38,928 nucleotides of DNA from a virus: positions 1 through 38,928 of the IMG/VR virus record IMGVR_UViG_3300033233_000975; one strand, written 5' to 3'. The notes beneath the pieces were generated by a model. The model did not search any database and had not been told where the DNA came from. It was given only the letters and a program-made list of their open reading frames with translations. Below, one piece after another: positions 1 through 38,928 of this stretch. Within the stretch, counting starts at the first letter, position 1. Every line of letters begins with the position of its first letter. The position numbers were made by a program, and so were the translations under genes.

Positions 1-463
1 CGTTCTCAAAGAAATCTTTATCGGCTTGTTTTGAACCGTGACAACCTGTTTCTTCAGAAACAAAAAATGCCGCTTTAAGATTTGGTAATTCTTTTAATAA
101 TTCTAAACATGCATAAACGCCACATTTATCATCACCACCAATTCCTGTTGATTGTCCTAAATCGTTGAACGCTTTTAAAGATGGTTTAATTACTCCCTGA
201 GCGTTAGGTAATTCCATTTCTTTGACGTTTATAACATCTAATTGATGTACGGTGTCAGTATGGGCAATAACACACGGGAAAAAGAAATCTTCAGTAATAT
301 CCTGAGATGTTTTAGTTGCGTAAATGTTTCGGTGTTTGTCAACTTGAAATGGTATTTGGTTTTCAGTTAACCAATTAACTAAAAACTCAATCATTCGGTC
401 TTCCTTATATGTCTTTGTTGGGACCGACAAAACGTCCTTTAGTAATTGATAGTTTCTCTCCAT
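1..463 (-). CDS. Zinc-dependent peptidase of clan MH (M20/M42-like), C-terminus cut by the window edge
   Basis: The 154 visible residues are the N-terminal part of a co-catalytic zinc aminopeptidase or carboxypeptidase. Signatures in order are HTDTVH (metal ligand and catalytic Asp), GIGGDDKCG (bridging Asp) and SEETG (catalytic Glu pair), the order seen in PepT/PepV-like M20 and M42 enzymes. The reading continues off the left edge. The ATG at 463 lies about 5 nt downstream of a TATCTTTG -7 box, so the mRNA should be leaderless or nearly so. Phages rarely carry such peptidases; a role in recycling host peptides is only a guess. The family is clear, the exact subfamily is not. Confidence 0.75.
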   Translation of the reverse strand, partial: MERNYQLLKDVLSVPTKTYKEDRMIEFLVNWLTENQIPFQVDKHRNIYATKTSQDITEDFFFPCVIAHTDTVHQLDVINVKEMELPNAQGVIKPSLKAFNDLGQSTGIGGDDKCGVYACLELLKELPNLKAAFFVSEETGCHGSKQADKDFFEN

Positions 464-467
464 AGGC

Positions 468-475
468 CAAAGATA
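468..475 (-). promoter_or_regulatory. Bacteroidetes -7 box (TATCTTTG) of the peptidase gene
   Basis: TATCTTTG on the minus strand fits TAnnTTTG and ends 4 nt before the ATG at 463. This predicts a transcript that starts at or next to the initiation codon. It lies in the 18-nt gap after the stop of the upstream gene. Confidence 0.55.
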
Positions 476-481
476 CGTAAA

Positions 482-1846
482 TTACTTGACTTTGACAAAT
501 TTATTTTCAAATAATTCCGATTGATGTAAAAGTTGGTCAAAGTCTTCAAAATCATAACTTCTTTCTTCTCCACGATACCCACCTTTTAATGAAACCACAA
601 CATGGACTTTATTTGTTTTTGGGTCCATTTTAACTATTTTAAAATTTCTTGATTCGTCTTTGGGTAATTTGTAATTAGTTTCCATATCGTACTTACTTAA
701 AATTTTTGACGCATTATCTGAGAATTTTTTAATATCTTCAAATTCGTCAGAGTCTTCAAGTTTAGTAAACATCTTATCTAATTGCCAGCCACAAGTACGA
801 TTAAATGATTCATCATCAAAATCAATACAATCTTGCTCATAAGAATATTCTTCCCATCCACCAAGATTACCTGATTTATGTCCGATATCACTTAAAACTT
901 CACTAACCGTTAAATGTCTTTCTCCCGTCATTGAATATAAAGATAATAACACCGATACTGTCGTCACATAACTATAAAAACAATTTCCCATATTGAATAT
1001 TCCATAATTTTGGAAAAAATTACAACAGTCGTCTTCCATCATCTTACGGGCACCTCGTTCTTTACAGTTATTTCTTTCTGACAACCAATCAGACATAATT
1101 TCCTGAGATTCACGTTCAAATGTTGTTAATAATAAACTAGACGATTTTTCCCATTCTTCATCATTTCGTAATTGTGAAAGTTCTGGTGATAGTATTTTTA
1201 AAATTTCTTTTAATTTAATTAGGTTTTCATCATTTAATTCACGTAATAAATAACCTCTTTTCCAATCCTCATCAACAAAATCTCCACTTTCAAAATCGTA
1301 GGACTCATAATTAGAATATACGTAATTTGCAAACCAAATATCTCCATCAGATAGGTCAAATAATTTCCAATAATCCTCATAATTGTCAAATTTTAATTTA
1401 ACTCTACTCTTACCCGGTGTTTGTTCATTAAATTTGATGTCATATACGATTGGGTCAAAGTTATTAGCGTCCCAGTTATTTACCTTTTGACCATTTTTAA
1501 TTTTCAATAACAAATCATATATTTCACTATTTCCTCTAATATCTTGGACATAGGGTTTTAAGTACGGATACTTAAATGTGATGTTATCGTAACTTTCAAG
1601 TTTTAATTCAATACCTGAATAGTATTCAAGTTCACCGTCTGTAGGTTTGTATAGTGTATATATATATTCAGGGCCAGGATTAAATTTACTTACGGCAAAA
1701 AATAATTCACCATGACTAAAATCTCGGTCATATAATTCAGTAACTTTTGGAGGTCCGTAATATGTGGCCGCGTTCTTGTTGAACACCTGTACAAATACAA
1801 CATACTCGTTTTCAAATATTATTTTAGCATTTTTTGAATCTTTCAC
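482..1846 (-). CDS. Unknown 454-aa acidic protein
   Basis: I do not recognise this family. The protein is rich in Asp, Glu, Tyr and Phe, has no signal peptide or membrane segment, and looks like two parts: an N-terminal beta-rich half (about 1-200) with many YxY and DFxSGD-type stretches, and a helical second half. A Cys cluster (NNCKERGARKMMEDDCCNF, about residues 258-276) could bind metal or form a redox site. It sits 18 nt upstream of the peptidase and probably belongs to the same minus-strand unit. It starts with MKDSKNAK; the region before the ATG is very AT-rich and shared with the divergent tmRNA promoter. Confidence 0.7.
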   Translation of the reverse strand: MKDSKNAKIIFENEYVVFVQVFNKNAATYYGPPKVTELYDRDFSHGELFFAVSKFNPGPEYIYTLYKPTDGELEYYSGIELKLESYDNITFKYPYLKPYVQDIRGNSEIYDLLLKIKNGQKVNNWDANNFDPIVYDIKFNEQTPGKSRVKLKFDNYEDYWKLFDLSDGDIWFANYVYSNYESYDFESGDFVDEDWKRGYLLRELNDENLIKLKEILKILSPELSQLRNDEEWEKSSSLLLTTFERESQEIMSDWLSERNNCKERGARKMMEDDCCNFFQNYGIFNMGNCFYSYVTTVSVLLSLYSMTGERHLTVSEVLSDIGHKSGNLGGWEEYSYEQDCIDFDDESFNRTCGWQLDKMFTKLEDSDEFEDIKKFSDNASKILSKYDMETNYKLPKDESRNFKIVKMDPKTNKVHVVVSLKGGYRGEERSYDFEDFDQLLHQSELFENKFVKVK

Positions 1847-1877
1847 AAATATTTATTTACATATAAATATAAAATAG

Positions 1878-1908
1878 TTTGGTAATTAATAAGACTTTAC
1901 TATCTTTG
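1878..1908 (+). promoter_or_regulatory. Promoter of the tmRNA
   Basis: TTTG at 1878-1881, a 19-nt spacer and TATCTTTG at 1901-1908 match the Bacteroidetes sigma-A consensus closely. Transcription should start near 1912-1915, about 20 nt before the mature 5' end, leaving a short leader for RNase P to remove. Confidence 0.75.
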
Positions 1909-1934
1909 TACAAGAAATAAGTTCTTTAAAATAT

Positions 1935-2321
1935 GGGGGTAACTTGGAATTGACTGGCATTGTTAGTTATTCGGGGCACGCAGTGAGATGTATCCTTTCA
2001 CTTAAATCTACGGATGTAAACAGTAAACGGAAACGTTTTAAACAAAATGGCGACAATCGGATTAATCCGTGAAGACGCTGCGGTAGTTGCCTAACATATA
2101 GGAAACAACCATACGGGTCGGTGGACATACAACCTAGGAACAGAAGTCTTTACAAGGGTGGAAAAATGACTGAACCCAAAATTGAGTCATCCATTGGTTG
2201 TTAGTTTACGATGGTGAAGAACAAACTAACTATTTTTGGAACATTAGAAAATGTTATCCTAAGCGTGTAGTCCTTAATAGGTAAGGTGCACAACACGAGG
2301 GTTCAACCCCCTCTACCTCCA
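1935..2321 (+). ncRNA. ssrA: tmRNA (transfer-messenger RNA), phage-encoded
   Basis: The two ends form a tRNA-like acceptor: GGGGGTA at 1935-1941 pairs with TACCTCC at 2314-2320, followed by discriminator A. The T arm is GAGGG-TTCAACC-CCCTC directly before it, and the 5' half carries the tmRNA hallmark TTGGAATTGAC. CCA is not encoded (the DNA reads ACTA), so it must be added by the host. The best tag frame runs from GCG at 2050 to TAA at 2092-2094 and encodes ATIGLIREDAAVVA, unlike the ENNYALAA-type tags of Bacteroidetes but with a small hydrophobic end suited to proteolysis. The exact resume codon is inferred. The gene has its own promoter and terminator. tmRNA releases stalled ribosomes and tags the peptide for degradation. 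Confidence 0.93.
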
Positions 2322-2327
2322 CTAATT

Positions 2328-2358
2328 AAACCTCATCTTAAAAAAATGGGGTTTTTTT
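2328..2358 (+). terminator. Rho-independent terminator of the tmRNA
   Basis: AAACCTCAT (2328-2336) pairs with ATGGGGTTT (2346-2354), with one G-U pair, and is followed by a T run. Confidence 0.8.
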
Positions 2359-2393
2359 ATGCACATAAATTAAATTACAAAACTTTTTTTAAA

Positions 2394-2422
2394 ATAAAAA
2401 AACCCCAAGATTATTGAGGTTT
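2394..2422 (-). terminator. Terminator of the minus-strand structured RNA
   Basis: Read on the minus strand, AAACCTCAA, a four-base loop and TTGGGGTTT are followed by seven T. It converges on the tmRNA terminator and closes a transcript that arrives from about 3345. Confidence 0.8.
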
Positions 2423-3345
2423 GATTAAAAATCGTATTCTATATATTGGGTAATTTTAAAAAGGGCTGAGAATACACCGTTTTGTGAGAATCTTTAGAAG
2501 GATTATTGTTTCCCTTCATTTCCACCATCTTTTGAATGGTAATCCTCATCGCCGATTGGTTAGACCAATCACTTCTTAAGGTTTTAACTACTCTATTACT
2601 ACTCTACTCTCCTCAATCTTGCGAACTGACTTAGGATTCGACTCCTTAGAGGTTTTTGGTAACAATATACGTTGACTTGCGGTCTCGGTATGCCATGAAC
2701 AACTCATGACTATGTAGGCGACTTTCATCAAAACCTGACGAACACTTTTGCTTATAGTTATTTTAGTTTTACTTAAATTTAGTATAAGTTATGTGTTGTG
2801 GATGATTCCAAGTAGAGGTCCGTCTTAAGCCTCGTTGTCTTTTGAACAACAAGATACTTTTCTACTCGGTAGAGTGTCCCCACTCTCATATTTTAAGATT
2901 ACTTCGTACCAAGACCTTGGTGGGTCTGTGGTAAGGATATTAGCGACACCACTCGTTCTCTATCTTACCTTCAGGTTTTATCCCTTCGGTTTTAAGTCAC
3001 CTCTTATATTGGGACCCGCAATTGTGTATTTGGAGTACACTTCTCACTTGGCCCCTATGGGTTATTCTTATTGGTGTTCCCACCTCAAACTGACAATCCA
3101 CATTGCCCGTTCAGTTTTCCATTTCCCTACGAAGTTATCCTCGGTACTACAGGCTCACTGATATCCCACTTGTATACTCGAGTTCGGTTACCCGAACCGC
3201 AAAACCATTAACACTTATGATTTCACTTTATCCCCCTTTCGAGGTTTATTTAACGACCATATACGGCCGATTATCTTTTATACAACACCGAAGTGTTGTA
3301 ATGGATAATAATATTTCAAAGAACGTTTCGGACTCTTCCGATTTG
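2395..3345 (-). ncRNA. Candidate giant structured noncoding RNA (GOLLD/ROOL-like)
   Basis: About 950 nt have no convincing gene but a canonical promoter at one end and a terminator at the other, both on the minus strand. Many perfect hairpins have loops that are stable motifs only when read on this strand: C(UUCG)G on an 8-bp stem at 3281-3300; GAAA at 3233-3244; GUAA on a 6-bp stem at 3182-3197; GGAA at 3073-3084; GGGA on a 6-bp stem at 2871-2886. Further stems lie at 3328-3341, 2694-2708, 2554-2570, 2524-2540 and 2497-2517. GC content is higher than in the surroundings. Large ornate RNAs of the GOLLD and ROOL classes occur in phage genomes next to tRNA genes and have this size and look. I could not align it to either consensus, so the class is inferred; the presence of a structured RNA is well supported. 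Confidence 0.75.
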
Positions 3346-3580
3346 TTTTACAAAGATAAGTAAAGTTTTTTGATTTACCAAATCTTTTTTTATTTTTTTT
3401 TTAAGATTTGTATCTGAATTGTTATCTATCTCTTTTGTTGTACAAAGATAAGTAAACTTTTTTAATTTACCAAATCTTTTTTTATTTTTTTTAAAGATTT
3501 GTATCTGAATCGTTATCTATCTCTTTTGTTTTACAAAGATAAGTAAACTTTTTCGATTTACCAAAATTTTTTTTAAAGAA
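3345..3580 (-). repeat. Three tandem ~92-bp repeats, each carrying a promoter
   Basis: Copies begin near 3345, 3437 and 3528 (period 92 then 91; the third is cut to about 50 bp). Each contains the same block with TATCTTTG on the minus strand at 3351-3358, 3443-3450 and 3534-3541, each preceded after about 19 nt by TTTGG in a conserved TTTGGTAAAT context. All three point into the structured RNA. Identity between copies is high but not perfect. Confidence 0.85.
3351..3382 (-). promoter_or_regulatory. Proximal promoter of the structured RNA
   Basis: On the minus strand TTTGG (3378-3382), 19 nt, then TATCTTTG (3351-3358). The expected start is near 3343-3346, just before the first hairpin (3328-3341). 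Two upstream copies of the same promoter lie at about 3443-3474 and 3534-3565. Confidence 0.75.
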
Positions 3581-3605
3581 AAAAAAAACCCCTAAAAAAG
3601 GGGGA
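3577..3605 (-). terminator. Terminator after the M23-like gene
   Basis: Minus-strand CCCC, a T-rich loop and GGGG are followed by about ten T. It lies just after the stop at 3610 and separates the lysis-type genes from the promoter repeats. Confidence 0.75.
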
Positions 3606-3609
3606 TTAT

Positions 3610-4302
3610 TTAATTATTTATAATTTTTTTAATCTTATCTATTTGTTCGACAAGTCTTTTATTATTACCATAATCTTCTTTGAAAGCTTTCTTAATGTTT
3701 TTACCAACATCTTTTATGTTTTTACCGACACCTTTGGTAATATCATTGGCAATTGAAAATGGGGATAATAATGTATCTAAGAAAACATTACCAGACCCAA
3801 CATTTTTATTTCCAATATCAAGTTTAGGGTTATCATCAAGTTTAGGGTCATCTTGTATTGGTTTATTTTTTTTAGGGTCTTCTTTTTTAGGGTCTTCTTT
3901 TTTAGGGTCTTCTTTTTTAGGGTCTTCTTTTTTAGGTTCTTCTTTTTTAGGACCAACCCCTTTTAGATATGTTGATACGTCTAATTTTTTATCATCATTG
4001 TTTTTTATTGAGTAACTAATTCTATCGTCAGTGAAATACCCAATAATTTGACCTTGTTTTATTCTATCGCCTGGTGAAACAAATGATTTACCGACATTAC
4101 AAAATTCGGAATATATATCATCACCATTAAACTCATGTTTAATTTTAATAAAATTTTCACAAGAAGGTGTTCTGTCAAAAATAATAACACCGTCATACGG
4201 ATTTATTAATTTTGAATTTGGGTATGCAATTAAATCAACAGATTTTGACATCATAGATGATTTCATATTACCATACGGGGCTGGGTTAATAAATTTTTCC
4301 AT
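3610..4302 (-). CDS. M23-like (lysostaphin-fold) protein with a KKEDP repeat, probably non-catalytic
   Basis: 230 aa. Residues ~35-100 resemble an M23 beta-sheet core: IKHEFNG...YSEFCNVGKSFVSPGDRIKQGQIIGYF matches the typical pattern of H..G..Y.HL...GD.V..GQ.IG, shown here only as pattern. The second zinc histidine motif (HxH) is not visible, so it is likely a binding or structural derivative. Then come five to six PKKED pentapeptides (about 118-145), a hydrophobic stretch (FLDTLLSPFSIAND) and a basic C-terminus ending LVEQIDKIKKIINN. The same FL..LL and LIE.I..IK endings are found in the upstream M15 protein; the two genes overlap by one nucleotide (TAATG) and are probably translated together. 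Confidence 0.65.
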   Translation of the reverse strand: MEKFINPAPYGNMKSSMMSKSVDLIAYPNSKLINPYDGVIIFDRTPSCENFIKIKHEFNGDDIYSEFCNVGKSFVSPGDRIKQGQIIGYFTDDRISYSIKNNDDKKLDVSTYLKGVGPKKEEPKKEDPKKEDPKKEDPKKEDPKKNKPIQDDPKLDDNPKLDIGNKNVGSGNVFLDTLLSPFSIANDITKGVGKNIKDVGKNIKKAFKEDYGNNKRLVEQIDKIKKIINN

Positions 4303-5519
4303 TATAATAAATTTTTAATTCTTTTAATATCCTCAATCAATTTATTGGTTGGTTCCTCACCTTCTTTAAACCCTAAAGAACCTAACAATGGGCTTAAAAA
4401 TTTTTGGATAACGTCGTTACTTTGTGATGAATCATTAGAATCATTAGAATCATTAGTCGAATCATTAGTCGAATCATTAGTTGAGATAGAAGTTGAGTTA
4501 GAGGTTGAATCGTTAGTTGAATTAGACGTTGTTGTGATTGATTCATTACCAATATAGAATAAATGCCAAGGTTCTTTTTTTCTAAGTACCCCATCAACAT
4601 TGTAAGTTACCTTAAACCCATATTTTTTACAATTATCCGCAACCCAATTTTTAACCGCTGAATTTGTATCCCACCAACTAGGTTCAGTACTAAATATGTC
4701 AAAGGCCTTTCCTGTGTGGTGTTGAGAAAAACCAGGAATTGTGTTATACTTTTGTGTGTCATCAACACCCCTATCTTTAGCTTTTTTTCCAAAATTATCT
4801 ACTTGGTCATCATAACTTCTATAATCAGAAACAATACCGTCGGGAAACCGAACTTTAGGGTTTGCTTTTTTACAATCTTTTATTAATTTTTCAATACTTT
4901 TCTTAGCTTCGTTATTAATCCCTCCATTATCTGGTTGTATATTACCTTCTTGTTTAAATTCTTTATCAATATGTGATTGAGTAATGTTAATACCATACTT
5001 TGTTTTTAATTTATTTATCGAGGATTTAATTTTTTCAGGTAAGTTTTTAAAATTTGTGGATTGAGTATCACTCCCTGTAGACGTACCATTATCAGATTTT
5101 CTTGATACATGAACATGATGATGATGATTTGGAAATCCAAACCATAAAACGGCTTTATCGTTACCTCGTTCAGAATTTACTTTATACCCCATAGATTCTA
5201 GGGTTCTAACAAATTTTTCAATTTTATCGTAAATACCTTTTTTTTGAGCACTTTCTTTACTACCGTAACCTTTATTATCAAACATTGCCAAATCAACCGC
5301 TAAACCAAGCTCATGTCTAGTACCTTTTTGATGTCCTGAAACTGCGGTTGTTACACTAGCCATAACATTAGCGTTTTTAGCAGCTAAATTTACGTCCATT
5401 AATAAAGATGGGTTTATTTTATCAGAGGCGGGATTACCGTGACCAATTTGTTTAAAATTAACATTACTATATTTTGAAGGTTGGACCGATTCGGGCTTCT
5501 CGTTAATATAACTTCTCAT
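4302..5519 (-). CDS. Double-domain M15 peptidoglycan peptidase (endolysin-like)
   Basis: 405 aa with two zinc D,D-/L,D-peptidase domains. Domain 1 (about 20-140) has GTRHELGLAVD (H69, D76) and NHHHHVHV (131-138). Domain 2 (about 160-325) is VanY-like, with SQHHTGKAFD (265-274) and EPWHLFY (316-322), the complete HxxxxxxD...EPWH ligand set. A Ser/Thr/Asn/Asp-repeat linker (about 330-370) leads to a C-terminal FLSPLLGSLGF and LIEDIKRIKNLL, shared with the next gene. It should cut peptidoglycan stem peptides or cross-links during lysis or, if virion-bound, during entry. There is no signal peptide. Confidence 0.85.
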   Translation of the reverse strand: MRSYINEKPESVQPSKYSNVNFKQIGHGNPASDKINPSLLMDVNLAAKNANVMASVTTAVSGHQKGTRHELGLAVDLAMFDNKGYGSKESAQKKGIYDKIEKFVRTLESMGYKVNSERGNDKAVLWFGFPNHHHHVHVSRKSDNGTSTGSDTQSTNFKNLPEKIKSSINKLKTKYGINITQSHIDKEFKQEGNIQPDNGGINNEAKKSIEKLIKDCKKANPKVRFPDGIVSDYRSYDDQVDNFGKKAKDRGVDDTQKYNTIPGFSQHHTGKAFDIFSTEPSWWDTNSAVKNWVADNCKKYGFKVTYNVDGVLRKKEPWHLFYIGNESITTTSNSTNDSTSNSTSISTNDSTNDSTNDSNDSNDSSQSNDVIQKFLSPLLGSLGFKEGEEPTNKLIEDIKRIKNLL

Positions 5520-5548
5520 TTTAATAAATATAAAGAGATTTAGGTTTG

Positions 5549-6154
5549 TTAACCATTTAGGTGACCCATAAGAACTCCACCAATTGAAGTTGCGTGAACT
5601 TGTAAGTGATTTATCGACTCCACATCAAGTTTTGTTTTTCTTTTTGAAAAATCTAACCCTAAGGTCCCAATAAACTTATTATCAATTGTTTTTATTGAAA
5701 ATAAATACCCTGATTTACATCCTGTATCTTCTGCAATATATTTTAAACCGTGAGTTGCAACAGATTCGTCTTTATAATCGTGAATTTGAATTACCTCATT
5801 TTCTAGTAAATAATTGATAGACTTACTAAATAAATTAACAGGAATGTTTTGAAAATTTGATTGAATTGAATTTGTATTTTGAGAAACCGTCTCATAAATG
5901 ACACTAAATTTTGCCATTGATTTACCTGTCGGGTAAAAGTGACCTCCATTATGAAATTGTGTTATCCAAACTCTGTCCGATTTAAATTCTTCTTTAATAT
6001 GTTCAATTTTTGTTGTAATTAATTCACTAACTAGTAGTGTTTCTTTAACCATGTCAGGCATTTCTTTTTTTTTCTCTAATTTGTTCTTTGTATATAAAAG
6101 AATAATAGGACCTAATACGCCTGATATAAACGCAACAATAACTTCTGTGGACAT
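5549..6154 (-). CDS. Membrane-anchored GAF-like sensor protein
   Basis: 201 aa. One N-terminal membrane helix (about 5-22) is followed by a basic stretch, a short coiled region (about 35-60) and a GAF-like alpha/beta domain beginning VWITQFHNGGHF and ending in repeated beta strands (YLFSIKTIDNKFIGTLGLDF). The WITQFHNGG...YE pattern is one I associate with GAF-like proteins of phages and bacteria, but I cannot name the ligand. The topology (N-out or N-in) is uncertain. It could be a lysis-timing or membrane-sensing protein; that is inference. Confidence 0.55.
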   Translation of the reverse strand: MSTEVIVAFISGVLGPIILLYTKNKLEKKKEMPDMVKETLLVSELITTKIEHIKEEFKSDRVWITQFHNGGHFYPTGKSMAKFSVIYETVSQNTNSIQSNFQNIPVNLFSKSINYLLENEVIQIHDYKDESVATHGLKYIAEDTGCKSGYLFSIKTIDNKFIGTLGLDFSKRKTKLDVESINHLQVHATSIGGVLMGHLNG

Positions 6155-6190
6155 AAATAATATATTTTTATAATAAATATTATGATAACC

Positions 6191-6218
6191 AAAAAAACAC
6201 GATTTTAAGTCGTGTTTT
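6191..6218 (-). terminator. Terminator after the small Cys-rich gene
   Basis: AAAACACGA (6194-6202) pairs with TCGTGTTTT (6210-6218), 9 bp, with a T run on the minus strand. The upstream arm touches the stop codon region at 6217. Confidence 0.75.
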
Positions 6219-6432
6219 ATAGTTTTTTAAATTTATCGGTGGTTAAATCCTGTATAATACTTTCTTCGTATTCTTTTCTTCCATCACATTTATTTTTTTC
6301 TGTTGTACTCCAAAGGTTTTTTCCTCCGTTTTTTATATGACAGTTGTGGGGTTTATCCATTTTTTTGGAAAACTCCACAATCATGTCATTATGTTTATTC
6401 CTTATAACCCAAGGACATTCTTTACAAGCCAT
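6217..6432 (-). CDS. Small zinc-binding protein (DUF6283-like)
   Basis: 71 aa with CKECPW near the start, then PHNCHI and a later NKCDG, giving a CxxC...H..CH...C set that probably binds one metal. The CPW...M..PHNCH pattern is typical of small phage and actinobacterial proteins grouped as DUF6283, from memory. It lies between two terminated units and ends at a hairpin terminator. Function unknown. Confidence 0.6.
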   Translation of the reverse strand: MACKECPWVIRNKHNDMIVEFSKKMDKPHNCHIKNGGKNLWSTTEKNKCDGRKEYEESIIQDLTTDKFKKL

Positions 6433-6449
6433 TATCTTACAACCGTATT

Positions 6450-6959
6450 TTAATCATATTCCAAAGTTAATTCTTTTTTTTCAAACCAAAAAGGTTTTTC
6501 TCTGTTTTTCCAAGCGGCTAAATTAGATTTAGCCCCCATGTAATAATTTCTGTAAGATTCTACAACAGAATCAACTTTAAACTCATCAGGCATCGCCTTA
6601 GCTGGGTCTGTAAATTCAATATCAGGGATGTTTGGTTTATTAATCAAACACCACTCAATTACATCTTGAGATTTATGTCGTTTACCGTATCGGTAAGTGT
6701 ATTCTTTACTTAATTCCAAACCCAACTCACACAAATACAAATAATTTGATAATGACTCGCGACACCAAATAGAACATGGGTGGTTTTTATGTGATAACTT
6801 GTACGGTACTTGGTCGGTATCATGTATTGTATCATGTACGGTCATGTGATGAACACCACACAATAACTGAGCGGTTTCCAAAATCATTTTAACTACGTGT
6901 TTGTCAACATGATATTGAGCCGATAATATAGGATTCTCGTCTAAAAAAAATATATTCAT
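6450..6959 (-). CDS. Conserved viral protein of the 'DKHVVKMILE' family
   Basis: 169 aa. Conserved blocks in order are FFLDENPILSAQYHVDKHVVKMILE, quoted here in part as DKHVVKMILE, then HKNHPCSIWCRES, TYRYGKRHKS, AMPDEFK and ESYRNYY...AAWKNREKPFW. This pattern recurs in cyanophages, other large phages and giant viruses and is usually annotated as hypothetical. I know of no proven activity; charged and His residues suggest an enzyme. The gene has its own promoter at 6984-7014. Confidence 0.65.
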   Translation of the reverse strand: MNIFFLDENPILSAQYHVDKHVVKMILETAQLLCGVHHMTVHDTIHDTDQVPYKLSHKNHPCSIWCRESLSNYLYLCELGLELSKEYTYRYGKRHKSQDVIEWCLINKPNIPDIEFTDPAKAMPDEFKVDSVVESYRNYYMGAKSNLAAWKNREKPFWFEKKELTLEYD

Positions 6960-6983
6960 TACACATTATTTTTAATTAAGGTA

Positions 6984-7014
6984 CAAAGATACTATTTTTT
7001 TATTAAAAAACAAA
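6984..7014 (-). promoter_or_regulatory. Bacteroidetes promoter of the DKHVVKMILE-family gene
   Basis: Minus strand: TTTG at 7011-7014, 19-nt spacer, TATCTTTG at 6984-6991. The ATG at 6959 follows after about 24 nt. Confidence 0.65.
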
Positions 7015-7031
7015 ACTACCAAGGGTTCTGT

Positions 7032-7772
7032 TTATAATGGGAGAACTTTTTTCTGCCATAAATCAAAAAAATCAGGGTTTTTTATAATAATAGACCAAGT
7101 TTCAATTTCAAACTTTCTATTTAAATCATTTTCTATTCTAGCTGATGAAGGTAGTTTAATCATGGTTGATAAATCAGAACTTGATAATCTAATATTTGGC
7201 GTTAAAAATATTTGTCTCCACATATAAAGGTCGCTCCAAATATTTTTTGGTGCAACCCTCCAACCAAATTTTAATTTTCGATATAAATCCATTGTATGGG
7301 AGGCACCAGTTAAACTAATTTTATTTTGTTTAGGTTTTAAATGATAATCAACCCATTTTTTTTCTTTTAAGTTAATCCTTAAAGCGTCTATACTTTTATC
7401 TGGATACACCAAAACAGGTAATGGGTGAGTAAAATCACTATCAACCAACATATTTTTCATTATTTCAACGTGTTTAGATAATAGAAGGTCATCATCCCCA
7501 AGATAAGTGACTATGTCTGATTTTGACTCAGAAATTACCCTATGTCTTGCAACTTCGTTTCTACTTAATCTTTTTGGTTCGTCTTCAAACCTAACCCTAT
7601 TGTCAGTTTTAATTATATCACTAATAACGTCTCTTGTGTCATCAGTAACACCATCACCAATAATAACAATATCCAAATCATCAACAGTTTGATTTTGAGC
7701 ACTTTCAACAGAATATTTAAGTGTTGTTGGGTGATTATGTGTTGGAATAATCACCATAACCGACGTTACCAT
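7032..7772 (-). CDS. Family 2 (GT-A) glycosyltransferase
   Basis: 246 aa. The N-terminus VMVIIPTHNHPTTL is the nucleotide-sugar binding strand of GT2 enzymes, followed by DIVIIGDGVTDDT and the metal-binding YLGDDD (about 90-95, DxD motif). It should transfer a sugar from a nucleotide donor to an unknown acceptor. It starts inside the last codons of the upstream epimerase-like gene (7-nt overlap), so the two are probably coupled and act on the same glycan, perhaps on virion proteins or host surface sugars. Confidence 0.85.
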   Translation of the reverse strand: MVTSVMVIIPTHNHPTTLKYSVESAQNQTVDDLDIVIIGDGVTDDTRDVISDIIKTDNRVRFEDEPKRLSRNEVARHRVISESKSDIVTYLGDDDLLLSKHVEIMKNMLVDSDFTHPLPVLVYPDKSIDALRINLKEKKWVDYHLKPKQNKISLTGASHTMDLYRKLKFGWRVAPKNIWSDLYMWRQIFLTPNIRLSSSDLSTMIKLPSSARIENDLNRKFEIETWSIIIKNPDFFDLWQKKVLPL

Positions 7773-8308
7773 CGAAAAGGAACTATTTCTATCGCCTCAT
7801 CAGATTCATACGGTAAATCAAGAGCGTCAGGTTTATGATAATTATACATCGAAGTTGGCATGTTAACAATATACGCTTCATCAGTCCCAATATTCTTCCA
7901 TCCGTGATATAAATTTGGTGGAATAACTAATAATACAGGATTTCTTTCCGAAACTTTAAATTCATTAATAACACCATATGTTGGAGAATCTATTCTTCCA
8001 TCATAAACTACGATTGAAACAAGACCTTTAACAACAAATAATCTGTCTGTACTATTTTGATGTAACCCCCAAGCACGGATTCTACCTATTTGAGTTGTTG
8101 TTACATAAGTGTGAACAATAGGGTCAGTAATTTCATCCCAATCTGTTCTGGCAATCTCACATAATGTTCCATCCTCATGAGGAACAGGTCGAATAAATTT
8201 TACTTTAACACCATCAATAATGGTTTGACTTAAAATTTTACTTTTAGTCACCGCTGATTGTTTTTGAATTAATTTATCTAACCCAAATACATTTATTTTA
8301 TTTTCCAT
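7766..8308 (-). CDS. RmlC-like cupin, dTDP-sugar 3,5-epimerase family
   Basis: 180 aa, the usual length of RmlC. The central region GRIRAWGLHQNSTDRLFVV followed by VVYDGRIDSPTYG and IPPNLYHGWKN matches the RmlC cupin core: the catalytic-His strand, the D.R..S loop and the P...HG.....E motif. The usual catalytic HxH is changed to WGLHQ, so substrate or activity may differ. It sits directly upstream of the GT2 gene. It could be an epimerase of a deoxysugar or a related sugar isomerase. Confidence 0.75.
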   Translation of the reverse strand: MENKINVFGLDKLIQKQSAVTKSKILSQTIIDGVKVKFIRPVPHEDGTLCEIARTDWDEITDPIVHTYVTTTQIGRIRAWGLHQNSTDRLFVVKGLVSIVVYDGRIDSPTYGVINEFKVSERNPVLLVIPPNLYHGWKNIGTDEAYIVNMPTSMYNYHKPDALDLPYESDEAIEIVPFRW

Positions 8309-8358
8309 ATTATTTTTTTAAAAAAATAAACAATTTATGGTAAATATAAAGAAATAAA

Positions 8359-8631
8359 TTATTTTAACACCTGTACTTGTTCCATAATGTCAGTAACTTC
8401 TTCTCGATTCAAGTACCCAATAACATCATTTGTTACAGGTGTATCATAAGTTAAGTCACCATCTTTACCAAGAACCGCAATCTCAAACAAACCATTTTTA
8501 CCTCCATATGAATGTGTGTGACATACAACAGATACACCGTATCCATTTTCAAACACCATTCTACACTTAACACCAATTCTGTGCGAATCTTCTTTAATTT
8601 TTTCAAACTCTAAATCTTCAAATTTTTTCAT
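8359..8631 (-). CDS. Small conserved phage protein, function unknown
   Basis: 90 aa, compact alpha/beta composition, no membrane segment. It contains two His in VVCHTHSYGG and the sequence TNDVIGYLNREEV. Similar small proteins are common in large phages, but I cannot give a function. It precedes the 53-aa basic gene and uses the same leader style (ATG after an AT-rich ATAATAGTTATT). Confidence 0.55.
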   Translation of the reverse strand: MKKFEDLEFEKIKEDSHRIGVKCRMVFENGYGVSVVCHTHSYGGKNGLFEIAVLGKDGDLTYDTPVTNDVIGYLNREEVTDIMEQVQVLK

Positions 8632-8653
8632 AATAGTTATTTTTTTTAAATTA

Positions 8654-8815
8654 TTATCGGCAACTTCTTAACAATCCTTTTTTGTATGCAATATAATCTT
8701 TTTCATCTTTATATGGCCAAGCAATTAAGTAAGTATTTCTTTCACTTTTTGGATAGGTGTATAAATTATTTTTTAATTTTTTTTTAATCTTTCGTGGCAA
8801 TCTAAATTTTTTCAT
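8654..8815 (-). CDS. Small basic protein, 53 aa
   Basis: Starts MKKFRLPRKIKKKLKNN and continues with TYLIAWPYKDEKDYIAYKKG, ending at TAA 8654-8656. The N-terminal third is nearly all Lys/Arg, which suggests nucleic-acid binding. The start is preceded by the same AATAATAACTATT-like context as the neighbouring gene. Function unknown. Confidence 0.55.
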   Translation of the reverse strand: MKKFRLPRKIKKKLKNNLYTYPKSERNTYLIAWPYKDEKDYIAYKKGLLRSCR

Positions 8816-8848
8816 AATAGTTATTATTCATTATTTTGAAATTATTCA

Positions 8849-9475
8849 TTATTTTAATTCATCAAAATTAAATTTCTTAATTTCTTTAGAATAAAGTAAG
8901 AAAATATTTTTTACAGATGATAATTTATTTTTTAAATTACCGTCTTTATCCGCATATAATTTACCTTTAATTTCAACCCAATAATCAAATTCTTCTAAAT
9001 AAAAATCAGGATAGTATTTATGGTTTTTTAAATCAGTTCCAAGGTATTCAAAAAAATACTCACCATTATTTTTAATCCATTTAATATTTTCTTTATCACA
9101 TAAAATAGCAAATTCTTTTTCAGAATTAGAATCCATTTTATATCCTTTATAATATGATGAATATTTTTTAGTTGAGTTTTCTCTAAACCCTCCAGAACAC
9201 TTCAACCAACATTCGCTATGGTATTTATTGTTTCTTCGCCTGTAAGATATAATATTTTCACCACACTTTAAACATATTGTTATTGTCGGATTACTTTTTT
9301 TTAATTTGCCAATCTCAATGTTAGCCCTTTTAACTTTATCTGAGTTTTTTGCTGACAAAGATTTTTTTAACTTATCTTCATCACTCCATTCTCGACTATT
9401 TCTACAATGTAAAGAACAGTAAGATTTTAATCCTTTTTTCGGTTCAAATTCATTAGTACATTTTTTACATTTCAT
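8849..9475 (-). CDS. Free-standing homing-type endonuclease, Zn ribbons plus PD-(D/E)xK
   Basis: 208 aa. Two Cys pairs of a zinc ribbon (C3, C6, C20, C24) are followed by SREWSDEDKLKKSLSAK, a NUMOD-like DNA-binding segment, then a second C/H cluster (C68, C71, H86, C89, C93). The C-terminal half carries the nuclease core: E119/E121, YYPDFYL (D157) and VEIKG (E168, K170). This is the Vsr/EDxHD-like arrangement of mobile phage endonucleases. It lies right beside the tRNA cluster, a typical place for such elements. The DNA target is unknown. Confidence 0.75.
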   Translation of the reverse strand: MKCKKCTNEFEPKKGLKSYCSLHCRNSREWSDEDKLKKSLSAKNSDKVKRANIEIGKLKKSNPTITICLKCGENIISYRRRNNKYHSECWLKCSGGFRENSTKKYSSYYKGYKMDSNSEKEFAILCDKENIKWIKNNGEYFFEYLGTDLKNHKYYPDFYLEEFDYWVEIKGKLYADKDGNLKNKLSSVKNIFLLYSKEIKKFNFDELK

Positions 9476-9551
9476 ATATCATATAAATACATAGTCGAAC
9501 CCTAAAACTACCACTTATCACATAATTATTTTACTAATATGTTTATTTTTG

Positions 9552-9622
9552 CGGTCCATCCCGGTTATGCTCCGAGGGCTTGTCCGTGACAGGGACAAAT
9601 GTTACTATTACACCAATAGACC
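9552..9622 (-). tRNA. tRNA-Asp (anticodon GTC), atypical T loop
   Basis: Acceptor GGTCTAT/ATGGACC is fully paired, the D region GTGTAATAGTAACAT is typical for Asp, and the anticodon arm TGTCC-CTGTCAC-GGACA gives GTC. The T stem CTCGG/CCGGG forms, but its loop is AGCATAA instead of TTCNANN, which should weaken the elbow contact. CCA is not encoded. Confidence 0.75.
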
Positions 9623-9702
9623 AAGTTTATCAGTCTTTCCTGAACGTCACCTCTAACCCACAGGTATGAACCCGTATCGTAGTAAAGCTTGGTTGGCCAT
9701 AG
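9623..9702 (-). other. Spacer with a possible tRNA-like fold, CAT-containing loop
   Basis: On the minus strand ACCAAG and CTTGGT can close a fold of about 70 nt around a 5-bp hairpin, ACGGG-TTCATA-CCTGT. The loop contains CAT but has only six bases, and I cannot build normal D and T arms. It may be a decayed tRNA or an unrelated structured spacer between tRNA-Asp and tRNA-Glu. Confidence 0.2.
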
Positions 9703-9774
9703 TAGTCCCACCGGGAATCGAACCCGACTTTCCAGGATGAAAACCTGACGACCTAACCGATAGTCGATGGGACC
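9703..9774 (-). tRNA. tRNA-Glu (anticodon TTC)
   Basis: Acceptor GGTCCCA/TGGGACT, D arm GACT...GGTC, anticodon arm TCAGG-TTTTCAT-CCTGG (TTC) and T arm TCGGG-TTCGATT-CCCGG. All arms pair, with a few G-U pairs. CCA is not encoded. Confidence 0.92.
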
Positions 9775-9781
9775 AAAAATC

Positions 9782-9842
9782 AGGGTAGACACGGGCCTAG
9801 CTAGCCATCTTTCAGGAAAGGCCCTTACGAATATTCTACCCT
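9782..9842. other. Compact 61-nt structured element between tRNAs, strand unknown
   Basis: AGGGTAGA (9782-9789) pairs perfectly with TCTACCCT (9835-9842), and inside it GGGCC (9793-9797) pairs with GGCCC (9820-9824), with a further CTTTC/GAAAG hairpin. It is not a cloverleaf: no T arm or anticodon loop. It fills the space between tRNA-Glu and tRNA-Met and is co-transcribed with them. A processing signal, small ribozyme or degenerate tRNA are all possible. Confidence 0.45.
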
Positions 9843-9849
9843 TTTGTTG

Positions 9850-9922
9850 TTGCGGGAACAGGGCTCGAACCTGTAATCTCGGCTTATGAGACCGAGCGGA
9901 TGACCAATTTCCACATCCCGCG
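9850..9922 (-). tRNA. tRNA-Met (anticodon CAT), initiator-like C1-A72 end
   Basis: CGCGGGA pairs with TCCCGCA over six base pairs and leaves a C1-A72 mismatch, followed by A73. The anticodon arm TCGGT-CTCATAA-GCCGA gives CAT, the T arm is ACAGG-TTCGAGC-CCTGT. The C1-A72 mismatch is the mark of bacterial initiator tRNA, but the three G-C pairs of the initiator anticodon stem are absent and the D arm (TGGAAATTGGTCATCC) looks elongator-like. Initiator, elongator or Ile2 identity is unresolved. Confidence 0.88.
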
Positions 9923-9927
9923 ATATG

Positions 9928-10001
9928 TAGTTAATATTGGACTCGAACCAATGACCTATTCCGTATCAGGGAATTGCTCTAACCAACTGAGCTAATTAAC
10001 T
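9928..10001 (-). tRNA. tRNA-Ile (anticodon GAT)
   Basis: Acceptor AGTTAAT/ATTAACT, D arm GCTC..GAGC, anticodon arm ATTCC-CTGATAC-GGAAT (GAT), T arm ATTGG-TTCGAGT-CCAAT. Canonical cloverleaf. CCA is not encoded. Confidence 0.95.
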
Positions 10002-10013
10002 ATATTTTTTTTG

Positions 10014-10087
10014 GGTAACTAATGGGAATTGAACCCATGGCACAAGGTACCACAAACCTTTGCTCTACCAACTGAGCTATAGTCACC
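10014..10087 (-). tRNA. tRNA-His (anticodon GTG)
   Basis: Acceptor GTGACTA/TAGTTAC with an extra G at -1 facing C73, the histidine identity feature. Anticodon arm AAGGT-TTGTGGT-ACCTT (GTG) and T arm ATGGG-TTCAATT-CCCAT. The 5' end includes G-1 at 10087. Confidence 0.95.
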
Positions 10088-10286
10088 ATTTATTTGTAGT
10101 TAAGTAGCTGACACACACTCTCGTTTCACCATCTTATGTCAACAGGTTAATGCACTTTACGAGTTTCCCGTTTCTTACCACCACAATATTTTAATTTCAA
10201 TGAACTTCTTCTTTCTTCACGGGAGTAGGACACCAACCTCTTACTTCCTACCCCGTTGTTTCTCTTACAAATCTATGAATTTTATT
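10088..10286 (-). other. About 190-nt leader or structured spacer upstream of tRNA-His
   Basis: No gene is visible. On the minus strand a TAGATTTG box at 10270-10277 could start a transcript that runs into the tRNA cluster. Just downstream GGGGTAGGA and TCCTACTCC form a 9-bp hairpin (about 10224-10257 on the plus strand). The composition is less AT-rich than the flanks. It may be a tRNA-operon leader or a further small RNA. Confidence 0.4.
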
Positions 10287-10487
10287 TCAATCTGCCAAAT
10301 AAACTTTAATATTTTCTTTATTTAATGTCCATTTTCTGAATTTATTGGACATACCGTTTAAGTAATCTGTATCCAAAGAATCTTTTATAAAATCAATTAG
10401 AACTTCTTTTTGAATATTTTTGTCTGTAATTTTGAGTTCTTTCATTCTATTAAGAACACCATCAGGTATGTTAATTGTTATTTCCAT
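10287..10487 (-). CDS. Small unknown protein, 66 aa
   Basis: Starts MEITINIPDGVLNRMKEL. A longer reading with an ATG at 10526 is possible but would run through the promoter: TTTG (10520-10523), 20 nt and TATCTTTG (10492-10499) end just before the ATG at 10487, so the later start is right. The N-terminal beta strand followed by helices (EITINIPDGVLNRM) resembles ribbon-helix-helix-type regulators, but this is weak. It separates the two tRNA groups. Confidence 0.6.
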   Translation of the reverse strand: MEITINIPDGVLNRMKELKITDKNIQKEVLIDFIKDSLDTDYLNGMSNKFRKWTLNKENIKVYLAD

Positions 10488-10491
10488 ATCA

Positions 10492-10523
10492 CAAAGATAT
10501 GTAATCACTTTTGATTTGCCAAA
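10492..10523 (-). promoter_or_regulatory. Promoter that fixes the start of the 66-aa gene
   Basis: TTTG (10520-10523), 20-nt spacer, TATCTTTG (10492-10499) on the minus strand, 4 nt before ATG 10487. It predicts a leaderless or nearly leaderless mRNA and may also feed the downstream tRNAs. Confidence 0.7.
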
Positions 10524-10553
10524 CAATTTGTAAAATATTTTTTATTTTTTTTG

Positions 10554-10627
10554 TACCTCCAACAGGACTCGAACCTGTAAAATTCATTTTCTAAGAATGA
10601 CTCGTATACCAATTCCGACATAGAGGC
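10554..10627 (-). tRNA. tRNA-Leu (anticodon TAG), short variable region
   Basis: Acceptor GCCTCTA/TGGAGGT, anticodon arm TCATT-CTTAGAA-AATGA (TAG), T arm ACAGG-TTCGAGT-CCTGT. The D arm TGTCGGAATTGGTATACGAG looks Leu-like, but the variable region is only about five bases instead of the usual long class II arm. Confidence 0.88.
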
Positions 10628-10636
10628 GTTTTATTG

Positions 10637-10707
10637 AGGTCCCGATTGGATTTGAACCAACGTAAACGGTTTTGCAGACCGCCTCCTAACCACTCGGACA
10701 CAGGACC
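10637..10707 (-). tRNA. tRNA-Cys (anticodon GCA)
   Basis: Acceptor GGTCCTG/CGGGACC, D arm TCC..GGA, anticodon arm GCGGT-CTGCAAA-ACCGT (GCA), T arm GTTGG-TTCAAAT-CCAAT, discriminator T as usual for Cys. Confidence 0.94.
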
Positions 10708-10722
10708 ATTTTTAATTGTTTG

Positions 10723-10795
10723 CACTCCAGGAAGGTCTCGAACCTCCGACACCCAGATTTGGAATCTGGTGCTCTACCAACTGAGCTACTGAAGC
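10723..10795 (-). tRNA. tRNA-Trp (anticodon CCA)
   Basis: Acceptor GCTTCAG/CTGGAGT, D arm GCTC..GAGC, anticodon arm CCAGA-TTCCAAA-TCTGG (CCA), T arm GGAGG-TTCGAGA-CCTTC, discriminator G as expected for Trp. Confidence 0.94.
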
Positions 10796-10817
10796 GTATT
10801 GGGTGAATGGTGGGTAT

Positions 10818-10847
10818 AAAAAAACCCTAACTGTTTTGAGTTAGGGT
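10818..10847 (-). terminator. Terminator upstream of the second tRNA group
   Basis: ACCCTAACT (10824-10832) pairs with AGTTAGGGT (10839-10847), with a T run on the minus strand. It ends the transcript that carries the 36-aa reading frame at 10883-10993. Confidence 0.8.
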
Positions 10848-10882
10848 CTTATATTTCTTTTATATATTTAAGTTAATCTTTA

Positions 10883-10993
10883 TCAACTCATAAACGAAAA
10901 TGCCCTAATATGCGACTTAAGCGTACGATACACGTTAAACGACCACTGAATGCTCGGGTTACAAATGTTCATATGTCTATTAGTTGTTTTCAT
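10883..10993 (-). CDS. Possible 36-aa peptide, or small RNA
   Basis: A reading frame MKTTNRHMNICNPSIQW..., ending FSFMS, lies in a short unit with its own -7 box (TATATTTG, near 11040) and terminator (10818-10847). The transcript would be about 200 nt. The peptide has no recognisable motif; the unit could equally be a small noncoding RNA. Confidence 0.4.
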   Translation of the reverse strand: MKTTNRHMNICNPSIQWSFNVYRTLKSHIRAFSFMS

Positions 10994-11076
10994 TTTGTTA
11001 TAAATATATCGTTGTTTCTAAAAATTTAATTCTTTTACAAATATATGTAGTTTTTTTTAATTAACAAGTGTTTTTA

Positions 11077-11571
11077 TTATTTAACTTCAAACGCATAAAA
11101 CAATATACGTTTTTTCTTGGTTGAATCTTCATAGTTACCAATCACAACACCATCTTTAATTGTGAAAGCGTGACGACTAACTAACATAAAAAATGTCCCA
11201 ACAGGGTTTTGTTTTGTAAAAGTACCAACAGTCATTTTACGGTTAACCTTTTCACCCTTTACGTTAACGGTATATTCTAATGTGCGTCTATTGTAATTGT
11301 TTAATTTACCAACACATTTAACTTTTTTGTAATTTATTTGAGTTCTATTCTCCGCAAGTTTGGTCATTTTATTTACAGTACCATAAGTTCCTTGACGGTT
11401 ATTACGACCAAAGTTATCTCTAACGTATCCGTGAGCATAATTGTAAGACACATCAAAACAAGATGCGAATGCTCTTACAACACAATCATTTTTTTCATTT
11501 TTCGCAATTTGGGATTCTTCATAACCTTTAATCGCTTTTTCTGTATTACAATATGGTAGTGAGTCTTTCAT
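11077..11571 (-). CDS. Papain-fold-like cysteine peptidase candidate
   Basis: 164 aa from MKDSLPY. A longer start at 11586 would begin inside the -7 box TATCTTTA (11576-11583), so 11571 is preferred. NDCVVRAFASCF (Cys30) has the Asn-Asp-Cys helix start of papain-like peptidases, and VSRHAFTIKDG (His134) with a following Asp/Asn (Asp140 or Asn146) completes a plausible Cys-His-Asp triad. Such NDC...GH proteins are widespread and poorly studied in phages. Substrate unknown; processing of phage or host proteins is possible. Confidence 0.6.
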   Translation of the reverse strand: MKDSLPYCNTEKAIKGYEESQIAKNEKNDCVVRAFASCFDVSYNYAHGYVRDNFGRNNRQGTYGTVNKMTKLAENRTQINYKKVKCVGKLNNYNRRTLEYTVNVKGEKVNRKMTVGTFTKQNPVGTFFMLVSRHAFTIKDGVVIGNYEDSTKKKRILFYAFEVK

Positions 11572-11654
11572 ATTGTAAAGATACAAAAAATTTTGTAATC
11601 GGAGTCTACTTTTGCAAAAAATATTAAACTAATAAATTAAAATTTTTATCTTTT

Positions 11655-11694
11655 AACCCAAAACCATGTGTCCTACCATTAGACCAAAAGACTG
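11655..11694 (-). pseudogene. 5'-half remnant of a tRNA-Gln
   Basis: On the minus strand AGTCTTTTGGTCTAATGGTA, continuing GGACACATGGTTTTGGG, has the acceptor 5' strand, the D arm (GTC...GAC around TAATGGTAG) and an anticodon-loop sequence TTTTGGG with TTG. The 3' half, including the other anticodon strand and the T arm, is missing and replaced by AT-rich sequence. Either a decayed tRNA or a trace of recombination at an anticodon loop. Confidence 0.4.
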
Positions 11695-11750
11695 TTTTAC
11701 TATTTTTTTGATATTTATAGTCTGGCATAAACCTTTAATCAACATTAAAA

Positions 11751-11915
11751 ATGACTAAAGAACAAATCCAAGGTATCGTTAGACACGCACTTACTTTTGT
11801 AGGTGGTATCCTGATTATGAAAGGTCTTGCAACTGATTCATCAGTACAAGAACTTATCGGAGCAACGGTTACACTTGTAGGTGGTGTGTGGTCAATTATT
11901 TCTAAAAAGAAATAG
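11751..11915 (+). CDS. Small two-helix holin candidate (Pam3-gp28-like)
   Basis: 54 aa: MTKEQIQGIVRHALTFVGG, a first hydrophobic helix ending LIMKGLA, a short polar turn, then LIGATVTLVGGVWSIIS and a KKK tail. Length, the opening helix with RH and the two glycine-rich hydrophobic helices match the small putative holin family known from cyanophage Pam3 (recalled from annotation, not checked). It is on the opposite strand to its neighbours, alone, and followed by a strong terminator. Confidence 0.65.
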   Translation: MTKEQIQGIVRHALTFVGGILIMKGLATDSSVQELIGATVTLVGGVWSIISKKK

Positions 11916-11936
11916 TTGATAAATACCAAATCAAAG

Positions 11937-11966
11937 AAAAAAGGGGGAATTATCCCCCTTTTTTTG
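11937..11966. terminator. Bidirectional terminator
   Basis: AAGGGGGA (11941-11948), ATTA, TCCCCCTT (11953-11960), with T runs in both directions. It lies between the convergent holin candidate and the archaemetzincin gene. Confidence 0.8.
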
Positions 11967-11990
11967 TTTATTGATGTAAAAAAATTATCA

Positions 11991-12698
11991 CTAATTAATT
12001 TTTAATTTACACTCATTACAGAACTCTTTAGTGTCTAAACCGTGAGATTTCATGATACAAGATTGGTTATTACAGTGAGATAACCCAAAGTTATGTCCTA
12101 ATTCGTGTACCGCAGTATGAACTAAACTAGTATTATTATAGTGATTGTTGTTTCTCATTTCTTTAGTACTGATAACAGAACCGTCACAATTAATTCTTGC
12201 GTGTCCACTAATCAAATCATTAGAATTTTCATTACATAATGGTTCGTCAGTAACATACATATTCATATTTGATTTACCAACAGATAATGTTAATACTTTG
12301 TACGCTAATAATACGTTAGTGTTATTGTCATAGTAAAAATCATCTGACTCAACACTTTCAGAGATGACACAACGGATACCGTAGAAGTTTTCAACGCCTT
12401 CTTTGATTGTATAAAGGTCACTTTGAGTATATTTACCAAAACCGTGGATGTTAATTACTCGGTCAGAACTAACTTCAGTTGAAGATGGTTGTTCTGAATC
12501 AGTAATTTTAACCTCTTCTTCTTTTGAATAGTTCTTGTCATAACCGTAAACTTTGTCAAGTCTTTTTGCCTCAGACTCCAAAGAACCCATTACTTTGTCA
12601 TAACTATAGTCGTATTTTTCCAAATACTCATTGGTTCCTCCGATAACAAAAACCATCAAACCAATATAAACGATGTCTTTAAGTGCTGAATATTTCAT
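11991..12698 (-). CDS. Archaemetzincin-type metalloprotease (M54-like), membrane-anchored
   Basis: 235 aa. A hydrophobic N-terminal segment (about 8-22) acts as signal anchor; a polar, acidic region follows. The C-terminus carries HELGHNFGLSH (H198, E199, H202, H208), directly followed by C209-x4-C214-I-M216 and a final CNEC (C227, C230). HExxHxxGxxHCx4CxM...CxxC is the archaemetzincin signature: catalytic zinc plus a four-Cys structural zinc. The gap to the last CxxC is 10 residues, shorter than usual. The start codon lies 4 nt after the -7 box TACATTTG. A secreted or envelope protease is likely; the substrate is unknown. Confidence 0.85.
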   Translation of the reverse strand: MKYSALKDIVYIGLMVFVIGGTNEYLEKYDYSYDKVMGSLESEAKRLDKVYGYDKNYSKEEEVKITDSEQPSSTEVSSDRVINIHGFGKYTQSDLYTIKEGVENFYGIRCVISESVESDDFYYDNNTNVLLAYKVLTLSVGKSNMNMYVTDEPLCNENSNDLISGHARINCDGSVISTKEMRNNNHYNNTSLVHTAVHELGHNFGLSHCNNQSCIMKSHGLDTKEFCNECKLKIN

Positions 12699-12702
12699 AC
12701 CA

Positions 12703-12710
12703 CAAATGTA
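12703..12710 (-). promoter_or_regulatory. -7 box (TACATTTG) of the archaemetzincin gene
   Basis: TACATTTG fits TAnnTTTG and ends 4 nt before ATG 12698, implying a leaderless mRNA. I see no clear TTTG at the right distance upstream. Confidence 0.5.
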
Positions 12711-12737
12711 CTATTTTTTTTTTAATCTACAAAAAAA

Positions 12738-12989
12738 TTATTCATTTTTTAAATCGTCAATCATCATTTTTTTTAAAATTGATGGATTATTTTTCCACTC
12801 TTTCCAAGTTTCAAAATCTTTCAATCTTTCTAAGGTTTGTTCGGGTATAAGTAAAAACCCTTCAGGTGTTATACCATCATATTTATGAAAATGTGAATTT
12901 TCTATTTTTTCCGTAATCATTTGACAAAATAGTTCGCTATTAACAAACTCGTTGTGTTCTTGTTCTAAGATATTGTCATGTCTTCCCAT
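12738..12989 (-). CDS. Unknown 83-aa protein
   Basis: Soluble, charged, mostly helical (ILEQEHNEFVNSELFCQMI, then TPEGFLLIPEQTLERL). It recalls small conserved phage proteins of DUF type but I cannot place it. It lies just downstream of tRNA-Arg on the same strand and probably shares its transcript. Confidence 0.5.
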   Translation of the reverse strand: MGRHDNILEQEHNEFVNSELFCQMITEKIENSHFHKYDGITPEGFLLIPEQTLERLKDFETWKEWKNNPSILKKMMIDDLKNE

Positions 12990-13003
12990 ATAATAAATTT
13001 TAG

Positions 13004-13077
13004 TGACCTCGACTGGATTCGAACCAGTAACCTACACATTAGAAGTGTGTTGCTCTATCCAATTGAGCTACGAAGCC
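13004..13077 (-). tRNA. tRNA-Arg (anticodon TCT)
   Basis: Acceptor GGCTTCG/CGAGGTC, D arm GCTC..GAGC, anticodon arm ACACA-CTTCTAA-TGTGT (TCT), T arm ACTGG-TTCGAAT-CCAGT. It reads AGA, an abundant codon in AT-rich phage genes. It stands apart from the other tRNAs, between protein genes. Confidence 0.95.
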
Positions 13078-13142
13078 GTAAGTTAAATCTTTTTAATTTA
13101 TAGTATAAAGATAATATAAATTACAAAATAGTCAAAAAGGGA

Positions 13143-14198
13143 TTACATTCTTTTTTTACCTCCAAAAATATTTGGCGTCTTATTTACCTTATTAAATGTT
13201 TTTGTTAAGGACTTTCTTGCTTCGTCGGCAATGGAACCTTTTTTAATCTCAATTAATTTGTTCCTGTCTAACGGAATATTCTCCCTAATAGGTTTAATAT
13301 GATTTTTGGGGTTATACACGTTTTTGTTAAGAATAATTTGATTAATTAAGTCATAGTTAAATGAAGACACCTTTGGGTTGAGTGGTTTATCAGTTAATAA
13401 ATCATTAATTAACTCTTTTGATGTCGGGACGTTTTCAACATTAATTTTTATCTCATCGTAACCTTTCTCGATAATTAATTTTTTATAAACTGGTAATTGG
13501 TATATATGTTTTGCGGTAAGACCTTGTAATTTAGAATCCCCAAAAGAACTATTTTTAGAATAGGATTGATGGTCGTGCCATGTGTAAAGATAGGTTACCT
13601 CATCTAAGAAATAATAATGTTCATTACCTGACATTTCTAACATAGGTATCCCAATACCTAAATCTACCGCCGCTTTAAAATATTGCCCATTGTATCTTAA
13701 ATGAGTATCTTTTATCATTCTGAATAAAAATGCTCGATAAGTTCTCATGTGAGAAAAGTTCCAACTAGTACGTCTAGGGTTATCCGCATTTGCTCTACCA
13801 TACTTCATGGTACCACCCTTTTTATCCCTCCATTTAGAACCACAAATCCAAATATTAGGGTCAGTGTAAATTTTATTAATTAAACCTAATACAAAATTAT
13901 CAATTAATTGGTCATCCCCATCCAATTCAATAATAACATCGTCCCAATCAATATTTTTGTTATTACGAATAACATCTATAAAATTTTTGGTTTTATATTT
14001 TTTTTCTGTGTTTTTTATAAGAATAAAACGTTCATCATTACCAATTTCTTTTTTGGCAACATCATATGATTTGTCGGTCGACATATCATCAATCATATAT
14101 GACACAAAATTTGTGTAATATTGGTTTTTTAAAGATTTAATACAATCCGAAACAAATTTTTCGGAATTCCAAAACGTTGATACTATTACTAATTTCAT
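13143..14198 (-). CDS. Family 2 glycosyltransferase, 351 aa
   Basis: Starts MKLVIVSTFWNSEKFV, with the GT-A opening strand, then YMIDDMSTDKS and the metal-binding ELDGDDQ (about 91-97). The middle (HMRTYRAFLFRMI, then DLGIGIPMLEM) resembles the acceptor-side region of GT2 enzymes; a Lys-rich C-terminus (about 300-351) ends GGKKRM. It is the last minus-strand gene before two plus-strand sugar-transferase-like genes that start 68 nt away, so the three form a divergent glycan cluster. Confidence 0.8.
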   Translation of the reverse strand: MKLVIVSTFWNSEKFVSDCIKSLKNQYYTNFVSYMIDDMSTDKSYDVAKKEIGNDERFILIKNTEKKYKTKNFIDVIRNNKNIDWDDVIIELDGDDQLIDNFVLGLINKIYTDPNIWICGSKWRDKKGGTMKYGRANADNPRRTSWNFSHMRTYRAFLFRMIKDTHLRYNGQYFKAAVDLGIGIPMLEMSGNEHYYFLDEVTYLYTWHDHQSYSKNSSFGDSKLQGLTAKHIYQLPVYKKLIIEKGYDEIKINVENVPTSKELINDLLTDKPLNPKVSSFNYDLINQIILNKNVYNPKNHIKPIRENIPLDRNKLIEIKKGSIADEARKSLTKTFNKVNKTPNIFGGKKRM

Positions 14199-14266
14199 AA
14201 AAATTGGTCTTCTATATTTATAAATATGAGTGATTGTTTATTTTACTTGTTGTAATATAAGATAAT

Positions 14267-14836
14267 ATGTTAGAAAATACATTTGTACCACCAAAACCAA
14301 GGATTTTTCATTCTATACCATGGAACTCGGATAAAAATATTGGCAAGTCTTATAACGAAACTATGTCGTTAGTAAGAACCAATGATTGGGTTTGTTTTAT
14401 TGATGGTGACGCAGTACACACCACTCATTTTTTTGGTAAATATATTGAGTCGGTTATTGAAAAAAATCCATCGTATTCTATTTTTACTTGTGTAACAAAC
14501 AGGATTGGATGTCCTCACCAAATTGCTCCAGGTGTTGACCAAAAAAATAATGACCAAACATACCATAGAGAATTTGGTAAAAAAATGTGGGAAACATATA
14601 ATACCGAAGTTACAGATATTACAAACAAACAATTGTTTAGTGGTGTTATTATTTTAATTAAAAAATCTGTTTGGGAATTTCTTGGAGGGTTTAAAGAAGA
14701 TAAAATGTTGTCCATAGATAATGATATACACAAGAAAGCAATTCACTCAAAATTAAAAGTTGGATTAATGAAGGGAATCTACGTACAACATTGGTATCGT
14801 GGAGGAATTCAAAGTAATCAATCACACTTATTGTAA
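14267..14836 (+). CDS. GT-A glycosyltransferase-like protein, short form
   Basis: 189 aa. PKPRIFHSIPWNSDKNIG, WVCFIDGDAVHTT (DGD as DxD motif, about 43-52) and LGGFKEDKMLSIDNDIHKKA, a GT2-like acceptor and catalytic segment ending in HWYRGG. It lacks the first part of a usual Rossmann-like half, so it is either a short family or begins late. The stop is one base before the next gene's ATG; the two genes are probably co-translated. Confidence 0.65.
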   Translation: MLENTFVPPKPRIFHSIPWNSDKNIGKSYNETMSLVRTNDWVCFIDGDAVHTTHFFGKYIESVIEKNPSYSIFTCVTNRIGCPHQIAPGVDQKNNDQTYHREFGKKMWETYNTEVTDITNKQLFSGVIILIKKSVWEFLGGFKEDKMLSIDNDIHKKAIHSKLKVGLMKGIYVQHWYRGGIQSNQSHLL

Positions 14837-14837
14837 T

Positions 14838-15521
14838 ATGAAAGTAATAATTTACAGTGTTAATATTGGAGGTTATGATATGTTTATTAACCCTAAAAAC
14901 TATGACCCAAATGTTCGGTATATACTATTTACGGATAATAAATATTTTAAATCCAAAATATGGGAAGTTAACCATATTGATTTTATTGATAGTTCTTTTG
15001 ATTCAAGACTTAAAGCAAGATATATTAAAACAAACCCACACAAAGTATTACCTAAACATGACATTAGTATATGGATTGACCATTGTTTTGATTATAGGTT
15101 TTCCAATGTTGAAAGTATGATTAATGAGATAGGTTTTAAAGATAAAAATATTATGTTATACCAACATGATGAAAGAAATTGTATCTATAGGGAAGCCAAT
15201 AAAGTTTCTCAACTAAGTTTAGAACTCCCTAAGGTTGTTGATGTTCAAATGTTAAAATATAGGAATGAAGGATATCCCGAAAATTTTGGGTTATTTCAAT
15301 CAGGGTTTATGTTTAGAAAGAATAATAAGATAGTTAACGACTTTAATGATGTTTGGTGGAATGAGATTAAAACCCATAGTGGTAGGGACCAGTTATCTCA
15401 AGTTTACGCTTCATGGAAAGTTGGATTATCAATTTCGCCAATATTAAGATTAGGTAACGTTTATTCTAACAAATTTTTAAATCCAAAAGTTAAACATACC
15501 AAAAAGTGGTCTCCTAAGTAA
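14838..15521 (+). CDS. TOD1/MUCI70-like (DUF616) glycosyltransferase-like protein
   Basis: 227 aa from MKVIIYSVNIGGYD; an earlier in-frame ATG at 14799 would overlap the previous gene by 38 nt, so 14838 is preferred. SVNIGGYD, YILFTDN, ARYIKTNPHKVLP and ISIWIDHCF follow the order of DUF616 proteins, with IDH as the likely DxD equivalent, and the C-terminal GRDQLSQVYASW is a typical late motif. Probably transfers a sugar together with the upstream gene. Confidence 0.7.
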   Translation: MKVIIYSVNIGGYDMFINPKNYDPNVRYILFTDNKYFKSKIWEVNHIDFIDSSFDSRLKARYIKTNPHKVLPKHDISIWIDHCFDYRFSNVESMINEIGFKDKNIMLYQHDERNCIYREANKVSQLSLELPKVVDVQMLKYRNEGYPENFGLFQSGFMFRKNNKIVNDFNDVWWNEIKTHSGRDQLSQVYASWKVGLSISPILRLGNVYSNKFLNPKVKHTKKWSPK

Positions 15522-15582
15522 ACCACACACCCACGCCATAGTCAATGGATTGGGTTTTATACTAACTTTTATAAAAACAAAA

Positions 15583-15600
15583 AGGTGTCTCACGACACCT
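15583..15600. terminator. Terminator between convergent genes
   Basis: AGGTGTC (15583-15589), TCAC, GACACCT (15594-15600), with T-rich sequence on both sides. A second hairpin, TTCGGAA (15650-15656) with TTCCGAA (15661-15667), lies closer to the stop at 15685. Confidence 0.65.
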
Positions 15601-15684
15601 CTTTGTTAGATTTGGAACATCCCCCCTTTCTTTTAGATGGTTTATCCCTTTCGGAATTTATTCCGAAGGTTAGTTAAAGACTAA

Positions 15685-17415
15685 TTAACTTAGTGCTTTA
15701 TCTTTTATAGCGTCTGACGCTAAATTCATTTTTTCTTTAATTCCCCCTAATAAAGGACAAACCAAATCACCAATTGCGTTTTCAATTGCCGAACCAAATT
15801 TTGTATCTTCTAACGTTTCAACAATCGCATTTCTTAATATGTCATATAATGGTCCCCCCATTGCTTTCTCGTATTGTACTTTTCTTAATGCTCCTTCAGC
15901 AACTGACTTAGATAAAACATCACTTATATAATCACAACTAAATACTTTACCTGTCATATAATCTCCAATTGGAATGTTACCAACTGCTGTAATGAGTATG
16001 TTTGCTGCCCATCCATTAGGGTCCATTGGTGTTAATTTAGTAACAATAAATGTTGCAAATCTTTCTTTAATATAATTAAACACACCTTCACCTGCATTTC
16101 CAAATAAACCTTTAATAACGTCTAAAAATTCTTCATTAATTAATTTATTGTTAAATCCTTGAGAATTTAAATAAAATGTTTCTGAAATTAATTCATCTGT
16201 TAATTTTTTTTTCTGAGTTCTATTTTTAGGTTTACCACTTTCTTTAATAATAGAATATCTTGTTGTTATAATATTTTGTTCACCTAATAATGCTTTTTTT
16301 TTTGAGTTAGATAGACTAACTAAATTTTCTCTAATTATATTTTTTAATTTATTTTCTTTAGATTCGTTTTGAGCTTTTTGTTGGATAGAACTTTTTACTT
16401 CAAAAGTTAATCCGTTTACAGGTTTTGCGTTCCAAATATTATTCATTTTATCTGTCATATTACCACCAAAAGATGTTTTGTGATTAGCAATACATGTTGC
16501 AACAGTTGGTTTGAAAACGTTAATCTCTTGTTGAGACATATTCAAACCACCCTTAGACATAATATCATAATAATTGTTGATAGTTTTTCTACAACTATTT
16601 TTACTATAGTCTGTCTTAGCTTTTTGAACTTGAGCTTTCATATTAGTTAAAACCTCAGATGGTGACATATCACTGTATAATTTATACATGTAAAATGGTG
16701 ATTTAAATTCTCCAGCGTATTTAGGTTGTTTTGTTGCCGTATCAATTGGTGATGTTTGCAAGTTAATTTCGATTCCCGCTTGTTCTGCTGGTAATCTACC
16801 TTTTGTCCACTTATTTGTTTCCATGGCGTTAATAATCTCATTAGCTCTATTGCCTTGATATTGAACTGTCCCTTGTTGTAAAACCCATACAAAAATATCA
16901 CCTTGTCTTGCCGCCAAGTCAGGTGTTAAGTCTAAACTTCTGTCTTTAACTTGTGGTACGTCCTGTAGTTTCATTAACTTGTATTTACCACTCATAGTGT
17001 CAGCACCTGTTACGTCTTGATAAGGTACTATTTCAGAGTTAGTTGCCGCTTTTAACGCCTCAACCGCTAATTTAATTGTTGGACTTAAAGTTGCCGCCAT
17101 AATATTAGTCAACAAACTACATGGCCATTGACCTGAGTTTCCTTGTGTTGTCGTATTACCTGTTAACTTAGTCCCACCAAGACCTGTATTGATATCAATA
17201 TTGTTTTTATAGAAATAAAACATTCCAGGGTTTGGAACTGATTCTTTATAAGCGTAAACACCAGCATTTGTGCCCTCTAAAGTTACTTGTTTAGCAAACA
17301 TTTTCCCCGACTTTTTATCTGTAAAACATCCTGCAGCACACGCGGTAAATAGATTTTTATCAGTGAAAGTATCGAAACATACCCTCTCAACTTGTTCTGT
17401 TATTAAATTTTTCAT
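15685..17415 (-). CDS. Large probable virion or injected protein, 576 aa
   Basis: Starts MKNLITEQVERV, a leader of the type shared by several proteins here. An internal copy of the same motif (KLKNIIRENLVSLSNSKKK followed by ALLGEQN, about residues 353-380) suggests a second targeting or cleavage site that would divide the protein into two. The C-terminal third (VIKGLFGNAGEGVFNYIKE, AANILITAVGNIPIGDY, DVLSKSVAEGALRKVQYEK) is hydrophobic, Gly-rich and helical, like conserved domains of large-phage structural proteins. Six or more Cys are scattered in the first half. The enzyme content, if any, is unknown. It is the last gene of a three-gene run (15685-20335). Confidence 0.6.
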   Translation of the reverse strand: MKNLITEQVERVCFDTFTDKNLFTACAAGCFTDKKSGKMFAKQVTLEGTNAGVYAYKESVPNPGMFYFYKNNIDINTGLGGTKLTGNTTTQGNSGQWPCSLLTNIMAATLSPTIKLAVEALKAATNSEIVPYQDVTGADTMSGKYKLMKLQDVPQVKDRSLDLTPDLAARQGDIFVWVLQQGTVQYQGNRANEIINAMETNKWTKGRLPAEQAGIEINLQTSPIDTATKQPKYAGEFKSPFYMYKLYSDMSPSEVLTNMKAQVQKAKTDYSKNSCRKTINNYYDIMSKGGLNMSQQEINVFKPTVATCIANHKTSFGGNMTDKMNNIWNAKPVNGLTFEVKSSIQQKAQNESKENKLKNIIRENLVSLSNSKKKALLGEQNIITTRYSIIKESGKPKNRTQKKKLTDELISETFYLNSQGFNNKLINEEFLDVIKGLFGNAGEGVFNYIKERFATFIVTKLTPMDPNGWAANILITAVGNIPIGDYMTGKVFSCDYISDVLSKSVAEGALRKVQYEKAMGGPLYDILRNAIVETLEDTKFGSAIENAIGDLVCPLLGGIKEKMNLASDAIKDKALS

Positions 17416-17436
17416 TATAATGTGTTTTTTTTATTT

Positions 17437-18840
17437 TTATAAATCGTTAGCCGCTGAACCCGCATCTGGTACAGGTATAGGTATTTTATTGTCACTATTA
17501 CTAGACCCACAATTCTTAAGAATTTTATCGTAAACTTCCTGAGTAACCGTAGTACTATATCCTTTATCTTTTAATCTTTGTTCTGTTTTAGCTCCAAATT
17601 TACCATCAACAGTAACACCAATACATTTTTGGAATTCACTTACTTTACTACCAGTACAACCTTTAGTTAAAGGGAAACTATCACAGACTTTATAACTATC
17701 GCTATTACCGCCACCGTTACCGCCGCCACCGTTACCGCCGCCACCGTTACCTCCGTCATTGTCATCATCATCATCATCATCATCATTCATACCTTCACAT
17801 GATATAGAGTAGTCAGTTCCTTCAATAGTAATAACTATACTACCATCTTGTTCACTCCATGTTCCACTATATTTACCGTTACCTGTTGTGAAGTCTTTAT
17901 CATCAAAAAATCTACCACCACCATTTTGGTCAATAGTAGAATTTCCTGTGTCAGTAATTAAAACGTAGTCTAAACCGTCACTAACCATTTTTTCAAAATC
18001 TTCTTTAGGAATGTTTTTACCAATACACTCAGGGAACGGAGCAGAACCTTCGTCTGTCCACCATTTCCACACTAAGTATAAACCACCCGCAATTAATAAA
18101 TATTTGAATATTTTTCCTCTTGCCAGTCCAGCTATTCTATTTTTAATATTTTGCCAAACAGTAACTTTACTTGGGTCTGGTTTGTAATCAGTAGATTTAA
18201 CAGTTGCTTTCTTACGTTTTGTAGTAGTACCACTTTTTTTATTACCAGTTTTATTACCAGTTTTATTACCAGTTTTATTACCAGTAGTACGAGGTTTAGG
18301 TGTTGTAACAACTTTAACTCGTTTATTTACGAATTTCGCGGCGATTTCATCGGCAATTGCTGGGTCGTATCCTTTTTTAACTAAAGTCTTACTAAGTTCT
18401 TTCTCACCCATCTTAACGTATCTAACATCTTTAACCGCTAAGTCGGCCGCTCGGTTAGTTAATTGTGTTCTTAAACTACCTGTAGTTTTCCCTGTTTTCA
18501 TTAACCCTTTGGCTAAATCGGATAATTGGGATTTGGTTAATGTATTTTTAATTAATGCGGTCATAACCTCATCACCACTCTTCAGTCCTGTTTTTCCGTA
18601 GATTGCGATATCATCAAATAAATTAACACCTGCAATATATTTGGCATTCCGAACTGTTTTTAATGCTAATGCTGCGGTTTCATCGGCAACACCTAAAATT
18701 GCTTTAAGAAGTGCACTTCTACCTTGTTCTACAAGTAACACACTCTCAACTAATGAAATATTTTCACTTAAAGTGATTTTACTGTTATAATTCATTAACA
18801 ATTTGTTTCTGTTAATTTCTTCTAAAATTATATCTTTCAT
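17437..18840 (-). CDS. Membrane protein with C-terminal peptidoglycan-binding domain, probable virion protein
   Basis: 467 aa. The N-terminus MKDIILEEINRNKLLMNY has the shared leader, followed by LSE, LVE and LVE sites (residues ~23-40). The middle has four TGNK repeats and basic runs, then one membrane helix (KYLLIAGGLYLVWKWW, about 245-260), a beta-rich segment, poly-Asp (eight D) and Gly/Asn repeats, and a C-terminal PG_binding_1 domain (TKGCTGSKVSEFQK..., VDGKFGAKTEQRL). This would fit a protein carried in the virion that touches the cell wall during entry. The function is inferred from domains. Confidence 0.65.
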   Translation of the reverse strand: MKDIILEEINRNKLLMNYNSKITLSENISLVESVLLVEQGRSALLKAILGVADETAALALKTVRNAKYIAGVNLFDDIAIYGKTGLKSGDEVMTALIKNTLTKSQLSDLAKGLMKTGKTTGSLRTQLTNRAADLAVKDVRYVKMGEKELSKTLVKKGYDPAIADEIAAKFVNKRVKVVTTPKPRTTGNKTGNKTGNKTGNKKSGTTTKRKKATVKSTDYKPDPSKVTVWQNIKNRIAGLARGKIFKYLLIAGGLYLVWKWWTDEGSAPFPECIGKNIPKEDFEKMVSDGLDYVLITDTGNSTIDQNGGGRFFDDKDFTTGNGKYSGTWSEQDGSIVITIEGTDYSISCEGMNDDDDDDDDNDGGNGGGGNGGGGNGGGNSDSYKVCDSFPLTKGCTGSKVSEFQKCIGVTVDGKFGAKTEQRLKDKGYSTTVTQEVYDKILKNCGSSNSDNKIPIPVPDAGSAANDL

Positions 18841-18853
18841 ATTTTTATTTTTT

Positions 18854-20335
18854 TTATAAATCTGTTATAAGCTCATCAACTCCTCCTGAGGCTTCAATGT
18901 TTTTACCCATTTGTTGTTGTAATTCTAATTCCGCTTGTTTTATTTGTTCAGGTGTAACTTCACCACTTTCTATTTTTTCAGTACATGTCGCGCCATTTAA
19001 TCCTAACGCCGCACAAATTGCCGTTGTGACTAAAAATGCTTTACCCGCCGATTTAACAATAACACCTGTTGCGGGAATTGCTTTACCTAAATCAGGTCTA
19101 TAGATTTTGTTTAAACCACTTTTAACTTTTTGACTTATACTACCAGGTTTAGTTTTAGATACAGTCTTTTTGACAATTTTACCTCCACTACCTGCAACCA
19201 TATCGTCAGTAAATTTCTTTAATTGAGCAGTTGCTCTGGACCCCCAATTTTTTAATGAGGTCATTCCTAATTTTTCTCCAATCCAAGTCGCTGCTTTTGT
19301 TATATATCCACCTAATTTAGCAATCCCTCCTTTAATGGCGGTAAAAACTTTAAATAATACACCTCCTTTAGAAATGGCCGCTTTACCAAATTGTGCAAAA
19401 GTTTTAATACCTCCCATAGATACTTTAATAATTTTACCTAACGCTGGTAATAATAAGGAAACTGCGTCAACGATAATATCAAAAACATTCCATTGATATT
19501 CGCCTGATTCATATTTACCACTCATCATTTTATATAAATCCCAAAGAAGTAATGCACCAAAAATAATAACTGTTGGTATTTGACCGATTGCCGGAATTAT
19601 AGATAACCCTGTTAATACGGCAATACCACCTGCTGACATAACAGCTCCTCTAATACCTTCCATTAAACACTCAGCAAAATTATTTGTCAAACATTTATAT
19701 GCGGATTTAACGGCATTTTTAACGGTGTCCCAAAGAGCAGCGCCCTTTTCTTTAGCGTAATTCCAAATACCTTTTTGTTGTATTTGTTGTATTTGTTCTC
19801 CACCCCATTTTTTAAATTGTTGTACTTTTTCTTTACCGTAATTATAAACATTTTCGGCACCTTTGGCTATACCACTTCCAATTTCTTTAGCATTATCCAC
19901 CGACCAAAAGTCACTATTAAATGGATTTATTGTCCATTCTAATAAAACTTTAAATGATTCCCAAGACTCGTTAATTCTTGATTCAATAATAAGATTATCC
20001 ACAGATTCATTAATTAATAATAAATCACCGCCAAAAATAGTTTCCCATTCTTTAATTAAAGATATTGAATTTTCGGGTTGGAATATCTCAATAATATTAT
20101 TTAGGAATCTTCTTGGAGCTGCGGCATATTCTACAAGGTCTAATTTACCCGTTTTAAATTTAAATTCAGTATTCTCTTTCATTATATCTATAGCAACATT
20201 TAAGTTGTTATGGTTATAAGAAACATAATTCTTACCGTTTAAATCGTTTAATTGTTCCGAGATTCTTGAAACCCCTCTGTTAGTAAAAACATATTGTAAG
20301 TTGTGGGAAATCCCTTCAAATATTAATTTTTCCAT
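18854..20335 (-). CDS. Large hydrophobic probable virion or membrane-inserting protein, 493 aa
   Basis: The first ~150 residues contain several LxE/IxE sites (LLINESVDNLIIESRINES), then a long amphipathic helix (GIAKGAENVYNYGKEKVQQF), membrane helices at about 225-265 (GAVMSAGGIAVLTGLSIIPA, VIIFGALLLWDL) and at about 285-310, Gly/Lys-rich amphipathic segments and a hydrophobic C-terminal stretch (AFLVTTAICAALG). Composition fits a protein ejected with the DNA that forms a membrane channel. There is no homologue I can name. Confidence 0.55.
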   Translation of the reverse strand: MEKLIFEGISHNLQYVFTNRGVSRISEQLNDLNGKNYVSYNHNNLNVAIDIMKENTEFKFKTGKLDLVEYAAAPRRFLNNIIEIFQPENSISLIKEWETIFGGDLLLINESVDNLIIESRINESWESFKVLLEWTINPFNSDFWSVDNAKEIGSGIAKGAENVYNYGKEKVQQFKKWGGEQIQQIQQKGIWNYAKEKGAALWDTVKNAVKSAYKCLTNNFAECLMEGIRGAVMSAGGIAVLTGLSIIPAIGQIPTVIIFGALLLWDLYKMMSGKYESGEYQWNVFDIIVDAVSLLLPALGKIIKVSMGGIKTFAQFGKAAISKGGVLFKVFTAIKGGIAKLGGYITKAATWIGEKLGMTSLKNWGSRATAQLKKFTDDMVAGSGGKIVKKTVSKTKPGSISQKVKSGLNKIYRPDLGKAIPATGVIVKSAGKAFLVTTAICAALGLNGATCTEKIESGEVTPEQIKQAELELQQQMGKNIEASGGVDELITDL

Positions 20336-20406
20336 TTTTTATTTTTATATAAATATATTAATAATGATAAATACTTTGTTTTATAATAAACATTTACCTT
20401 TAAATA

Positions 20407-20658
20407 TTATTTTAATTGGTTAGCGGGTCCTCGTGTTAAACCTGATTCCCACTTTTCTCCAGACCGACCTAACTTATTAGCTTTACCTCGAGTAAGTTTT
20501 GACCCAACAATATCAGACCATGTGGAAGGTGAATTACCTCCACCTGAAGATGGTGTTGAAGCCGTTGGTGCTGCATCCTGTTCTCCTATTTCATTCTTAG
20601 AACTATTATCTGTAAATTTTTTCATTAAAGAAATTATATAATCAACGTCTGTTCTCAT
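20407..20658 (-). CDS. Small low-complexity protein with LTRG repeat, 83 aa
   Basis: Short helical start (DVDYIISLMKKFTDN), the sequence NEIGEQ, a Ser/Pro/Gly linker, and two similar C-terminal units, GSKLTRGKANKLG and SGLTRGPANQLK. No membrane segment. The repeats suggest a small binding or structural role. It is four codons from the next gene, and the helix plus IGEQ recalls the leader motif. Confidence 0.5.
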   Translation of the reverse strand: MRTDVDYIISLMKKFTDNSSKNEIGEQDAAPTASTPSSGGGNSPSTWSDIVGSKLTRGKANKLGRSGEKWESGLTRGPANQLK

Positions 20659-20664
20659 ACTTTT

Positions 20665-21732
20665 TTAAAACCAATTTTTAGGATTCCATTTTGATTTACT
20701 CGATTCTTTAGCCGCGTTATCAAGTGCGTCTTGTGCCGCTCTCGCTTGTCTGTTAAGTTCTTCTTGTGCCGCTCTCGATTGTCTGTCAAGTTCGTCTTGT
20801 GCCGCTCTCGCCTGTCTGTCAAGTTCTTCCTGTGCAATTCTAGCCAATCTATTACTTTCTTCTTGAGCCGCTCTCGCTTGTCTATCAAATTCTTCCTGTG
20901 CCTCTCTTGCTTTTCTTTCAGTTTCTTCTTGAGCAATTGCTGCAAGTCGTTCAGTTTCTTTTCGTGTTAATTCCGCCAATTCTTGAGCTTCTGCCGCCGC
21001 ACGTTCTGATTGTTCAGCCGCTAATCTAGCGTCTTCAGCAATTTGATTCGTATCAACACTTACACTTAAATCAACATCAACACCAAGTAAAACGGCTACT
21101 TCACCACTAACTCCGACAGTTGCAACTCCATCTACATAAGTAGCTTCACCACCACCACCAACACCAACTTGTTCTCCAACCGATACACCGGCACCTGCAG
21201 TTACTGAACCTTCTCTTAAATCTAAAGTTCCTTCACCATCTACGCCAACTGAACTTCCTGCTGATAGTTCTCCGTTCGCAACTACTCCTTCATCACCAGC
21301 TCTTACTTCTAAACTTGCTTCATTTCCTGTTTTAACATAAGCGTCCACAGTACCACTAACACCAAATCCTTCCGCGTTAGCTTGTCCTTCTACTGTTACA
21401 TGAACTTCAGTTGTATCTGAATAACTGGCCTCTACATAAACATTATTACCATCTAATCCGCCATCTACGGACGCTTCTGTTCCAGTTTTAACTGATGACT
21501 CAATACCAATTGATGCGTTTTCATCTCCCGTTGATACACCTGCAGACGCGGTAGTTGTGTTATCAAATGATGCTCCACCTGAATTTCCATCTGAATGTGT
21601 TTCAGCCGATTGATTGTTTTCTAAATTTGTGTTTGTTTCCATAATTTTATCTATATCTAATTTATTTATTGGTTTTGGAATAGTCGGTTTTGGTATAGAC
21701 TTACCAAACGGGTTTTTATTTTTCTTTGACAT
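20665..21732 (-). CDS. Beta-repeat plus hendecad coiled-coil protein, possible fibre
   Basis: 355 aa in three parts: a Pro/Lys-rich start (MSKKNKNPFGKSIPKP); residues ~50-225 made of short Gly/Ser/Val/Ala repeats (VEASYSD, GVSGTVDAYVKTG, AGAGVSVGEQVG) like a beta-solenoid; and residues ~240-345 made of eight 11-residue units such as AQEELDRQARA and AQDELDRQSRA. Eleven-residue repeats form right-handed coiled coils. It ends WNPKNWF. A trimeric fibre or tail spike shaft is plausible. The DNA of the last part is itself a 33-bp repeat, so it may expand or shrink. Confidence 0.6.
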   Translation of the reverse strand: MSKKNKNPFGKSIPKPTIPKPINKLDIDKIMETNTNLENNQSAETHSDGNSGGASFDNTTTASAGVSTGDENASIGIESSVKTGTEASVDGGLDGNNVYVEASYSDTTEVHVTVEGQANAEGFGVSGTVDAYVKTGNEASLEVRAGDEGVVANGELSAGSSVGVDGEGTLDLREGSVTAGAGVSVGEQVGVGGGGEATYVDGVATVGVSGEVAVLLGVDVDLSVSVDTNQIAEDARLAAEQSERAAAEAQELAELTRKETERLAAIAQEETERKAREAQEEFDRQARAAQEESNRLARIAQEELDRQARAAQDELDRQSRAAQEELNRQARAAQDALDNAAKESSKSKWNPKNWF

Positions 21733-22342
21733 TTTTCTTTTTTATTGGTTTTTTAATTGTTTTTTTCTTTTTTACAGGAGTAATAACTATTGGTTTATCA
21801 AATCTGATTAAAATTACAAACCCTAATAGTAATAGAACCAAAAAGTATATATAAATATTTAATTCTAATACCGCAAGTTGTAATTTATTATTGGATTTCT
21901 CATAAGTCACATTTCTTAAATTTTCTATACTAGCAATAATTCTAGTTTTATACGACAAATATTGTTCAGTAAAAAATGCCGTGTCATTCATTGCTTTAAA
22001 TGCCGGAGCTTCTATTACCGTCGCTAATTCATTACTCAAACTTAAACCTTCATTGTAATATACCATACCTTCAGGTATAATATCAAATTTTATTTGTTTT
22101 CTTCTTTCTAAATGGGAATTAAACTCATTAATGAATTTTTCTTTACCAGTGGCCGTATATGCTATCGCCAAATAGGTTAAACTATCCGTGGATGTTCTTA
22201 AATAATATGAGGTTCGTTTACCTAAATCTAACTCTACATGAGCGTCTTCAATATCTTTTATTGCGGACATTGATAATAAGGCCGCTATAGCAACTGGTAT
22301 TGATACGAGCCAAATTTTACTTTTTATTTTTTCTAAAATCAT
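21716..22342 (-). CDS. Two-helix membrane protein with helical domain and Lys-rich tail
   Basis: 208 aa. Membrane helix at about 11-28 (WLVSIPVAIAALLSMSA), a helical ectodomain of ~120 residues that resembles four-helix-bundle sensor domains, a second helix (about 160-180: IYIYFLVLLLLGFVILI) and a tail ITPVKKKKTIKKPIKKK. The tail matches the end of the neighbouring 114-aa membrane protein (PVKKKPIKKKVIKKPVK). The genes overlap by four bases (ATGA), as co-translated pairs do. Possibly an antiholin or spanin-like partner, but unproven. Confidence 0.6.
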   Translation of the reverse strand: MILEKIKSKIWLVSIPVAIAALLSMSAIKDIEDAHVELDLGKRTSYYLRTSTDSLTYLAIAYTATGKEKFINEFNSHLERRKQIKFDIIPEGMVYYNEGLSLSNELATVIEAPAFKAMNDTAFFTEQYLSYKTRIIASIENLRNVTYEKSNNKLQLAVLELNIYIYFLVLLLLGFVILIRFDKPIVITPVKKKKTIKKPIKKKNVKEK

Positions 22343-22683
22343 TTAACAGGTTTTTTAATAACTTTCTTTTTAATTGGTTTTTTTTTAACAGGTGTTTTCT
22401 CTTCAGGTTGAGGAGCAACTTGGTTTAAAAATTTATTACTTAATATCTCTACTAATTTTAAGCCTAAAAATCCAACAATAAAGGCTAAACCATTTTGTAA
22501 TTTAGCTTCATTTAAATTTAACAATTCTACCATTATTGGGGTAAGATAATTAGCTGCCGCCATACCACCAAAAATAGATAATATGGTAGATTTAACACTT
22601 GTTTGAGCGTTTTTGGAGGCCATTAATATAGCTCCAAATAACCCACTAATTAAAAAACTTATAGTTATTCCAATATCTATCAT
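22339..22683 (-). CDS. Holin-like three-helix membrane protein with Lys-rich tail
   Basis: 114 aa, three hydrophobic helices (about 4-22, 33-56 and 64-84), a short PQPEEKT linker and a strongly basic C-terminus PVKKKPIKKKVIKKPVK. Size, helix number and charged tail fit class I holins. The basic tail is shared with the overlapping downstream gene, which suggests that they act together at the inner membrane. Confidence 0.6.
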   Translation of the reverse strand: MIDIGITISFLISGLFGAILMASKNAQTSVKSTILSIFGGMAAANYLTPIMVELLNLNEAKLQNGLAFIVGFLGLKLVEILSNKFLNQVAPQPEEKTPVKKKPIKKKVIKKPVK

Positions 22684-22692
22684 ATCTTTATA

Positions 22693-22995
22693 TTACCACC
22701 TTTTAATGGTATATGTGATTGAGATTCCAAATCTTAAATCAGGTTGGTTTCCATTTATGTAATAGTTGGCTCCTGCCCAAGTTCCAAAAGACCACTTTTT
22801 AATATTGTAGTTAAGATTCAAAGATGACCAACCATTAGATTGGTATGTGGCTCCCTTTGGTTTAATATTTGATACATTAACATATCCAACACTTGTGCTT
22901 AAAACCCAAGGTTTTATTGGTTTAGGTATGCATTGACCATAAACTGTATAACTAAATAGAGTTAATATAATACACGTTATTATTTTTTTAATCAT
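22693..22995 (-). CDS. Exported small beta-strand protein, 100 aa
   Basis: N-terminal signal peptide MIKKIITCIILTLFSYTVYG with a likely cleavage before QCIPK, the Bacteroidetes style (…YGQ). The mature part is a run of alternating beta strands (STSVGYVNVS, SSLNLNYNIKKWSFGTWAG, FGISITYTIKRW), like a piece of an outer-membrane barrel or a small lipocalin-like fold. It lies 10 nt before the holin-like gene. It might change the host surface after infection or assist lysis at the outer membrane. Confidence 0.6.
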   Translation of the reverse strand: MIKKIITCIILTLFSYTVYGQCIPKPIKPWVLSTSVGYVNVSNIKPKGATYQSNGWSSLNLNYNIKKWSFGTWAGANYYINGNQPDLRFGISITYTIKRW

Positions 22996-23019
22996 AGTTT
23001 TATTTTTTTGAGTCTTGTG

Positions 23020-23106
23020 TTACATATTTAATACCCATAATTGTTCTTTTAGTTTAGATAAGAATGTGTCATCGAATCCTGAAATTGGGGTTATGTTTTC
23101 CGGCAT
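23020..23106 (-). CDS. Possible 28-aa peptide
   Basis: MPENITPISGFDDTFLSKLKEQLW, ending VLNM, fits between two genes on the same strand. No ribosome site or motif supports it; only the clean spacing does. Confidence 0.3.
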   Translation of the reverse strand: MPENITPISGFDDTFLSKLKEQLWVLNM

Positions 23107-23139
23107 AATGTTTATTTTAATTATAAATACTTCTAAAAC

Positions 23140-23163
23140 AAAAAACCCCCAAGTAAGGAGGTT
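23140..23163 (-). terminator. Terminator after the acidic 110-aa gene
   Basis: Minus-strand AACCTCC...GGGGGTT followed by six T, 7 nt after the stop at 23170. Confidence 0.7.
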
Positions 23164-23169
23164 GTTATT

Positions 23170-23502
23170 TTAAAAAAATTCTGCAGTAGGTAATTTATTT
23201 GGGTAGATTAAGTAGTATTCATTTAAAAACGACATAATTTCGTCTTCATCTAATGGGTCTCCAAAATCATCATTAAATAAACCCTCAAATCCATCATCAT
23301 CCTCATCTTCTTCAAATAAATCCCTTAAAGGACTTATTTTAAAGTCTTCAAAGTTATACCCGAATGATTGGGTCTCACTTATTTGTATTTGGTCTGTTCT
23401 AATCTCGTCTTCACTGTCTATCGTTAACCTAAAAGTAATTTCTAAAGTTTCTGATGATTCATTTATAAAAAACGAAACCAATTCTTTAATTTCCATGTTC
23501 AA
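23170..23502 (-). CDS. Acidic protein of unknown function, 110 aa
   Basis: Beta-rich first half (ETLEITFRLTIDSEDEI), then an acidic run (FEEDEDDDGFEGLFNDDFGD) and FLNEYYLIYPNKLP. Its acidic block resembles that of the adjacent 189-aa protein, so the two may come from a common compositional source. Function unknown. Confidence 0.5.
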   Translation of the reverse strand: MNMEIKELVSFFINESSETLEITFRLTIDSEDEIRTDQIQISETQSFGYNFEDFKISPLRDLFEEDEDDDGFEGLFNDDFGDPLDEDEIMSFLNEYYLIYPNKLPTAEFF

Positions 23503-23557
23503 ATGTTTAATTTAGTTTATAACAAAGAAATATCTTATTTTTTATAAAAAGACAAAA

Positions 23558-24127
23558 TTAGTTATATTTTTTTAGTCTATTAAACATATCTAATGATTCA
23601 TGAATTTTAAATGATATGTCACCTTTTTCTTCATCATCAAAGTTTCCACCGAATAAACGGTCTTCAAAATCATCCTCATTATCACTATTATCTTCAAAAT
23701 CACTATAAACATCTTCAAGTTCAAAATCATCTTCAGGACTAACTAAAAATTCAGTTTCCTCTTCATCATCAATATCAAAGGTGCCTTGAGACAAATCATC
23801 TTCTCCGTCTCCAATCATATCTAATTGTTCACCAACACTTACCATGTATCCTTCTTCCTCTTCTTCACTTTCAAAGGTGTCTTCACCTTCGTAAGCAGAA
23901 CCTGGAGATATATGAGATTGTTCATTAATACCCATATTTTTGTAAGTACTAACAACACCTTTATTATTAACGGTTATACCTTGTTTATCGTTAGCAAAGT
24001 CTTGAACATATAACGGTTGTGTATTTGGTTGAGAGTAGTTTGTAACATAACCATCATAAACTTCTTTATGTTGGTCAAGAATGTTAGTTTTCTCTTCATT
24101 TGTCATTTTAAAAAAATATGCGTTCAT
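23558..24127 (-). CDS. Acidic protein with NILDQHK leader, probable structural or head protein
   Basis: 189 aa from MNAYFFKMTNEEK; an ATG at 24181 would add 18 residues of AT-rich sequence (FTLNNIFIRKTI) and is unlikely, and the second Met (24106) is an alternative. NEEKTNILDQHKEVYDGY is a helical leader, followed by FANDKQGITVNNKGVVSTY and a long Asp/Glu-rich region (about 85-165). The C-terminus IHESLDMFNRLKKYN again has the E..D...RLK pattern of the leader motif. The acidic core could mimic DNA or act as a scaffold. Inference only. Confidence 0.5.
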   Translation of the reverse strand: MNAYFFKMTNEEKTNILDQHKEVYDGYVTNYSQPNTQPLYVQDFANDKQGITVNNKGVVSTYKNMGINEQSHISPGSAYEGEDTFESEEEEEGYMVSVGEQLDMIGDGEDDLSQGTFDIDDEEETEFLVSPEDDFELEDVYSDFEDNSDNEDDFEDRLFGGNFDDEEKGDISFKIHESLDMFNRLKKYN

Positions 24128-24187
24128 AGTTATTGTTTTTCTTATAAATATATTGTTTAATGTGAATATTTTTAGTATCATTATAAT

Positions 24188-24478
24188 ATGACAATAGATA
24201 TAGACGAATATGCTGAAGGGGCCATACTTTTAGATGGTTTAGATAGCGCAATAATTGGAATTGTTGAGGAATTTGGTAACGGTAGAAGAATTCTATATTC
24301 AAAACAAATAATATTAGATATACTCCAAGAGAGAGACGGAATGACCATGGGTGAAGCTGAGGAGTTCTACGATTTTAATATTATCGGATTACACGCGGGA
24401 GACCAAAATGCCGTTTTTTTAGACTTATTTGTTAATCCTGTTGTTAAAGATGGTGTTTGGGAATATGAGTTAAAATAA
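24188..24478 (+). CDS. Small conserved phage protein, 96 aa
   Basis: Residues about 18-62: SAIIGIVEEFGNGRRILYS then DGMTMGEAEEFYDFNIIG, and GDQNAVFLDLFV. The pattern ...ALIG....F......AVYD....I..L...DGM...EA.E...FN..G is common in T4-like and other phages. Function unknown. It overlaps the 3' end of the convergent DUF4314-like gene by 9 nt. Confidence 0.6.
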   Translation: MTIDIDEYAEGAILLDGLDSAIIGIVEEFGNGRRILYSKQIILDILQERDGMTMGEAEEFYDFNIIGLHAGDQNAVFLDLFVNPVVKDGVWEYELK

Positions 24479-25078
24479 CATCATATAATTCTGAAGTACT
24501 TTAAACGCGTATCTTTTTATATTTCGGTTAACATTTTCTAAACTATCTTCTTTACCTTCATTTTCAAGAACGTTCATAACACCTATTATCATTTCAGATT
24601 TTGCTTGGTCCGCCATTTCCAACACTTTTTCAAAGGCGTCTTCGTTATGTATGTCTTTGTATTTGAATTCATGTTCAATTCTTTCTCGACCTAACCATAG
24701 GTAATCAGCTGCGTCAAACATATTAACAATACTAGATTCTCTAACCGCTAATAGATACTTTTGTAAGAATTTCATATTAAAGTTCTTAAATACATCAATA
24801 TTTTTTAATAAATTAAGATTTTTTTCATATTCACCCTCAACAACTTTTTTTTTAATGGTTCTTTTAGCAATCATACTTTCTTCAGTATCCCAAATGTCAA
24901 CACTACTAATCAATGCTAAAGAACTACCATTATCCCAGTTAACATTATATTGGTCATCACCAAATACTTTAGAATGAGATTTAACAGTACCAGCAGTTCC
25001 AATAGGTACCGCAGAAAATTCGTCCTCCATATGTAGGACAACTACTCTATCACCAGGTTTTAATTCAGGATTAATCAT
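24470..25078 (-). CDS. DUF4314-like N-terminal domain protein, 202 aa
   Basis: Residues ~5-65 form a small beta-barrel: LKPGDRVVVLHMEDEFSAVP then IGTAGTVKS and NVNWDNGSSLALIS, the DUF4314/KOW-like pattern. The remaining ~130 residues are helical (AADYLWLGRERIEHEFKY, FEKVLEMADQAKSEMI). KOW-type domains bind nucleic acids or proteins; the function here is unknown. Confidence 0.65.
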   Translation of the reverse strand: MINPELKPGDRVVVLHMEDEFSAVPIGTAGTVKSHSKVFGDDQYNVNWDNGSSLALISSVDIWDTEESMIAKRTIKKKVVEGEYEKNLNLLKNIDVFKNFNMKFLQKYLLAVRESSIVNMFDAADYLWLGRERIEHEFKYKDIHNEDAFEKVLEMADQAKSEMIIGVMNVLENEGKEDSLENVNRNIKRYAFKVLQNYMMLF

Positions 25079-25130
25079 AAATTTTACAACTCAATTTAAT
25101 AATAAATATAATTAAAGTATTTATTGTTCA

Positions 25131-25766
25131 ATGGGAGCAACTTTATTAATAAACGAAAATCAAAAAAGAATTATATTACGAGAATCCGTTAATAACGAAT
25201 TTGGTGATATGGTAAAACAAAATTATAAATTTGTTAAAGACGTTTTAAAAATGTCGTCACAACAAATGGGTATGAATTTTGAATTCTTATTTACATGGGG
25301 AGCAAGTATTGGAGGTTTTGTTGGTCCTTTAAATGAGTTTATTGCGGGTAAATACCCAAATGTTTCTGATGTGGAAATGAGTTTAATATTAACAGGAATT
25401 ATTGCAACGTTCTATATGAACAATAAAGAGATGATTCAAAAAATATTAGAGAAAATTAAATCTGAGGGATTATCCAAAGAATTTAAAACAGGTTTAAATA
25501 AGGCCAATCAATTAAAAAGTACTTTTGTTGATTTTATGCAAGGTTTAAACCTCACATTACACTCAGTCACTAATATAATGAGTTACACATTCATTATCCC
25601 ATTAATACCTATGGTTTATAGTGCCGTTACTTCAGGGACATTTAAATCTGGTGATGTTAAAGAAATTGCCATTAGATTATCTTCTTTTGGTGTCTTAACA
25701 GTCTCGGGTATTATTATTAAAGAATTATTTTCTAAATTAATTAGAGTTTTTAAAGAAAAAAATTAA
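25131..25766 (+). CDS. Membrane protein with head-targeting-like leader, 211 aa
   Basis: The N-terminus MGATLLINENQKRIILRESV has the shared leader with INE and LRE sites. Hydrophobic helices follow at about 50-70, 82-95, 150-165 and 180-200 (ASIGGFVGPLNEF, IIPLIPMVYSAV, LTVSGIIIKELF). It may be packed in the virion and inserted in the host membrane, or a simple membrane protein. No homologue recognised. Confidence 0.5.
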   Translation: MGATLLINENQKRIILRESVNNEFGDMVKQNYKFVKDVLKMSSQQMGMNFEFLFTWGASIGGFVGPLNEFIAGKYPNVSDVEMSLILTGIIATFYMNNKEMIQKILEKIKSEGLSKEFKTGLNKANQLKSTFVDFMQGLNLTLHSVTNIMSYTFIIPLIPMVYSAVTSGTFKSGDVKEIAIRLSSFGVLTVSGIIIKELFSKLIRVFKEKN

Positions 25767-25772
25767 AGATAG

Positions 25773-26783
25773 TTATCTTTTAAAATTTAAAATCTTATCT
25801 ATTACTATTTTTTCTTCATCATCGGTTAAACCGTGAATATCTTTGTGGGTTCTAAACCAATCATTAACTACAGAACTAAATGGCACTTTCCTTAGTTTGG
25901 CGAGTCTTTTAAATCCTGCGTATTGCGCCGGTATTTCATGTTCTTGAGTATAATAAACTAATGAGTCTTTAGTGTCAGCATCACTCCTATCCTCAAATTC
26001 TCCCCTATAATTCTGATGACCGTGTTCTAATTCATGAGCCAACACCTCATTTAACTCACCAATCAAATTGTAAACATATTCTTTAAATCTATTAGGATTA
26101 AATATTATAATAATCTCAACTACATCTTCCTCAGAAGAGTAATATCCATTCATCTGATAATCTTTAATATTACCGCTAGTTTTTAATGTTAATTCTACAT
26201 CAAAAGAAAATGGTAAATTAGTAAATTCGTATGATTCATCTTCTTTAGGTAAATAAAATAAACCCTTTTTACCTTCTTTAACTTTATATATGATATCTCT
26301 AACTACTGTTTTTAAAGCAACTCTACTCATTCTACCTTCATTCACTGTTTTTAAAGCAACTCTACTCATTCTACCTTCATTCATTGTTAATGGTTTTTTT
26401 CTCAAATCTAATTTAATATCCCAAATAGTAATTAGACTATCTTCATTATCAAATAATTTAATAACCGAAGAAATATAAGATTCTAAACTAGAATAAAAAT
26501 GATATAAATTATTTTTAAAAAATTGATATTGATTACCCCCAAGATAATTATTGTCTGAAAGAATTAATCTAGATAATCTATCATTTAATCCAATAATAGT
26601 AACCCCAACTTTTAAATAGTCGTAGTATTCACCAACACTAATCATTTCTTTGTACCCTAAAAACTCAATCTTAAAGTCAATATTTACATTTGTGTCGATA
26701 CCATTAATTAATATTCCATTATAATTAAATACCCTATTGGAAATTGTCTTATTTATTTTTTCTATTTGTTGTGGGTTTAACAT
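25773..26783 (-). CDS. HExxH metalloprotease (gluzincin-like), 336 aa
   Basis: Residues ~245-290 carry LAHELEHGHQ (H250, E251, H254) and, 27-29 residues on, QEHEIPAQYA (E281 or E283), which fits the third zinc ligand of gluzincins. The first 230 residues are beta-rich and unknown. Around residues 134-159 a 13-residue block, NEGRMSRVALKTV, is repeated exactly because of a 39-bp tandem duplication. Such small metalloproteases are recurrent in large phages; the target is unknown. Confidence 0.7.
   Translation of the reverse strand: MLNPQQIEKINKTISNRVFNYNGILINGIDTNVNIDFKIEFLGYKEMISVGEYYDYLKVGVTIIGLNDRLSRLILSDNNYLGGNQYQFFKNNLYHFYSSLESYISSVIKLFDNEDSLITIWDIKLDLRKKPLTMNEGRMSRVALKTVNEGRMSRVALKTVVRDIIYKVKEGKKGLFYLPKEDESYEFTNLPFSFDVELTLKTSGNIKDYQMNGYYSSEEDVVEIIIIFNPNRFKEYVYNLIGELNEVLAHELEHGHQNYRGEFEDRSDADTKDSLVYYTQEHEIPAQYAGFKRLAKLRKVPFSSVVNDWFRTHKDIHGLTDDEEKIVIDKILNFKR
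26305..26382 (-). repeat. Perfect 39-bp tandem duplication inside the gluzincin gene
   Basis: 26305-26343 and 26344-26382 are identical, which keeps the frame and repeats NEGRMSRVALKTV. Perfect identity indicates a recent event. Confidence 0.9.
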
Positions 26784-26852
26784 ATGATATAAATACTTTT
26801 CTTTACGTTTAACGTTTTTTTTCTTATAATTTACTTAAATAAACGGAATAAT

Positions 26853-27011
26853 ATGTGTGATTATCAAAAAATTATTAAGTGGATTGAGGAACAACAAACC
26901 CAATTTCCCGAAGAAAATTTAGAGGATTCACAGGTTTATGCTTACACAACCTTAGAAATGGTTAAAAGACAAATAGAAATTTTTGCAAATGAAAAAAACA
27001 AAAGTATTTAA
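26853..27011 (+). CDS. Small unknown protein, 52 aa
   Basis: MCDYQKIIKWIEEQQTQFPE, then EDSQVYAYTTLEMVKRQIEIF and a Lys-rich end. Helical and soluble. It lies before the 67-aa membrane protein on the same strand. Confidence 0.5.
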   Translation: MCDYQKIIKWIEEQQTQFPEENLEDSQVYAYTTLEMVKRQIEIFANEKNKSI

Positions 27012-27077
27012 TTTTGTAAATCGTAACTAAGTACCTGAAGACAAATTAAAAAACCCTTTTTGAAATCAAATTATAAT

Positions 27078-27281
27078 ATGAAAAAATTTTTAATATTTTT
27101 AACTTTAGTTGTTAGAATCTATATTGCAACTAAAATACTTATTTTATTATACCTAACTTATTTAAATCCTGACCCACATACGATATCAGAACTAACTTGG
27201 TGGATTTACTTTTTAGTTTTTGATATTTGGTTACAACTTATCCTACCGAAACCAACGGAGGATGATAAATCGGAGGAGTAA
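27078..27281 (+). CDS. Small two-helix membrane protein, 67 aa
   Basis: MKKFLIFLTLVVRIYIATKI begins the first membrane helix; a second follows at about 42-58 (WIYFLVFDIWLQLIL); the end KPTEDDKSEE is acidic. A TTG at 27060 is in frame but the ATG at 27078 is preferred. It stops one base before the convergent stop of PPK2. Possibly a lysis or envelope accessory protein. Confidence 0.55.
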   Translation: MKKFLIFLTLVVRIYIATKILILLYLTYLNPDPHTISELTWWIYFLVFDIWLQLILPKPTEDDKSEE

Positions 27282-28400
27282 TTACTTAGGGTTTAAAACT
27301 GAAAGGGCTTCAGGGTAATATTGGTTTAATATTTTTTTATTTTTATCTTCATAAGGTATATTTTGGAGTACATACCTGATTGAATTTAATCCTGAGATTT
27401 TTTTATCGTTTGAATCAATAACAACCCAAGGATTATTAACTGTTGATGTTTTATCAAATAATTTTTCTTTAAATTCTGTAAATCTATCCCAAAGGTCTTG
27501 CATTTTTTCATCATTAGGGGAATACTTCCAATACTTAAGTTGAGATTTTTGTCTCATGTCAAATCTATTTTGTTGAGTTTCTTTTTCTATCGAGAACCAC
27601 AATTTAAATAAAAAATTACTATCTTTAACTAAATCTTCTTCAAACCCCTCAACATTGTCCATAAAATTTTCATATTCTTCAGGATTACCATAACCCATAA
27701 CTGGTTCAATAAGACCTCTGTTATACCAACTTCTATCAAATAAATTTATTTTACCTTTTTGAATTTGACTTCTGTACCTGTCCCACCAATTTTTTCTTTC
27801 TTCAGGTGTTGGTATTCCAAGGGCAATTATATTATAATTTCTTGGGTTCATGTTTTCGGTAAATTTTTTAATAGTTGACCCTTTACCCGCAGAATCTCTA
27901 CCCTCAAAAACAATGATTACCGTTTTTCCAGTTTTATTTAGCCACTCTTGAAGTTTTAATAACTCAATTTGTAAATAATATAACTCTTCTTTATACACTT
28001 TTTTAGGTACAACTGATGGTTCTTGTGGTTCAAATGAAAATTCGTCGTTAGTTTCAGGTTTACCTATGTTAATATGAGAATGTCTTTTTTCTAAAGATTT
28101 GATTAATTCGATAAAAAATTCGGATAAATTTAATTTTCTATTACCTTTTAACTTTAATAATTTAATCATACCTCTTTCTAATAATCCAAAATCTATTAAA
28201 TTTTCTTTGGCAAATTGTTGAATTTTATTTAAATTTATTTTATTTTCACTATTATATAATCGGTTGAACTGTAATAAATCAACAATTCTTTTTAAATAAT
28301 ATTCGTTTTTATTATCAGGTTCAGATTCAATAATAACCTTATTAGGGGTAAACCCCATTAAGTTAGTTATTCTATATATGTTAGACTCAATTAGTTTCAT
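27282..28400 (-). CDS. ppk2: Polyphosphate kinase 2 (PPK2) with extra N-terminal domain
   Basis: 372 aa. The PPK2 core (about 135-355) is complete: Walker A FEGRDSAGKGST (167-174 core), the GIPTPEE.K..W..R segment, Walker B FDRSWYNR (221-228) and the lid RFDMRQKSQLKYWKYSP (279-295). PPK2 moves phosphate between polyphosphate and nucleotides and usually makes NTP or NDP from polyphosphate. The first ~130 residues are not part of the family: MKLIESNIYRITNLMG is a leader of the type described under the findings, followed by VIIESE and a helical region. The start overlaps the stop of the upstream membrane gene (ATGA). Confidence 0.9.
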   Translation of the reverse strand: MKLIESNIYRITNLMGFTPNKVIIESEPDNKNEYYLKRIVDLLQFNRLYNSENKINLNKIQQFAKENLIDFGLLERGMIKLLKLKGNRKLNLSEFFIELIKSLEKRHSHINIGKPETNDEFSFEPQEPSVVPKKVYKEELYYLQIELLKLQEWLNKTGKTVIIVFEGRDSAGKGSTIKKFTENMNPRNYNIIALGIPTPEERKNWWDRYRSQIQKGKINLFDRSWYNRGLIEPVMGYGNPEEYENFMDNVEGFEEDLVKDSNFLFKLWFSIEKETQQNRFDMRQKSQLKYWKYSPNDEKMQDLWDRFTEFKEKLFDKTSTVNNPWVVIDSNDKKISGLNSIRYVLQNIPYEDKNKKILNQYYPEALSVLNPK

Positions 28401-28618
28401 TTAGATAATTTTCGAAAATAAAAGTATAATCCAAAGAATAGACCCGAAATACAATACAAAATTAAATTGGCGTATAAGATACTTCCTGTTACAGTAATAA
28501 GATAGTATTGGACGGCATCGAATCCAAATGGATTGAAGAACATGGCCAACATTAAAAATTTTACCGAAAGATTTCCTAAAAATATCTTTCTCCAAGTTTT
28601 TATAGGTACAATCATCAT
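28397..28618 (-). CDS. Small membrane protein coupled to PPK2, 73 aa
   Basis: Two membrane helices (about 13-33, FLGNLSVKFLMLAMFFNP; about 48-65, ANLILYCISGLFFGLYFYF) with a basic end RKLSK. Its TGA overlaps the PPK2 ATG, so the two are translationally coupled. Another frame (28401-28679) exists but is less protein-like. Confidence 0.55.
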   Translation of the reverse strand: MMIVPIKTWRKIFLGNLSVKFLMLAMFFNPFGFDAVQYYLITVTGSILYANLILYCISGLFFGLYFYFRKLSK

Positions 28619-28727
28619 CCATAGTATTGTATTTAAAATTTATGTCTTTTAGACTTATTTTACTATAAATATAGGCCATTACAAATAATTACATTTATCT
28701 TAATATTTATAGTGTAAAGAAAACAAA

Positions 28728-29234
28728 ATGGCAAGAATTATAATTGACGAAAAAAAACTTCGTATGACAATTAGACAACATATTTTAGAACAAACGGAAA
28801 TTGAGTCTAAAGAGCAAAAACCAAGATGTGTCGCTGGGAATGTAATTCCTTTGGATGACATCGTGGGTCCAGCTAAAAGTTTCCAAAACTACTCAAATAA
28901 AATCTACAAAAGAGAAGGTGGTATCAATGGAATGGTTGATACGTTAGATATGTTAAGGACTTTAAGACTACACCCTGACACAATTAGTGATGGTGGAGAA
29001 CATTTAGCATATAACTTAATGAACCATATTAATGGTTTTAGAAAAAAGAATTATTTTGACGAGACTAATAATGGTTGTATTCAAGCGATGGATAAAGTGA
29101 TTGAACTTTATAAAGAAAACGAACACGGAGAAGAATTAGTTAAAGATATTGAAAAAGTACTTGGTCATCCTGACCCAACATCTAGAGCTAAAGAATATCT
29201 TAAAAGATGCTTAGTTTTAGTTAAAGAAAAATAA
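28728..29234 (+). CDS. Head-targeting-type leader protein, 168 aa
   Basis: MARIIIDEKKLRMTIRQHIL, continuing LEQTE, is a typical Arg-rich leader with an IxDE/LxE site at about residue 22. The rest (CVAGNVIPLDDIV, YSNKIYKREGGINGMVDTLD, KDIEKVLGHPDPTSRAKEYL) is soluble and helical with two Cys. No named family. It is alone on the plus strand and followed by a strong terminator. Confidence 0.55.
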   Translation: MARIIIDEKKLRMTIRQHILEQTEIESKEQKPRCVAGNVIPLDDIVGPAKSFQNYSNKIYKREGGINGMVDTLDMLRTLRLHPDTISDGGEHLAYNLMNHINGFRKKNYFDETNNGCIQAMDKVIELYKENEHGEELVKDIEKVLGHPDPTSRAKEYLKRCLVLVKEK

Positions 29235-29282
29235 TCCCCAAGTTGGGGACGTTTAGGACCGTTACTGTCATGGTAACACATT

Positions 29283-29318
29283 AAAGGGGAAGTTCGCTAC
29301 TATCCCCTTTTTTATTTT
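29283..29318 (+). terminator. Terminator of the 168-aa gene
   Basis: AAAGGGGA (29283-29290) pairs with TCCCCTTT (29303-29310), then a T run. Confidence 0.8.
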
Positions 29319-29339
29319 GGTTTAATCATTATGGATAAT

Positions 29340-30161
29340 TTACGATAATAATGAATAATATTCTTTAAAGTGTTTTATACGGTCTTGGAGTCCCAAAATT
29401 CCACCATTCACTCTTTTTGTAACCGCAGTTACTGTAGCATCATCCGCTCCTTTATCACAAATAACCCATAACTTATTTGAATCAAAGAAAAACCCTGCAG
29501 ACGCTAATGGGTATTTTGTTGCAACCAAATCAGGATTTGCAACCGTATCTTCACCAATAAACTTAGCGAAGTTTGTATAGTTTGCTTTACCTGTTAATTG
29601 GATATAACCTCTACCTCTAAATTTGAAACCTTCTTTGGTTGTTTCATCACCATTACCCATTCTACTACCGTAAACTTTTGAAGCAATTTTTTCAGGGTTT
29701 CTTGCGTAAGATTCTGAAAGATTTCCAGGGAAATATTTTGGGAATATTTTTTTAAGACCATCCGCAGAATAATTTAAATTTTCACTAACCGCTTTAAATC
29801 CACCACTTTCATGACCACATTGTGCCAAGAAATGAGATAATCTTAATGAGTTAGTTATGTTAAATTTTACCGCAGTCTCAGGGATTTGCGCAATAACCGA
29901 ATCAGGAATATGTCCTTTTAATTTTTCTAAGTTTAATGGTCCTCCTTTTGGGATAACAACGTCTTCTTTTATTACTTTACTACCAAACATTTTACTCCAA
30001 GTACCGTCTCCAACTATACCATCGGCAGTTAATCCGTTTGCGGATTGCCATTCTTTTACTTTAGTTTCAGTTCCAGAACCAAAATCACCGTCAGCCGTTA
30101 GACCCAATTTTGATTGTAATTTTTTAACGTCTTCACTTTTAGACCCTTTTTTTAATAACAT
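29340..30161 (-). CDS. GH19 endolysin with N-terminal peptidoglycan-binding domain
   Basis: 273 aa. PG_binding_1 domain (about 1-62: GSKSEDVKKLQSKLGLTADG, then WQSANGLTADGIVGDGTW) followed by a GH19 muramidase/chitinase-type domain: HESGGF with E118 as catalytic acid, SENLNYSA with E127 as second acid, and FRGRGYIQLTGK (181-192). It should cut glycan strands of peptidoglycan. No signal peptide, so release depends on a holin. A second, very different GH19 gene lies at 36730. Confidence 0.9.
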   Translation of the reverse strand: MLLKKGSKSEDVKKLQSKLGLTADGDFGSGTETKVKEWQSANGLTADGIVGDGTWSKMFGSKVIKEDVVIPKGGPLNLEKLKGHIPDSVIAQIPETAVKFNITNSLRLSHFLAQCGHESGGFKAVSENLNYSADGLKKIFPKYFPGNLSESYARNPEKIASKVYGSRMGNGDETTKEGFKFRGRGYIQLTGKANYTNFAKFIGEDTVANPDLVATKYPLASAGFFFDSNKLWVICDKGADDATVTAVTKRVNGGILGLQDRIKHFKEYYSLLS

Positions 30162-30181
30162 TTTTTTTAATTTAATTTAGT

Positions 30182-30604
30182 TTATTTTAATTTTTTAATC
30201 CTTAGGATTTCAACCCCCTTACCTCTATTTTTTAATGTAACTTCATTCTCATTCGGATACAGGATATTGTTATGAATGGTACTATTAACGTCAATTAATT
30301 CTTTGTTGGCAATTACCGTCATTATAAAATATTTGTCGTCATATCCGGTTAAGTAAGAATGTGAGCCCACTAAATCTTTTTGACTTGTTGAGTAATGAGA
30401 ACCAGGGTAAGTTGTGTTGATATTATTTTCATCATCAATTACAACTATTCGATATAATTTTACAGGGTTAGGTAAATTTTCAACATATTTAACTAAACTA
30501 CTCAACTCAAATTGAGAGTCCTCATAATTAAACCCCATATCTTTTAATGCGTTTAACATTAATTTTTTATTAACACTTTCCTTAATAATGTTTAATAGTT
30601 TCAT
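30182..30604 (-). CDS. Candidate mono-ADP-ribosyltransferase (R-S-E class)
   Basis: 140 aa. After a leader MKLLNIIKESVNKKLMLNAL come the ART landmarks in the right order: KLYRIVV (Arg52), HYSTSQKDL (STS, 72-74) and YPNENEVTL (E119-x-E121), with a final beta strand GVEILRIKKL. R, S-T-S and ExE are the catalytic set of ADP-ribosyltransferases, and NEVTL is typical of the last motif. T4 Alt and ModA are ARTs, and Alt is packed in the head and injected; the leader suggests the same here. The target protein is unknown. The call rests on motifs only. Confidence 0.6.
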   Translation of the reverse strand: MKLLNIIKESVNKKLMLNALKDMGFNYEDSQFELSSLVKYVENLPNPVKLYRIVVIDDENNINTTYPGSHYSTSQKDLVGSHSYLTGYDDKYFIMTVIANKELIDVNSTIHNNILYPNENEVTLKNRGKGVEILRIKKLK

Positions 30605-30633
30605 ATTAATAAATATAAAAAAAGTGGATTATA

Positions 30634-30828
30634 TTATAACCCACTTAGTTTTGTTCTCTTAACGCCATTAGTAACTGGCGGTTTTTTATATTTTATCTCA
30701 ACCTCATAAGGGTTAATCATACTTATTTTTGAATTATATTTCCAAATACTAATCGTATCTTCATCTTCGTAGACACGTTCCCATTTTTTATATTCAATTT
30801 CGTTTTTATTTATTGATTTCTTAATCAT
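30634..30828 (-). CDS. Small unknown basic protein, 64 aa
   Basis: Starts MIKKSINKNEIEYKKWERVY. A start at 30843 is possible but falls inside the -7 box TATCTTTA (30833-30840), so 30828 is used. Highly charged; C-terminus KPPVTNGVKRTKLSGL. Function unknown. Confidence 0.5.
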   Translation of the reverse strand: MIKKSINKNEIEYKKWERVYEDEDTISIWKYNSKISMINPYEVEIKYKKPPVTNGVKRTKLSGL

Positions 30829-30848
30829 ACAGTAAAGATACAAAATTT

Positions 30849-31676
30849 TTAAATAATCTCCAAATTAACTTGATTTAAATTCCACGCTCTTGACAATCTT
30901 GTCATACCAATACCACCACCAAACCTTGGAAAAAAATTAAATGATAGGAACTCATTAAGTTCTGACTCAACTCTGTCTCTTCCAAATAGTTCAAACAACT
31001 TGGCGGAATAACCGCCACGTTCAATAGTATAAAAGTTATGTCTCATCTCTTCAGGGTCACAACTTCTTTCAGCGCTTCCAATAGTCTCTTGTCCGTAAAG
31101 TATTACATCAACTTTATTAAAAATACTATTTTCATTATGTTTCATATTCCAAAATGGATTTGTCCTCAATGGAAAATTCTGAAGTGAGATAACTGAACTT
31201 TTTTCTTTCCACATTCTTGATTCATGTTCATCTTCTAAAATTGGAATCCCTCCGTATTCTTCACACACATCATCATAATTAACTTCTACAGGTTTATCAA
31301 AACCTAAATAATTTAAAAGTTCCAATTCAAGTTTTACCATATCTTCCATAACACCTTTAGACTCAAATTCAAACATTGGGAATATTAGTTCGTGTCTACC
31401 AGGGATAGGATTTTTTTCCTGTCTATACGAAGTTGATATACAGAACACTCCGTTCCATTCGGGATTTTTAAGTAACTCATATTCTAACCACATCTGGCCC
31501 GTCTGTGGTAATGGCCAAACTTCTCCATTATAGTTAAAAGTTGCGATTGAATGTGGGTTTTCACATGCCGCCAATATTGATAACCTTGATTGTGTTGGTA
31601 CCTCTATAAATCCTTTATCAAGGAAAAATCCTCTCATCTTTTGTACTAGTTCATTGTAAGTTTTTGTGTCTTTCAT
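30849..31676 (-). CDS. Catalytic-core-only AsnRS/AspRS-like protein (possible asparagine synthetase)
   Basis: 275 aa with only a class II aminoacyl-tRNA-synthetase catalytic core. Motif 2 is SYRQEKNPIPGRHELIFPMF (R85, E87, H95, E96), and motif 3 is FGGGIGMTRLSRA (252-264). ETIGSAERS and PFWNMKHNENS fit the asparaginyl/aspartyl branch. The OB-fold anticodon domain (~100 residues) is missing. Archaeal proteins of this shape (asparagine synthetase related to AsnRS) make asparagine from aspartate and ammonia; a modification enzyme or RNA-independent amidation is the likely alternative to tRNA charging. Confidence 0.75.
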   Translation of the reverse strand: MKDTKTYNELVQKMRGFFLDKGFIEVPTQSRLSILAACENPHSIATFNYNGEVWPLPQTGQMWLEYELLKNPEWNGVFCISTSYRQEKNPIPGRHELIFPMFEFESKGVMEDMVKLELELLNYLGFDKPVEVNYDDVCEEYGGIPILEDEHESRMWKEKSSVISLQNFPLRTNPFWNMKHNENSIFNKVDVILYGQETIGSAERSCDPEEMRHNFYTIERGGYSAKLFELFGRDRVESELNEFLSFNFFPRFGGGIGMTRLSRAWNLNQVNLEII

Positions 31677-31716
31677 TTTTTGTTTTATTTATTTTTATTT
31701 ATTTTTCACATATGGG

Positions 31717-31748
31717 CAAAAAAAATCCCATCAATAAATGATGGGATT
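31717..31748 (-). terminator. Terminator facing the AsnRS-like gene
   Basis: AATCCCATC (31724-31732) pairs with GATGGGATT (31740-31748), followed on the minus strand by eight T. It ends a transcript that must start between here and dnaK, not the AsnRS-like mRNA, which begins further left. Confidence 0.75.
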
Positions 31749-31890
31749 ATTAAAGGTGATACCTTTTATTATATTGTTTTCACAGTTTCGGTTTGGCCCG
31801 TTTTGTTTCATTAAAAATAAATATATTCTTAAAATAATAAAAGTAAAATAATTACTATTTTTTTACGTATTTATTTTTATTTGTCATAAA

Positions 31891-31907
31891 ACTGACAAAT
31901 TGTCAGT
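31891..31907. promoter_or_regulatory. Perfect inverted repeat upstream of dnaK, operator candidate
   Basis: ACTGACAA-A-TTGTCAGT (31891-31907) is extended by A/T pairs and followed by a T run. The arrangement resembles heat-shock control regions of Bacteroidetes, where a TGACA/TGTCA palindrome lies upstream of a TTGGCAC element. As it is followed by seven T it could also act as a terminator. Recalled, not verified. Confidence 0.55.
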
Positions 31908-31916
31908 TTTTTTGTT

Positions 31917-31923
31917 TTGGCAC
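31917..31923 (+). promoter_or_regulatory. TTGGCAC element, sigma-54 -24-like
   Basis: TTGGCAC matches the -24 element of sigma-54 promoters, but the -12 position reads TTTAA instead of TTGC. It lies 10 nt after the palindrome and 77 nt before the dnaK ATG. It may be a heat-shock type promoter of the host or a degenerate copy. Confidence 0.4.
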
Positions 31924-31999
31924 AATTATTTAAGATTTTATTTAGGAGCTTGACTCTATAAATTTTATTATATATTATTACACAAAACATTATTTAACT

Positions 32000-33868
32000 A
32001 TGGGAAAAATTATTGGAGTAGATTTAGGGACCACAAATTCATGTGTGGCAGTCATGGAGAATGGCGAACCTGTTGTGATTACAAACAGTGAAGGGAAAAG
32101 AACCACACCCTCAATAGTGGCATTTATTAATGGCGGAGAAAGAAAAATTGGTGACCCAGCAAAAAGACAGGCGGTTACAAACCCGACCAAAACAATTTCA
32201 TCAATTAAACGTTTCATGGGGACAAGTTATGACGAGGTTAAAAAAGAATTGTCTAAAGTCCCGTATTCAATCGTAAAAGGAGACGGGAACGTTCCTAGAG
32301 TGAGTATTGATGATAGAAATTACTCTCCACAAGAGATTTCTGCAGTTGTTTTACAAAAAATGAAACAAACTGCCGAAGATTATTTAGGTGAGAGTGTTAC
32401 AGAAGCGGTTATTACGGTACCCGCGTATTTTAATGACGCACAACGTCAAGCAACCAAAGAAGCTGGTGAAATTGCAGGTCTAACGGTTAAACGTATTATT
32501 AACGAACCTACCGCAGCAGCATTAGCATATGGTTTAGACAAAATGTCTAAAGATATGAAAATTGTTGTATTTGACTGTGGTGGTGGTACACATGACGTAT
32601 CAATACTTGAATTAGGTGGTGGTGTATTTGAAGTGTTGTCAACCGATGGTGACACTCACTTAGGTGGAGATGACTTTGACCAAGTGATTGTTGATTTTAT
32701 GGTCGATGAATTTAAAAAATCAACTGACGGTCTTGATGTCACTAAAGATTCTATGGCGTTACAACGTTTACGTGAAGCTGCGGAAAAAGCAAAAGTTGAG
32801 TTATCGTCGTCACTTCAGACAGAAATTAACTTACCGTATTTAAGTGCCGACTCAACAGGCCCTAAACACTTAGTAACTTCTTTATCTCGTGCCAAATTTG
32901 AACAATTGGCGGATTCATTAATTAAACGAACAATCAAACCTTGCATAACCGCAATGTCAAATGCAAACATTACTATCGGTGAAATTGATGAAATAATTTT
33001 GGTTGGTGGTTCTACCCGTATTCCCGCAATTCAAAACGCGGTTAAAGAATTCTTTGGTAAAGAACCTTCAAAAGGAGTTAACCCTGATGAGGTTGTCGCT
33101 TTAGGTGCTGCAATTCAAGGTGGTGTATTGGCTGGTGATGTTAAAGATGTATTACTATTAGATGTTACTCCATTGTCATTAGGTATCGAAACCATGGGAG
33201 GAATTTTTACAAAATTAATTGAGTCTAACACAACCATACCAACCAAAAAATCACAGGTATTCTCAACTGCGGTAGATAACCAACCAACTGTAGAAATTCA
33301 CGTATTACAAGGTGAACGGGCAATGTCAAAAGATAATCGGACTATTGGTAGATTCCATTTAGATGGGTTACCACCATCAATGAGAGGTATTCCTCAAATC
33401 GAAGTTATCTTTGATATTGATGCGAACGGTATTATAAATGTATCTGCGGTTGATAAGGCAACAAGTAAAAAACAATCTATAAGAATTGAGTCGTCTTCAG
33501 GTTTATCCAAAGAAGATATTGAAAAAATGAAACTTGAAGCGGAAGAAAATGCGGAATCAGATAAAAAAATAAAAGAAGATGTCGATACTTTAAATTCTGC
33601 GGACAGTACTATTTTCCAAATGAATAAATCATTAGAAGATTTAGGTGATAAAATATCTGAAGAAGATAAAACTGAGATTACCACAGGCATTACTAAGTTA
33701 AAAGACGCTCACGGTAAAAAAGAAATTGACTCAGTCAAACAAATCATGGAAGAGTTAACTCAGAAGTTTCAAAAGATTAGTCAGGATTTATATGAAAGCG
33801 TAAATCAAGAGAATAATGACGGTGCAATGGACGCGTCTGATGTTGAATTTGAAGAAACTAAGTCTTAA
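32000..33868 (+). CDS. dnaK: Hsp70 chaperone DnaK, complete
   Basis: 622 aa with every DnaK part. ATPase domain (about 1-380): [30 protein letters not shown], the phosphate-2 loop [16 protein letters not shown] (usually LGGGTFDVS; here Cys and His replace Leu and Phe), and [12 protein letters not shown]. The linker [15 protein letters not shown] is intact; substrate domain (about 395-505: [18 protein letters not shown]) and helical lid follow. The C-terminus ends [12 protein letters not shown] instead of the EEVKD-type tail. It has its own promoter region and terminator. No DnaJ or GrpE gene is in the window, so it presumably uses host partners. Confidence 0.97.
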
Positions 33869-33895
33869 ATAACTAAATTCTTTTTTAAAGTTTTA

Positions 33896-33926
33896 AAATC
33901 CCGACTACACAATCGGGATTTTTTTA
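33896..33926 (+). terminator. Terminator of dnaK
   Basis: AAATCCCGA (33896-33904) pairs with TCGGGATTT (33913-33921), then a T run. Confidence 0.85.
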
Positions 33927-33983
33927 TAAACCCTACAGAGTAAGGAAAATCTTCCTCCTACCCATATTAAAATAAGAACAAAT

Positions 33984-34247
33984 TTACTCTTCTTTATTTG
34001 CGTCTTTAATATTCTTTTTTAATGAGGTAAATTTATCTACAGATGATAAACCAAGACAACCAAATGCAAGTAACGCCACCGCGTTAACTAATGTGTCTGA
34101 TGGTTTAATGTCTCCATGAGAGTAACTATTTACATATAATGTAACACATAAAGATAACCCCGCAATAATACCAACAAATCTTTTTGAGGATGGTGAACCT
34201 GATTCGTCTTTAAATAACCCTGAAACCCAATTAATAATTTTTTTCAT
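33984..34247 (-). CDS. Small membrane protein, possible holin, 87 aa
   Basis: Short amphipathic start (MKKIINWVSGLFKDE), SSKRFVGIIAGLSLCVTLYV (first helix), then NAVALLAFGCLGLSSV (second) and a charged tail. The SGSPSSKRF segment is common in two-helix phage membrane proteins of Bacteroidetes phages. Function unproven. Confidence 0.6.
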   Translation of the reverse strand: MKKIINWVSGLFKDESGSPSSKRFVGIIAGLSLCVTLYVNSYSHGDIKPSDTLVNAVALLAFGCLGLSSVDKFTSLKKNIKDANKEE

Positions 34248-34294
34248 AGTGTTTTTCTATATAAATATTTACATTTTTTCTTTTGTACTTACAA

Positions 34295-34423
34295 TTAACG
34301 ACCTTGTCCTCGGTAAGATTTTGGTTTTTTTCCTTTAGGCCCAAATTTTCTTTTGTGTTTACCACCTTTTTTTTTACCAAAAGTTTGTTTAATTGAGTCT
34401 GTTGATGCTTTTGTTTTAGCCAT
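34295..34423 (-). CDS. Small basic protein, 42 aa
   Basis: MAKTKASTDSIKQTFGKKKG, then GKHKRKFGPKGKKPKSYRGQ and GR at the end. The ...KFGPKGKKPKSYRGQGR tail is a pattern I have seen in small phage proteins. About half of the residues are Lys, Arg or Gly, which suggests nucleic-acid binding or a structural role. Confidence 0.6.
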   Translation of the reverse strand: MAKTKASTDSIKQTFGKKKGGKHKRKFGPKGKKPKSYRGQGR

Positions 34424-34478
34424 TTCTTTTAAATTTTAATTTGTTTATTAATCACATATAAATACTATTTAATTGAAA

Positions 34479-34513
34479 TAAAAAAAGGGTCCCAAATAGG
34501 ACCCTTCTTTTTT
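34479..34513. terminator. Terminator hairpin
   Basis: AAGGGTCC (34485-34492) pairs with GGACCCTT (34499-34506), with T/A runs on both sides. It lies between the 75-aa gene and the basic 42-aa gene. Confidence 0.75.
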
Positions 34514-34589
34514 ATATATAGAGGCTCTCGTGATGAGAGTGATAGTGTTAATAAATACGTGTTATTTTAAAAAAATCAACTCTACAGGT

Positions 34590-34817
34590 CTAATTAACCA
34601 CTTTTTTTTTAAGTTTAGAAGTTTGTAACCATTTTAATTTGTTAAAACTATTATTGAGACGCAGTTTTTGTTCATTAGAGATATTTTTATCCCATTTCTT
34701 AATAAAATTATTAAATACATTTTGACTAACAATAAGTTGTTCAATGTTTTCGCAAGACTCTAATACTTTGATAACCCAACCGTATTCCCCTTCAAATTTT
34801 AAAACTTCCATAGACAT
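34590..34817 (-). CDS. Unknown helical protein, 75 aa
   Basis: Soluble, basic at the end (LQTSKLKKKVVN). MSMEVLKFEGEYGWVIKVLE; the second Met (34811) is an equal start. A -7 box TATCTTTA lies at 34826-34833. Function unknown. Confidence 0.45.
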   Translation of the reverse strand: MSMEVLKFEGEYGWVIKVLESCENIEQLIVSQNVFNNFIKKWDKNISNEQKLRLNNSFNKLKWLQTSKLKKKVVN

Positions 34818-34855
34818 TATTTTTGTAAAGATACCATAAATAATTAAATCATTAC

Positions 34856-35101
34856 TTATTTTTTCATTTTATTTAACATGTCCATCGCTTTTCTAAACTC
34901 ACCAATTGAGTTTTTTAAGTCAGGCATAACGTTTTGTTGTGGTGTGACGCCATCACCATGTGTATTCATTGGGAGACCCTGTTTGAATGTGCCTATTATT
35001 TTAGATAGTTTGACTCCAACTTGTTTCCACCATAAATAAACTGTAATCCAAATAACTATTAAGACGATTACTAAGATTGTTAATATAACATTTAAATACA
35101 T
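34856..35101 (-). CDS. Single-helix membrane protein, 81 aa
   Basis: Membrane helix at about 5-25 (VILTILVIVLIVIWITVYLW), then a basic linker and a soluble tail with NTHGDGVTPQQN and a C-terminal helix. A spanin, anchor or membrane accessory are possible; there is no lipobox. Confidence 0.5.
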   Translation of the reverse strand: MYLNVILTILVIVLIVIWITVYLWWKQVGVKLSKIIGTFKQGLPMNTHGDGVTPQQNVMPDLKNSIGEFRKAMDMLNKMKK

Positions 35102-35187
35102 AATTTTTTTTATTTAAATATACATGATTTAAGATTATATGTCAAATTATAAATTGATTTATTATTTAACCCACATATATTTAAGTT

Positions 35188-35457
35188 ATGAAAAAATGTC
35201 TCGAAATTTTATTAAATAAGATTTTTAAATCTGATTTGGAACTACTTTTTGGTGTGGGCAGTTATGTCATAGTAAACTACGTAAAGTACTCAACCAATAA
35301 TCACACTTTTGTGGTTGATTGTAAATTATTCATTAATAGTATTGAATTAACCGAAGGAGTTTATCCTGATGGACTTAACCTATTAACTGAAGAGTCATGG
35401 AAATTTATGGGAATCAAACAGAATATATCGATAGTGTCATCTATTGATGTTATATGA
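35188..35457 (+). CDS. Unknown protein, 89 aa
   Basis: MKKCLEILLNKIFKSDLELL, then a beta-rich region (YVIVNYVKYSTNNHTFVVD) and ESWKFMGIKQN. Soluble. It overlaps the 3' end of the minus-strand neighbour by eight bases. Function unknown. Confidence 0.5.
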   Translation: MKKCLEILLNKIFKSDLELLFGVGSYVIVNYVKYSTNNHTFVVDCKLFINSIELTEGVYPDGLNLLTEESWKFMGIKQNISIVSSIDVI

Positions 35458-35644
35458 ACTCAATAGGGGGTACGATAATTGCGCCATCCTTAACAAAATC
35501 ATTAAATACTTGCTCAACAATCTCATATCTATGTAATTTTGGATATTTATTTAATTCGTTAATTATTTTTTTACCAAATTCATCAAAAACATTTGAGTTA
35601 TGCGCCAACCAATACATTTCTTCTACTAATTCTTCATTTAACAT
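35450..35644 (-). CDS. Unknown protein, 64 aa
   Basis: Acidic, helical (LNEELVEEMYWLAHNSNVF, then YEIVEQVFNDFVKDGAIIV). Small antitoxin-like composition, but no partner is visible. The start (MLNEE) follows an AT-rich leader. Function unknown. Confidence 0.45.
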   Translation of the reverse strand: MLNEELVEEMYWLAHNSNVFDEFGKKIINELNKYPKLHRYEIVEQVFNDFVKDGAIIVPPIEFI

Positions 35645-35765
35645 ATCACTTAGGGGTTTACGGGGGGTTATTTTTAATAAATATAACTTATATTATTTTT
35701 TAAATCAAAAAAATATTTGATTATTTGGCTTGTTAGACTTACATTTATTAAAAATAAAATAAATT

Positions 35766-36191
35766 ATGAGAAAAATTCAAAATGGTGATACTGTAAAAGT
35801 TCACTACACAGGAAAATTAGAGGATGGAACAGTATTTGATTCTTCCTTGGTTGAAGGTCGCGAACCATTGGAAACTGTTTTAGGAGAGGGACAGTTAATT
35901 AAAGGTTTTGAAGCTGGATTAATTAACATGTCTGAAGGTGAGACTAAAACCGTCGAGATTGAATCTGTAGATGCTTATGGGGATTTTAACCCTGCATTGA
36001 TATCGGAAATTCCAATAACAAACGTACCTGAAGGTGTTAAAGAAGGTGAAATGCTACAAGGTATGGGGCCTATGGGACCTGTTAATGTAAAGGTAACCGA
36101 AATTAAGGAAGACGTAGTTGTTCTTGACGCTAATCACCCATTAGCAGGTAAAAAATTAATTTTTGACTTAGAAGTAGTTGGTATCTCTTAA
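35766..36191 (+). CDS. SlyD-type FKBP peptidyl-prolyl isomerase
   Basis: 141 aa. The FKBP core DTVKVHYTGKLEDGTVFDSS and GQLIKGFEAGLINMSEGE are intact, with an insert-in-flap segment (EIPITNVPEG...MGPMGPVNVKV), the layout of SlyD; the His-rich SlyD tail is absent. It catalyses prolyl isomerisation and can act as a chaperone. With dnaK about 2 kb upstream it suggests that the phage brings its own folding help. Confidence 0.92.
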   Translation: MRKIQNGDTVKVHYTGKLEDGTVFDSSLVEGREPLETVLGEGQLIKGFEAGLINMSEGETKTVEIESVDAYGDFNPALISEIPITNVPEGVKEGEMLQGMGPMGPVNVKVTEIKEDVVVLDANHPLAGKKLIFDLEVVGIS

Positions 36192-36266
36192 GGAGGTACT
36201 AACTATTTTTTTGTTAATAAGTTTGTTAATAACCAAAAAAATTGGAATTACTTATCGGAAAATTAA

Positions 36267-36656
36267 TTACTGATAGAGTTGTACTTCAGTGTCAGGAAAC
36301 AATTTTTCAAATTTTTTAATTAAGATACCGGCACCAGAGTTGGCCTCGTTTTCATTTTTACCTCCAATATTAGGTCCTTGGTCTCTCTTAAGAATAGTTC
36401 TTTGGTGTTCATGAATCCATTCATGAGCCAAAGTTCTTAAGATATCTCGATTAATTCTACCTTTAGAAAGGATTTTTAATTCATTATTATTGGTTCTACT
36501 ACCAGTGGTCATATCTCCTTTTCGTTCACCTAAAAATAATACAGTAATATCACTTTTTAATGGAAATTCTTTCTGAATAAATTTTATAAAATTATTAAAT
36601 AAAGTATACTCGTCTTTTGGTATTTCTGAATTAATATGTTTAATAGTTACTCTCAT
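36267..36656 (-). CDS. Small HExxH metalloprotease-like protein, 129 aa
   Basis: ILRTLAHEWIHEHQ (H78, E79, H82) followed by GGKNENEANSGAG (E102/E104 as third ligand), the pattern of small zinc proteases or SprT-like hydrolases. The N-terminal half is beta-rich (YTLFNNFIKFIQKEF, ITVLFLGERKGDM). No signal peptide. Substrate unknown. It is the third metalloprotease gene of the window. Confidence 0.65.
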   Translation of the reverse strand: MRVTIKHINSEIPKDEYTLFNNFIKFIQKEFPLKSDITVLFLGERKGDMTTGSRTNNNELKILSKGRINRDILRTLAHEWIHEHQRTILKRDQGPNIGGKNENEANSGAGILIKKFEKLFPDTEVQLYQ

Positions 36657-36729
36657 TGATAATAAATACTCTAAAAAAAATAATAACTTATTCTTAATAA
36701 CAAAGTATTTATAGATATATTTTTATTAA

Positions 36730-37614
36730 ATGAAAAAATTGATTATTAACGAATCCGAAAAAAGAGAAATTAGGTCTCTATATAATTTATTTGAAGAAGA
36801 TGACTTTGTTACAAAAATGATTAAAGCAGCATTAGCTGGTGTTGAAGGTAAATTAAACTCCTCTAACACTAATAACCCATCATCAACTAATAGTGTTGAC
36901 AATGATTCAAAACCAACAAGTGATGATTCAAAACCAACAAGTGACGACTCAAAACCAACAAGTGACGACTCAAAACCAACGGGTAATACAGGTAAAGTTG
37001 TTTTAAAAGGTAATTTTGACTCAACACAGAAAGCTAATATTGAGTTAATGATTAAATACATGGATAAATCAGGAATCAAAGACCCATTAACCCAAATTGG
37101 TGCTTTATCTGTAATATCTAAAGAATCAAATTTTAGACCAAAATCTGAAGTATCTTACGCCAACACATCGAATTCAAGAATTAGAAAAATTTTTGGGTCT
37201 AGAGTTTCAAAATACTCAGATAGTGAAATGGACTCTCTTAAAAAAAACCCTGAAAAATTCTTTAATGTAGTGTACGCAAAGACAGTTGGAAACCAAGGTG
37301 GTGGTGATGGATGGAAATACCGAGGTAGAGGATTTAACCAACTAACAGGTAAAAAAAATTACGAAAAATATGGTAATATGATTGGTAAAAACTTAGTGGG
37401 AAATCCTGACTTAGTTAACGACCCAACAGTTGCTGCGGAAATTGCGGTCGCATTTTTTACTAAAGGTAAATCAGGTAATGCATTTCCTAAATTTAAAAAT
37501 AAAACTGAGGCAGCAACTCATTTTGCCGATATAAATTCTGGCGGAGGGGCTAGTCGTCATAGGTCAGATGCAATTGCTGCAGTTGAAAAATTTGACGTTA
37601 AAGATATTACTTAA
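36730..37614 (+). CDS. Second GH19 lysin, with head-targeting-type leader
   Basis: 294 aa. Leader MKKLIINESEKREIRSLYNL, then FEED, with INE and LFE sites; a linker with four seven-residue repeats (DDSKPTS, ~60-85); GH19 domain from ~95: VISKESNF (E132), SEVSYANT (E140) and YRGRGFNQLTGK (197-208). It shares catalytic motifs but not its ends with the endolysin at 29340, which has a PG-binding domain and no leader. The leader suggests that this copy is packed in the virion and cuts peptidoglycan during entry. Confidence 0.85.
   Translation: MKKLIINESEKREIRSLYNLFEEDDFVTKMIKAALAGVEGKLNSSNTNNPSSTNSVDNDSKPTSDDSKPTSDDSKPTSDDSKPTGNTGKVVLKGNFDSTQKANIELMIKYMDKSGIKDPLTQIGALSVISKESNFRPKSEVSYANTSNSRIRKIFGSRVSKYSDSEMDSLKKNPEKFFNVVYAKTVGNQGGGDGWKYRGRGFNQLTGKKNYEKYGNMIGKNLVGNPDLVNDPTVAAEIAVAFFTKGKSGNAFPKFKNKTEAATHFADINSGGGASRHRSDAIAAVEKFDVKDIT
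36904..36987 (+). repeat. 21-bp tandem repeats in the linker of the second GH19 gene
   Basis: Four in-frame copies encode DDSKPTS/DSKPT units. They differ at synonymous positions (GAT/GAC), so they are not brand new. Coordinates are approximate. Confidence 0.8.
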
Positions 37615-37634
37615 AACAAGTACGATGTCTTTTA

Positions 37635-37883
37635 TTAATCATCTAAGTTTAAATTATATTCATTTAATATTTCTCTTATAGTATCTCTTACCTTATCGGC
37701 CATGTCTTGTTCAACTCCTGTCGCTTCTTTTGATTTATCAGACATACTTACACCATACTTTGTTGTACTTCTAAGTGTTTGGTCTAAATCCCACATAGCT
37801 ATTTTCCATTTGTATCCATCTAATGCGGTTCTTGCATCATCTTTTTCTTCTACTGAGTCAAACTCTAATATTATTTTTCCCAT
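37635..37883 (-). CDS. Small conserved phage protein, 82 aa
   Basis: MGKIILEFDSVEEKDDARTA, then DGYKWKIAMWDLDQTLRSTT and a helical acidic end (KVRDTIREILNEYNLNL). The E..E.A...LDG.KW..A...D..LR...KY pattern is frequent in small phage proteins. Function unknown. Confidence 0.6.
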   Translation of the reverse strand: MGKIILEFDSVEEKDDARTALDGYKWKIAMWDLDQTLRSTTKYGVSMSDKSKEATGVEQDMADKVRDTIREILNEYNLNLDD

Positions 37884-37885
37884 TT

Positions 37886-38059
37886 TTATTGTTGTTTAAA
37901 ATCTAATTCTCCTTCATAAAAATAGGGACAAAACCACTTTGGTTCATCACATTCAAGTTTAACCATCTTGCCTCCATAGCATCCTACTTCTATTACAGTA
38001 GCTATTCCTGAAAGATTAGTCTTAACTTTGTCACCTACTTTTAATTCACTAAATGTCAT
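37886..38059 (-). CDS. Small KOW-like beta-barrel protein, 57 aa
   Basis: MTFSELKVGDKVKTNLSGIA, then TVIEVGCYGGKMVKLECDEP and WFCPYFYEGEL. The LKVGDKV...G..TV....GG..V pattern resembles a KOW/SH3-like barrel. It overlaps the next gene by 11 nt and lies two bases from the previous one, in a tight operon. Confidence 0.55.
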   Translation of the reverse strand: MTFSELKVGDKVKTNLSGIATVIEVGCYGGKMVKLECDEPKWFCPYFYEGELDFKQQ

Positions 38060-38315
38060 CATCGTCTTCCCTATATGTTAAAAATTCATTATATCTTTCT
38101 TCCATAGCTTTTTTATCTCTATACTTACCACAAGCTAAATCATCTGCTATATCATACCCAAAATCTATTATTTGTTCTCTCTCCATTTCTTTGGCTTTTG
38201 TTCCAAGTTCATAAATAACATCATCTAATGTATCTTCGTTAAGAGTTCCTTTCATATATTGAACTACTAATTTCATGGATTCATCTATCAACCATTCTAC
38301 TGCTGTTTCTTTCAT
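38049..38315 (-). CDS. MKxTAVEWL-family small protein, copy 1 (88 aa)
   Basis: MKETAVEWLIDESMKLVVQY, then AKEMEREQIIDFGYDIADDL and YNEFLTYREDDDD. It is a paralogue of the neighbouring gene: both open with MK(E/Q)TAVEWL and carry KEME(R/K)(E/Q)Q. Four-base overlap (ATGA) with the next gene. Small helical proteins of this type are common in Bacteroidetes phages; function unknown. Confidence 0.6.
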   Translation of the reverse strand: MKETAVEWLIDESMKLVVQYMKGTLNEDTLDDVIYELGTKAKEMEREQIIDFGYDIADDLACGKYRDKKAMEERYNEFLTYREDDDDI

Positions 38316-38548
38316 TGTTCTGTGTTTTTAAATTGTTCATCATACCAATATTCAAACTCATCATCTTCCCAACCACCAACGTATGGGCAACTTGCATCTC
38401 TCATCTGTTGTTTCTCCATTTCTTTGGCTTGTTCAAATATGTTAGACTGTGCTACTGTACTTCTACTTTGTATATCTTCCATTACTTTATAAAAATACTT
38501 TGAAGTTTTTATTTGGTTCTCCAACCATTCTACTGCTGTTTGTTTCAT
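38312..38548 (-). CDS. MKxTAVEWL-family small protein, copy 2 (78 aa)
   Basis: MKQTAVEWLENQIKTSKYFY, AKEMEKQQMRDASC and a C-terminal acidic/aromatic end DDEFEYWYDEQFKN. Paralogue of the gene at 38049. Probably came from a local duplication followed by divergence. Confidence 0.6.
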   Translation of the reverse strand: MKQTAVEWLENQIKTSKYFYKVMEDIQSRSTVAQSNIFEQAKEMEKQQMRDASCPYVGGWEDDEFEYWYDEQFKNTEQ

Positions 38549-38549
38549 A

Positions 38550-38927
38550 TTATATTCCTCTTGCTATCATTGTTAATACTTCTAATTTCTGCTCATCTGT
38601 TAATCTAACAGGTAACTCATACTCTTTTGTATTCTCCAACCTACATTGCTCTACCTCTTCCCATAATGACTTAACATCATAACAAATAGGTTTTCCGTCA
38701 TTAGTAGTTGCTTGGTCAAGTGAACCATCTTCATCTCTCTCCCATAGATACCAATAAATCCAATCTGCACCTTCCTTACCATAGTAAACCTCTAATAAAA
38801 TATTAATTACTGAGGTATAGTCATCTGAGAAATTAACAAGGTCTATTTCTAATTTATACAATGCATCCTGCTTGTCTGACTGTTTCCTAATTTTATTAAG
38901 GATTTCTGTAAATACTTCTAATTTCAT
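38550..38927 (-). CDS. Unknown conserved phage protein, 125 aa
   Basis: MKLEVFTEILNKIRKQSDKQ, then YYGKEGADWIYWYLWERDED (Trp-rich), ICYDVKSLWEEVEQ and VLTMIARG. The start lies one base from the right edge. It belongs to the same operon of small genes. Function unknown. Confidence 0.55.
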   Translation of the reverse strand: MKLEVFTEILNKIRKQSDKQDALYKLEIDLVNFSDDYTSVINILLEVYYGKEGADWIYWYLWERDEDGSLDQATTNDGKPICYDVKSLWEEVEQCRLENTKEYELPVRLTDEQKLEVLTMIARGI

Positions 38928-38928
38928 A

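Follow-up and report, generated by a model that had tools for sequence, protein, structure and literature searches.

Does the polyphosphate kinase encoded by this phage act only inside the infected cell, or does it travel in the virus particle and enter with the DNA? The gene lies in a 38,928-base IMG/VR fragment (IMGVR_UViG_3300033233_000975, positions 1 to 38,928; here, the window), which on sequence grounds is a fragment of a widespread T4-like jumbo phage group. We consider it likely that this class I PPK2 is head cargo of T4-like giant phages, which would be tagged, cleaved, injected and used for polyphosphate-driven NTP supply. As the PPK2 of these giant freshwater phages bears an N-terminal tag, predicted to be removable, like that loading T4 head proteins, the enzyme probably travels in the virus particle and enters the cell as infection begins. 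While the head is being assembled, the helix at residues 2-14 would serve as an N-terminal capsid-targeting tag, docking the protein into the prohead core. A gp21-type protease would cut after Glu25, at I-I-E/S (the site is seen in the sequence; here and below a slash marks the predicted cut), while the N-domain and the kinase would remain in the head and enter with the DNA. The injected kinase would use host polyphosphate and NDPs, most likely ADP or GDP, to make NTPs as infection starts.

The PPK2 gene (27282..28400, minus strand) has an ATG start and encodes 372 aa with a phage-specific N-terminus. It matches Pfam PF03976 at 2.3e-70, with 237.2 bits against a curated cut-off of 22.3, and the Pfam match and structure alignment place the catalytic core at residues 133-355 (27336..28004, minus strand). 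Walker A, GRDSAGKG (residues 167-174, 27879..27902, minus strand), is invariant in an 18-sequence alignment and aligned with D62/K66 of FtPPK2; Walker B is DRSWYNR (residues 222-228, 27717..27737, minus strand), and the basic lid residues are R279, R283 and K289. Both motifs and the lid residues are invariant in that alignment and line up with Francisella PPK2 residues proposed for catalysis and binding (PMC4748334). The residue after Walker B defines the PPK2 class, Asn standing for class I (PMC8776046); the alignment and tree rows identify it as Asn227 in the window, and DRSWYN with the class I Asn is present in 67/67 tree rows. By motifs, signature and homology the window enzyme is an intact class I kinase, and the original prediction was right that the PPK2 motifs are complete: the full domain, Walker A/B and the lid Arg/Lys residues were all found. 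The nearest solved structures, by single-domain score, are those of the Francisella class I PPK2 (4YEG/5LL0). The phage form resembles this enzyme, that of Sinorhizobium (3CZQ) and the TIGR03707 family in the core, Walker A/B, basic lid residues and Asn, but it adds a leader and a four-helix N-domain, falls in a separate clade and stays below an equivalog cut-off. Since its best NCBIfam model, TIGR03707, gives 270.9 bits, under the cut-off of 301.8, we regard it as a divergent class I enzyme. Among the PHROGs no family matched it.

The alternative that survives best shares packaging with the main model and differs in what the enzyme is for: the packaged PPK2 would mainly remove host polyphosphate, which serves in stress and defence, or make polyphosphate in reverse, rather than supply nucleotides. 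In some species class I enzymes also run backwards, e.g., with Mn2+, but the characterised ones mostly favour NDP phosphorylation (PMC8776046), and we judge this alternative possible, though rather unlikely. The sequence by itself is compatible with NTP supply and with polyphosphate removal or synthesis alike; the polyphosphate-to-ATP/GTP role is one that we infer.

What sets the phage enzyme apart lies in front of the core. About 130 extra residues had been proposed here; the N-terminal region is real, but its size needs correction. Bacterial class I PPK2s usually have ~85 residues before Walker A and the window has 166, so the phage excess is ~80 residues. We scanned viral contigs twice, obtaining 34 loci at first and then at least 263 relatives, 80 of which were kept; from the viral relatives 67 distinct full-length proteins were extracted, and all of these share the layout of leader, small helical domain, linker and PPK2. 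In the window, the 18-sequence alignment and the model define a leader at residues 1-25 (28326..28400, minus strand), made of the 2-14 helix, a disordered segment and the predicted prohead-protease site I-I-E25 before S. It is followed by the phage-specific four-helix N-domain at residues 28-110 (28071..28319, minus strand; pLDDT 86-95 per ten-residue block from residue 31) and by an acidic linker at residues 111-132 (28005..28070, minus strand), delimited by the alignment and by low pLDDT in the full-length model. That model was poor (pLDDT 61.9) and served for the N-terminal layout only. Structure prediction of the N-terminus with AlphaFold2 on 44 sequences gave the helix at 2-14, a confidence minimum at 20-26 and, with good confidence, four helices forming a domain at ~28-110. 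Glu25 is the sole invariant residue within the first 42, while the core is highly conserved in the same alignment; given the break and lowest confidence at residues 20-26, the invariant Glu appears to sit in a disordered gap. No fold matching the N-domain was found in PDB or BFVD, and an alignment of the N-domain only was too variable to serve as a genome-scan query.

In T4, gp21 cleaves after L/I-X-E (PMC9026906). We found [LIV]xE after the helix in 38 of 39 long-type leader representatives, the remaining one having M-T-E. At these sites P1' is confined to small, polar or acidic residues (E, G, S, A, D, Q or T), and P3 is Val in 6 of 38, whereas T4 is described as L/I. Shorter leaders end alike, e.g., HLINE/E, HLLSE/E and FIIE/E. 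The motif is short and common, which is a caveat for reading it as a cleavage site. A T4 gp21-type prohead protease is encoded in 15 of the 22 group records tested, not counting the window, and a gp23-type capsid protein in 4 of 12; the window fragment itself holds neither. The group capsid protein begins with a T4-like propeptide ending LINE/A, where T4 gp23 has SFLTE/A. Contigs of the relatives reach 321 kb, and among the records G001-G004 are closely related to the window. The resemblance to T4 CTS (IPII, IPIII) and gp21 processing covers a short N-terminal leader ending h-x-E, a gp21-type protease and a gp23-type capsid; it differs in that the cargo is a recognisable metabolic enzyme, and in that the helix consensus of the window group is a different one, LLNEI.RIKSVMG, found at C-termini too. 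The window-group helix tag does not itself resemble the T4 CTS in sequence; what connects it with head packaging is the cleavage motif, together with the occurrence of gp21/gp23 and the parallel that follows.

This parallel comes from three huge phages of 634-735 kb (LR756502, LR745206 and LR756501), whose PPK2s are also N-terminally extended and which have weaker gp21/gp23-type matches. We trained a 9-residue profile, K-K-Y-x-[DEQ]-F-I-N-E, on the N-termini of LR756502 minus its PPK2. The profile is ~180-fold enriched at N-termini of the training genome and 57-62-fold in the two untrained huge phages. When it is applied to 63 T4 ORFs, first and second place go to IPIII and IPII, with their known CTS, and the huge-phage PPK2 leaders follow the same order as T4, Y/F-x-x-F-[IM]-x-E. 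On this profile the huge-phage PPK2s rank 16/536, 16/459 and 22/460; the W02 and W03 scores are moderate (9.2 and 7.8), which counts against the packaging reading. Three window-group leaders score -3.0 to 3.6 on this profile, and the window N-domain matches the huge-phage extension weakly (55.8% probability over 37 columns at the domain end). In smaller phage records with a PPK2 match (H5-H7) such a leader was absent; these records may be bacterial DNA. From the ranks on a profile trained without PPK2 it follows that related kinases in two phage groups each appear to have a leader of the kind typical of their own genome, and we regard this as the strongest argument for a packaging role.

The same evidence bears on a second alternative, in which the PPK2 is an ordinary auxiliary metabolic gene used inside the infected cell only, its leader playing no part in packaging. 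PPK genes of viruses have been described from reservoir sediment, where ppk1/ppk2 were already reported as auxiliary metabolic genes and as expressed in metatranscriptomes (PMC13188868), and viral ppk in activated sludge is attributed to Li et al. 2025, Water Research, as cited in that paper. However, a cleavable-type leader occurs in essentially every examined group member, the huge phages have another, of T4 type, and a cytosolic enzyme alone gives no reason for an invariant Glu in a disordered segment. We find this alternative improbable. The predicted packaging signal, N-domain and fusions (below) also distinguish the phage PPK2s from virus-encoded ppk1/ppk2 auxiliary genes as described in the literature found.

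The original prediction of a leader motif was borne out in that the leader is present and recurs at other protein ends in the same phages. A profile built from PPK2 leader helices alone was, at thresholds of at least 12 bits, enriched in other proteins over internal positions, 24-43x at the N-terminal and 20-34x at the C-terminal end; these ratios are based on tens of hits, orthologues among records inflate the counts, and ORF calling was mechanical (ATG starts, greedy overlap). Unrelated N-tagged proteins include those at 208406, 208986 and 209574 of G013, and in the window an unknown 467-aa protein (17437..18840, minus strand; MKDIILEEINRNKLLM...ITLSE/N). In 17 of 20 N-tagged proteins, a set that includes paralogues and orthologues, [LIV]xE lies within 18 residues past the helix (internal-segment null 0.24, p=1e-8; untagged N-termini 0.34, p=5e-6). 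Of the C-tagged proteins, several were identified as M23 peptidases or a VanY carboxypeptidase, and in these the E site precedes the helix, towards the cargo; the window encodes one of each, a VanY-type carboxypeptidase (4302..5519, minus strand) ending NKLIE/DIKRIKNLL and an M23 peptidase (3610..4302, minus strand) ending NKRLVE/QIDKIKKIINN. T4 Alt also undergoes C-terminal processing (PMC9026906). Because a plain count of [LIVMF]xE at N-termini was just mildly enriched, we relied on profiles and on the controls h[TSN]D and h[TSN]K: five group contigs show a 2.5-4.5-fold enrichment of h[TSN]E at N-termini, none of h[TSN]D and little of h[TSN]K (1.2-1.9-fold). A caveat for the packaging model is that leaders are widespread in the group genomes, which would mean that a very large number of proteins are packaged, unless the tag has more than one job. 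Separately, many small proteins at 171000-185500 of contig G005 (loci L056 and L057) start MKIIITENQ, MKIVITESK or KIVRLTEADLARIVKRVI...E, forming a second leader class that likewise ends h-[TSN]-E.

Cell-wall enzymes recur among the partners of PPK2 as well. Eight relatives are extended C-terminally to 553-603 aa, all eight with N[IV]NE/Q directly behind the kinase; five scanned forms carry a C-terminal cell-wall hydrolase, namely lysozyme (L105, L110, L112, L120) or a SleB-type enzyme (L099). The simplest reading of a PPK2-hydrolase fusion would be a precursor split by the prohead protease. A broader proposal, which we put forward tentatively and with somewhat less than even confidence, is that a portable cleavable helix tag at either protein end loads many head cargos; these would include PPK2, which would burn polyphosphate of the host as soon as it arrives, as well as peptidoglycan hydrolases, a number of them in PPK2-fused precursors cut by the prohead protease. 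Alternatively, the tag could target another assembly, such as the tail, baseplate or lysis machinery, with PPK2 joined to cell-wall enzymes and not packaged in the head. Tagged or fused partners do include M23, VanY, phage lysozyme and SleB-type hydrolases, and a GH19/PG-binding gene adjoins PPK2 in several loci; yet the order of tag, [LIV]xE and cargo points to a prohead protease inside the head, and the huge-phage PPK2 leader matches the CTS of T4 internal proteins. This makes targeting to another assembly distinctly improbable.

The immediate neighbours of the gene were considered as well. A small (73 aa) putative membrane protein gene (28397..28618, minus strand) overlaps the PPK2 start by ATGA, so that the coupling to an upstream membrane protein noted originally stands for the window; as most inspected relatives lack this gene, it is not a general family feature, and a conserved role for it was dropped. 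Another small membrane-protein gene (27060..27281, plus strand), convergent with PPK2, is kept in most relatives inspected. Also near PPK2 is a class II tRNA-synthetase-like protein (30849-31676; Pfam tRNA-synt_2, phrog_29758), homologues of which lie beside PPK2 in L120 and L152. The window further encodes a phage DnaK (32000-33868; HSP70, Pfam 1.6e-254) and, by eye, an FKBP-like protein (35766-36191), both with look-alikes in contig G005, nine minus-strand tRNA genes (9551-13077; including Leu, Cys, Trp, Ile, His and Arg), and an unknown 336-aa protein (25773-26783) with an in-frame tandem repeat (NEGRMSRVALKTV twice).

A phylogeny of the core against bacterial PPK2s placed the phage enzymes in class I, 26 window-group and 3 huge-phage rows forming one separate clade (support 100/99). 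This clade groups with Bacteroidota class I sequences in a tree rooted by midpoint only. Bacterial relatives reach at most 49% identity, and the match is essentially limited to the core. Among the best 80 bacterial loci, matches start at residue 98 or later except in two (74 and 48), both of which have no leader, and the matches in Bacteroidota genomes, 39 of 198 of which have one, start at residue 103 or later. Although bacterial class I PPK2s carry their own extension of ~50-60 residues (PMC4748334), the idea that the phage N-terminus is a normal extension of a bacterial PPK2 subfamily is very improbable and was rejected on these match positions, the phage N-domain being absent from the bacterial PPK2s compared. 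As a separate observation, Bacteroidota have tandem or fused class I PPK2 pairs (flavobacterial loci L206, L286 and L289; also L214 and L248).

Packaging and injection of the PPK2 are well-supported predictions. The original interpretation is supported in part: its packaging proposal gains independent comparative support from the invariant protease-type site, the tag on either end of unrelated proteins and the T4-type CTS on the sister PPK2s of the huge phages. Viral ppk genes (PMC13188868) and capsid targeting in T4 were already known. Our literature search, thin on subscription journals, found no paper linking PPK2 to phage packaging, nor the combination of PPK2 with capsid targeting, the phage N-domain or a two-ended tag. 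SPN3US and phiKZ ejection proteins are alike in that giant phages load processed head proteins whose propeptides are cut after x-x-E, but their cuts fall at A-x-E or S-x-E, often behind long propeptides, and the literature searched named no PPK2 cargo for ejection proteins of this type. If our reading is true, giant phages would deliver an energy-metabolism enzyme together with their DNA and could draw on stored polyphosphate ahead of all phage gene expression. The T4 capsid-targeting rule would then extend to uncultured giant phages as a code that can be read, and with such a code the injected protein sets of many metagenomic phages would become predictable from protein ends.
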